Source of the DNA: a virus
DNA length: 38,169 bases
Virus record (IMG/VR): IMGVR_UViG_3300028883_001008
Span: 1 to 38,169 of that record
Strand: one strand, 5' to 3'
How positions within the stretch are numbered: position 1 is the first letter of the stretch; every line of letters starts with the position of its first letter. The translations under genes and the position numbers were made by a program. Shown piece by piece: positions 1 through 38,169 of the stretch. Under the pieces are notes generated by a model. It was not told the origin of the DNA. It saw only the letters and a program-made list of their open reading frames with translations, and did not search any database.

Positions 1-78
1 ATGCCCTCCAGTCCTGAAATAGTCCAGAAACTACACAGCAGATGCATTTTATGTTACACTACCTGCGAGAGGAAAGGC

Positions 79-1275
79 ATGGGCAGACCCAGGAAAAAGT
101 ATCATATAAAGGTACGGCCGAATAAAAATGCCCGTACAAGGTGGTATGAAATTTGGTGGTGGGAAGGAGAGGCCCAGAGATTTCATACCGAACGGTATCA
201 ACGCAAAAGTGATGCAAAATCTCAGATAGATCAGTGGGAAGCCGATGAGAGGCGAATAGAGAATCATACGAAGTTTGCCTTTTTCGCCAGTGACTTTTTC
301 ACAAACCCGGAGAGGTGTCCCTATCTTGCCAGGCATCGAAATCTGAAACCTGCCACGGTATCCGGCCGGCGGGGAGACCTCGAACGAATTGTCGAACGGT
401 TTGGAGGGTACCGAATCGACCAGATTAGTGATCTCGAGTTCGAAAGCTGGCTCACGCGCCTGCATTGGAAACCAAAAAAGAAGAGTCAGAAGGAGGAGGA
501 TATGCCGCCTCTTTCAGGCAGCTCTCAAAACTCCATCATTGAGACCTATATGATCGTGATGAGGGCAGCCAAGAAGGCCAGGCTCATACAACACCTACCG
601 GATATCGAGAGAGCGGCACGAAATAGTAAACACCGAGACATTTTGTTTGATGAGGAGCTGAAGAAATTATTCCCTGCCGATGAGGTGGATATACATGAAC
701 GGTGGAGCCTGGCAGAGGGGGATCGGTCCGGTTATATGTTCGGCTTGATGGCTAAAGTGCAGCTGCAGGGAGGTATGCGCCCTGGGGAGGTACGTGCGCT
801 TCAGCCGACTCAGCTGTTTCCGGAGCACAACACCATCTATATAGTCCATCAGCTCGATAGTACTGATAGAATCGCACCGCTGAAAAAATCTACCAGTGAT
901 GATAAGCGCTTGCGGTTTGTCCGGATCCCTTCCTCAACTATGAACCAACTGGTGCGATGGGTCAAATCAAATGAGATTGCCCCGGATGAGTTTATCTTCA
1001 CTTTCGATAGCGGGTTTGTAAGAAAAGATTATTACCGTCGCCGATTTTCGAAAGTACTGATAAAGAATGGGATAAACTCCGGGGATCGCTGGCTCACCCC
1101 TTATACGCTTCGATATACCTTCCGAAGCAGAATGCACGGAAATATGGATCTGAAAACGATCATGGATATGATGGGGCATCGATCAGAAGAAGTTAGTGAA
1201 AACTATTTGCAGATCAATCCAGAGATGTTCAAGGTTTTTGAAAGATATCAGGCAAAGATAAATGGGTTATGGTAA
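79..1275 (+). CDS. int: Tyrosine recombinase, phage integrase
   Basis: Site-specific recombinase expected to integrate and excise the prophage. Numbering from the ATG at 79 (398 residues), the C-terminal catalytic half shows the first arginine in GGMRPGEVR (Arg234), a TPYTLRYTF box with Arg345, His367 in MMGHRSE and the nucleophile Tyr376 in ENYLQ. The usual first histidine of the HxxR box is Tyr342, a substitution seen in some family members. The N-terminal part (about 80-190) looks like a core-binding SAM-like domain. I chose ATG 79 because GAGGAAAGG lies just upstream and MGRPRKKYHIK is a typical start. The frame is open back to base 1, but those 26 codons look non-coding. It lies at the outer end of the prophage, as integrases usually do. 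Confidence 0.9.
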   Translation: MGRPRKKYHIKVRPNKNARTRWYEIWWWEGEAQRFHTERYQRKSDAKSQIDQWEADERRIENHTKFAFFASDFFTNPERCPYLARHRNLKPATVSGRRGDLERIVERFGGYRIDQISDLEFESWLTRLHWKPKKKSQKEEDMPPLSGSSQNSIIETYMIVMRAAKKARLIQHLPDIERAARNSKHRDILFDEELKKLFPADEVDIHERWSLAEGDRSGYMFGLMAKVQLQGGMRPGEVRALQPTQLFPEHNTIYIVHQLDSTDRIAPLKKSTSDDKRLRFVRIPSSTMNQLVRWVKSNEIAPDEFIFTFDSGFVRKDYYRRRFSKVLIKNGINSGDRWLTPYTLRYTFRSRMHGNMDLKTIMDMMGHRSEEVSENYLQINPEMFKVFERYQAKINGLW

Positions 1276-1305
1276 TATTCAAAATATATTGAATAAAAAT
1301 AACAG

Positions 1306-1351
1306 AAATTACAACATAGATTATGAATAGAACTTGACAAAATTACAACTT
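1306..1351 (+). repeat. Direct repeat pair, possible operator
   Basis: AAATTACAACAT (1306-1317) and AAATTACAACTT (1340-1351) are near-identical 12-mers 34 bp apart, about three helical turns. The second lies inside the spacer of the promoter at 1334-1362. Binding by the XRE protein encoded downstream is an inference. Confidence 0.4.
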
Positions 1352-1362
1352 CTCAGTATAAT
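1334..1362 (+). promoter_or_regulatory. Consensus sigma70-type promoter
   Basis: TTGACA (1334-1339) and TATAAT (1357-1362) are separated by 17 bp, a perfect match to the housekeeping consensus. Transcription would start near 1369, just ahead of the Shine-Dalgarno GGGAGG (1373-1378). It drives the two-gene operon 1384-3029. Confidence 0.85.
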
Positions 1363-1383
1363 AGCCTAAACTGGGAGGTGATT

Positions 1384-1962
1384 TTGAAAAGGGAATTTGG
1401 AAACAGTTTTGCAGAAGAGTATTATGGTGTGGCTATTGATATTTTCGAAAGAAGCTTTAAGAAATTTGATGATCACCATGCGAGTGAACTAAGTTATATT
1501 TCACCAAGATCAAAAGCCAATGTAGTTCGAGATTATGCTGTACAGTTTTTTAGAGACTATGCTGATTCTGTTGAGGAAATAACGTATTTTACTAAAAAAG
1601 GTACTACATACTTTGTATACAAGCAGAAACTATTAATAAAAATTAAAAAACTGACTAAAAAAGAATTAAGAGCTTCATATAACCATACCAAAAGCTCAAG
1701 ATTGTTTGAATCGCAACAGACTGAGTTTAATATGCTTGGCTATACAAATGTATATCTAGGATACACGTTAGATGATATTGAGCTTGATCTTGGTGAAGTT
1801 CATGTTGTATGTCCTGGGCTAAATGGGAATTATTGGTCAATCAATCTGACAAATATGAATATTCAGAATTATGAACTATTTGAAATCCCACAAGAAGAAA
1901 ATTTCAAGCCTACAAAGAGAGTCAGAGTGAAGAAAAAGAAGGAAGGAGAGAAGACAGGATGA
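1384..1962 (+). CDS. Unknown protein paired with XRE-ImmA protein
   Basis: I do not recognise this 192-residue protein. I prefer the TTG at 1384, because GGGAGG at 1373-1378 is 5 nt upstream and the earlier in-frame GTG lies within that site. The N-terminal half is mixed charged and aromatic (EEYYG, FFRDYAD). The middle has several lysine-rich stretches, and the C-terminus is a basic tail (RVRVKKKKEG). There is no signal peptide or membrane segment. It overlaps the next gene by ATGA, so the two are probably translationally coupled and functionally linked, for example as a toxin/antitoxin-like or regulator/target pair. It is more AT-rich than the phage genes around it, suggesting separate acquisition. 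Confidence 0.75.
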   Translation: MKREFGNSFAEEYYGVAIDIFERSFKKFDDHHASELSYISPRSKANVVRDYAVQFFRDYADSVEEITYFTKKGTTYFVYKQKLLIKIKKLTKKELRASYNHTKSSRLFESQQTEFNMLGYTNVYLGYTLDDIELDLGEVHVVCPGLNGNYWSINLTNMNIQNYELFEIPQEENFKPTKRVRVKKKKEGEKTG

Positions 1963-3029
1963 TTGGAATTCCTCGTTTTAATAGCAACATGTTAGCTTTA
2001 GCTCGTCTAGTGAAAGGAATGTCCCAGACTCAATTATCAAATGAGACAATGATCTCACAATCAAAGATATCTAGATATGAGAGTGGTATTCCTGGAGAAG
2101 TACCAAGTAATAACGAGTTGAAAAGTTTAATTAAGGTACTAGGGTATCCAGAAGAGTTCTTTTTTATAAATGATAGCTTTTATCCACCTGCAACTCCTCT
2201 ACATAGGAAAAGAAGTGGATTAGGAAAGAAAATAAAGAGTTCAATTGAGGCAACTGCTAACTTAATTCGAATCCATATCAATATACTTGAGAATGATATT
2301 GAGGTCGATGATAAAGTACCTCGTTTTGAAATAAATGAGCAAAATACACCAGAGATAATAGCCCAAAAAGTAAGAACTACTTTCAAACTTCCAAGAGGGC
2401 CGATAAAGAATGTTACAAAGGTATTGGAAGATCAAGGAATCGTTATCCTCCCAATGGAATTTGGTACATCTCAAATTGATGCTTTTACAATGATAGGCAA
2501 CTGCTCGCATCCTATTATTTTTATTAATAATAGTTTTCCAACTGATCGTTTTCGACTTAGCTTAGGACATGAATTAGGGCATATAGTGATGCATGAAATA
2601 CCGACTGATCAGATGGAAGAGGAGGCGTGGGCTTTTGCTGCTGAATTTCTTGCTCCTGCAGCAGAGATAAAAAATGAGCTTAGAAATCAAAAAAATCTGC
2701 AATATTACGCCAAGTTGAAAAAAAAATGGGGCATTTCGATAGGAGCCCTAATTAAAAGAGCAGATGATCTAAATGCAATACCAGAAAATTCAGTCAGATG
2801 GCTTTGGATGCAGATGAGTAAATATGGATACAGAACTAAAGAGCCTGTTGTTTTAGAGAAAGAAAGTCCAACATTAATGAAAGAAATAATTACAGTTTTC
2901 AAAGATGAACTGCATTATCAAAAGAATGAATTGTGTTCTATGTTGCGAATAAGTGAAGAAATTTTTGATGAGCTTTACGGAGAATATTATAATCCTGAAA
3001 AAAAGAGAAGGTTAAGGATTGTAAAATAA
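1959..3029 (+). CDS. XRE-type HTH and ImmA/IrrE-like metallopeptidase
   Basis: A 356-residue two-domain regulator. Residues about 8-60 form a lambda-repressor-type helix-turn-helix (MSQTQLSNETMISQSKISRYE). The central part contains the zinc protease motif HELGH at His204-His208, preceded by FRLSLG and followed by AFAAEFLAPA, the pattern of the ImmA/IrrE (PF06114) family. In known systems such proteases cleave a repressor to relieve repression; here HTH and protease are fused. The last ~80 residues are less typical. It is the second gene of an operon, coupled by ATGA to the unknown gene before it. The combination is common in mobile-element regulators, toxin-antitoxin modules and defence loci; which applies cannot be told from sequence. 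Confidence 0.85.
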   Translation: MIGIPRFNSNMLALARLVKGMSQTQLSNETMISQSKISRYESGIPGEVPSNNELKSLIKVLGYPEEFFFINDSFYPPATPLHRKRSGLGKKIKSSIEATANLIRIHINILENDIEVDDKVPRFEINEQNTPEIIAQKVRTTFKLPRGPIKNVTKVLEDQGIVILPMEFGTSQIDAFTMIGNCSHPIIFINNSFPTDRFRLSLGHELGHIVMHEIPTDQMEEEAWAFAAEFLAPAAEIKNELRNQKNLQYYAKLKKKWGISIGALIKRADDLNAIPENSVRWLWMQMSKYGYRTKEPVVLEKESPTLMKEIITVFKDELHYQKNELCSMLRISEEIFDELYGEYYNPEKKRRLRIVK

Positions 3030-3030
3030 T

Positions 3031-3069
3031 AAAAGCCAATCTGCAGGCATGACTACCGACTGGCTTTTT
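3031..3069 (+). terminator. Probable intrinsic terminator after ImmA gene
   Basis: AAAAGCCA (3031-3038) pairs with TGGCTTTT (3061-3068) across a long 22-nt loop, with the T-run forming the end of the stem. It begins 1 nt after the stop codon. The long loop makes it a moderate candidate. Confidence 0.4.
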
Positions 3070-3206
3070 ACATTGGCTAAATACTGACGGACCAAGAATG
3101 GTTATAGCCAGCACTCAACCGATACGATTGGTGACGCTTTCAGTATCGTATATATTTTACTTGGTGTCAAGTTAAATGTGGGTGCTCGTCGTTATAAGGA
3201 GGTACT

Positions 3207-3413
3207 ATGATGGCTAAACGCTATACTGACGAGCAGCTTGAAGCAATCCAGCAGTTAATGTTCGATTTCGGTCATTTATACTACCATATGGGTAGTGATC
3301 TGGAAAATCGATACAATTTACTGACTGGAGACATAAGATGTTCCGGGGCACTCTATATGGTAGCATGGAGAATGGAAAAGGGCTACTATGAGCATCGTGG
3401 GTTTGTAGCATAG
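3207..3413 (+). CDS. Small hypothetical protein
   Basis: A 68-residue protein of unknown function with a clear Shine-Dalgarno, AAGGAGG, 4 nt before ATG 3207 and 7 nt before a second in-frame ATG at 3210. It is mostly helical, soluble-looking and rich in Tyr and Met (MAKRYTDEQLEAIQQL). It stands alone between the ImmA operon and the convergent restriction gene. No promoter of good consensus is visible ahead of it. Confidence 0.55.
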   Translation: MMAKRYTDEQLEAIQQLMFDFGHLYYHMGSDLENRYNLLTGDIRCSGALYMVAWRMEKGYYEHRGFVA

Positions 3414-3421
3414 ATTCTTAC

Positions 3422-3455
3422 TGAAGTGGATCTGATCATGCACTCATCCACTTCA
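3422..3455. terminator. 10-bp inverted repeat between convergent genes
   Basis: TGAAGTGGAT (3422-3431) and ATCCACTTCA (3446-3455) are perfect complements with a 14-nt loop. The dyad lies between convergent genes ending at 3413 (+) and 3479 (-), so a bidirectional terminator is likely, although neither flank carries a long T-run. Confidence 0.45.
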
Positions 3456-3478
3456 ATCTGTTATTAGGGATAGGATAT

Positions 3479-4198
3479 TTATAGTTGATTTTTTATTGTC
3501 TGGATCCTACCTTTTAAAGAGGCTACAAAAAGATTAAAAGAAATTTCATCTGATGGTTCAAAATATTTTCCTTCCACACCATCCTTCTCTGATGATAAAA
3601 TAAGGCAAGAAGCATCGTATAGTCTTTCCCTTACTAATCGTGTACAAAAAAGTTCATAACGCTTTTTATAAGAGGCATTTTCCATTTCAGGTAAAACTTT
3701 GAAATGTGGTTCCTTTGTTTTTACCGGTACTTGAGATTTTGGGTGATCTTCTAAAAGCATTAAGTACCCCAACCATGGCTTAGAAGAAGGACTGAAAGCG
3801 CCCTCTCTATAAGCGGTGTTTAAATCAGTTGCACTTCCTAATGCTTCCTCAACACGATTGTTAAAATTGTTCCCGAAAGAGGGCCCAATGTGTGATTTAA
3901 ACTCGATTGTAGCGACCAACGTACCATCAATTACAATCAAGAAATCCCATTCTTTTGTTGGGCGATAATAACCTGGTAATGTTGTTTTTTTAATATGCAC
4001 GTAATCTTTTGGTATACCTTCATCCTGTACTATTTGAGCGAAAAGCTCAATGAAGCCATCTAACTGCTTTCCCCCTGTTACAAGGGCTCTATTGCCAGCA
4101 TCTTTTGTACCGGTGACAATACCTTGGGTATCTCCTTGCTTAGTCCTAGTCTCCCAAAAAAATTTAATAGCATCCGATAAGGTCAATTTACTTTTCAT
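3479..4198 (-). CDS. XhoI/PaeR7I-like type II restriction endonuclease
   Basis: A 239-residue protein closely resembling the XhoI/PaeR7I family (PF04555), whose known members cut CTCGAG. Diagnostic segments are the N-terminal FFWETRTKQGD, KDAGNRALVTGGKQLDGF, the LPGYYRPTKEWDF block and the downstream IEFKSHIGPSFGNNFNNRVEE. The D...IEFK spacing fits a PD-(D/E)xK active site (TKEWDFLIVID then ATIEFKS). The length is close to PaeR7I. The start codon overlaps the end of the methyltransferase gene by 11 bp, so modification is made first and restriction is coupled to it. Recognition of CTCGAG is inferred from family membership. Confidence 0.88.
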   Translation of the reverse strand: MKSKLTLSDAIKFFWETRTKQGDTQGIVTGTKDAGNRALVTGGKQLDGFIELFAQIVQDEGIPKDYVHIKKTTLPGYYRPTKEWDFLIVIDGTLVATIEFKSHIGPSFGNNFNNRVEEALGSATDLNTAYREGAFSPSSKPWLGYLMLLEDHPKSQVPVKTKEPHFKVLPEMENASYKKRYELFCTRLVRERLYDASCLILSSEKDGVEGKYFEPSDEISFNLFVASLKGRIQTIKNQL

Positions 4199-5177
4199 GA
4201 TTTTTTACAAACTCCTTGCTATGATCATTTATTGTTATTTTTGAAAAGAAATCCTTTTGATTATCCCTGAGCCGTTTTAGAGATAATGAATAATAGTGTT
4301 GATCTAGTTCAACACCAATGCTATTCCTTCCCCATAGTGCCGCGGCTAAATTAGTAGTTCCAGTACCCATGAATGGATCAAAAACTACATCTCCAACGAA
4401 ACTGAACATACGAATCAACCGACTTGCTAGTTCCAAAGGGTATGGAGCTGGATGCTCTCGAGTTGAGGCACCTGGTACATCCGTCCAGATCTGTCGGAAC
4501 CATTTTTGATGATTCTCCGATGAGATTACACTAAGAAGTCTGGCTGCTTGACTCGTTTTTCGATAACCTTTCGGTTTTCTGAACATAAGAATATACTCGA
4601 CATCGTTCTTTACAACGCCATTCGGTTCATATGGTTTTCCGAGAAATCCCGATCCACCTTTAACCTCATATGATGCGTTTGCGATTTTATGCCAGAAAAT
4701 CGGAGCAAGGTTTGAATATCCAATTTTTCTACAATGCTCTTGAATTGAGGCGTGAAGAGGGATGCATGTGTGTTCTCCTTTATTCTTCCTTCGGGATAAA
4801 CACACATCTCCAACAACGCAGATCAATCGTCCACCAGGGACTATAGCTTCTAAGACCTGTGACCAAATTTTATCAAGTTCATTTAGGAAAGATTCATAAT
4901 CATCTACATGTCCAAGTTGCCCTTCTGAGTCACGATAACGTTTAAGAGTCCAGTAGGGCGGAGAAGTAAGGGCTAAATGAATTGAATTTGGCTTTAGAAA
5001 ATCGATTTCGCGGCAATCGGCTCTATACAGATTGTGTTCGGTCGGGATTTTTCCAATTGCATCATGAATTTCTATCATTAGTTCGGGAGTTTTTGCTATC
5101 TGTGGGATTGCTTTATCGATGCTTCTGGTATCTTCCAGGTGTTTTACATCTTGGGGTAAGTAGCTAAAGAGGTCCAT
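4188..5177 (-). CDS. DNA methyltransferase, N4-cytosine or N6-adenine
   Basis: A 329-residue S-adenosylmethionine-dependent DNA methyltransferase forming the modification half of the restriction pair. Catalytic motif IV, TSPPYW, is at residues 71-76, and the AdoMet-binding motif I, DPFMGTGTTN, is at 267-276. This IV-before-I order is that of beta-type enzymes. An SPPYW catalytic loop is most often found in N4-methylcytosine enzymes, though some adenine enzymes share it. It comes first in the operon and overlaps the endonuclease by 11 bp. The Shine-Dalgarno is weak. No controller (C-protein) gene is visible. Confidence 0.88.
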   Translation of the reverse strand: MDLFSYLPQDVKHLEDTRSIDKAIPQIAKTPELMIEIHDAIGKIPTEHNLYRADCREIDFLKPNSIHLALTSPPYWTLKRYRDSEGQLGHVDDYESFLNELDKIWSQVLEAIVPGGRLICVVGDVCLSRRKNKGEHTCIPLHASIQEHCRKIGYSNLAPIFWHKIANASYEVKGGSGFLGKPYEPNGVVKNDVEYILMFRKPKGYRKTSQAARLLSVISSENHQKWFRQIWTDVPGASTREHPAPYPLELASRLIRMFSFVGDVVFDPFMGTGTTNLAAALWGRNSIGVELDQHYYSLSLKRLRDNQKDFFSKITINDHSKEFVKNHEK

Positions 5178-5214
5178 TCAATATTTCCATCGGTGGTTTA
5201 ATTTTGATGAACTT

Positions 5215-5244
5215 ATAATAGCCTATATATACGAAGATTGTAAA
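5215..5244 (-). promoter_or_regulatory. Probable promoter of the restriction-modification operon
   Basis: On the minus strand, TTTACA (5244-5239) and TATTAT (5220-5215) are separated by 18 bp; each hexamer differs from the consensus by one base. The -10 box lies about 37 bp upstream of the methyltransferase start. Confidence 0.5.
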
Positions 5245-6157
5245 CTCAATATTTGGCAGGCTGATGTACATGTTTATTCACAATTCCATCTGGAGTAATA
5301 TTGCTAACAAATCGAACCTACACGTCTCTTTCTGTACTGAGTCTTATATGCGCGTTCAGATTTTTTATATTTGCTCAGTTCTGAGCTATACCTTCAAGAT
5401 CTAATACTTTTTGCTTCAGTAATTTGGCAAAAATTTCTCTTTGTGAAGCATAATGAACTTTTCTGTGGCAATTTGGACATAGAGCTATTACATTTTGAGG
5501 GTGATCGGGCCCCCCCGTCAGCTAATCTATACAAGTGATGACATTCTAAATATGGCCCGGTCTTAGTAGAAAAAGGGGCTTTTTCACCACAACCTTCGCA
5601 TATTCCATTAGCTCTTTTGAAAACATACAATTTTATTGACTTTGCTCTATATCTACAGCTCATTATTTTTTCACGAATAGATATGTTCTCATTGCTTTTT
5701 AATAAAGCTGCTATTCTAAGCTCACTAAATGATTTTTTACGAAGGTTTTTAAAATCTCCAGGTGTGTTATCAACAACAACGCTAACATCGTCTGAGGAAG
5801 GATAAAGAGCAATATGAAATATGAAGACGATTCTTTGATCTCCATTAGAATCTGGTCGCAACTCCTCATGATACCCAACGCACTCAGCTTCTCCAACGTA
5901 ACGAACGTAGGTTTTTCGCGTTTGCTCAAATAAATGGAGGGTTTTTCCATCCTTAACATGGTTAATAATAGATTTATTGCCACCCTTCATCTGCATATTG
6001 CCAGTTTGGCCTTCTCCTGTATACCAAAATAATCCGTCTTCTCGATACTCATCTCGATAGCCATGTTCTTCACCTCGATCAGAAGTAAAAAGAAATATTA
6101 CAGGATAGTTTTTTGGTGTTGATATTCCGCCTCTTTCTTGACCACCATATTTTTCAT

Positions 6158-6165
6158 GAATATCA
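6158..6165. repeat. Left copy of 8-bp target-site duplication
   Basis: GAATATCA directly precedes the left end of the IS66 element and is repeated exactly at 8511-8518 after the right end. Eight base pairs is the normal duplication length of IS66-family insertion. Confidence 0.92.
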
Positions 6166-6241
6166 GTAAGCGGTAAATCTCTCCTTCTTGTAATCTGAAA
6201 AAGACCAAGTATACTTCTGTCAAAACATGCAGGAGAAGAAC

Positions 6242-6535
6242 ATGCCAAAAAGGAAAATAATCGACTGGCCGGCAACAATAAGTGAATATCAGAACAGTAA
6301 CGTCACTGTGGAAGAATTCTGCGCCGGATTAGGGATTCACCCGAATACATTTTACAAAAACCGGAAAAAGCATCAGGGAGCAGAAACGCAACTGGTAAAA
6401 CTGCCGTTGAAAACAGAACCGATACAGCCGCAATCTCTGCTCATCCAGGCAGAAGGTTTCATCCTGAAAATACCCGAAGGCGTCGATCAGAAGACTCTCG
6501 AAACAACGCTCCGTGTCCTGCAGGATATCCGATGA
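6242..6535 (+). CDS. tnpA: IS66 accessory protein TnpA
   Basis: A 97-residue first protein of the IS66 element. The N-terminal half is a helix-turn-helix (ATISEYQNSNVTVEEFCAG followed by HPNTFYKNRKK), as in IS66 Orf1 proteins, and the C-terminal strand-rich segment resembles the usual FILKIPEG tail. I chose ATG 6242 because AGGAGAAG precedes it. It ends in an ATGA overlap with tnpB, so the two are coupled. Its exact role in transposition is not settled in the family, but it is needed for efficient movement in studied elements. Confidence 0.9.
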   Translation: MPKRKIIDWPATISEYQNSNVTVEEFCAGLGIHPNTFYKNRKKHQGAETQLVKLPLKTEPIQPQSLLIQAEGFILKIPEGVDQKTLETTLRVLQDIR

Positions 6536-6876
6536 TTCTGGATCTTGCCCAATACCAGTTTTATCTGAAACCCGGGATAACTGACCTCAGAAAAGCGATC
6601 AATGGATTGTCCGTCATAGTGCAGAATGAAATGAGTCTGTCCCCATTCTCGAAATGCCTGTTTCTGTTCTGTAACCGGACCAGGAAAAATCTTAAGATTG
6701 TATACTGGGACAAAAACGGTTTCTGTCTCTGGCAGAAGAAACTGGAAAAACAGAAGTTCCCCTGGCCTGGGACAGAACAGGAAGCAGTGGAAATAAGCTA
6801 CCAGCAGCTGGAGATGCTGCTGGCAGGAATAGATTTCTTCAAAGCTCATCAGGAATTATCATTTTCCCGGGTTTAG
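6532..6876 (+). CDS. tnpB: IS66 accessory protein TnpB
   Basis: A 114-residue IS66 Orf2-type protein. It has the family signatures YLKPGITDLRKAINGL near the start, LFLFCNRTRKNLKIVYWDKNG in the middle and LEKQKFPWPG, which make the assignment secure. It is translated by overlap with tnpA and is intact. It is required with TnpA for transposition in IS66-family elements; its biochemical function is unknown. Confidence 0.93.
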   Translation: MILDLAQYQFYLKPGITDLRKAINGLSVIVQNEMSLSPFSKCLFLFCNRTRKNLKIVYWDKNGFCLWQKKLEKQKFPWPGTEQEAVEISYQQLEMLLAGIDFFKAHQELSFSRV

Positions 6877-6915
6877 GGGTATTAATTTCCAGACAACTCT
6901 GATAAAATTTCTGCA

Positions 6916-8496
6916 ATGAACGAAGCAGCTTTGTTGCAGCAAATCAAAGAACTCAAACAACAAATCTCAAAAAAAGATATTCAAATTATCAAACTTGAAG
7001 AGCAGGTAAAGCTCCTGCAGTATCTGCACTTTGGCACCAAATCCGAGAAACTGACCGGGGAAGATGAACGAACTGGATTATTGTTCAATGAGGCCGAAGA
7101 TACAGCATTTGAACAGAACGATCCGCAGCAGATAGAGAAGGCAAAGAAAACCATAGAGATCGGTCCCCAGACTCGTACTGTGAATGAAAAGGTCGGGAGA
7201 ACTCGCATTGATCAATCCATCCCACGGGAAGAAAAAGTGTATGAGCTGACAGATGAAGAGAAAATCTGTGATTGTGGTCACGAGCTAAAATGCATCGGAG
7301 AGGATGTGACAGAACGTCTGAAAATTAAGCCGCCGGAAGTAACGGTAATCAGGGAAATAAAAAAGAAATATGTCTGTGAAAACTGTGAAGGACTGGAGCG
7401 GGAAGACGAAAAAGGCGTTATCACGGCACAGGGGCCGAAACACCTGATTCCGGGAAGCATGGCCGATGAAAGTTTCCTGGCCTGGAGCATCAGCGAGAAA
7501 TTCGAGTTTGCCCTTCCGTTTTACCGGCAGGCGATCCGCCTGAAGCAGATTGGAGCGCCGATACCCAGAGCTACTTTAAGTAATCTGACAGTAAAGGCCG
7601 GAATCAAGTGCGAACCGATCTACAAACTGCTCCGTCCTCACCTGCTCTCAGGTCCGGCGATAAACGGTGATGAGACACGAGTGCAGGTTATGAAAGAACC
7701 GGGCAGAAAAAATCAATCTCAATCATGGATGTGGGTTTTTCTTGGTGGACCGCCGGACCAAGAATGTATCGTGTACCAATATGAAGAAACCCGGTCTCAT
7801 GACATACCATATGAGTTTCTGGGGGGCTATGCAGGGCTGTTTCAGAGTGATGATTATGAAGGATATCATACGGCAATCAGGAAACTAAAAAATGAAACCG
7901 GCAGTGAAATCCTTCACTTCCTCTGCTGGGCCCATGCCAGAAGGTATTTTCACCGGTACTGGGAATCAACAAAAAAGCAGGACAAGGAAGCAAAGGCAAT
8001 TCTTGATCTGATCAGTGCTTTGTTTGAACTGGAAGATCTCAGGGACCAGTATTCCACGAAAGGATTCCTCAAACAGAGGAAAAACAAGGCAGAACTGATC
8101 TTTGCTGAACTTAAGCAGAAACTGGAAACTCTGTTCCGGCAAACACCGTCCGGACTGTCCTTCGGCAAGGCAATTGCATATACTCTGGACAACTGGGAAC
8201 AGCTGGTTGCGTATGTTGACCATTATGAGCTGACTCCAGCAAACAATGCTGCCGAACGGGCGATCAGACCGTTTGTAATCGGCAGGAAAAACTGGCTGTT
8301 TTCCGGTAGCCCTGCAGGGGCCAAATCATCGGCAATTCTCTACAGCCTCGTTGAATCTGCAAAGCTGCATAATCTTAAGCCATTTGAATATCTGCACTAC
8401 ATATTCAGGCAGATTCCGTATTGTCTCAATGATGATGATTATGCTGCGTTGTTACACTTTAATGTAACACCGGAACAGCTGCAGGCTGCAAGGTAA
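6916..8496 (+). CDS. tnpC: IS66 transposase TnpC
   Basis: A 526-residue DDE transposase that catalyses strand transfer. The N-terminal ~60 residues are a coiled coil (LLQQIKELKQQISKKDIQ). A cysteine cluster follows (CDCGHELKC and CENCEG), then the catalytic core: Asp252 in NGDETRV, Asp312/313 in FQSDDYEGYH and Glu447 in NAAERAIRPFVIGRKNW. The C-terminal IS66 tail is present. The full family length and all three acidic residues indicate an active enzyme. It lies 39 bp after tnpB and stops 14 bp before the right inverted repeat ends. Confidence 0.95.
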   Translation: MNEAALLQQIKELKQQISKKDIQIIKLEEQVKLLQYLHFGTKSEKLTGEDERTGLLFNEAEDTAFEQNDPQQIEKAKKTIEIGPQTRTVNEKVGRTRIDQSIPREEKVYELTDEEKICDCGHELKCIGEDVTERLKIKPPEVTVIREIKKKYVCENCEGLEREDEKGVITAQGPKHLIPGSMADESFLAWSISEKFEFALPFYRQAIRLKQIGAPIPRATLSNLTVKAGIKCEPIYKLLRPHLLSGPAINGDETRVQVMKEPGRKNQSQSWMWVFLGGPPDQECIVYQYEETRSHDIPYEFLGGYAGLFQSDDYEGYHTAIRKLKNETGSEILHFLCWAHARRYFHRYWESTKKQDKEAKAILDLISALFELEDLRDQYSTKGFLKQRKNKAELIFAELKQKLETLFRQTPSGLSFGKAIAYTLDNWEQLVAYVDHYELTPANNAAERAIRPFVIGRKNWLFSGSPAGAKSSAILYSLVESAKLHNLKPFEYLHYIFRQIPYCLNDDDYAALLHFNVTPEQLQAAR

Positions 8497-8510
8497 GAAT
8501 TGCCGCTTAC

Positions 8511-8518
8511 GAATATCA
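8511..8518. repeat. Right copy of 8-bp target-site duplication
   Basis: GAATATCA here matches 6158-6165 exactly and flanks the right end of the IS66 element. Confidence 0.92.
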
Positions 8519-8677
8519 GAGCTTCTTTTATATTCTTTTCCTATTTCAAACAATTTAAATCCTCAATTTTTAGTATATAATTTGGATAAGCTAAAAGTTC
8601 TTATCAAAGTAAATTTGAAAAAACACATTACAATATTTAGTTGAATAGGTTATCAACGATAGAATATATTTATTTCA

Positions 8678-9367
8678 TCATTCAATCTGCCACTCTCCAT
8701 ATTCGTCCATGTAAGCCTGCACGCTTGTACCATCAGTAAAGGTGTACAAACCACCAATTGGACGTCCAGCTAGAAATTTTCCAACATATTTCTCATCTGA
8801 TGAGAAGAAAAATGTACCTTCTCCTGTTCGACTTCCCATTACAAAATCACCTTCGTATACGCTTCCTGATGTTAATGAGTACCTACCTTTCCCATGTGGA
8901 ACACCTCGTTTTGTCTGTCCAACATAAATGCCATCGAAAAATACTATCTCTCTCTCAGTTTCGATTAAAGGAGTCTGAGATGTATCGACCGGGTAAGCTA
9001 GTTGAATATCCCAATACTGTAAGCACCCGTCGTCGGAACTGAAAGCGAATGAGTTTATATTGTCAGAGTATTCATATTTCCCGAGAGGATGAGGTCCCAT
9101 AACATACTCGTATACTAAAGCCTGCCATGGGCTATGTGTTGCTGTGCCTTGCATCTCAATTGATGTTCTGTCTGGTGGACCAAACCTCTTCTCGATTTCC
9201 TCAGGAGCTAGCCCAATAATGATTTCTAGCTGCGACTCAGTTGTAAACTCAGGATGTCTCCTTAGGCCTGGTATCTGGTAGGAAAGACACCCCATAGTAA
9301 AAATAGGAACTAAAATGAAAAAAAGAAAAATGAGTCGTTCAATAAGAGTGTATCGTCGTGAAAGCAT
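8678..9367 (-). CDS. MORN-repeat lipoprotein
   Basis: A 229-residue exported lipoprotein. A hydrophobic signal (FLFFILVPIFTMGC) ends at Cys27, the likely lipidated residue. Residues ~40-140 have no recognised domain but contain GLAPEEIEKRFGPPDR, a motif shared with small outer-membrane assembly lipoproteins that check sequence pairs. The last ~80 residues contain three MORN-like repeats (YVGQTKRGVPHGKGRY, YEGDFVMGSRTGEGTF, YVGKFLAGRPIGGLY). GGAGG lies 7 nt upstream of the ATG. It is the last of a run of minus-strand cargo genes between the defence genes and the phage repressor, and may alter the lysogen's envelope. Function unknown. Confidence 0.8.
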   Translation of the reverse strand: MLSRRYTLIERLIFLFFILVPIFTMGCLSYQIPGLRRHPEFTTESQLEIIIGLAPEEIEKRFGPPDRTSIEMQGTATHSPWQALVYEYVMGPHPLGKYEYSDNINSFAFSSDDGCLQYWDIQLAYPVDTSQTPLIETEREIVFFDGIYVGQTKRGVPHGKGRYSLTSGSVYEGDFVMGSRTGEGTFFFSSDEKYVGKFLAGRPIGGLYTFTDGTSVQAYMDEYGEWQIE

Positions 9368-9424
9368 CGTCTATCCTCCATTTATATGCATACTCAATAA
9401 TTGAACATAAGATATTTTCACTTT

Positions 9425-9730
9425 TCATTTCTGTAAGCCAAATAACATAAAATGCGATAGGTGCTTTTCGGCTATTTTTGCAATTTCTCTCCCCGCTGGA
9501 TCTTCTGGTTCAACTACAGCTTTTACATCAATACCGCAAACTCCTATATTCGAATTATAGAATAATTCTTTCACATAGTGAGAGACATTATTCTCTGAAG
9601 CTGCGGCAGCGAAGTTAATCATCTCAAGCACGTTGGATGCATTACCATTCTTGATTTGAATTTTAATACCAGATGCTGAAATTGAAGCTTGTTCTATCTG
9701 TTGACATATATTGGAGCAGTGTTCTTTCAT
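9425..9730 (-). CDS. Hypothetical protein downstream of YbjQ-like gene
   Basis: A 101-residue protein of unknown function that starts immediately after the YbjQ-like gene stops, so the two are likely cotranscribed. It contains IKIQIKNGNASNVLEMINFAAAASEN, a predicted helical centre and a short cysteine-poor C-terminus. There is no signal peptide or clear membrane span and no convincing Shine-Dalgarno, consistent with translational coupling. Confidence 0.6.
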   Translation of the reverse strand: MKEHCSNICQQIEQASISASGIKIQIKNGNASNVLEMINFAAAASENNVSHYVKELFYNSNIGVCGIDVKAVVEPEDPAGREIAKIAEKHLSHFMLFGLQK

Positions 9731-10357
9731 CTAAATAACAACTGCAGTGCCGGAAACAGTAAGAAGCATCATGCCTTCAGCATACTCATCGAAATCAAGA
9801 CTTACACCAATAATGGCGTTTGCACCACGGCTAAAAGCTTCCTCTTTGATATCCTTGATAGCTTCTTCCCTCATCGTCTTCATTGACGATTGCAGGGCTT
9901 CAGATCTTCCACCGACCACATTCCTTATACCAGCAAACGCATCTTTAAATATTCCAATTCCAGCGGCAACCTGGCCTGTTACAATACCAAGGTACTGCTT
10001 GACTGATTTCCCTTCTACTGTATTAGTTGTAATTATTATCATCTCATTGAGGGTTTTCTCTTTATCAGCTGCTTTTTGTTTCCGATCAATTACTTTTTGC
10101 TCTTCTTTGGTATTTCCACCATTGGCAATTGAATCCCAATCTTCTAAACTTAATCCGATTACATCGCTTTGACGCTTTCTGAGCTCTTTGAACCGTTCTT
10201 TGTATGAATCATTTTCAAGCTTTTTTAGAATATAATGATTTCCAAAGCCCTTCTCGAAAAGGAATAAAGATCCGCATGTATTGCATACAACTTTCTTGTC
10301 TTTCTTTTCTCCTTCAACAGTTCCATTTTGACAAACGGGACATTTAAATAAATCCAT
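9731..10357 (-). CDS. Zinc-ribbon protein with YbjQ (DUF74) domain
   Basis: A 208-residue fusion. Residues 1-35 form a zinc ribbon with paired cysteines CPVC (6/9) and CNTC (25/28). Residues ~40-105 are a charged linker. From ~106 to the end it matches the YbjQ/UPF0145 family (PF01906), with TTNTVEGKSVKQYLGIVTG, DAFAGIRNVVGGRS, ANAIIGVSLDFDEY and a VSGTAV ending. YbjQ-family proteins form pentameric rings of unknown role. I chose ATG 10357 because GGGAG lies 6 nt upstream. It sits in the minus-strand cargo cluster. Confidence 0.85.
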   Translation of the reverse strand: MDLFKCPVCQNGTVEGEKKDKKVVCNTCGSLFLFEKGFGNHYILKKLENDSYKERFKELRKRQSDVIGLSLEDWDSIANGGNTKEEQKVIDRKQKAADKEKTLNEMIIITTNTVEGKSVKQYLGIVTGQVAAGIGIFKDAFAGIRNVVGGRSEALQSSMKTMREEAIKDIKEEAFSRGANAIIGVSLDFDEYAEGMMLLTVSGTAVVI

Positions 10358-10383
10358 ATACAACTCCCATTATTTAAAGATTT

Positions 10384-10725
10384 TTATTTTTCGAACTCAA
10401 CCCCGCCGGTAGAAATCTTATACATAAATTCCATATAAGGAAGCTTCAGAATAGTTTTATTCTGGGTCATCTTTTGAAATTCACTGATTACAGTTGCCCG
10501 TCCCAATAGAGAGACCCCATTGGAGTTCTCTAAAAGGAAACCGTCAGCTGAATCGATGAAATCGAAGTTTGTACCAGATCTGAAATACCAGATAGTGATT
10601 CCTTCTGGGATTGCGCCGATTGGCTGCACTACGAAAAACCCTGTTGTAAAGAAAACCAAGAGAAGAAGAATAACTAAGAACAAAAAGATGATCCCTGTTT
10701 TTCCTTTTTTACTTTTTTCAGACAT
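10384..10725 (-). CDS. Small membrane protein with one TM helix
   Basis: A 113-residue protein with a lysine-rich N-terminus (SEKSKKGKTG) followed by a strongly hydrophobic helix at about residues 12-36 (IIFLFLVILLLLVFFTTGFFVV) and a soluble ~75-residue C-terminal domain, probably extracytoplasmic. The family is not recognised. GGAGG lies 10 nt upstream of ATG. It ends 27 bp before the YbjQ-like gene and starts 38 bp after the secreted-protein gene ends, so the cluster probably forms an operon. Confidence 0.65.
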   Translation of the reverse strand: MSEKSKKGKTGIIFLFLVILLLLVFFTTGFFVVQPIGAIPEGITIWYFRSGTNFDFIDSADGFLLENSNGVSLLGRATVISEFQKMTQNKTILKLPYMEFMYKISTGGVEFEK

Positions 10726-10762
10726 CTTTAAAAATCCTCCAATTTTTTTATATTGCTGTTAA

Positions 10763-11320
10763 TCATAATTTATCTTTAGCTTCTTCCTTCCGCGCTTCCG
10801 ATTGTTGTTCTGAAAGCGGTTTATATTCGTAAAAGATTAGGTGATTGATTTCATAATTATCGCCGGCAAGTATGTTTCTTATTGTGATATCATCGGTTTC
10901 CCAATCTGAATAATACTTCAAGTGTCCTAAAGAGACTGCAAACCCATACTCATCTTTATCATCCCGATAGAGATCATTCAGCCACATTATCTTTTCCGCC
11001 TTAGGTTCGCCATATTTTTCTTTTAGCAAAGAATTAATTTTATAGTAATCGTCTATAAACATGTTTTTTTGGCTGTGTCTTTCATTAAAAGAATAAGTTC
11101 CTCTAAAAAATTTGCCATTATGAAATAGATAATATACATGTGCCGAAAGGCCACCAATAGTATCTGAGTAGACCAGATATTCGGGATCTTCGGCCAGTAG
11201 TTCTGCAGTCTCAGATTGTTTCACTTCATCGATGGTAACCCCCCAATCTATACCGCGGAACTGTGCAAATGCAGAAGATGCCAAGACAAGCAGAACCATA
11301 AGAAAAATTGCTTTTTTCAT
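10763..11320 (-). CDS. Secreted hypothetical protein
   Basis: A 185-residue protein with a typical signal peptide (MKKAIFLMVLLVLASSAFAQ, cleavage after SAFA). The mature part begins FRGIDWGVTIDEVKQSE, a pattern common in small periplasmic proteins of unknown function that read 'F.GI.WG....EVK'. I chose ATG 11320 because GGAGG is 5 nt upstream; the longer frame from TTG 11332 would overlap that site. It is the first gene of the minus-strand cargo cluster. Confidence 0.75.
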   Translation of the reverse strand: MKKAIFLMVLLVLASSAFAQFRGIDWGVTIDEVKQSETAELLAEDPEYLVYSDTIGGLSAHVYYLFHNGKFFRGTYSFNERHSQKNMFIDDYYKINSLLKEKYGEPKAEKIMWLNDLYRDDKDEYGFAVSLGHLKYYSDWETDDITIRNILAGDNYEINHLIFYEYKPLSEQQSEARKEEAKDKL

Positions 11321-11543
11321 AAATACCTCCAAACGTTAATAAATAACCAATTTATATCCGATGAATTAAATAGGAAAAAAAGTAAAGATGACTGAATTGT
11401 TACATTTTCCAAAGACATATCAATATATAGATACATTATACACCAGAAAACGGGGAAATAAAGGAAAAAATCTACTCTGTTGCTTCATTCGATATGGATA
11501 GGTAAGTCAGGAAGGAAAGGGAAGGATTTTGCAGTTAGTCTGA

Positions 11544-11885
11544 TTACGCCTCTCTCTTTTCCGGCTGCTTTGATCTTGAAGCGTACCCTTCTGCCAGCAC
11601 TCTCACTGCCTCGATTCCGGTATTGTCCATCACATCGAGGTAACGGACGATGTCCGCATACCGCGGCGGCGGCCTCCAGGCATCCTGCTTTTCTTCCGTT
11701 ACCAGATACTCCACTGTGGTGTTGAGGGCTTTAGCGATGGCGACCGCCTGGTCTGCTCGAGGTATACGCTGGTAATTTATCCAGCCGCGAAAAGTAGCAT
11801 AACTAATACCACACTGCTCTGCAATCCATTCCTGAGTAGTATTCTGCCTTTTGATTTCTTCTTTGACATGAATCCAAAAGTTCAT
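11544..11885 (-). CDS. CI-like phage repressor, XRE family
   Basis: A 113-residue regulator with an N-terminal helix-turn-helix: TQEWIAEQCGISYATFRGWINYQRIP followed by ADQAVAIAKALNTTVEYLV, the classic XRE layout. The ~40-residue C-terminal tail is too short for a LexA-like autocleavage domain, so induction must work by another route; the ImmA-type protease at 1959-3029 is a candidate, by inference only. I chose the ATG at 11885; a TTG at 11903 is possible. It is transcribed away from the early genes, as expected for a lysogeny repressor, with operator-like repeats in the gap. Confidence 0.8.
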   Translation of the reverse strand: MNFWIHVKEEIKRQNTTQEWIAEQCGISYATFRGWINYQRIPRADQAVAIAKALNTTVEYLVTEEKQDAWRPPPRYADIVRYLDVMDNTGIEAVRVLAEGYASRSKQPEKREA

Positions 11886-11901
11886 ACCTATATTATCGTA
11901 C

Positions 11902-11992
11902 AAAACTGTCCTAAATAGCGTAAAAAAACTCTTGACAATAGTTTTATATGAGACAATAATTCAAATATGAAACGTCCCATACAAGACAGTTT
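11902..11992. promoter_or_regulatory. Divergent control region with operator-like repeats
   Basis: The gap between the repressor and the first early gene holds related elements: AAACTGTC (11903-11910), its exact reverse complement GACAGTTT (11985-11992), GACAATAGTTT (11934-11944) and GACAATAATT (11953-11962). The last two overlap the -35 and -10 boxes of the rightward promoter, a natural arrangement for repression by the neighbouring CI-like protein. Confidence 0.5.
11932..11960 (+). promoter_or_regulatory. Early rightward promoter, likely leaderless transcript
   Basis: TTGACA (11932-11937), a 17-bp spacer and AATAAT (11955-11960) form a strong promoter. Only 6 nt separate the -10 box from ATG 11967, so transcription should start at or within a base or two of the start codon. 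Confidence 0.65.
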
Positions 11993-12170
11993 AGGTTTTA
12001 CAAAGGTCTCAATGAAGACATCTAAAGCCGAATCAGAGAAAATCGATTTCTTCTTCACTTCTCATCCCGCCTTGAAAAAAGGGGAAACCATAAAGCGCTG
12101 GATTCTTGAAGGTATAGACAGGGAAGAGCAGAAGAACGAGCTGCAGGAGCAGACCGGAAACCTGGTATGA
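11967..12170 (+). CDS. First early gene, hypothetical protein
   Basis: A 67-residue protein of unknown function, encoded first in the rightward early operon. The ATG at 11967 coincides with the predicted transcription start, so translation would be leaderless. An alternative start is ATG 12012 behind AAAGG. It contains MKTSKAESEKIDFFFTSHP and an acidic C-terminal helix (EEQKNELQEQ). The position facing the repressor suggests a Cro-like or antirepressor role, but no helix-turn-helix is evident. It is coupled to the next gene by ATGA. Confidence 0.55.
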   Translation: MKRPIQDSLGFTKVSMKTSKAESEKIDFFFTSHPALKKGETIKRWILEGIDREEQKNELQEQTGNLV

Positions 12171-12436
12171 ACAGTGAAATCTACGAAGCGATAGAACAGG
12201 GGCTCGATGTGATACGGGAAAACCAGCTTCTCGTGTATAGGAAGGCCATTGAGACGCTTCAGGGGGCGGGATTTCTCGTGCTGGAGGATCCCGAGGTTAT
12301 AGAGCAGCTTTCCGGAAAGGGCCCGCCTACAGATTCAATACAGATTGAGCTTTGTATGACCTGGAAGGTGTTGGGGAGGGTCAGACAGCATCAAAAGGAG
12401 CAAAAACCATATCCACCAACAGGAGGAAAGGTTTGA
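12167..12436 (+). CDS. Small early phage protein
   Basis: An 89-residue protein of unknown function, overlapping the preceding gene by ATGA. It contains YEAIEQGLDVIRENQLLVYRK and GFLVLEDPEVIEQL, consistent with a compact helical protein, and ends in a proline-rich tail (PYPPTGGKV). There are no motifs that allow assignment. Start and stop fit the tightly packed early operon. Confidence 0.6.
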   Translation: MNSEIYEAIEQGLDVIRENQLLVYRKAIETLQGAGFLVLEDPEVIEQLSGKGPPTDSIQIELCMTWKVLGRVRQHQKEQKPYPPTGGKV

Positions 12437-12579
12437 GAAATTGGATCGTCGTTGCTTATACAGCGATTGTTCCGGGGAGTGCCGGCCGGAACCTGTCTTT
12501 CGATTATGTATCTGATGAGCCGCAGGCGCACGGCGCCGGACCGTGTATTCATCAGGCCAATGGTAAAAACCGGCAATAA
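12433..12579 (+). CDS. Possible 48-residue protein, TTG start
   Basis: A short frame starting at TTG 12433, which overlaps the previous stop (TTGA) and has GGAGG 6 nt upstream. The product starts MRNWIVVAYTAIVPG and ends 8 bp before a strong terminator. The coupling pattern and Shine-Dalgarno support it. Against it, the DNA is full of GC-rich dyads, including CTGATGA/TCATCAG at 12512-12555, and the protein resembles nothing I know. It could equally be untranslated leader. Confidence 0.4.
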   Translation: MRNWIVVAYTAIVPGSAGRNLSFDYVSDEPQAHGAGPCIHQANGKNRQ

Positions 12580-12587
12580 TACTTTGC

Positions 12588-12627
12588 GCCGGACCGCTCA
12601 TTTGAACGTCCAGCGGTCCGGCTTTTA
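12588..12627 (+). terminator. Strong intrinsic terminator ahead of tRNA
   Basis: GCCGGACCGCT (12588-12598) pairs perfectly with AGCGGTCCGGC (12612-12622), an 11-bp stem with a 13-nt loop followed by TTTTA. The tRNA begins 2 nt later. It may terminate early transcription or be a processing hairpin for the tRNA. Confidence 0.75.
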
Positions 12628-12628
12628 T

Positions 12629-12700
12629 TGTGGGGTAGGGCAGAGGTAGCCCGTGAGGCTCATATCCTCCAGGTCGCAGGTTCGATTCCTGCCCCCGCAA
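12629..12700 (+). tRNA. tRNA-Met (CAU anticodon), initiator-like ends
   Basis: A cloverleaf can be drawn by hand: acceptor TGTGGGG/CCCCGCA, D stem GGGC/GCCC with loop AGAGGTA, anticodon stem TGAGG/CCTCC with one terminal mismatch and loop CTCATAT (anticodon CAT at 12661-12663), variable loop AGGTC, T stem GCAGG/CCTGC with loop TTCGATT, and discriminator A. CCA is not encoded. The CCCCCGCAA 3' end recalls bacterial initiator tRNA, but position 1 is T (pairing with A72), and the three G-C pairs of the initiator anticodon stem are absent. A CAU anticodon could also belong to an isoleucine tRNA after modification. Confidence 0.85.
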
Positions 12701-13040
12701 TATGGAGGAAGGAACAACCGCCGTAAAAACCCAGGGAGTAGGCATGAAACTGTCCGTAAAAAGATGGTCCCTGTGCGAAACCTGATAAAAACCATGTCGG
12801 TGAAAGGCCGATCCGACCTGCCGGGAATTATCGGCCCGGCAACCAGTGAGGCCGTAAGCGTGCGGCTGTGCAGATGGCAGGAATTACCGCGGCACCACCG
12901 CGGGAACACCGCACATGGAATGGCTGGTCTATCCCCTCCGGGTCGCGCCGGACACTGGTTATCGCGCCGTTCCGAATGTCTGACGGTTATCAGGCATTTC
13001 AAAGCGGAGACGGGACCGCCGGGCCGGTTGGAAGACCGGC
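12701..13040 (+). other. GC-rich structured segment, coding status unclear
   Basis: About 340 bp without a convincing gene. A purine-rich GGAGGAAGG begins 5 bp after the tRNA. A 27-codon frame from ATG 12702 and a frame open from ATG 12764 to 13060 exist; the latter runs into the tRNA-like element and has an implausible composition. Strong dyads stand out: GCCGGG/CCCGGC (12820-12840), CCGCGG twice flanking CACCA (about 12888-12904) and GCCGGT/ACCGGC (13023-13040). I read it as mainly structured RNA or decayed sequence. Confidence 0.35.
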
Positions 13041-13045
13041 AGCAT

Positions 13046-13099
13046 GAGCCGGCAGTGTAATGTGGGGCACGCTATCGGGTTCGAGTCCCGTCCGGCTCA
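13046..13099 (+). ncRNA. tRNA-like element lacking an anticodon arm
   Basis: A 54-nt element. Acceptor GAGCCGG (13046-13052) pairs with CCGGCTC (13092-13098), discriminator A 13099. CA is followed by the D stem GTGT/GCAC with loop AATGTGGG. The T arm is CGGG/CCCG with loop TTCGAGT. Between D arm and T arm only GCTA (13071-13074) remains, so the whole anticodon arm and variable loop are missing. The hairpin GCCGGT/ACCGGC (13023-13040) lies 5 nt upstream. It could be a deleted tRNA remnant or a functional mini tRNA mimic; the preserved acceptor pairing argues for some selection. Confidence 0.5.
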
Positions 13100-13125
13100 T
13101 ACGTCAATAGAGGAAGGGTGATTGA

Positions 13126-13317
13126 ATGAAGTTGTATACGGTAAAAGCAAACAGTTTTTCCGGGGTCTACAACGCCGGTAGATACGTAGCAAGCTCCCAG
13201 GAAGAGGCAAAACAGAAAGCGAAAGAGGAATATATGAATAGCCCGATGGGGAGACAGCTGAAAGACGTTGGGCGATTCAGTTTCTTCATTACCAATGAAG
13301 AGAGAGTCGACGGCTAA
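13126..13317 (+). CDS. Small phage protein
   Basis: A 63-residue protein, MKLYTVKANSFSGVYNAGR..., resembling short phage early proteins of the 'SQEEAKQKAKEEY' type in which a strand pair precedes an alanine/lysine helix. A good Shine-Dalgarno (GAGGAAGGG, 7 nt) follows the tRNA-like element directly. Function unknown. Confidence 0.65.
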   Translation: MKLYTVKANSFSGVYNAGRYVASSQEEAKQKAKEEYMNSPMGRQLKDVGRFSFFITNEERVDG

Positions 13318-13355
13318 CCTGGAAGTAAATCCCGACGGTAACAGGGGAATAAGAG

Positions 13356-13538
13356 GTGAGTATAAAGACAGGTCAGACAGTGAAGGAAATGAATGCTCTG
13401 CACAGCCGGATCCGTCGACTGAACGCGGCAGTCAGGCGACATCCGGAGCGGACTGATAAGGGCACCCGGGCGCTGCTGATCGAGTATCGAGGGATCTATG
13501 AAGAGAGTGAAAAGGAAAAGAGGGATAACATCGAATGA
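13356..13538 (+). CDS. Small helical phage protein
   Basis: A 60-residue basic, helical protein (NALHSRIRRLNAAVRRHPE, ALLIEYRGIYEESEKEK) starting at GTG 13356. An internal ATG at 13392 is possible but has poorer spacing. It overlaps the next gene by ATGA. No domain is recognised; the composition would suit a nucleic-acid-associated early protein. Confidence 0.5.
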   Translation: MSIKTGQTVKEMNALHSRIRRLNAAVRRHPERTDKGTRALLIEYRGIYEESEKEKRDNIE

Positions 13539-13702
13539 AGCGTTACTACTTCCCGAAGCAGCGGATAACAACTGGAAAATTTACTCTTCAAATCACAACC
13601 GGTGGATCTGTCTATCATGATTTGGTTTCTTGCATAACCATTTTAACCCCAGGGGAGGGCTATATCAACTTAAAAAACTGGAGTGGCGAATGGAAGGGAT
13701 GA
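13535..13702 (+). CDS. 55-residue phage protein, coupled by ATGA
   Basis: A short frame (55 residues) beginning MKRYYFPKQRITTGKFTLQI and ending NWSGEWKG. The start overlaps the previous stop by ATGA. The stop overlaps the next gene. The product looks beta-rich with several aromatic residues. There is no family match in memory. Support rests on the overlap pattern, a plausible composition and the absence of any other gene here. Confidence 0.55.
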   Translation: MKRYYFPKQRITTGKFTLQITTGGSVYHDLVSCITILTPGEGYINLKNWSGEWKG

Positions 13703-14127
13703 CAATACAGCAGATAGCGACTACCTGTAATGTCGCTGAATCTACAGTTAGGGGCTGGGCTCGTAAAACCGCAGAATCTGCGGATATAAGCGCAAAAATT
13801 GCGAATTCGCGAGGTAGAAAAGCTGCGAAGTTATCTCTACCGGAGACAATCGCCATTGTTCTCGCCGGTGGACGTTATACCCTCGCTTATCTTCTCGAGG
13901 AGAACGCACGAAGATCCCGAGGGGATCATCGAATAGATCGTTTTCCCAACGGTGCACAGCTGGCCGAGCTTCGGAGGATCTTCGGTCCCGCGGAAGCCGC
14001 GCGGCGGGTGGATTTTGCAATCGGCTACTCGATTGCAGAAGCGGTTGCCTCCCCGGATTATGCCCGGCAGCAATTCGACAGGATAAAGGCAAATCTCAAA
14101 CAAAAGCATCTGGATTTCAGAGGTTAA
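13690..14127 (+). CDS. HTH protein, phage early region
   Basis: A 145-residue protein starting MEGMTIQQIATTCNVAESTVRGWARK, a clear helix-turn-helix of transposase/resolvase type at residues 4-27. The rest (LPETIAIVLAGGRYTLAYLLEENARR, GPAEAARRVDFAIGYSIAEAVA) is helical and unassigned. I prefer ATG 13690 behind GGAG; ATG 13699 overlapping the previous stop is an alternative. The frame is open further upstream (to 13630), but the gene before it covers that DNA. Likely a DNA-binding regulator. Confidence 0.65.
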   Translation: MEGMTIQQIATTCNVAESTVRGWARKTAESADISAKIANSRGRKAAKLSLPETIAIVLAGGRYTLAYLLEENARRSRGDHRIDRFPNGAQLAELRRIFGPAEAARRVDFAIGYSIAEAVASPDYARQQFDRIKANLKQKHLDFRG

Positions 14128-14131
14128 GGAT

Positions 14132-14305
14132 ATGGAAGCAAGGCAAGCAATGAAAAGTATCTACGAGCAAGTATTGTACGGCAAGGATCGGGAGCTTTCT
14201 AATGCTCTCCTGCATGAACTGATTGAGAAGTCTGTACACAACACTCTTAACCCTGAGCTGCAGGAAGTTCTTGATGAATATGTGCAGGCGGTAGAAGAGG
14301 TATGA
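14132..14305 (+). CDS. 57-residue phage protein
   Basis: An acidic, helical 57-residue protein (MEARQAMKSIYEQVLYGK, LLHELIEKSV, ELQEVLDEYVQAVEEV) starting 4 bp after the HTH gene with TAAGGAT before the ATG. It overlaps the next gene by ATGA. Unknown function; the coupling on its 3' side and clean composition support a real gene. Confidence 0.6.
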   Translation: MEARQAMKSIYEQVLYGKDRELSNALLHELIEKSVHNTLNPELQEVLDEYVQAVEEV

Positions 14306-14499
14306 AGAAGCTCCTTAAAGTCGATGACGTAGCGGAAATCACCCGGCTCAGCTCAGTAACTATCTACAAGTGGGCTGAAGAGGGGAAGATCCCATCTTTT
14401 CGACTGGGTAATCGCGTGCGATTCGACTATGAGGAGATCATGCAGTGGATCAAGGAAAAGAAGAGAGAGAGAACAAAACAACCGGCGTTGCCGGTATGA
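14302..14499 (+). CDS. Excisionase-family HTH protein
   Basis: A 65-residue MerR/excisionase-type DNA-binding protein (HTH_17). The diagnostic pattern is LLKVDDVAEITRLSSVTIYKWAEEGKIPSFRLGNRVRFDYEEIMQWI, with the winged-helix turn 'GKIPSFRLGNRVRF', shown here in two parts: VDDVAEI...TIYKWAEEG and IPSFRLGNRVRF. Members act as excisionases that direct integrase or as small regulators. Here it lies far from the integrase, in the early operon, so either role is open. Coupled by ATGA to the preceding gene. Confidence 0.8.
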   Translation: MKKLLKVDDVAEITRLSSVTIYKWAEEGKIPSFRLGNRVRFDYEEIMQWIKEKKRERTKQPALPV

Positions 14500-14523
14500 G
14501 GATTCTAAAACAGGGGAGGATAC

Positions 14524-14877
14524 ATGGACTACAAAAAGGTATCGCTGGACACCTTGAACAGCGGCGCGGTTATAGACCTGTTCAATGAAGAATGGGAAAA
14601 GCTCCTTGAGAACATAGCGGATGAGAATACCAAATCGGACGGCCAGCGAGAGGTCCGAATTGTGATCAAGGTAAAGCCGGATAAAAATCGTCAGTCTGCG
14701 AAAACAACTGTAGAGGCTACTACAAAACTGGCACCGGTGAAGCCTCATGAATCGTTTGTTCTGTTGTCCGGGGAAGGTGGGAAAGTCAATGCCTACGTCT
14801 CCGATCCCAGGCAGCAGGAGCTCGAGGGGATCGAGGGAAATGTAGTGGAAATGAAAGGGGTACAAAAGCATGGTTGA
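14524..14877 (+). CDS. Protein like phage 'replication terminator' family
   Basis: A 117-residue protein matching, from memory, short phage proteins annotated 'replication terminator protein': LNSGAVIDLFNEEWEKLLENIADENT followed by REVRIVIKVKPDKNR, then a variable tail. The family name is an automated label and the role is not established. GGGGAGG lies 4 nt upstream of ATG 14524. It overlaps the next gene by 8 bp, and this pair is a common neighbourhood in phage early regions. Confidence 0.65.
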   Translation: MDYKKVSLDTLNSGAVIDLFNEEWEKLLENIADENTKSDGQREVRIVIKVKPDKNRQSAKTTVEATTKLAPVKPHESFVLLSGEGGKVNAYVSDPRQQELEGIEGNVVEMKGVQKHG

Positions 14878-15607
14878 TGGAAGTGCAGTAAATGCAATAG
14901 TTGAACTCGATGCGAAGAGTCTTGAGAAGGAAGTGGATGGAATCAAATTTACAGCCCGGCAGATGAATCCGGTTATCTTCGAGCCGAGCCCGGACAAACT
15001 CGATCTTGATAGTCTTTCCGGCCTGGTGGAGCTACTGACAGAGCCGATCGATGAAGACCTAAAAGACAGTAGTAAATTATTGATCCACGTGGCCTCCTAC
15101 AGTGAGGTGAACCTCTACGGAAAGCTCTACGGGAAGAATAGAAAGAGAGATCTTTTTGCAACGGTGAAGCTCAACAGTTCATATGAGACTTTTCCTTTCG
15201 GAGATTTTCTCGAAAGTGAAGTATTTCAGATCAAGCTTCGCTCTCAATTCAAACCAACGCCTGATATTGATGAGCTTTTCACCTTCACATCAAAGCTCAC
15301 TGTAACCGATGGGGTTAGTACTCGGGATGACGGTATAACCCAGGAGGTTTCGGTTCGTCGCGGGATGAGCGGTGCTCTTATCGAGAAAGCAACCTCCAAG
15401 CCTATAGTAACCCTTAAACCATACAGAACATTCCGGGAGATCGAACAGCCGGAGAGCGAATTTCTTTTTCGAATGAGGGCCGAAGATGGGAAGATTCCAA
15501 AACTGGCCCTCATCGAAGCGGATGGCGGCGCCTGGCAGCTTGCGGCGGTCCAGGCGATTGCGGAGTACTTCACGTTACATCTGTCTGAGATGAAAGTCGT
15601 CTATTAA
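14870..15607 (+). CDS. Conserved phage protein, DUF2303-like
   Basis: A 245-residue protein of the kind often found next to the 'replication terminator' gene in phages. Recognisable blocks are HVASYSEVNLYGKL, KRDLFATVKL, KPYRTFREIEQPESEF and EADGGAWQLAAVQAIAEYF near the C-terminus. The name DUF2303 is my best match, without a search. Probably cytoplasmic, role unknown, possibly linked to DNA replication or recombination through its neighbours. Confidence 0.6.
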   Translation: MVDGSAVNAIVELDAKSLEKEVDGIKFTARQMNPVIFEPSPDKLDLDSLSGLVELLTEPIDEDLKDSSKLLIHVASYSEVNLYGKLYGKNRKRDLFATVKLNSSYETFPFGDFLESEVFQIKLRSQFKPTPDIDELFTFTSKLTVTDGVSTRDDGITQEVSVRRGMSGALIEKATSKPIVTLKPYRTFREIEQPESEFLFRMRAEDGKIPKLALIEADGGAWQLAAVQAIAEYFTLHLSEMKVVY

Positions 15608-15631
15608 GGCCCTACGGGGATAAAGAGGTAA

Positions 15632-15652
15632 GGGTGTCCCCGGACACTCTTT
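15632..15652 (+). terminator. Short intrinsic terminator-like hairpin
   Basis: GGGTGTC (15632-15638) pairs with GACACTC (15643-15649) with one G-T pair, loop CCCG, then TTT. It lies 25 bp after the preceding stop codon and may end that transcription unit. Confidence 0.45.
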
Positions 15653-15711
15653 GGCGGAAGAGTTTCCCGGCGATGGCAGCACAGCCGGTAATGTGCAAGC
15701 CGCGATCTTTA

Positions 15712-15737
15712 GCCTCTTCTCCGGGGAGAGGCGTTTT
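15712..15737 (+). terminator. Hairpin with T-run directly ahead of tRNA-like element
   Basis: GCCTCT (15712-15717) pairs with AGAGGC (15727-15732), extendable inside by weaker pairs, followed by GTTTTA. The tRNA-like element begins at 15739, as the tRNA at 12629 begins right behind its hairpin. Confidence 0.5.
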
Positions 15738-15738
15738 A

Positions 15739-15862
15739 CGGCCTGTAGTTCAGAGGTAGAACGGTGGCGGGGTTCAGACGGCCGCACTAACGAGCGGATC
15801 AATGCCGATTCCCCATAAGCAACGCGCGCCATATGTCGGCGGTTCAATTCCGCTCGGGCCGG
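15739..15862 (+). ncRNA. tRNA-like element with 75-nt anticodon-region insert
   Basis: The outer parts are canonical: acceptor CGGCCTG (15739-15745) with CGGGCCG (15855-15861), TA, D stem GTTC/GAAC with loop AGAGGTA (15748-15762), T stem GGCGG/CCGCT with loop TTCAATT (15838-15854). Between D and T arms lie 75 nt (15763-15837) instead of the usual ~22. One reading keeps a normal anticodon stem GTGGC (15764-15768) with GCCAT (15828-15832) and a 5-nt variable loop ATGTC, leaving a 59-nt loop that would hold an insertion. Another reading forms GCGG/CCGC (15767-15785) with an 11-nt loop plus a long extra region. It is not a standard tRNA. No protein is likely here. Confidence 0.55.
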
Positions 15863-15878
15863 GTACGGGGAGGAAGTT

Positions 15879-15998
15879 ATGATCGTCTTCGGTGTGATTG
15901 TTTACCTGCTCATTATTATTCTGATTCTCGGGGGCCTCGCTGCTTCAGCGATTCTCCCTACTATTCAGAAGGACAATGCATGGAAAAAAGACCGCTGA
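15879..15998 (+). CDS. 39-residue single-TM protein
   Basis: A tiny membrane protein starting MIVFGVIVYLLIIILILGG with one hydrophobic helix (about residues 2-28) and a short basic tail (QKDNAWKKDR). The Shine-Dalgarno GGGAGGAAG lies 2 nt from the ATG at its end, immediately downstream of the tRNA-like element. It overlaps the next gene by 19 bp. Size and topology resemble small phage membrane proteins such as holin or superinfection-exclusion peptides; function unknown. Confidence 0.6.
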   Translation: MIVFGVIVYLLIIILILGGLAASAILPTIQKDNAWKKDR

Positions 15999-16162
15999 AA
16001 GAGAGGATCGAGCAGATTCAAAATGAGTCGGTTCGCTCTGTGTTGCGTGCAGGTACAGCTACAGGAGATTCGCTTCGGGAGTTCTATATTCCGCGGGCTA
16101 TTGAGCTGCTGGCCGACTACATCCTGGAGTTAGAAAAGAAGGTTGATAATGAGCAGAGCTGA
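15980..16162 (+). CDS. Small phage protein
   Basis: A 60-residue helical protein (MEKRPLKERIEQIQNESVR ... RAIELLADYILELEKKV). It starts at ATG 15980 with AGAAGGA 2 nt upstream. The frame is open further upstream, but that part lies in the tRNA-like element and a membrane gene and is a shadow. It overlaps the HNH gene by 14 bp. Unknown function. Confidence 0.6.
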   Translation: MEKRPLKERIEQIQNESVRSVLRAGTATGDSLREFYIPRAIELLADYILELEKKVDNEQS

Positions 16163-16454
16163 AAGACAGCGCTTCGGTGTAGGAGAGATAAAGGAGTACG
16201 TGTTCAATCGTGATGGGTGGAGGTGTCGGGTGTGCAATAGGCCTGTAAATTTCGCTACTGCGCAATTGGCCCACCGGATTCCTCAGTCCAAAGCCATGAT
16301 AAAGAAATACGGCAAGGAGATCATTCACCATCCGGGGAATCTTCTTACTACCTGTTCTCTGGAATGCAACAACAAGGTTCAGGTGAACTACGAAAAGCGG
16401 CAGCTTGAAATTGTATATGAGATTGTCCACGGAGGGAAAAAGGAGCGAGCATGA
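16149..16454 (+). CDS. HNH endonuclease, early region
   Basis: A 101-residue HNH nuclease. VFNRDGWRCRVCNRP gives the first CxxC zinc pair, QLAHRIPQSKA the catalytic histidine region, and NLLTTCSLECNNKVQ the asparagine and second cysteine pair. The start ATG 16149 has AGAAGG 6 nt upstream. Phage HNH proteins of this size serve as packaging cofactors, recombination nucleases or free homing enzymes. This one lies among early genes, so DNA processing is likelier than packaging. Coupled by ATGA to the next gene. Confidence 0.82.
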   Translation: MSRAERQRFGVGEIKEYVFNRDGWRCRVCNRPVNFATAQLAHRIPQSKAMIKKYGKEIIHHPGNLLTTCSLECNNKVQVNYEKRQLEIVYEIVHGGKKERA

Positions 16455-16633
16455 GTATAAATCTAAGGTTGAAAGAAGCGGCCAGGGCTTTCGCTGCAGC
16501 CATCGAGAGAGAGAAGCATCGGGCGCCGGAAGATGTGATCCTGGACCATATGGCAAAAGCGGTTGTTGAATGCTGCGGGATGAGAAAGCAGCTTGGAAAA
16601 GATATGAGTTCAATTGAAAAAAAAGGAGCATAG
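16451..16633 (+). CDS. Small early phage protein
   Basis: A 60-residue helical protein (INLRLKEAARAFAAAIEREKH, VVECCGMRKQLG) overlapping the HNH stop by ATGA. A CC pair occurs at the end of the central helix. No domain is recognised. Confidence 0.6.
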   Translation: MSINLRLKEAARAFAAAIEREKHRAPEDVILDHMAKAVVECCGMRKQLGKDMSSIEKKGA

Positions 16634-16636
16634 GAA

Positions 16637-16828
16637 ATGTACAAGATTATTTGGACTATTCCGGAAAAAAGGATGAGTGGAGTTGTGTCGGTAAAAGGGG
16701 CGCCGACTCGCCGCGATTTGGAAGCTGTAAGAAAACGGCAAGCCGGCAGATTCAATTGTAGTGAATCTGATGTAAGAGTTCAATACCACCTTGAAAGATC
16801 GAAGGAGGCCGCATATGCAATTCGATAA
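16637..16828 (+). CDS. Small early phage protein
   Basis: A 63-residue protein, MYKIIWTIPEKRMSGVVSVKG followed by a basic helix (RRDLEAVRKRQAGRF). It starts 3 bp after the preceding gene with AGGA before the ATG. The beta-hairpin-then-helix pattern is common in small phage proteins. Unknown function. Its 3' end overlaps the next gene. Confidence 0.6.
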   Translation: MYKIIWTIPEKRMSGVVSVKGAPTRRDLEAVRKRQAGRFNCSESDVRVQYHLERSKEAAYAIR

Positions 16829-17051
16829 TAAGAGCGCAATGAAGAAGTTTGCTGCAATAAAAAGGGAGTTCGGACCGCAGACTAAAAAAGGGTATCCCGA
16901 TCTATATGAAAGCGATGTTGTTCTGAATATCACTGACTGGGAAGACGGGTTTATTGAGATCATGCTTGAGGACGGGCGAACATATTATCGAATGGCATAT
17001 ACAGATCTTGAGCGTGCAATTACTGCATCGAGAATCATGAAAATCGAATAG
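16815..17051 (+). CDS. Small early phage protein
   Basis: A 78-residue protein. I chose ATG 16815 since GGAGG lies 6 nt upstream; it overlaps the previous gene by 14 bp. It contains VVLNITDWEDGFIEIMLEDGRTYYRM, likely a beta-sheet, then a helix ending ITASRIMKIE. Acidic, cytoplasmic, no known family. Confidence 0.6.
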   Translation: MQFDNKSAMKKFAAIKREFGPQTKKGYPDLYESDVVLNITDWEDGFIEIMLEDGRTYYRMAYTDLERAITASRIMKIE

Positions 17052-17059
17052 GGCACAAT

Positions 17060-17224
17060 ATGACCGTACTCAAAGAGTTTATGTACTGCCATGGGATGAA
17101 TAGACGGCATGCGCGAATGTTTCGCCATCTTTCAGAGATGTATGCGAAGGAACTCAAGAGGGCAAGTGATAGGATTTGTCCAGGTTGGAGGCAAGAAATG
17201 AAGAGAGAAAAAAATGGCAAATGA
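17060..17224 (+). CDS. 54-residue basic protein before SSB
   Basis: A short basic protein (MTVLKEFMYCHGMNRRHARM, MYAKELKRASDRICPGW) that begins 8 bp after the previous gene and overlaps ssb by 11 bp. It could bind nucleic acid, judging from its charge, but shows no motif. The close packing supports it as a real gene. Confidence 0.5.
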   Translation: MTVLKEFMYCHGMNRRHARMFRHLSEMYAKELKRASDRICPGWRQEMKREKNGK

Positions 17225-17618
17225 TATAAACCAGGTTCTTCTAATAGGACGTTTAACAAGAGCTGCAGAATTAAAGTATACAGGATCCGGTACAGCGGTA
17301 TGCCAATTCTCAATAGCAGTCAATCGACGCCGTAAGTCCGGGGAGCAGTGGACCGAGGAAGCTCACTTTTTCGACATCAGCCTTTGGGGAAAGCGGGGAG
17401 AGGCTCTTCATCAATATCTGGCGAAAGGAAAGCAAATAGCGATTCTCGGCGAGCTTCGTCAAAACCGGTGGGAGCACAACGGTCAGAGTTACAGCAAGGT
17501 GGAGATTCATGCCAATAACGTACAGCTTCTGGGTGGAGGTAACAACAAGAATGAAGCGAGCAGCACTGCACCGGCCCAATCACACGCTGATGCCTATGAA
17601 GATGATCTTCCGTTTTAG
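17214..17618 (+). CDS. ssb: Single-stranded DNA-binding protein
   Basis: A 134-residue SSB that coats single-stranded DNA during phage replication and recombination. The N-terminal OB fold is clear: INQVLLIGRLTRAAELKYTGSG, VCQFSIAVNRR, FFDISLWGKRGEALHQYLAKG and the WEHNGQSYSKVEIHANNVQLL strand block. A flexible linker follows, ending in the acidic DDLPF tip that recruits partner enzymes in bacterial SSBs. The start overlaps the previous gene. Confidence 0.95.
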   Translation: MANDINQVLLIGRLTRAAELKYTGSGTAVCQFSIAVNRRRKSGEQWTEEAHFFDISLWGKRGEALHQYLAKGKQIAILGELRQNRWEHNGQSYSKVEIHANNVQLLGGGNNKNEASSTAPAQSHADAYEDDLPF

Positions 17619-17678
17619 GCCGGCAATGAACAGCTGCGGGGTTTATTAGCCGAAGTAAACAGAAAAGGATAATAAGTA

Positions 17679-18494
17679 ATGACAGAGATACAGACAAGAC
17701 CGACGGTTGAATCAATGTTCCATGCAAAACTTGATCTAATGCAGAAGCTTGAGGAGATACAGAACCTTGATTGTGAAATAGACGAGGCTTTCGATGAATG
17801 GGGATGGCACGAGCCGTACCGTATCGAATGGCGGTTTGAAAACCATGGGGAGGACCGCGAGGAGAAGTATATCGATCGTATGATGTGGCGTTATCTGATT
17901 AGGCTCTACCAATTGGAAAAATATATGCTCTGTACCGAGTATGAAAAAATGGAGAAAGAAATCGAGGAGTTTCGAACACCTGATTTCACTCCGGAAAATG
18001 CTTATGGCTGGCTGGACGGGCTGAAGTCTCTCATATACGAGAATGTACGCCTTATGTGCAAGCGTGTTTATGAGGAGCTGATCACAAAGACGTACCATGT
18101 CGGGAATTCCTGGAATGCTCCAAAGAAAAAACGGAACAATAACGGGGTAGACATATTCTTCATTCTGCAGACGCATGACTACAATAGGATTTTCGGTTAT
18201 TACTTCAATCGTCCAACGGTTACTGATGACCTTGAAAAGGTTTGCTACTTGCTCGATGGAAAAACGCTACCCGATAAAACGGTGATCGATCGCGCCAAAA
18301 TCGAAGATACTACCGAAGTTGAATGTCCATATTTCCGAGTGAAATTCTGTCGGAATGGAAACACCCATTTTAAGCTTACTCAGGAAGCGAAGGACAAGCT
18401 CAACCGGATCGGACCGGACGGGAATGTGATCGGTGAGAATATACGAATAAAGGTATTTGAGGAAGAGCTGAGAGGTTCAGGTTCATTTCTGTGA
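17679..18494 (+). CDS. DUF4942-like phage protein
   Basis: A 271-residue protein with the features of DUF4942: YIDRMMWRYLIRLYQLEKYMLCTEYEKM, a central helical part, DDLEKVCYLLDGKTLP and the C-terminal YFRVKFCRNGNTHFKL segment. In many phages and plasmids this domain is fused to, or next to, a DNA methyltransferase; here it stands alone in the early operon. Function is not known. It starts 60 bp after ssb. Confidence 0.7.
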   Translation: MTEIQTRPTVESMFHAKLDLMQKLEEIQNLDCEIDEAFDEWGWHEPYRIEWRFENHGEDREEKYIDRMMWRYLIRLYQLEKYMLCTEYEKMEKEIEEFRTPDFTPENAYGWLDGLKSLIYENVRLMCKRVYEELITKTYHVGNSWNAPKKKRNNNGVDIFFILQTHDYNRIFGYYFNRPTVTDDLEKVCYLLDGKTLPDKTVIDRAKIEDTTEVECPYFRVKFCRNGNTHFKLTQEAKDKLNRIGPDGNVIGENIRIKVFEEELRGSGSFL

Positions 18495-18548
18495 TAATGA
18501 CCAAACGATAAAGAGCGGCGTGAAGCTGCTGGAAGATTGGAGCAAGTA

Positions 18549-18872
18549 ATGAGAGAACAGGAATTGAGAAAAGTTAGTAGATGCGCTGTGTGTGGAAAGA
18601 AAATCGGACATACTGGACTGCCGTTTTTCTGGAGGGTGAAAGTTGAACGCTATGTTCTGGATATTGAAGCTTGTCGCAGACAGCAGGGGCTTGGGATGAT
18701 GCTCGGCGGTACGCTTGCTCAGGTTCTGGGACCGGATGAGGATCTCGCGAAAAAAATCCTATGTGCTGAAATAACACTCTGTGAGGATTGTGCTATGGAA
18801 CCACATTGTGTATTCGAACTGGCAGAAGCTGGAGAAGACATGAGAGGGAGCGAAGAAGGGGCCGTTCAATGA
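18549..18872 (+). CDS. Putative zinc-binding phage protein
   Basis: A 107-residue protein with CAVCGKK near the N-terminus and CEDCAMEPHC near residue 77, suggesting a split zinc site. Between them is a hydrophobic glycine-rich stretch (LGMMLGGTLAQVLG). ATG 18549 is chosen since GGAG lies 6 nt upstream. It ends in an ATGA overlap with the next gene. No named family. Confidence 0.65.
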   Translation: MREQELRKVSRCAVCGKKIGHTGLPFFWRVKVERYVLDIEACRRQQGLGMMLGGTLAQVLGPDEDLAKKILCAEITLCEDCAMEPHCVFELAEAGEDMRGSEEGAVQ

Positions 18873-19057
18873 TCGTGTCAGAAGAAATCAAGAAATGCAG
18901 AGATTTACTTTCTGGTGTTGGTATCATGCCGGGAGAGTATAAGACCTTGGACCAAGGGATGAAGATATTTCTCCGCAGGTATCAGAAGAAGGAACAGCTT
19001 TTCGTCGAAGCGGAGAATGAACGGCGAAATCAGAAACAGTTATCACTGAAGGCGTGA
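18869..19057 (+). CDS. Small early phage protein
   Basis: A 62-residue protein starting at ATG 18869, overlapping the previous stop. Helical and basic C-terminal half (IFLRRYQKKEQLFVEAENERR). Unknown function; the frame upstream of the ATG is inside the previous gene and is not used. Confidence 0.55.
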   Translation: MIVSEEIKKCRDLLSGVGIMPGEYKTLDQGMKIFLRRYQKKEQLFVEAENERRNQKQLSLKA

Positions 19058-19060
19058 GGG

Positions 19061-19261
19061 GTGACTGAGCTTTTCTATTCCGTCCGCTGCGACATTATTA
19101 TGCCGGAGGAGGCCGAAGACTACCAGACGGCCATTGATATCCCCGGCGGGATGAGTCAGAAAGAGACTTTCAGTTTTTGGGCGGAGATTGAAGAGCAGTA
19201 TGGTGCAGTAGAGATAGTGATCGTAGAAGAGAAAGATAAATGGCTCTGGTGGAGCACATAG
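19061..19261 (+). CDS. Small acidic phage protein
   Basis: A 66-residue protein from GTG 19061, beginning MTELFYSVRCDIIMPEEAED and ending WLWWST. Strand-rich and acidic. It starts 3 bp after the preceding gene. No family is recognised; the start codon is the weakest part of the call. Confidence 0.5.
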   Translation: MTELFYSVRCDIIMPEEAEDYQTAIDIPGGMSQKETFSFWAEIEEQYGAVEIVIVEEKDKWLWWST

Positions 19262-19293
19262 TACAATGAATATTTGGACATAAGGGAAATTAT

Positions 19294-20286
19294 ATGAAAG
19301 ACAACATTGCTTTCTTCTCACATTATTCTGACGCTCTCGATAATCCAAAGAACCAGGCTCTAATTGCGGAGTACGGATTCGAAGGGTATGGCAGATTCTG
19401 GGCGCTGAATGAGTTTATAGGGAAAGCCTCGGATTGTAAACTTGATATATCCAAAAAGCGGAACAAAGCCACCATTGCAAACAAACTTCAATTGTCAATA
19501 AGAGAGTTCGATCAGTTCATCGAATTCCTCGCTGACGATGATGAGTGTGGACTGATCAGAGTAGAGGATGGTTTCATCTGGAATGAACAAACCCAGGAGG
19601 ACCTGGAACGGGCAATGGCCTCCCGGGAAGCTGCTGCAAAGCAACGGAATAAAAAGAAGAATGAAGAAGATGATCAAACCGTTAGACAACCGTCATATGA
19701 CGAAAAGGAAAAATCATCTAACGGTAATACAACAGATAAAAAAAATCAGCAGACGAATTGCACGGACAAGCCTAGCCTAGCCAAGCCAGGACAAGAAGGA
19801 CAGCAGCGGACAGCAGGGGAGCTTTTCCCCTCGGTTGTGGATAAGTCCGGGGAATCTCCGCCGGTTACACCGGAAGAGGTACAGGCTGCTGCCGCCGATA
19901 TTCATCTGCAGCTGGGAGGTGAAGATGCCGAGACTGCTGCTAAAAATTTAATCTCACATGGTTTATCGACAGACTTTGTCCATTGGGCTGCAGCTGAAGT
20001 GCAAAAGCGGGAAACAATCAAATCACCTCCCGGATTCCTGAAGCAGCTTCTGCTCAACCCGGAGAAATATCAGGACTGGGTCCATCGATACCGGAATCAG
20101 TATAAAAAAAAAGCAAGGCTTCGATCACCACCTCCGGGGAGAAGGTGCCCGAAATGCGGAGGGATAATTCGTGAAATCGATCGTGAGGCCTGGTGCAACT
20201 CATGCAGGCAGCTTATATGGGAATACGATACGCAGCAGCACCGATGGATTGAGCCGATTGAAAATCAAGGAGCTATAGCGTTATGA
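19294..20286 (+). CDS. Replisome-organiser-like protein with zinc ribbon
   Basis: A 330-residue protein. The N-terminal ~110 residues (FFSHYSDALDNPKNQALIAEYGFEG, FWALNEFIGKA, LQLSIREFDQFIEFL) match the Lin1244/Lin1753-type (DUF4373) domain of phage replication initiators. A low-complexity charged linker (about 115-190) follows, then a helical domain (LLLNPEKYQDWVHRY) and a C-terminal zinc ribbon CPKCGG ... CNSC. Such proteins open the phage origin and recruit the host helicase. The origin could lie inside the gene, in the AT-rich linker, but no iterons are obvious. Coupled by ATGA to the Mor-like gene. Confidence 0.7.
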   Translation: MKDNIAFFSHYSDALDNPKNQALIAEYGFEGYGRFWALNEFIGKASDCKLDISKKRNKATIANKLQLSIREFDQFIEFLADDDECGLIRVEDGFIWNEQTQEDLERAMASREAAAKQRNKKKNEEDDQTVRQPSYDEKEKSSNGNTTDKKNQQTNCTDKPSLAKPGQEGQQRTAGELFPSVVDKSGESPPVTPEEVQAAAADIHLQLGGEDAETAAKNLISHGLSTDFVHWAAAEVQKRETIKSPPGFLKQLLLNPEKYQDWVHRYRNQYKKKARLRSPPPGRRCPKCGGIIREIDREAWCNSCRQLIWEYDTQQHRWIEPIENQGAIAL

Positions 20287-20603
20287 GTAGTGGAAAGGAA
20301 ACTGTAGCGGAAAATCCAAAGGTACTTACTGAAGAGCCGCAAGATGACATCAGTCTGCTGGTTTGGCTGCAGGATCATCTGTCCTGGGATGAATATCTTG
20401 AACTCTGCAGTAAGTTCGGAGGAAGGCGGTTCTACCTTCCCCGGTGGCCGGCACAGGAAGAACGAAATAAGCAGATCAAGAAAGAGTTCGAGAATATACT
20501 AGACACAGCACACAACCCGAAGATGGCTGCGATATACAGTAGTTTGGCAAGGCGTCACGGATTAACAGAAGGCGGAATCAGGTACATCCTTTTCAGGATG
20601 TAG
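20283..20603 (+). CDS. Mor-like transcription activator
   Basis: A 106-residue protein similar to the Mor/C activator family of phage Mu-like phages (PF08765). The signature is CSKFGGRRFYLPRWPAQEER, then a C-terminal helix-turn-helix (PKMAAIYSSLARRHGLTEGGIRYIL). Mor activates middle promoters by binding a dyad just upstream; a dyad lies 2 bp after this gene, ahead of the late genes. It therefore is the likely switch from early to late transcription. Last gene of the early operon. Confidence 0.75.
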   Translation: MSSGKETVAENPKVLTEEPQDDISLLVWLQDHLSWDEYLELCSKFGGRRFYLPRWPAQEERNKQIKKEFENILDTAHNPKMAAIYSSLARRHGLTEGGIRYILFRM

Positions 20604-20604
20604 A

Positions 20605-20633
20605 AATGTAGAGATTTGCCTATTTTCTACATT
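20605..20633. promoter_or_regulatory. Dyad, possible activator site for late genes
   Basis: AATGTAGA (20605-20612) and TCTACATT (20626-20633) are perfect complements across 13 bp, just after the Mor-like gene and before the late operon. A binding site for the Mor-like activator is inferred; it could instead be a hairpin. Confidence 0.4.
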
Positions 20634-20644
20634 AATTGTGGAGT

Positions 20645-20676
20645 ACCCTCCTAGTGAATAACCGGGAGGGTTTTTT
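20645..20676 (+). terminator. Intrinsic terminator overlapping the HNH ribosome site
   Basis: ACCCTCC (20645-20651) pairs with GGAGGGT (20665-20671), 13-nt loop, followed by a run of six T (20671-20676). The 3' arm GGGAGGG is also the only Shine-Dalgarno for GTG 20678. Confidence 0.75.
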
Positions 20677-20677
20677 A

Positions 20678-21139
20678 GTGCCGAAAAAACCTAAAGGTCC
20701 ATGTAAATTTCCTCTATGTCCGGGTCTCGCAGTAGCCGGCGGCTATTGTGAGGCCCACTCCTATTTGGCTGCTAAAGAGCGCAGCCATGATAGACGGCCT
20801 CCTTCGAGTCGACGTGGCTATGGAGCGAAGTGGAGATGGATCAGAAGGAAAGTACTGCGGGAAGCCGGAATACCTGAGAGCATGTGGTCGCTGTATGCAG
20901 TCGATCATAATCCGCCATACAATCCGGAAGTTGAACCGGATCATGAGAAATACACTCTCATCCCACGACTCATAGCAGACCACAACAGAAAGACAGCTCG
21001 AGAAGATGGAGGGTTTGGGAATCCCAGGAAGGGCAGGGGCGGGGCGAATCTCTATAGCCTGAAACAGCAAAACCGTGTGTGCTATCGAACACACACACAG
21101 CCCGTGGTAATCCAAGGGGGTCGCGATGGTAGATCGTAA
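20678..21139 (+). CDS. HNH endonuclease preceding terminase
   Basis: A 153-residue HNH protein in the position next to the terminase genes found in many HK97-type phages, where it assists cos cleavage. CKFPLCPGLAVAGGYCEAH gives the N-terminal zinc cysteines; the core is WRWIRRKVL, AVDHNPPYNPE (the DH motif), a long loop and ADHNRKTAREDGG. I chose GTG 20678 because GGGAGGG precedes it by 7 nt. It overlaps terS by 14 bp. Confidence 0.8.
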   Translation: MPKKPKGPCKFPLCPGLAVAGGYCEAHSYLAAKERSHDRRPPSSRRGYGAKWRWIRRKVLREAGIPESMWSLYAVDHNPPYNPEVEPDHEKYTLIPRLIADHNRKTAREDGGFGNPRKGRGGANLYSLKQQNRVCYRTHTQPVVIQGGRDGRS

Positions 21140-21560
21140 GGCCCCGAGGTACCTGCGCAATGTTCCCGCCGCACGTCGAGCGTGGCGCGATCTGTGGGCA
21201 CTGTTGGAAGAAAACGGGCTTAGCGAGGAGCTTTATGAGCCAATGGTCTCGATCATTGCAACCGAGCTCGGCCTGGCGGAAGAGGCATCGAATGCCATCT
21301 TTCGTCCTATTGATCCGGAAACCGGAAGGCGGGTAAAGCGTACTCTGGAACAATACCTGCGAGGACGCAATTCACAGACCTCTCAGGAACTTACGGTGAT
21401 GCGGGACTCGCTGAAACAGGCTGCCAAACTCATTGCCGGTTTCCCGACCTCCCCGGCCGCGGAGAAACAGATCGGGAATAACAGAGGTAAAAACGAAGAG
21501 TCGCCCATGATGGAGTACATCCGTACCATGAACGATCGGCTGAAACGGAGGACCTCATGA
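21126..21560 (+). CDS. terS: Terminase small subunit, P27 family
   Basis: A 144-residue DNA-recognition subunit of the packaging motor. The layout matches P27-type small terminases: ARRAWRDLWALLEENGLSEEL, YEPMVSIIATELGLAEEA and, later, a basic C-terminus (NDRLKRRTS) for contact with the large subunit. It overlaps HNH at its start and terL at its end (ATGA), the usual coupling. Confidence 0.85.
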   Translation: MVDRKAPRYLRNVPAARRAWRDLWALLEENGLSEELYEPMVSIIATELGLAEEASNAIFRPIDPETGRRVKRTLEQYLRGRNSQTSQELTVMRDSLKQAAKLIAGFPTSPAAEKQIGNNRGKNEESPMMEYIRTMNDRLKRRTS

Positions 21561-23305
21561 GAACCGCGCAAGTCGTCGTTCAGCCCGTGAGGGAAATCGG
21601 GGATTACCGATATCACCAATACGCAGAGGATGTATTATCCGGGAAAATTGTGGCGTGCAAGTGGGTAAAGCTTGCTGCCGAGCGGTTCATCAATGATCTC
21701 GACTGGCAGGATGATGAGGACTTTCAGTTTTACTTTGATGAGACTGATGCTCAACTGGCCGTCGACTTTTTTCCTATGTTTCTCCGGCACCACCAGGGAG
21801 ACCTGACCGGAGAGCCGCTCTTTCTCGAGCCCTGGGAACAGTTCATCATTGCCAACATCTACGGCTGGAAGCGGAAGGATAATAACCTGAGGCGCTTTCG
21901 GAAAGTTTACATTTCTGTTGCCAGGAAAAACGGAAAATCGGCGGTCGCCGGAGGGATCGGCATCAAAGGCCTCTGCCTCGATGGAGAAGGCGGTCCGCGG
22001 GTAGTGTGTGCCGCCACAAAACGCGCCCAGGCGCGGATAGTCTGGGACTCTGTTGCAGCTACCCTGGAGCAGAACCCGGAACTCATGCGGGAATTCGGAA
22101 TCAATATCTCCAAGTCCGTGAACGCCACCAGGATCTGGCTATCCACCGGTCTTGCCGACTTCATCCCGCTCGGACAGGACAGCAAAACCGAGGACGGACA
22201 TAATATTCACGTCGGAATCATCGATGAGTACCATGAGCATCCGGACGACAAAATGGTCGGTGTCGTTCAGACCGGCATGGGATCCCGCTCCCAGCCACTG
22301 TTATTCATCATCACCACCGCCGGCTTCGACATTCAGTCGCCTGCATATGAGGAAGAAAAATATCTGCAGCGGATACTCGAAGGAGTAGTCCGGGATGATT
22401 CGTATTTCGGTATGATCTTCACACTCGACGAGGGGGACGACTGGCGGGACCGGTCGGTGTGGATCAAAAGCAACCCGAATCTCTATGTCGGAAAACAGAT
22501 AAGTCAGATTGAAAATCTTATAACCGAGGCAGAGAACAAGCCCTCCACAAAACTACAGGTCCTCACGAAGGAGCTCAATGTCTGGACTCAATCTCTGAGC
22601 GCATGGATCGAATATGAGAAATGGAAACTCTGTAATTCAGGCGTGATAGATGAAAATGATCTGTCCGGAAGAGTATGTTATGCCGCACTCGACTCGTCCA
22701 TGACTCGAGATCATACAGTCGTTACCTACGCTTTCCCGCCTGCAGCCTCCGGTGAAAAGTGGAAGTACATTCACAGAATTTGGGTACCTGCGGAAAGCCT
22801 GGAAGAAAAGTCGGTCCAGGACGGAGTGCGGTATTTCGACTGGCTGAATGCCGGATATATCAGCTACCCGGGCGAGACAATCATCCGCTCCGAGGTTGAG
22901 GCACAAATCAGGGAGGATATGGAAAAGTTCGATGTCCGCGAGCTTTCCTTTGACCGCTACGGAGATGCGCAGCCGATCGCCATGAGCCTCGAAGAGGACG
23001 GCCTACCGGTAGTGATGTTCCCGCAGTCCGCGAAAGAGTTTACCGCCCCGACGAACGAGTTTGAACGGCTGGTGCTCGGCCAGGAAATGGAGCACGGCGG
23101 TAACCCGGTGATGGATTTTTATGTGCTTTCGGCCCATATCTACGAGGGACCGAACGATACGAGAAAACCGGTTAAGCATAAACGGGGCGATGATACCAGC
23201 AGGATCGATGGTGTCATTACTTCGATCATGGCGACATGGAGAGGGCTTATTTCTCAGGCGAACGGTCCTTCTGTATACGAGGAAAGGGGAGTTCGGACCT
23301 TATGA
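21557..23305 (+). CDS. terL: Terminase large subunit
   Basis: A 582-residue packaging ATPase and nuclease of the Terminase_1 (HK97-like) type. Walker A VARKNGKS is at residues 121-128 and Walker B VGIIDEYHE at 219-227. The coupling segment FIITTAGFD follows. The C-terminal nuclease domain shows acidic residues in CYAALDSSMTRDHT and LSFDRYGDAQ, consistent with an RNase-H fold. Full length and apparently intact. Coupled to portal by ATGA. Confidence 0.95.
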   Translation: MRTAQVVVQPVREIGDYRYHQYAEDVLSGKIVACKWVKLAAERFINDLDWQDDEDFQFYFDETDAQLAVDFFPMFLRHHQGDLTGEPLFLEPWEQFIIANIYGWKRKDNNLRRFRKVYISVARKNGKSAVAGGIGIKGLCLDGEGGPRVVCAATKRAQARIVWDSVAATLEQNPELMREFGINISKSVNATRIWLSTGLADFIPLGQDSKTEDGHNIHVGIIDEYHEHPDDKMVGVVQTGMGSRSQPLLFIITTAGFDIQSPAYEEEKYLQRILEGVVRDDSYFGMIFTLDEGDDWRDRSVWIKSNPNLYVGKQISQIENLITEAENKPSTKLQVLTKELNVWTQSLSAWIEYEKWKLCNSGVIDENDLSGRVCYAALDSSMTRDHTVVTYAFPPAASGEKWKYIHRIWVPAESLEEKSVQDGVRYFDWLNAGYISYPGETIIRSEVEAQIREDMEKFDVRELSFDRYGDAQPIAMSLEEDGLPVVMFPQSAKEFTAPTNEFERLVLGQEMEHGGNPVMDFYVLSAHIYEGPNDTRKPVKHKRGDDTSRIDGVITSIMATWRGLISQANGPSVYEERGVRTL

Positions 23306-24561
23306 GAGAGAGGGTGACACTAAAAGACAGATTCTCCGCATTCTTCAATCCAAAAGCCGGATCGCTTGAAATACTGCGGGAAATGCTGACTTCGACCAAC
23401 AGTTCTGCAGGTATACCGGTAAATGAGACTACAGCTATGCGGGTGTCGGCTTTTTTCGCGGCTGTACGGGTTTTAACCGAATCCGTTGCCTCTCTCCCGC
23501 TCGAGCTATACCGAAGACTTCCCGATGGTGGTAAATACCGTGAGGTAAAAGACAGAAGATATCGACTGCTTCATACACAGCCCAACAGCTGGCAGACAAG
23601 TTTTGAGTTCAGAGAAATGCTTACCTATCACGTGATCATGCGAGGTAATGGATATGCATATATTTCACGCGGTCGAGATGGTCAGGTACGGGAGCTCATC
23701 CCCATGCACCCCGACAAAACGCTGGTTGAACAGGATCGGCTGTACCGTCTGAAGTATACCTACAGCCCAAAGGATGCATCGCCGGTAGATCTGGATCAGA
23801 GTGAAGTACTTCACATCCGAGGGCTGTCCATCGACGGGTTTACCGGAGTGAGTCTGCTTACCTGGGCGCGGGAGGTCATAGGGGGAGCGCTCGGGCAGCA
23901 GGAGCACGGAAACCGTTTGTGGAAAAACGGTGCGAATCCCGGGATAGCACTAAAACATCCGGGGAAGCTAAACGACGAGGCCTACAGACGTCTTAAAGAG
24001 AGCTGGGATGCAAACTATTCCGGCGCGAGCAATTCGGCTAAAACCGCAATCATTGAAGAGGGCATGAGTATAGAGCGGATAGCAATGACGAGCGAGGACG
24101 CTCAATTCATCGAAAGCAGAAAGTTCAGCCGTTCTGAGATAGCGGGTGTTACCCGCGTTCCGCCGCATATGATCGGGGACCTTGAGCGGGCCACTTTCAG
24201 CAATATAGAACACCAGGACCTGGCATTCGTGAAACATAGCCTCCGGCCATGGCTTGTCCGCTGGGAGCAGGCTATTCTGCGCGATCTGATCAGACAGCCG
24301 GATCTGATTGCAGAGTTCAACATAGATGGACTTGCCCGCGGGGATCTGAAGAGCAGATACGAGGCGTATGCGATAGGCCGTAACTGGGGATGGCTCAGTG
24401 TGAACGATATCCGGGAAAAAGAAAACATGAATCCGGTGGAAGAGGGAGATGAATACTTACGGCCGCTGAACATGCAGCCGGCGGGAGAGGAGGTTCCGGA
24501 GACACTCAAGACCAGGACAGGAACGTCCAACCCACTGGAAGGAGTAAATGATGAAGAATAG
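23302..24561 (+). CDS. Portal protein, HK97 family
   Basis: A 419-residue portal that forms the ring through which DNA enters the head. Start ATG 23302 overlaps the terL stop; an earlier in-frame ATG lies inside terL and is not used. Diagnostic segments are VRVLTESVASLPLELYRR, LPNSWQTSFEFREML (here QPNSWQTSFEF), GNGYAYISRGRDGQV, VLHIRGLSIDGFTGVS and the later IAGVTRVPPHMIGDLERATFS. The C-terminus carries a low-complexity tail. Confidence 0.93.
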   Translation: MRERVTLKDRFSAFFNPKAGSLEILREMLTSTNSSAGIPVNETTAMRVSAFFAAVRVLTESVASLPLELYRRLPDGGKYREVKDRRYRLLHTQPNSWQTSFEFREMLTYHVIMRGNGYAYISRGRDGQVRELIPMHPDKTLVEQDRLYRLKYTYSPKDASPVDLDQSEVLHIRGLSIDGFTGVSLLTWAREVIGGALGQQEHGNRLWKNGANPGIALKHPGKLNDEAYRRLKESWDANYSGASNSAKTAIIEEGMSIERIAMTSEDAQFIESRKFSRSEIAGVTRVPPHMIGDLERATFSNIEHQDLAFVKHSLRPWLVRWEQAILRDLIRQPDLIAEFNIDGLARGDLKSRYEAYAIGRNWGWLSVNDIREKENMNPVEEGDEYLRPLNMQPAGEEVPETLKTRTGTSNPLEGVNDEE

Positions 24562-25384
24562 CTGGTATGAGATCAAATCTCAGAACGGAACCGTTGAGAT
24601 AGACATCTATGATGAGATTGGAGGGTGGGGAATATACGCCGCCGACTTCAAGAGAGAACTTGATGAGATTGCCTCAAAAGGCGGTGATATTGTTCTGAAT
24701 CTCAATTCTCCTGGAGGTGATGTATTTGAAGGGGTGGCGATCTACCATGCAATCAGTCGGTATCGGGATCGGCTCTCAGTAACCATTACAGGAGTTGCCG
24801 CCTCAATTGCCTCTGTGATCGCTCTTGCCGGGAACCGGCTGGTCATGCCGCATGGAACGTTCCTCATGATTCACGAACCATGGACGATTGTGCTTGGTAC
24901 TGCGGAGGTCCTTCGGCAGCGGGCGAAAACTCTCGATCAGATCAGAGATGAGATGGTGGGAATCTATGAAGAGCGCAGTAAGCTGTCTCGGGAAGAACTC
25001 CTTGATGCGATGGCAGAGGAGACCTGGTATTCCCCTGACGAGGCATTTCAGGCCGGATTTGCTGATGCAATAGAAGACTATGGAGATATTGCCGCTAAGT
25101 CATTCAATTGGCGGAATTATGGATATCATCGGGTGCCGCAGCCGCTCTGGGAAGCCAGGCGGCGGGCAGTGGCGCCGAAAACAGAGCGTGAGCTCGAGGA
25201 AAGCCTTGTGGCTCTCGGGTTCAGCAAAAAGCAGGCAGAGCGAATTTCAAGTCAAGGTTATAGTGCCCTGCAGGGGGACCCTGCATCGGCCGGCAGCCAG
25301 GGGGATCCTGGCGCAATAGCACAGGGATTTCGTGAGCTTGCTCAACTTTACAGCGAAGGAGGATCTAATGGATCCGGAAATTAA
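24551..25384 (+). CDS. ClpP-like prohead maturation protease
   Basis: A 277-residue capsid maturation protease of the S14/ClpP type. LNLNSPGGDVFEGVAIYHAI gives the oxyanion region, Ser85 in ITGVAASIAS is the nucleophile, and His108 in MIHEPW completes the dyad. The C-terminal part resembles a scaffold-like linker. ATG 24551 has the better spacing (6 nt after AGGAG); ATG 24548 is one codon upstream. It overlaps the portal at its start and the capsid gene at its end by 17 bp. Confidence 0.92.
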   Translation: MKNSWYEIKSQNGTVEIDIYDEIGGWGIYAADFKRELDEIASKGGDIVLNLNSPGGDVFEGVAIYHAISRYRDRLSVTITGVAASIASVIALAGNRLVMPHGTFLMIHEPWTIVLGTAEVLRQRAKTLDQIRDEMVGIYEERSKLSREELLDAMAEETWYSPDEAFQAGFADAIEDYGDIAAKSFNWRNYGYHRVPQPLWEARRRAVAPKTERELEESLVALGFSKKQAERISSQGYSALQGDPASAGSQGDPGAIAQGFRELAQLYSEGGSNGSGN

Positions 25385-26573
25385 AGCTGCAATAGAAGAG
25401 CAGAAAAAAGCCTGGAAAGCATTCCAGGATGCAAACGACGAACGGCTTAAGAAGATTGAAGCCGGAGATCTGCAGGGACTCGTTGATTTGAACGCGAAGA
25501 TCGAAAAAATCCAGGCCGCCCTGGATGAGAACGCGAAAGTGATCGAGCGGGTCGGGGAAATCGAAAACAACATCAACAAGATGGAGCTCGGCGGAGCCGG
25601 CGGCACCAGGGTGTTGGACAAAGCATTCAATGCCTATATGCGCACCGGCGACGAAAGCGAGTTCAAAGCCGCTGCAACAGTGCAGGTGGATCCGGACGGC
25701 GGGTGGCTTGTTCCCGAGAACGTCAGTCAGGATATCATCCGTGTTGCTCAGGACGTGAACGCTATGCGGCAGCTGGCAGCCGTCCAGCCGATCAGCAACG
25801 GCCGATCCTATGTCGAGTTCGTCACCAAAAGCGGTGCCGCCGCAGCATTCGTGGGTGAGACCGGATCGAGGAGCGAAACCGATTCTCCCGAGCTTGCCCG
25901 GATCGAAACCGTTGCCCACGAGATGTACTCCAACCCGAAGGCGAGCCAGCAGCTTCTCGATGATGCTGCAATCGATATAGGTCAGTGGCTGGTGGATGAG
26001 GTCGGAATCGCATTTGCAGAAGCCGAAGGCGAGGCGTTCATCACGGGAAGTGGCGTGAATGAACCAATGGGGCTGTTGAGCTACACCACGGTAGCTGACG
26101 CAAGTTATGCCTGGGGTAAGCTCGGGTATATCGCAACCGGCAAAGCCGCGGACTGGGCCGATACCGATCCTGAGAAGAAGCTCATCGACCTCGTGCATGC
26201 CCTGAAAGCAAAGTACCGCAACGGAGCTGCCTGGATGATGAACCGCAGCACTCTTGGTGCGATCCGGAAGTTCAAAACGGACTACACCGGATATCTGTGG
26301 CAGCCCTCTCTCCAGGCCGGACAGCCTTCACAGCTGCTCGGATACCCGGTCTATGAGGAAGACAACATGCCTGACGTTGCATCGGCCGGCAACCTTGCGG
26401 TCGCCTTCGGCAACTTCAAAGCTGGGTATCGTGTTGTTGATCACGTCACGATTCGTGTCCTCCGCGATCCATACAGTGCAAAGCCGTATGTGAGCTTCTA
26501 CACCACCAAGCGTGTCGGTGGCGGAGTTCGTAATTTCGAAGCCATCAAGGTCCTGAAGACCGCGGCAAGCTAA
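25368..26573 (+). CDS. Major capsid protein, HK97 fold
   Basis: A 401-residue capsid protein. ATG 25368 follows GGAGG by 5 nt. The first ~95 residues are a coiled-coil delta/scaffold domain (IKAAIEEQKKAWKAFQDAN, LNAKIEKIQAALDENAKVIE), probably removed by the protease. The HK97 fold follows (GGWLVPENVSQDIIRVAQD, KASQQLLDDAAIDIGQWLVDE, FITGSGVNEPMGLL, and the C-terminal FGNFKAGYRVVDH ... RDPYSAKPYV). Confidence 0.95.
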   Translation: MDPEIKAAIEEQKKAWKAFQDANDERLKKIEAGDLQGLVDLNAKIEKIQAALDENAKVIERVGEIENNINKMELGGAGGTRVLDKAFNAYMRTGDESEFKAAATVQVDPDGGWLVPENVSQDIIRVAQDVNAMRQLAAVQPISNGRSYVEFVTKSGAAAAFVGETGSRSETDSPELARIETVAHEMYSNPKASQQLLDDAAIDIGQWLVDEVGIAFAEAEGEAFITGSGVNEPMGLLSYTTVADASYAWGKLGYIATGKAADWADTDPEKKLIDLVHALKAKYRNGAAWMMNRSTLGAIRKFKTDYTGYLWQPSLQAGQPSQLLGYPVYEEDNMPDVASAGNLAVAFGNFKAGYRVVDHVTIRVLRDPYSAKPYVSFYTTKRVGGGVRNFEAIKVLKTAAS

Positions 26574-26584
26574 GGAGGAATGCT

Positions 26585-27007
26585 ATGCGTGACATACACA
26601 ATAATATTGCCGTTGCCGAGGCAATAGAGCCGAAGGTTCATACCAGCGATAATACTCCAGCAGCTGTTGATCTGCAGGGGTATGAATCTGCCGAGATCGC
26701 ACTTCATATTGGGATTGGAGGTATCACCTTCTCCGGTACCAATAAAATCGAGTTCAAGCTCACCCACTCAGACGATGACGCCACCTACGAGGCGGTAGAT
26801 ATCGATGATGTGGAGGGGCTCTCGAGCGTTGGTGAGGGAGGCATCGTCGAATCCCTTGTTGCCGCTCATGCCGCCGCCTCTATTACCACCTTCGGGTATA
26901 TCGGAGGTAAGCGGTACCTGAAGCTCCTTGCCGATTTCAGCGGTACCCATGGCACTGGCACTCCGATCAGCGCCGTTGTGATCAAAGGCAATCCCCATCA
27001 GTCTTAA
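26585..27007 (+). CDS. Head-region protein, possible decoration protein
   Basis: A 140-residue protein directly after the capsid gene, with GGAGG 6 nt before the ATG. It is beta-rich (EPKVHTSDNTPAAVDLQGYES, AEIALHIGIGGITFSG, KRYLKLLADFSG) with short hydrophobic strands and no membrane span. Position and fold suggest a head decoration or stabilising protein; this is inference. Confidence 0.65.
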   Translation: MRDIHNNIAVAEAIEPKVHTSDNTPAAVDLQGYESAEIALHIGIGGITFSGTNKIEFKLTHSDDDATYEAVDIDDVEGLSSVGEGGIVESLVAAHAAASITTFGYIGGKRYLKLLADFSGTHGTGTPISAVVIKGNPHQS

Positions 27008-27017
27008 AGGCTGATAT

Positions 27018-27037
27018 GCGGGGCCTTCGGGCCCCGC
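27018..27037 (+). terminator. Stable hairpin with UUCG loop in head operon
   Basis: GCGGGGCC and GGCCCCGC form a perfect 8-bp stem closed by the extra-stable tetraloop TTCG. No T-run follows, so it is more likely an RNA-stabilising or partial attenuating hairpin after the highly expressed capsid genes than a full terminator. Confidence 0.55.
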
Positions 27038-27054
27038 TGCTATGAGGTGATGAG

Positions 27055-27606
27055 ATGGCAGACCTGACTACCTGGACGACAGTAAAAGAGATACTCGATA
27101 TAGACGACTCTCGGCAGACCGAAGCGGAGCGGTTGATCACTGTCGCCTCACAGAGGGCTGAGAACTATACCCGCCGGATCCTCGCTGCAGCGGATGTGAC
27201 GAAATACTATCATGGCAATGGCCAGGTTCTTCTCATGCTCGATCAATGGCCGGTAAACAGCATCACGAGTGTGCATATAGATCAGGATATGGACTGGGAG
27301 GATGCCGATGAGGTGACGGATTATAAAATTCGATCGGAGATAGGCGCTCTTTACCGGTCGGCATATTGGCCCGCCGGTCAGTTCAATATCAAGGTGGCTG
27401 GTAACTTCGGATTCGAGACGGTCCCGTCCGATCTGGAAGAGTCCATAATTCAACTGGTTGGATACTGGCTTGATTCTCCAACCGTGGGATGGATCGGATC
27501 TGGAAACCTGGAGGATGGCGGTTATCAGACACGATACATTGGTGCAGGCGACCTTCCGTTCCAAATACGCCAGGTGTGGGATCTATACAGGAAGGTGATG
27601 ATATGA
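27055..27606 (+). CDS. Head-tail connector, gp6-like
   Basis: A 183-residue adaptor protein of the HK97 gp6 type that sits below the portal ring. The N-terminal helices LTTWTTVKEILDIDDSRQTEAER and VASQRAENYTRRIL, together with YYHGNGQVLLMLDQWPVNSI and the C-terminal LEESIIQLVGYWL, are typical. It follows the capsid-region hairpin and overlaps the next gene by ATGA. Confidence 0.82.
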   Translation: MADLTTWTTVKEILDIDDSRQTEAERLITVASQRAENYTRRILAAADVTKYYHGNGQVLLMLDQWPVNSITSVHIDQDMDWEDADEVTDYKIRSEIGALYRSAYWPAGQFNIKVAGNFGFETVPSDLEESIIQLVGYWLDSPTVGWIGSGNLEDGGYQTRYIGAGDLPFQIRQVWDLYRKVMI

Positions 27607-27974
27607 GCGGCAAAAGTACAGTGAAGCGCAAGCGAGTGATCCGCAGCTACGCAGGGTTCACCATTGCCTGTGCTCGTCAGGTGATCAAGCCGATTACCGA
27701 AAATGCTTACAAATACACCCTTGAATTTCTCGATAAAAAGGTCACTCACCGGACCTATAACCTGAGAAATGGAATTTCCTATGATATCCGCGGTACTGTC
27801 GGAGCGGTGAAGGCGAAGGCCCCTCATGCCCATCTTATCGAATATGGAGTTCCCAGCAGAAACGTAAAGCCTCGCTCGTTCATTCGATCCGGAAAAAATA
27901 AGGCACTGAGAGAGGCAAAGAACGAGTGGAACGATGCAAAGCGGAGGGCATATGCCGAGAGCGCCAGAGGTTGA
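27603..27974 (+). CDS. HK97 gp10-like tail component
   Basis: A 123-residue protein of the HK97-gp10 family, which joins neck and tail. Basic N-terminus, TYNLRNGISYDIRGTVGAVKAKAPHAHLIEYG (the conserved H..LIE.G segment in two short parts: APHAHLIEYG and SRNVKPRSFIRSG), then a basic helix. Start ATG 27603 overlaps the previous stop. Confidence 0.8.
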   Translation: MSGKSTVKRKRVIRSYAGFTIACARQVIKPITENAYKYTLEFLDKKVTHRTYNLRNGISYDIRGTVGAVKAKAPHAHLIEYGVPSRNVKPRSFIRSGKNKALREAKNEWNDAKRRAYAESARG

Positions 27975-28341
27975 ACTTAAAACGCAGCTTGAAGCAGACT
28001 CCTCACTCATGGCTTCTTTCAGTACGATCTACACCTATGTGCCGCAGAGGACCGCGAAATCACCTTTTGCCGTTGTATCTCTTCTGTCGGATAGTAACGA
28101 GAAAACGTACTTAAGTTATTACGGAGGGGCGGCTGATGTACAGATTGACATTTACTCGAAAGAGCGGGACGGATACAGCCTACGGGCGGAAATGAAGGAT
28201 GCACTCCGGCGAATTCGCGGGGTGTCTGGTGAAATAAAAATCACGTCTGTTGTGGTTACGAATGAACAGGCGTTCGGATTGGAAGATACCGGCCTGTACA
28301 GGTGGGTGATTGATACAACTGTGAATTACACGGAGGTGTAA
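27952..28341 (+). CDS. Tail completion protein (DUF3168-like)
   Basis: A 129-residue protein in the place of the tail terminator gene. ATG 27952 follows GGAGG by 4 nt and lies inside the previous gene's end. MASFSTIYTYVPQRTAKSPFAVV, VQIDIYSKERDGYSLRAEMKDALRR and a C-terminal YRWVIDTTVNYTEV strand pair fit the short DUF3168-type tail-completion proteins. Confidence 0.72.
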   Translation: MPRAPEVELKTQLEADSSLMASFSTIYTYVPQRTAKSPFAVVSLLSDSNEKTYLSYYGGAADVQIDIYSKERDGYSLRAEMKDALRRIRGVSGEIKITSVVVTNEQAFGLEDTGLYRWVIDTTVNYTEV

Positions 28342-28346
28342 ATAAA

Positions 28347-29042
28347 ATGGCAGAAATTGAAAGACTGATAGGCAGTGACGGAAAACTTGTAACCGTTGAC
28401 CTCGGCACTGCATTGGATGGAGACGGGATTCAGGATCTCGACGAGCTCGCAGGAGGAACGTCGGGCGATGGAACTGGCGAAGGCTGGTACAGCGTCTCAG
28501 CGCTTGCAGAGACCTCGGCTCTTCCCAGCGGACTTTCTGTAGGTGATTTGTTCTGGGATGACGGGACTCTTGTTCCTGCTTCCGGCGACTCTGTACAGCC
28601 TCTCGATGAGACGGAGAAATCGGACATATCCAATTTCTCGATTGAGATGAACAAAGCCGAGATTGATGTGACTACCATCAGCGACGGTGTTAAGCGATAC
28701 CGGGCGGGAAAAACCGACATGACCGGTAGTTTAGAGGGAATCACTGAGATCGGAGTAACAACTGCAGCCGGATATGTGCTCAACAATTTCATCAGGGTGA
28801 TCGAACAGGCAACCGATGGGTCGGTGACGGTGAATGAGATCGACGACAGCCCGATCTACCTGAAGGGTGTAGTTCAGAAATCGACCGCATCCGGGGAGAA
28901 AGAAGCTTTCATCTGGGCAAAGGTATCGATTCTTTCCACCAGTCTCGGTGCCGGCGGCGAGGATGCACAGAGCTTCAGCGGAAATTTCCGGATTGCCCCG
29001 GGAGACCCCGAGCCGACCTTCTATCTGCGTGAGGTGGCTTAA
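28347..29042 (+). CDS. Major tail protein
   Basis: A 231-residue protein that probably forms the tail tube. It is beta-rich and includes SNFSIEMNKAEIDVTTISDGVKRYRAGK in the centre (typical of tail-tube proteins: 'I.VTT..DG..R'), TGSLEGITEIGVTT and a C-terminal AQSFSGNFRIAPGDPEP. Residues ~25-95 form a glycine/serine-rich insertion (LAGGTSGDGTGEGWYS) that may be surface-exposed. It overlaps the next gene by TAATG. Confidence 0.82.
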   Translation: MAEIERLIGSDGKLVTVDLGTALDGDGIQDLDELAGGTSGDGTGEGWYSVSALAETSALPSGLSVGDLFWDDGTLVPASGDSVQPLDETEKSDISNFSIEMNKAEIDVTTISDGVKRYRAGKTDMTGSLEGITEIGVTTAAGYVLNNFIRVIEQATDGSVTVNEIDDSPIYLKGVVQKSTASGEKEAFIWAKVSILSTSLGAGGEDAQSFSGNFRIAPGDPEPTFYLREVA

Positions 29043-29383
29043 TGCCGTCCATCAAAGTAACGCGCGGCGGTGTGTACATACCCGAGCTGTTCAATCAAGG
29101 GCGTAAAGAGGAAGGGAAAATCCGAATTCACTGGCGTTTTCTCTCGTTTCTTGAACAACAGGAATTGCTTGAGTCCGGGGACCTCGAAAAGCCGTTTGCA
29201 TATGAGGGTAAGATCACTGCCGCGATGATTACAAAAATTGAAAACCTGTCAATTGACGACGGGCAGGAGGAGCGTGGTATCACTACCGGTGAGCAGCTTC
29301 TCACCGAGCCGACACTCGAAAGTCTTTCCATGGAGGTGTGGTTACATCTGAGAAAACAGACGGCGGTAGATAAAAAAAAATAA
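29042..29383 (+). CDS. Tail assembly chaperone, short form (G-like)
   Basis: A 113-residue protein that by position is the G-type chaperone which loads the tape measure. It ends DKKK at a run of nine A (29372-29380) directly before TAA, where ribosomes may slip -1 into the next frame. It is acidic with a helical C-terminus (LESLSMEVWLHLRKQ). Confidence 0.8.
   Translation: MPSIKVTRGGVYIPELFNQGRKEEGKIRIHWRFLSFLEQQELLESGDLEKPFAYEGKITAAMITKIENLSIDDGQEERGITTGEQLLTEPTLESLSMEVWLHLRKQTAVDKKK
29372..29380 (+). promoter_or_regulatory. A9 slippery site for -1 frameshift
   Basis: Nine A at 29372-29380 fulfil the A AAA AAA heptamer on the zero frame, immediately before the stop TAA. Slipping back one base continues AAA AAA ATA ACG ATC GGC and opens the T-extension. 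Confidence 0.8.
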
Positions 29384-29667
29384 CGATCGGCGTGCAGCTC
29401 TGGAAACAGGGCCACGCTGAGGCTAAAGTTTACCGGCAAATTGGTGACGGTAGGCTGGGAGTGAAAATTGATGGGAAGCTGCATACGGTGTGGAGGTCGG
29501 AAGTTAAGAATTACTGTGATGATTATTTCTGGTCTGCACTCCAGTTGTGGTATAGGTGGCGCCTGTTCGGCTCTCTTCCTTTTGTAGGGAACAGGGGGTG
29601 GGCTGAAGAACAGGCGAGGATTATTCATATTATTGAGGCGGTGGAAGAAGGTTATGCCGGTAGCTGA
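29384..29667 (+). CDS. Frameshift extension of tail chaperone (GT-like)
   Basis: The frame after the slip encodes about 95 residues: TIGVQLWKQGHAEAKVYRQIG, WRSEVKNYCDDYFWSALQLWYRW, IIHIIEAVEEG. It has no Shine-Dalgarno of its own (the nearest GTG, 29392, follows only AACGATCGGC), so it is probably made only as the G-T fusion. Such fusions at a few percent are standard in lambda-like tails. The end overlaps the tape-measure start. Confidence 0.72.
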
Positions 29668-31597
29668 CGATCTAAAAGTATATCTGAGGGCGGAAACGCG
29701 GGCGGCGGTCCGTGCGATGCAGAAGGCGCAAAAGCAAACCGACTCACTGTCTGGTCAGCTCGGCATGATGGCAAAAACGGCCGTTAAGTCGTTTGCTGGC
29801 TATGTGGCAGCGGCAGCTTCAATCGGTGCCGTCATTTCCACCATGAAAGAATCTATCAACCTCTATGGCGAGCAGATCCAGGCTGAGCAGAAGCTCGCCG
29901 CGTCTATCCGGTCCACCGGCGGTGATGTAGACGAATTGCTGCCGAAATATAAACGGATTGCCTCGGAAATACAGGGTATTACCACTGTAGGTGACGAAGC
30001 AACACTGTCACTTATGCAGCAGGCAAGGTCCCTGGGTGTGACGGATGAGCAGATGGAGGAGGCAACAAAGGGAGCCATCGGTCTATCTAAGGCATTGGGG
30101 ATCGGAACACAGCAGGCTCTCAGAGGTGTGGCGAATGCTTTAAATGGGGAGTTTACTTCCTTACAACGTTATATACCCGAGTTGAGAACAGCCAGTACAG
30201 AAAGTGAGAAAATGGCTATCGTGCAGAAGGCCATGGCCGACGGCTTTAAGGTTGCGAAAGCTGAAGCCGATAACGGCTATGGATCTTTGCAGCAATTGAG
30301 CAATGCAGCCGGTGATTTCAAAGAAACGATGGGTCGAGCCGTTGCGGAGGGCATTCAGCCGTTTGTAACCGGATTAACAGACTGGATTTCAAGTATTGCA
30401 ACCGCTCGTACCGAATTAATGGATCTGCGAGATATACTCAACAAACGTGCCAGAGGTGAAACCTTATCACTACAGGAACAGATTAAGCTTCAGGAAAGTA
30501 AAGTTGAAAAACTTCGAAATGAGTTGGATACAGCAAGCAAACTCAAATCCAATAGCGAGAGCATACTCGGATATCAGAGTGACAGCCGGGAAGAAATAGA
30601 TGCCCAGCTGAGAGGTGAAGAAAATAAGCTCGCCATACTGCAGAGACAGCTGCAAGCTCGGGAAGAAGGAAATAAAGCGGAACAGGAACAGACTCAAAAA
30701 GAACTTGAAATGAACGAAACAGCCGCAACGAAGCGGCTTGAAATCCGGAAAAAATATGGACAGAAAGAATTCGAAGCTCAGGCAAATACGTTTCAGAAAA
30801 TAGAAGCCGAGCGGCAGCGCGTCTTGGACGAGATGGCCGCAGCATATGTCAAGAGCGGACATGAAGTTGAGGTGGTAAACGATTGGTTTGATAAACAGCA
30901 GGAGCAGGCGAAACGGGACCTTATCGCCCGTATGGATGATATAAGTGAAGAGTATCGTCAGAGAGAAATTGCCCGGATAAAAGCCGAGTATGAAGCGGAA
31001 AAACAGGCGGCGGAAGAGCGTAAACGGATAGCAAAGCAAGAGTTTCAGGAAAAAATGAATTACGCAATGCAGTATGTCTCCACTATACAGAGCGGGTTTA
31101 CATCTATAGCAACCATACAGACAAATATGTATCAGAAGCAAATCGACGCTGCTGAAGAGGGCAGCGAAGAGCAAAAAAAGCTGATGCGTGAACAGGCAAA
31201 GTCACAGAAAAAGTGGGCGACTTTCCAGGCGCTGATCAATACTGCCACGGCTGTCACAAAAACCTTTGCAAACATTGGGGCCCCCTGGGCTGCACCTCTC
31301 GCCGCGGCTCAAGCAGCAGCCGGTATGGCTCAGGTTGCAGCTATTAGATCGCAACCGCTTCCGGCTTTCGGTCAGGGAGGAGACTTCATCGCCACGAAGC
31401 CACAAACCATTGTTGTGGGTGAAGCAGGTCGGGAACGGGTGCGTATCGATCCTCAGCCGGACACCAGAAGAGACGGAATATTAATTCAGATCAACGGCAA
31501 TATATACGGACCAGGCGGTGCCGAAGAATTTGCTCAGTATATCGTATCTGCGATCAAACGCGGTCAACGCTCCGGACGCGTGGAGGCGCTTGTATGA
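29654..31597 (+). CDS. Tape measure protein
   Basis: A 647-residue protein that sets tail length; this is short for the family, so the tail should be short. ATG 29654 follows AGAAGG. The N-terminal region (RAETRAAVRAMQKAQKQ, KTAVKSFAGYVAAAASIGAV) is typical. The middle is helical (RYIPELRTAST, NAAGDFKETMGRAVAEGI), followed by a long coiled coil about residues 270-480 (KYGQKEFEAQANTF, RQREIARIKAEYEAEKQ). A hydrophobic segment (WAAPLAAAQAAAGMAQVAAI) lies near 560, and a C-terminal part reads TIVVGEAGRERV. Confidence 0.85.
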   Translation: MPVADDLKVYLRAETRAAVRAMQKAQKQTDSLSGQLGMMAKTAVKSFAGYVAAAASIGAVISTMKESINLYGEQIQAEQKLAASIRSTGGDVDELLPKYKRIASEIQGITTVGDEATLSLMQQARSLGVTDEQMEEATKGAIGLSKALGIGTQQALRGVANALNGEFTSLQRYIPELRTASTESEKMAIVQKAMADGFKVAKAEADNGYGSLQQLSNAAGDFKETMGRAVAEGIQPFVTGLTDWISSIATARTELMDLRDILNKRARGETLSLQEQIKLQESKVEKLRNELDTASKLKSNSESILGYQSDSREEIDAQLRGEENKLAILQRQLQAREEGNKAEQEQTQKELEMNETAATKRLEIRKKYGQKEFEAQANTFQKIEAERQRVLDEMAAAYVKSGHEVEVVNDWFDKQQEQAKRDLIARMDDISEEYRQREIARIKAEYEAEKQAAEERKRIAKQEFQEKMNYAMQYVSTIQSGFTSIATIQTNMYQKQIDAAEEGSEEQKKLMREQAKSQKKWATFQALINTATAVTKTFANIGAPWAAPLAAAQAAAGMAQVAAIRSQPLPAFGQGGDFIATKPQTIVVGEAGRERVRIDPQPDTRRDGILIQINGNIYGPGGAEEFAQYIVSAIKRGQRSGRVEALV

Positions 31598-34500
31598 GCT
31601 ATACCGTGTACATAGACTATGGCGGTGGATGGGTTGATCTTACCAATTACAGCGGTAAAAACTTAGTACGATACAACGGGTTCCAGAAAATTCAGCAGAT
31701 TCACGATGAAGACTGTAGGGTCGCCCGTAATAGTGCACAATTTCAGATAGACAGTGACATCAACCTTATACCGCATCTTATGAATGTGGAAGAGATAAAA
31801 GTTCAGATTGAAAAAGATGGTGCTCTCTGGTTCAAAGGCTATGCCCGGCCGGTTACGACATTTACCGCATCTGTGGATGGAGATGTTATTGATTTTGAAG
31901 CGTTTGACTCTTCATGGCTCCTTGAAAGGTCAATCCAGAGTGATGTTAAGTATATCAATCAATACCTATGTAATACATCAGATACGGAAAATTCAATAAT
32001 TCACGATCTTCTCAACAGGGCTGGAGTAGCTTCGGGAGATATAAACATTACAGTCGATATTCTCCAGCAGATCACCGTCACATTCGAGGAAGGTACTAGA
32101 TATATAGATGCCATCGGAGATATTCTGTGGGATTACCATCATGTACTGGATGTATCCGATGGCGGAAAGCTCTATGTTTACGACTGGGCTCCGGAGACTA
32201 TTCCGGCAGCTTCTCATACATTTGAAGAAAACAACACGGTTAGGCAGATCGAGATATCCAAGAATGATATTGACGAGGATCAGGTCCGGGTACATTACCA
32301 TGAGTTGATAGAGAAAACAGGCATAACTCTCTGTAAAAAGACATATTCGGATGTTACCACTCCCACCGTATTTAAGGTTTTAACCACTGACGTATGTTAT
32401 GAATGGGATGGATCGGAGGAGTATGCCTCGGTCGAAGATAATGAATCGGCGAAGAACTGGCCGAGCATCCCCGGGCGATTCAAGTTTGAGAACCCTGTAG
32501 AAGACTCTGAGTGGCTTAACACAAGCAATCATGCTGTAAGCTGGACTAACGAACGATTCTGGAACTCTGTATTTATTGGGATCGGTGCCGGCGGAAAAAC
32601 GGATAATAACGAGGTCAGTCTTGTCAGCTCTGCATTCGGAGTATCTTATGCGGATCTTCAATTCTACATTCAGAGCCCCGACAAACCATGGTATTCATCC
32701 GCATCCTGGAACACCATCCGCAAAGTGGTTGTAACCGGAGATGCGCAGTTACTGAAGCGGCATGCGAACAAAACCAATCTGATTCCAGCAACCGGGAATA
32801 CAGTAAAGGAATACAAAGCCAATTATATTTACGACGGTATCATCGCCGTAGCGCTTGCAACCGCCATGGCTCATCACCTTGAATACGGGAGATGGATCTA
32901 TAAATGGCAATCCGAAGATGAGGTGGATATAGGAGACTATGTTCGTATCTACAATACAACTTCACTTAATGTTGATACCATTGTCAGGGTAATTAAAAAA
33001 TCATGGAACGAAGTAAAGAAGATATTTGATTATAAAGCTATCGGCGTAACGGATCTTGGTACTCCTGTCGGATCAGTCATCAGCGGAACATACGCAGTGG
33101 TTCCTCCAGGGGATGTTATTGATACGGTCGATAGGGTTAATGAAGGATTGGATGATCTTGGCAACATCAAAAAGGTGATCAAAGGTTCGGCGCTGAACAC
33201 TGAAGGTGAAGAATCGATAAAAGGTGTTTCCGGATTATACTTCACCGCAGAGTTTATTGGATTCTACAACGGAGACGAGAGTGTTGATGATTGGACCGCT
33301 CGTATCAAAGATGACGGCACATTCAAATTCCTAGGAAATGCGGACAACTTTATCGAATGGGATGGGACCAGTCTGGCTATCCAGGGTGACCTACAGAGTG
33401 CCAATTATTCGGCGGGATCTGCAGGGTGGCAGATAAATAATGCCGGCGCTGCAGAGTTTAACGAGGTAACTGTTCGGGGAACAATAGTAGCTGATAACGG
33501 AGATGTAGGCGGTTGGATAATATCCGCTGATTCAATTCAATCCGCGGCAGACGGAAATAATAGAATAGAGTTGAACCCCGGAGACAACCGGGTGGAGATC
33601 TGGAGCGGGGCTACGCTGAAGGCGGCTCTCGGATATCTGGGAGGAATAGGATCATACACGGCTACCGACTTCGGTCTGTATGTTGCGGACGGAAACACTG
33701 TGAAGTTGGAAGGTGGTGGAGATCTTACCGGGGATGACTACCTGATATCCTCCGACGGTGCGATTGTGATTGATGATGGATCGGGGGGAGAGCTGGCCCG
33801 GTTCGGAAGCATGGACGGAAGTGTGGGTTTTCAGGTTGGAGACCCGGACACCGGAGAAGGTATCAAGTACACGGTAGCGGACGGACTGGTTATTAGCGGG
33901 GGGTTGCAGGCGCAGTTTGCAAGCCTCACGACCACGCTGACGATTGGATATGCCGGAACTGGTTCTGAGGCCTCTCCCGATGATGGCGATAGGAAAGTTT
34001 ATCTGGATGAAGATGAGATAATATTTTCAGTTTATAGAAATGCGGCGTGGTCTACGACAGATGTTGTAAAGTTTGGCGGTGTTGATAGTGATGACAAGTT
34101 TGTTACTTACGGGCGTATGACAGGCATCGTACATCCTGCGAACACCGCTCCAAGAATGGCAATGTTGCCAGAGGCGACCTGTAGGATTTTTGATTGTGAG
34201 AATGACGCAGAAGATCAGCACGGTGTTGATAACTGGTCGGGGAAAACTGATATTTCATATTCAAGCGGCACGAAGAAGTTTGGAACGTATTCCATGTATT
34301 GTGCATCGGCTTCGACGACAGGATATCTTTCTTTCAACTCAGACATGGGCGATATAAATCTCGATGATGATGCGTGGGCCTTCGGGGGATGGTTTTATAC
34401 TGGCGTTTCAACAAGTGCGGTCGGATGCAATCTTTTATGGATAACTGACCATGTAGATACAGACAATGGAACCTATATTTACGCTGGCTGGAATTATAAT

Positions 34501-35406
34501 GGAGGATCACCGCAGATCACAGTAACTATTCAAGTTAAAGAGTCTGGGTCATTTACATATAATGACTCGAGTACGCTTTCTATTACAGCGAATGCGTGGC
34601 ACTACATAGCTTTGGTGCACCATGCTGGGGATCATACTGTGACGCTGGTAGTTGACGATCAGCAGACCACAGAAGATGCTGGGGCTGATCTTGATCCTCA
34701 TACTGGCGGAACTTTTTCTGGCCATTTTGATATAAAAAATAACGATGGATATGCAACATATTTAGACGAAGTATTGGTGGATTTCGAAACTGATATCGCT
34801 GTTGCAGATGTGATACAGCATTATAATGACGGGGTAACATGGAACACCGACTATGCATTAACAGATGTTATTATCGAACCCGAGGATGGGGGTAGGGTTG
34901 TAATTGATGGTGCGGTGATAAGTGCAGACGGAACTCTTGCGGATGATTCCGACCAGAAGATACCCACCGAAAAAGCGGTCAAGACCTATGTGGATAATGC
35001 AAGTGGAGGAAATCCTACCGCTACAGCAACCACGGACTACCGGGTTTCTTGCACCGTATCTGAAGGACATGATGATACTTCGTGGCATTATTATTTGGTA
35101 AAGCCTTATTTCCCTTGGGATGGAACTGTTAAGGTTTACTGGAGAATCACCGAATATTCATTTGATTTCGAGTGTTATCTTAGATTGAATGGTGTTAATC
35201 AGACTTATAAAAAAGATGACGGTCAGCATGTATACACATATGATTTAACCGTAGAACCCGGAGACATTATTAGTCTCTATTTTAAGAGCACACGGGATGG
35301 GCGCACAGCCACGATAGATCAACTCAAACTTGGATTCACTTTGGATGCTTATAATCCAGATTATTATAACTATATCCACTCGCTTAGTAATTTTACTGCG
35401 GTATAA
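31594..35406 (+). CDS. Tail tip / fibre protein with LamG-like domain
   Basis: A 1270-residue structural protein. The N-terminal ~500 residues (YTVYIDYGGGWVDLTNYSGK, RYNGFQKIQQIHDEDC, VRVHYHELIEKTG, WKWQSEDEVDIGDYVRIYN-like blocks) form a beta-rich tail-tip body. Residues ~520-830 resemble fibre-like repeats (GWQINNAGAAEFNEVTVRG, VGGWIISADSI). Residues ~850-1075 form a LamG-like jelly roll (YSMYCASASTTGYLSFN, DDAWAFGGWFY, AWHYIALVHHAGDHTVTLVV). A further ~100-residue beta domain closes the C-terminus. The LamG part probably binds host glycans. Confidence 0.72.
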   Translation: MSYTVYIDYGGGWVDLTNYSGKNLVRYNGFQKIQQIHDEDCRVARNSAQFQIDSDINLIPHLMNVEEIKVQIEKDGALWFKGYARPVTTFTASVDGDVIDFEAFDSSWLLERSIQSDVKYINQYLCNTSDTENSIIHDLLNRAGVASGDINITVDILQQITVTFEEGTRYIDAIGDILWDYHHVLDVSDGGKLYVYDWAPETIPAASHTFEENNTVRQIEISKNDIDEDQVRVHYHELIEKTGITLCKKTYSDVTTPTVFKVLTTDVCYEWDGSEEYASVEDNESAKNWPSIPGRFKFENPVEDSEWLNTSNHAVSWTNERFWNSVFIGIGAGGKTDNNEVSLVSSAFGVSYADLQFYIQSPDKPWYSSASWNTIRKVVVTGDAQLLKRHANKTNLIPATGNTVKEYKANYIYDGIIAVALATAMAHHLEYGRWIYKWQSEDEVDIGDYVRIYNTTSLNVDTIVRVIKKSWNEVKKIFDYKAIGVTDLGTPVGSVISGTYAVVPPGDVIDTVDRVNEGLDDLGNIKKVIKGSALNTEGEESIKGVSGLYFTAEFIGFYNGDESVDDWTARIKDDGTFKFLGNADNFIEWDGTSLAIQGDLQSANYSAGSAGWQINNAGAAEFNEVTVRGTIVADNGDVGGWIISADSIQSAADGNNRIELNPGDNRVEIWSGATLKAALGYLGGIGSYTATDFGLYVADGNTVKLEGGGDLTGDDYLISSDGAIVIDDGSGGELARFGSMDGSVGFQVGDPDTGEGIKYTVADGLVISGGLQAQFASLTTTLTIGYAGTGSEASPDDGDRKVYLDEDEIIFSVYRNAAWSTTDVVKFGGVDSDDKFVTYGRMTGIVHPANTAPRMAMLPEATCRIFDCENDAEDQHGVDNWSGKTDISYSSGTKKFGTYSMYCASASTTGYLSFNSDMGDINLDDDAWAFGGWFYTGVSTSAVGCNLLWITDHVDTDNGTYIYAGWNYNGGSPQITVTIQVKESGSFTYNDSSTLSITANAWHYIALVHHAGDHTVTLVVDDQQTTEDAGADLDPHTGGTFSGHFDIKNNDGYATYLDEVLVDFETDIAVADVIQHYNDGVTWNTDYALTDVIIEPEDGGRVVIDGAVISADGTLADDSDQKIPTEKAVKTYVDNASGGNPTATATTDYRVSCTVSEGHDDTSWHYYLVKPYFPWDGTVKVYWRITEYSFDFECYLRLNGVNQTYKKDDGQHVYTYDLTVEPGDIISLYFKSTRDGRTATIDQLKLGFTLDAYNPDYYNYIHSLSNFTAV

Positions 35407-35417
35407 AGGAGCTCTAT

Positions 35418-35675
35418 ATGACAGATAAAAGGATTGATGATATTACCCAAATCAGAGACGCATTATCAAAATGTTTGCGGATAAAAAGAACTCAAGCTCT
35501 TCGGGAGACGGATCACATCATGTTGCCCGACTATCCGCTTCCAGATAAATCGGCTGTGATCCAATATCGGCAGAAACTGAGGGATATTACTAAGCAGAAA
35601 AGTTTTCCAGAAACCGTAACATGGCCAGAAAAGCCGGAAGAAATAAAATCTATAGAGGAAGTGTCTATAAAATGA
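35418..35675 (+). CDS. Phage tail (fibre) assembly chaperone
   Basis: An 85-residue protein resembling the Phage_tail_APC family (PF16778): LRIKRTQALRETDHIMLPDYPLPD, then AVIQYRQKLRDITKQKSFPETVTWPEKP. These follow fibre genes and assist their folding. GGAG lies 6 nt upstream of ATG, 11 bp after the fibre gene. Confidence 0.82.
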   Translation: MTDKRIDDITQIRDALSKCLRIKRTQALRETDHIMLPDYPLPDKSAVIQYRQKLRDITKQKSFPETVTWPEKPEEIKSIEEVSIK

Positions 35676-35842
35676 ATCACTGGAACGGACACTGTAAAAA
35701 GGCCAGCACCGAGTGGCATTGACACGTCGGATCGGTGGTTCATATCGAGCGCCGATGGTTCTGGCCGCTGTTTAGTGTTCAAGATCATATGAGATACGAC
35801 AATATAACCATTAACCAGAGAGGGAATCAGAAAAACAATTAG
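35672..35842 (+). pseudogene. Short phage gene with in-frame TGA at codon 17
   Basis: From ATG 35672 (overlapping the previous stop) the frame reads MNHWNGHCKKASTEWH, then TGA (35720-35722), then continues open as HVGSVVHIERRWFWPLFSVQ to TAG at 35840-35842, 56 codons in all. GAGGAAG stands 10 nt upstream of the ATG. The composition stays protein-like on both sides of the TGA. It is either a gene with a point-mutation stop (TGC or TGG to TGA) or a case of stop-codon recoding. Confidence 0.4.
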
Positions 35843-35860
35843 TAGGGAGATTAAGAAAAT

Positions 35861-36244
35861 ATGAAATTAGGGATCATCATCGCAAACAGAGAAATACTAC
35901 AGCTGCTTTACAAAACAAGACTTGATGGGAGACGAGCGCTGAAACTTCGGAAGTATATCAAGGCTCTAAATGAAGAAATTCTGACATTCGAAGAAGCACG
36001 AAACGATTATATACGAGAGCATGGCTCAGGTGAGCCTCCTAAGATTCAGCCTGGAACGAACGGATATACTGAGTTTATCAAGTATCTCAATGAAATGGCA
36101 GAGAGTGAGGTAGAATCACCGGATCCAATTTTAACTGAAAGCGACCTGGAACATTTCGGAGAGCTTTCGATTGAGGACATTGATAGGATTGAGGCTCTGG
36201 GGCTGCTGGAAATAGATAGAGTGAAGAAACAACCCCAGAAATAG
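35861..36244 (+). CDS. Hypothetical phage protein (late region)
   Basis: A 127-residue acidic helical protein: MKLGIIIANREILQLLYKTRLDGRRALKLRK, then NEEILTFEEARNDYIREHG and a C-terminal acidic stretch with DLEHFGELSIEDIDRIEALG. It resembles in layout small phage proteins between fibre and lysis genes (DUF1617-like, low confidence). GGGAG lies 11 nt upstream. Confidence 0.6.
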   Translation: MKLGIIIANREILQLLYKTRLDGRRALKLRKYIKALNEEILTFEEARNDYIREHGSGEPPKIQPGTNGYTEFIKYLNEMAESEVESPDPILTESDLEHFGELSIEDIDRIEALGLLEIDRVKKQPQK

Positions 36245-36264
36245 GAAAATAGAAGCCTGTAAGG

Positions 36265-36591
36265 ATGAATACTGTGGCATATGTCGATAAACCGAAAACA
36301 TTGAAAGAACAGGTTGATCAAATCTGGATGGTATTGATTGGTTTCAATGGTGATGGTATTGCAGCGATCACCAAAGAGAACCACAGAGACATACAGGAAA
36401 TAAAAATGACGACCCAGCACTTTCAGGATACTCGATTCGACACATGCCCGACGAAAATCTGGCTCGATACTATGTTGGATGAAAGAAATAGATCAAGGGA
36501 ACGGAAGGTGGATGTTCGTCTCGTAATATACGGTTTGGTTGTGGGGTTAATTGCCTCTGTTCCTACATGGTTAATGGTGTTTGGAGGGTAG
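36265..36591 (+). CDS. Small phage protein with C-terminal TM helix
   Basis: A 108-residue protein with a soluble N-terminus (EQVDQIWMVLIGFNGDG) and one C-terminal membrane helix (VIYGLVVGLIASVPTWLMVFGG). The preceding ATG has weak AAGG spacing; GTG 36274 is an alternative start. Topology is that of a small holin-related or tail-anchored lysis-accessory protein. It stops 3 bp before the amidase. Confidence 0.6.
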   Translation: MNTVAYVDKPKTLKEQVDQIWMVLIGFNGDGIAAITKENHRDIQEIKMTTQHFQDTRFDTCPTKIWLDTMLDERNRSRERKVDVRLVIYGLVVGLIASVPTWLMVFGG

Positions 36592-36594
36592 GCC

Positions 36595-37152
36595 ATGAGA
36601 TTGGAAATAAACAATGATTATTTGATGATCAATGAGTTTTCCCGGCCCGGGACAAAGTTACACCAGGTCCGGGGAATCGTATTACACTGGGTGGCAAATC
36701 CCATGACAACTCCAGAGCAGAACAGGGAATTTTTCGAGCAGTGCCGTCATGGTCAGAACGGCTACGGATCAGCGCATTTTATTATTGGGATAGACGGGCA
36801 GATCCTGCAGATAATACCCACAAATGAAATGGCCTACCATGTTGGAAGCCGGGAATATACCGAATATGCACAAGTCAAATTCGGAGACTATCCGAATAAC
36901 TGCACACTTGGAATAGAACTCTGTCATCCGGATTGGTCTGGCCGGTTCACCCGAGAAACTCTTACAAGCACTGCCAGGTTATCGGCGGAACTTTGCACTG
37001 AGTTCGATCTGGATCCGGTAGAGGATATTACAACTCATCATCGGATCGTGGGCTGGAAGGATTGTCCGAAATGGTTTGTTAATTACCCGGAGAAGTTCTG
37101 TGCATTCAAGATTGCGGTTCATGACAGATTAACGGGTAAGGTGGTTGCATGA
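36595..37152 (+). CDS. N-acetylmuramoyl-L-alanine amidase (endolysin)
   Basis: A 185-residue Amidase_2-type lysin that cuts the bond between muramic acid and the peptide stem of peptidoglycan. Zinc ligands: His31 in GIVLHWV, His148/149 in TTHHRI and Cys157 in KDCP, with Lys155 nearby. There is no signal peptide, so release depends on the holin. GGAGGG lies 6 nt upstream. Coupled by ATGA to the holin-like gene. Confidence 0.93.
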   Translation: MRLEINNDYLMINEFSRPGTKLHQVRGIVLHWVANPMTTPEQNREFFEQCRHGQNGYGSAHFIIGIDGQILQIIPTNEMAYHVGSREYTEYAQVKFGDYPNNCTLGIELCHPDWSGRFTRETLTSTARLSAELCTEFDLDPVEDITTHHRIVGWKDCPKWFVNYPEKFCAFKIAVHDRLTGKVVA

Positions 37153-37382
37153 AGCCAATCAGGTTTGTACAGTGGTCAAGCTCAGTCTCAATCGCATTGA
37201 TTGTAATATGGTCCATCGGGTTTACAACATGGGGAATTATAACAAAAGAAGATCCTACAAAGATCATCGCGGGGATAGCAAAGATCGATACAGTTCTGGC
37301 TCTCTTTGTAGCTCCGGAGAAAGCAGCGGCCTTCTTTGGCCCGGCATTAAAACGAAAGCAGAGCGGAGGGGCGAATGAATGA
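37149..37382 (+). CDS. Holin-like membrane protein
   Basis: A 77-residue protein with two hydrophobic segments, IALIVIWSIGFTTWGII and IAKIDTVLALFVAPEKAAAFFG, and a basic C-terminus (KRKQSG). It lies between amidase and spanin genes. Two-helix size suggests a class II holin; it overlaps its neighbours by ATGA. In a second frame from 37145 a shadow exists. Confidence 0.68.
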   Translation: MKPIRFVQWSSSVSIALIVIWSIGFTTWGIITKEDPTKIIAGIAKIDTVLALFVAPEKAAAFFGPALKRKQSGGANE

Positions 37383-37764
37383 GATATTCCGTATGGTTGG
37401 TGTTGCTGTTATTGCTTTTCTCCTCGGTGCTGTTACCACTTTTTCCGTTGGATCATTCCCCGGACTCGGATTGTTCGGACCTAGTTCCGGAACTCAGATC
37501 TCTATTGACGAGCTACGAGCTGCACACCGCCAATCTCAAGCAATCGCTGAGCTCGCAGAACGTGAAAATAGAGAACTTACTGGAGAGATCCAGGACCTTA
37601 GAAGCCGGCTTGAGCGAAGCATTGCAGAGAGCAGAGAACTCCGAGAACACATCAGTGGAATTGCAGCTGACAATAGTGCAGCTCAAGAGAGCACTCGAGG
37701 ACTCGAGGAAACAAATCAACAATTTAGAGAGCTTATTGAGAAAGTCGAAGCTCAAGAGGATTAA
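37375..37764 (+). CDS. i-spanin-like membrane coiled-coil protein
   Basis: A 129-residue protein with an N-terminal membrane helix (VGVAVIAFLLGAVTTFSVG) and a long coiled coil (ELAERENRELTGEIQDL, RSRLERSIAESRELREH) to the end, typical for inner-membrane spanins (Rz-like) that fuse membranes in the last lysis step. GGAGG is 5 nt before the ATG. It overlaps almost completely with the gene starting at 37379. Confidence 0.62.
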   Translation: MNEIFRMVGVAVIAFLLGAVTTFSVGSFPGLGLFGPSSGTQISIDELRAAHRQSQAIAELAERENRELTGEIQDLRSRLERSIAESRELREHISGIAADNSAAQESTRGLEETNQQFRELIEKVEAQED

Positions 37765-37819
37765 GGCTGCTGCAATTTCGCTTATATGCGGTATTCTTAT
37801 TGGCATCGTGTTCTTCTAA
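37379..37819 (+). CDS. Overlapping spanin-like protein, TM at both ends
   Basis: A 146-residue protein in the +1 frame relative to the gene at 37375. The N-terminus is a strong signal or membrane segment (YSVWLVLLLLLFSSVLLPLF), then a Cys at 32, a coiled coil (ENLLERSRTLEAGLSEAL, IVQLKRALEDSRKQIN) and a C-terminal membrane helix (AAAISLICGILIGIVFF). The start overlaps the holin stop by ATGA, like most genes here. Topology recalls a spanin; no clear lipobox precedes the Cys. Both frames may be used. Confidence 0.6.
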   Translation: MRYSVWLVLLLLLFSSVLLPLFPLDHSPDSDCSDLVPELRSLLTSYELHTANLKQSLSSQNVKIENLLERSRTLEAGLSEALQRAENSENTSVELQLTIVQLKRALEDSRKQINNLESLLRKSKLKRIKAAAISLICGILIGIVFF

Positions 37820-38163
37820 TATTCTGATTGATTATCTTTCATTAAGTCGGTCAACTGTTTTGAATCTTTCGTTATAGCTTTTAACTGTTTCGCAATTTTC
37901 TCTGGTGGATCGTTGTAGTTTACATCTTCCATAAATTTCAGAGAATACACAATATATGTTTGGGGAGGAGGAAGTTTGCCTCCCCGACGTTGAACAATAC
38001 TTGCTGCTGCATTATACTCTGTCAGTGCTATCTGTGTAGCTATTTCTTTCTTATGTCTTTGCTTTTCAGTATTGGTATGGATAAGTGTTGTAAAGATTGT
38101 AATTCCACCTGTTATCAATGCTCCTGACGCACCTCCGATAATTGCTGCTAATGCTGGATCCAT
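37816..38163 (-). CDS. Small membrane protein at the right edge
   Basis: A 115-residue protein beginning MDPALAAIIGGASGALITGG with one N-terminal membrane helix (AAIIGGASGALITGGITIFTT, about 4-24), then a charged, helical C-terminal part (EKQRHKKEIATQIALTEY, PEKIAKQLKAITKDSKQLTDL). The frame is open to the window edge, so the start could lie further upstream (GTG 38169). It converges with the spanin gene, overlapping by 4 bp. Not a typical phage gene; probably cargo or flanking host DNA. Confidence 0.6.
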   Translation of the reverse strand: MDPALAAIIGGASGALITGGITIFTTLIHTNTEKQRHKKEIATQIALTEYNAAASIVQRRGGKLPPPQTYIVYSLKFMEDVNYNDPPEKIAKQLKAITKDSKQLTDLMKDNQSEY

Positions 38164-38169
38164 AGTCAC

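Follow-up and report, generated by a model that had tools for sequence, protein, structure and literature searches.

What kind of RNA does a virus encode in a gene that has the acceptor, D and T arms of a tRNA together with the contacts of its elbow, and no canonical anticodon loop? Such a gene occupies positions 15739-15862 (+ strand) of the window, by which we mean the whole stretch of 38,169 nucleotides analysed here, a virus record that carries an integrase, a terminase and an HNH gene.

A tRNA body with an enlarged decoding arm

Read 5′ to 3′, the element consists of the acceptor strand CGGCCTG (15739-15745), TA, the D arm GTTC-AGAGGTA-GAAC with G18G19 (15748-15762), a single G, GTGGC at anticodon-stem positions 27-31 (15764-15768, the 5′ strand of P1), an insert of 59 nt that takes the place of the anticodon loop (15769-15827), GCCAT at anticodon-stem positions 39-43 (15828-15832, the 3′ strand of P1), a 5-nt variable loop ATGTC whose C48 pairs with G15 (15833-15837), the T arm GGCGG-TTCAATT-CCGCT (15838-15854), and the acceptor strand CGGGCCG followed by the discriminator G (15855-15862); the 3′ CCA is not encoded. 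The first-pass annotation had described the three arms as canonical, with 75 nt between the D and T arms and a GTGGC/GCCAT stem that leaves a 59-nt loop and a 5-nt variable loop, and our inspection confirmed this description: all seven acceptor pairs (15739-15745 with 15855-15861) and all five T-stem pairs form, U8 is present, and the bases of the elbow and tertiary contacts are correct (U8-A14, G15-C48, G18G19 and U54U55C56). The departure from a tRNA lies in the decoding arm, where a 5-bp stem with a 7-nt loop and U33 is lacking and the loop measures 59 nt.

In a search of a 3.5-kb stretch, the element matched Rfam RF00005 with 45.6 bits (E 8.7e-8; cut-off 29 bits), and the alignment paired 15764-15768 with 15828-15832 and placed the 59-nt insert in the anticodon loop, which is normally 7 nt long. 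ARAGORN reported the element when introns were allowed and did not report it at default settings, an example of how standard tRNA finders can overlook such genes. A strict tRNA-body search of the window returned a single enlarged and a single mini element; 60 shuffled windows yielded neither kind. No sigma-70-type promoter or terminator was seen near the element.

Constrained folding predicted one layout for this insert and for that of an enlarged tRNA on contig L065, in which P1 leads to P2 (GGGG/CCCY) with an inner hairpin, then to ATAA, a mini-hairpin and back to P1. The predicted parts in the window are P2 (GGGG 15769-15772 with CCCC 15811-15814), the inner hairpin (CGGC 15779-15782 with GCCG 15804-15807), ATAA (15815-15818) and the 2-bp mini-hairpin P3 (GC 15819-15820 with GC 15826-15827). 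The folding energies of the window and L065 inserts are no better than those of shuffled sequences (z 0.48 and 0.02, respectively), and the fold is drawn from these two sequences, between which most insert pairs are invariant; for both reasons we put the three-way junction forward as a weakly supported proposal.

Neighbouring gene, probable host and enlarged tRNAs in related phages

The element starts 132 nt 3′ of a gene (14870-15607, + strand) whose product, a protein of unknown function, belongs to phrog_1029 in PHROGs; DUF2303, considered as its identity, was dropped, as Pfam gave no match and PHROGs pointed to phrog_1029. The closest relative of this protein is encoded on phage contig L058 (60% identity), and the closest among genomes lie in prophage-like loci of Treponema sp. 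Marseille-Q4130 (42-43%), with further relatives in other genomes of the same phylum, so that the host of the window virus is probably a spirochaete. The phrog_1029 reading frame of L058 (5001-5729) contains an in-frame stop. Three consecutive reading frames at 6227-8496 of the window resemble, by eye, an IS66-type transposon inside the prophage.

Contigs that had been fetched solely for encoding the phrog_1029 protein were then checked for enlarged tRNAs. Most enlarged tRNAs of the related phages and spirochaete genomes sit just downstream of this gene and carry other inserts: they lie directly after it in L166 (99 nt long), about 300 nt after it in L005 (6047-6180), 400 nt after it in L061 (from about 6119) and after it in L058 (6380-6517), with one upstream of it in L071 (1974-2118). 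Contig L065, which also encodes the phrog_1029 protein, has its enlarged tRNA at 4907-5029. The L058-type element recurs after phrog_1029 in the spirochaete genome G400 (L164), which also holds a second, partly decayed copy with a broken T stem (L485). Another spirochaete genome, G357, has two enlarged tRNAs 0.3 kb apart (L480a and L480b) that lie in a related phage region and do not follow phrog_1029; as in the window, a helix-turn-helix gene lies upstream and an HNH-like gene downstream, the genes being named by eye.

The insert of the window element itself was met far less often. In a BLAST search of annotated phages and plasmids the element had no relative, and motif scans of viral contigs for the insert common to the window and L065 recovered L065 only, other matches being without tRNA context. 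Because a covariance model built from both elements matched only ordinary tRNAs of 73-85 nt across 393 spirochaete genomes, this insert family is rare.

Several other RNA-like features were observed in the related loci. On L065, a tRNA-like element directly after phrog_1029 (4380-4495) has an acceptor and a T arm, and a long hairpin GCATAACG/CGTTATGC occupies the place of its D arm. Treponema prophages carry a minihelix-like CGGGCGC...GCGGG-TGCAAGC-CCCGC-GCGCTCG right after phrog_1029 (L002:1607-1690 and L003:5727-5810), and a related phage contig has a Type II hammerhead ribozyme match (L011:2241-2302; 46.9 bits, threshold 37).

Conservation of the body and of the inserts

The inserts of the window and L065 elements are alike well beyond chance (alignment z 8.7; 0 of 300 shuffles as good), with GGCGGGGTT common to their 5′ sides and GATTCCC-Y-ATAAGCA-W-CG-N-GCGCC to their 3′ sides. 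Their tRNA bodies differ in sequence and keep all 7 acceptor and all 5 T-stem pairs, with double-sided changes at 1-72, 4-69, 5-68, 50-64 and 51-63. A different insert is common to L061 and L480b (z 8.3) and yet another to L058 and L164, and the inserts of L166 and L480a show a weak likeness (z 3.0); between subfamilies the inserts are non-homologous, so that they need not share one function, and MAFFT alignments across subfamilies are meaningful for the tRNA body only. The earlier suggestion of a small functional domain in the decoding arm gains support from the retention of the insert in L065 and of analogous inserts elsewhere.

The elements of L058 and L164 are nearly identical while the surrounding intergenic DNA has widely diverged, and among the handful of differences between them, one replaces A1-U72 by G1-C72 and another, C to U, preserves the CCCYATT/AAUGGGG pairing. 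Across ten elements, 149 of 150 body pairs are formed, and the tertiary (Levitt) pair 15-48 covaries, occurring five times as G-C and four times as A-U, with one element unpaired there. Pairing and covariation of this kind show an L-shaped body with acceptor, D and T arms and elbow contacts, and the sequence comparisons show that the body of the enlarged RNAs is maintained by selection.

A shortened companion and a second RNA-like element

The mini element returned by the strict search (GAGCCGG...CCGGCTC, 13046-13098, + strand; 0 in 60 shuffles) has an acceptor stem, a D arm and a T arm whose stem contains one U-U, and its anticodon arm is absent. The companion element named in the first-pass annotation is thereby confirmed; the further suggestion of a link between the shortened and the enlarged forms receives some support from a similar anticodon-less element in the related phage L009 (6791-6845), about 1.1 kb 3′ of phrog_1029.

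A second conserved RNA-like element was observed at 12841-12961 of the window, at L058:6084-6185 and at L150:2544-2682 (- strand coordinates). Its constant ends, AACCAGTGAG...CCTCCGGGYC-NNN-CCGGACACTGGTTA, enclose a variable middle. In the window it precedes the mini tRNA, and in L058 and L164 it precedes the enlarged tRNA.

Origin and role of the insert

The first-pass annotation had also raised the possibility of an intron, that is, an insert spliced out to leave a normal tRNA, as has been suggested for the tRNAs of Lak megaphages, and some phage tRNAs clearly do contain short inserts that resemble introns (PMC6784885). We asked of each element whether deletion of one contiguous block yields a stem of 5 bp together with U33 and a purine at position 37, a test that shuffled inserts pass in about 1% of cases. 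None of the seven related elements passed (window, L065, L166, L058, L005, L071 and L061), against 14 of 23 other enlarged viral tRNAs from a pattern scan of viral contigs; the scan listed 35 enlarged elements in all, a number inflated by pattern-selected contigs that is not to be read as a frequency. Because of this difference, the window element belongs with the group that no one-block removal converts to a decoder. The restorable tRNAs, among them L401, L443, L461 and L459 with the insert between positions 28 and 29, resemble the 'enigmatic introns' of Lak phages. A group I intron was rejected, as first-pass annotation had anticipated from size: the insert has 59 nt against a catalytic core of at least about 200 nt, and an Rfam search up to E 5 matched none. 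An archaeal bulge-helix-bulge intron was likewise rejected, since the motif is absent from the insert junction in the predicted fold, where P1 runs straight into P2 on the 5′ side, and the relatives of the element lie in bacterial genomes. None of the related loci fetched showed a sibling copy free of the insert. The case against an unusual intron is weakest for L166 and L480a, because both have U-CGA near the loop start; for the window element we regard splicing as improbable.

The remaining alternatives differ in what the RNA would do. Decay of a tRNA gene after a random insertion does occur in this group, as the broken T stem of L485 attests, and is largely refuted for the window element by the compensatory acceptor and T-stem changes, the near-complete pairing of the bodies and the presence of the same insert in two distant phages. 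A working tRNA that still decodes through its hugely enlarged loop, at a frameshift or a special codon, would agree with the fully tRNA-like body; as neither end of the insert offers a U33-type loop, and since a 59-nt loop would not fit the decoding centre, we consider this the most remote of the readings. A better, though still unlikely, candidate is a decoy, a tRNA mimic that occupies or inhibits a tRNA-cutting defence enzyme of the host, or some other factor that binds tRNA, and that the altered decoding arm makes uncleavable. The wide variety of inserts on conserved bodies is what an arms race would be expected to produce, and phages are known to overcome tRNA-cutting defences by supplying tRNAs (PMC11555353). 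Against this, such nucleases chiefly recognize the anticodon loop, a part that the element does not have, nothing points to a particular defence target, and an insert common to the distant window and L065 phages is atypical for a pure decoy. The decoy is plausible as a special form of the explanation that we favour.

That explanation, to which we assign a probability of roughly 0.6, is that 15739-15862 encodes a stable, non-decoding small RNA with a tRNA body, in which the insert is the working part. Host RNase P and tRNA 3′ processing would cut the RNA from a transcript and CCA would be added; the tRNA body would provide maturation, stability and recognition, and the 59-nt domain may bind a partner from host or phage, either in the prophage state or early in infection. 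In related phages the same scaffold would carry different domains. For the broader proposal, that spirochaete-group phages maintain non-decoding tRNA-bodied RNAs whose anticodon arm has repeatedly been swapped for different functional RNA modules, we consider the odds about even. If true, this class would be the natural equivalent of the tRNA scaffold used in RNA engineering. On this view viruses seem to exploit the tRNA shape to carry RNA pieces unable to read codons, and the tRNA body would then be a ready-made viral carrier for other RNA functions.

Other observations concern the intron-like inserts of viral tRNAs. Eight such tRNAs (L362, L401, L443, L461, L459, L466, L408 and L434) have inserts of 46-57 nt near anticodon-stem positions 28-30, and several of these inserts end in GGTTAY or GTTACTT. 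At L413:4219-4335 and L441:6033-6149 (-), inserts in the anticodon loop resemble a mini tRNA with an acceptor and a T arm, which recalls the description of one Lak phage intron. Two tRNAs on L446 (155-288 and 1926-2058) carry visibly similar inserts of about 61 nt just 3′ of the anticodon loop, which hints at a mobile insert.

Comparison with known systems

Phage tRNAs with inserts are already known, whereas a non-restorable class that is conserved and tied to one phage gene, as seen here in phages of the spirochaete type, did not appear in the literature searched. The present analysis separates two kinds of enlarged phage tRNA, one intron-like and decoder-restoring, the other non-restorable. 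Lak megaphage tRNAs carry short unexplained inserts that are conserved between cohorts, one of them possibly containing a tRNA gene of its own (Devoto et al. 2019, PMC6784885). The window element has in common with them a phage tRNA gene carrying a short insert, and differs in that deletion of the insert restores no canonical tRNA, in its phage group, with relatives in spirochaete genomes, and in its location in a region of the recombination/replication type instead of a large tRNA array.

A tRNA acceptor and T arm joined to a non-tRNA domain are also found in tmRNA, whose tRNA-like domain lacks a true D stem and which has a tag reading frame and pseudoknots; the window RNA, at about 124 nt, has a full D arm, and neither ARAGORN nor Rfam reported a tmRNA, so the first-pass view that it is unlike tmRNA holds. 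The mini companion shows a likeness to mascRNA/menRNA at 20.8 bits, below the threshold of 42.5; these RNAs are eukaryotic and shortened rather than enlarged like the element at 15739-15862, and homology is not claimed. Similar in kind is T4 RNAC (species 1 RNA), a phage-encoded stable small RNA of 139 nt that adjoins tRNAs and whose function is unknown (PMC3014915, PMC9697503). Its large internal domain is set within a partial acceptor (5/7) and a T arm that is perfect (CCGGG-TTCGAAT-CCCGG), but no tRNA D arm was found, it gave only a weak tRNA-Sec match, and it was set aside as a relative for want of a sequence relation. The class described here, if real, would also offer a handle on two old puzzles, T4 RNAC and the tRNA inserts of Lak phages.
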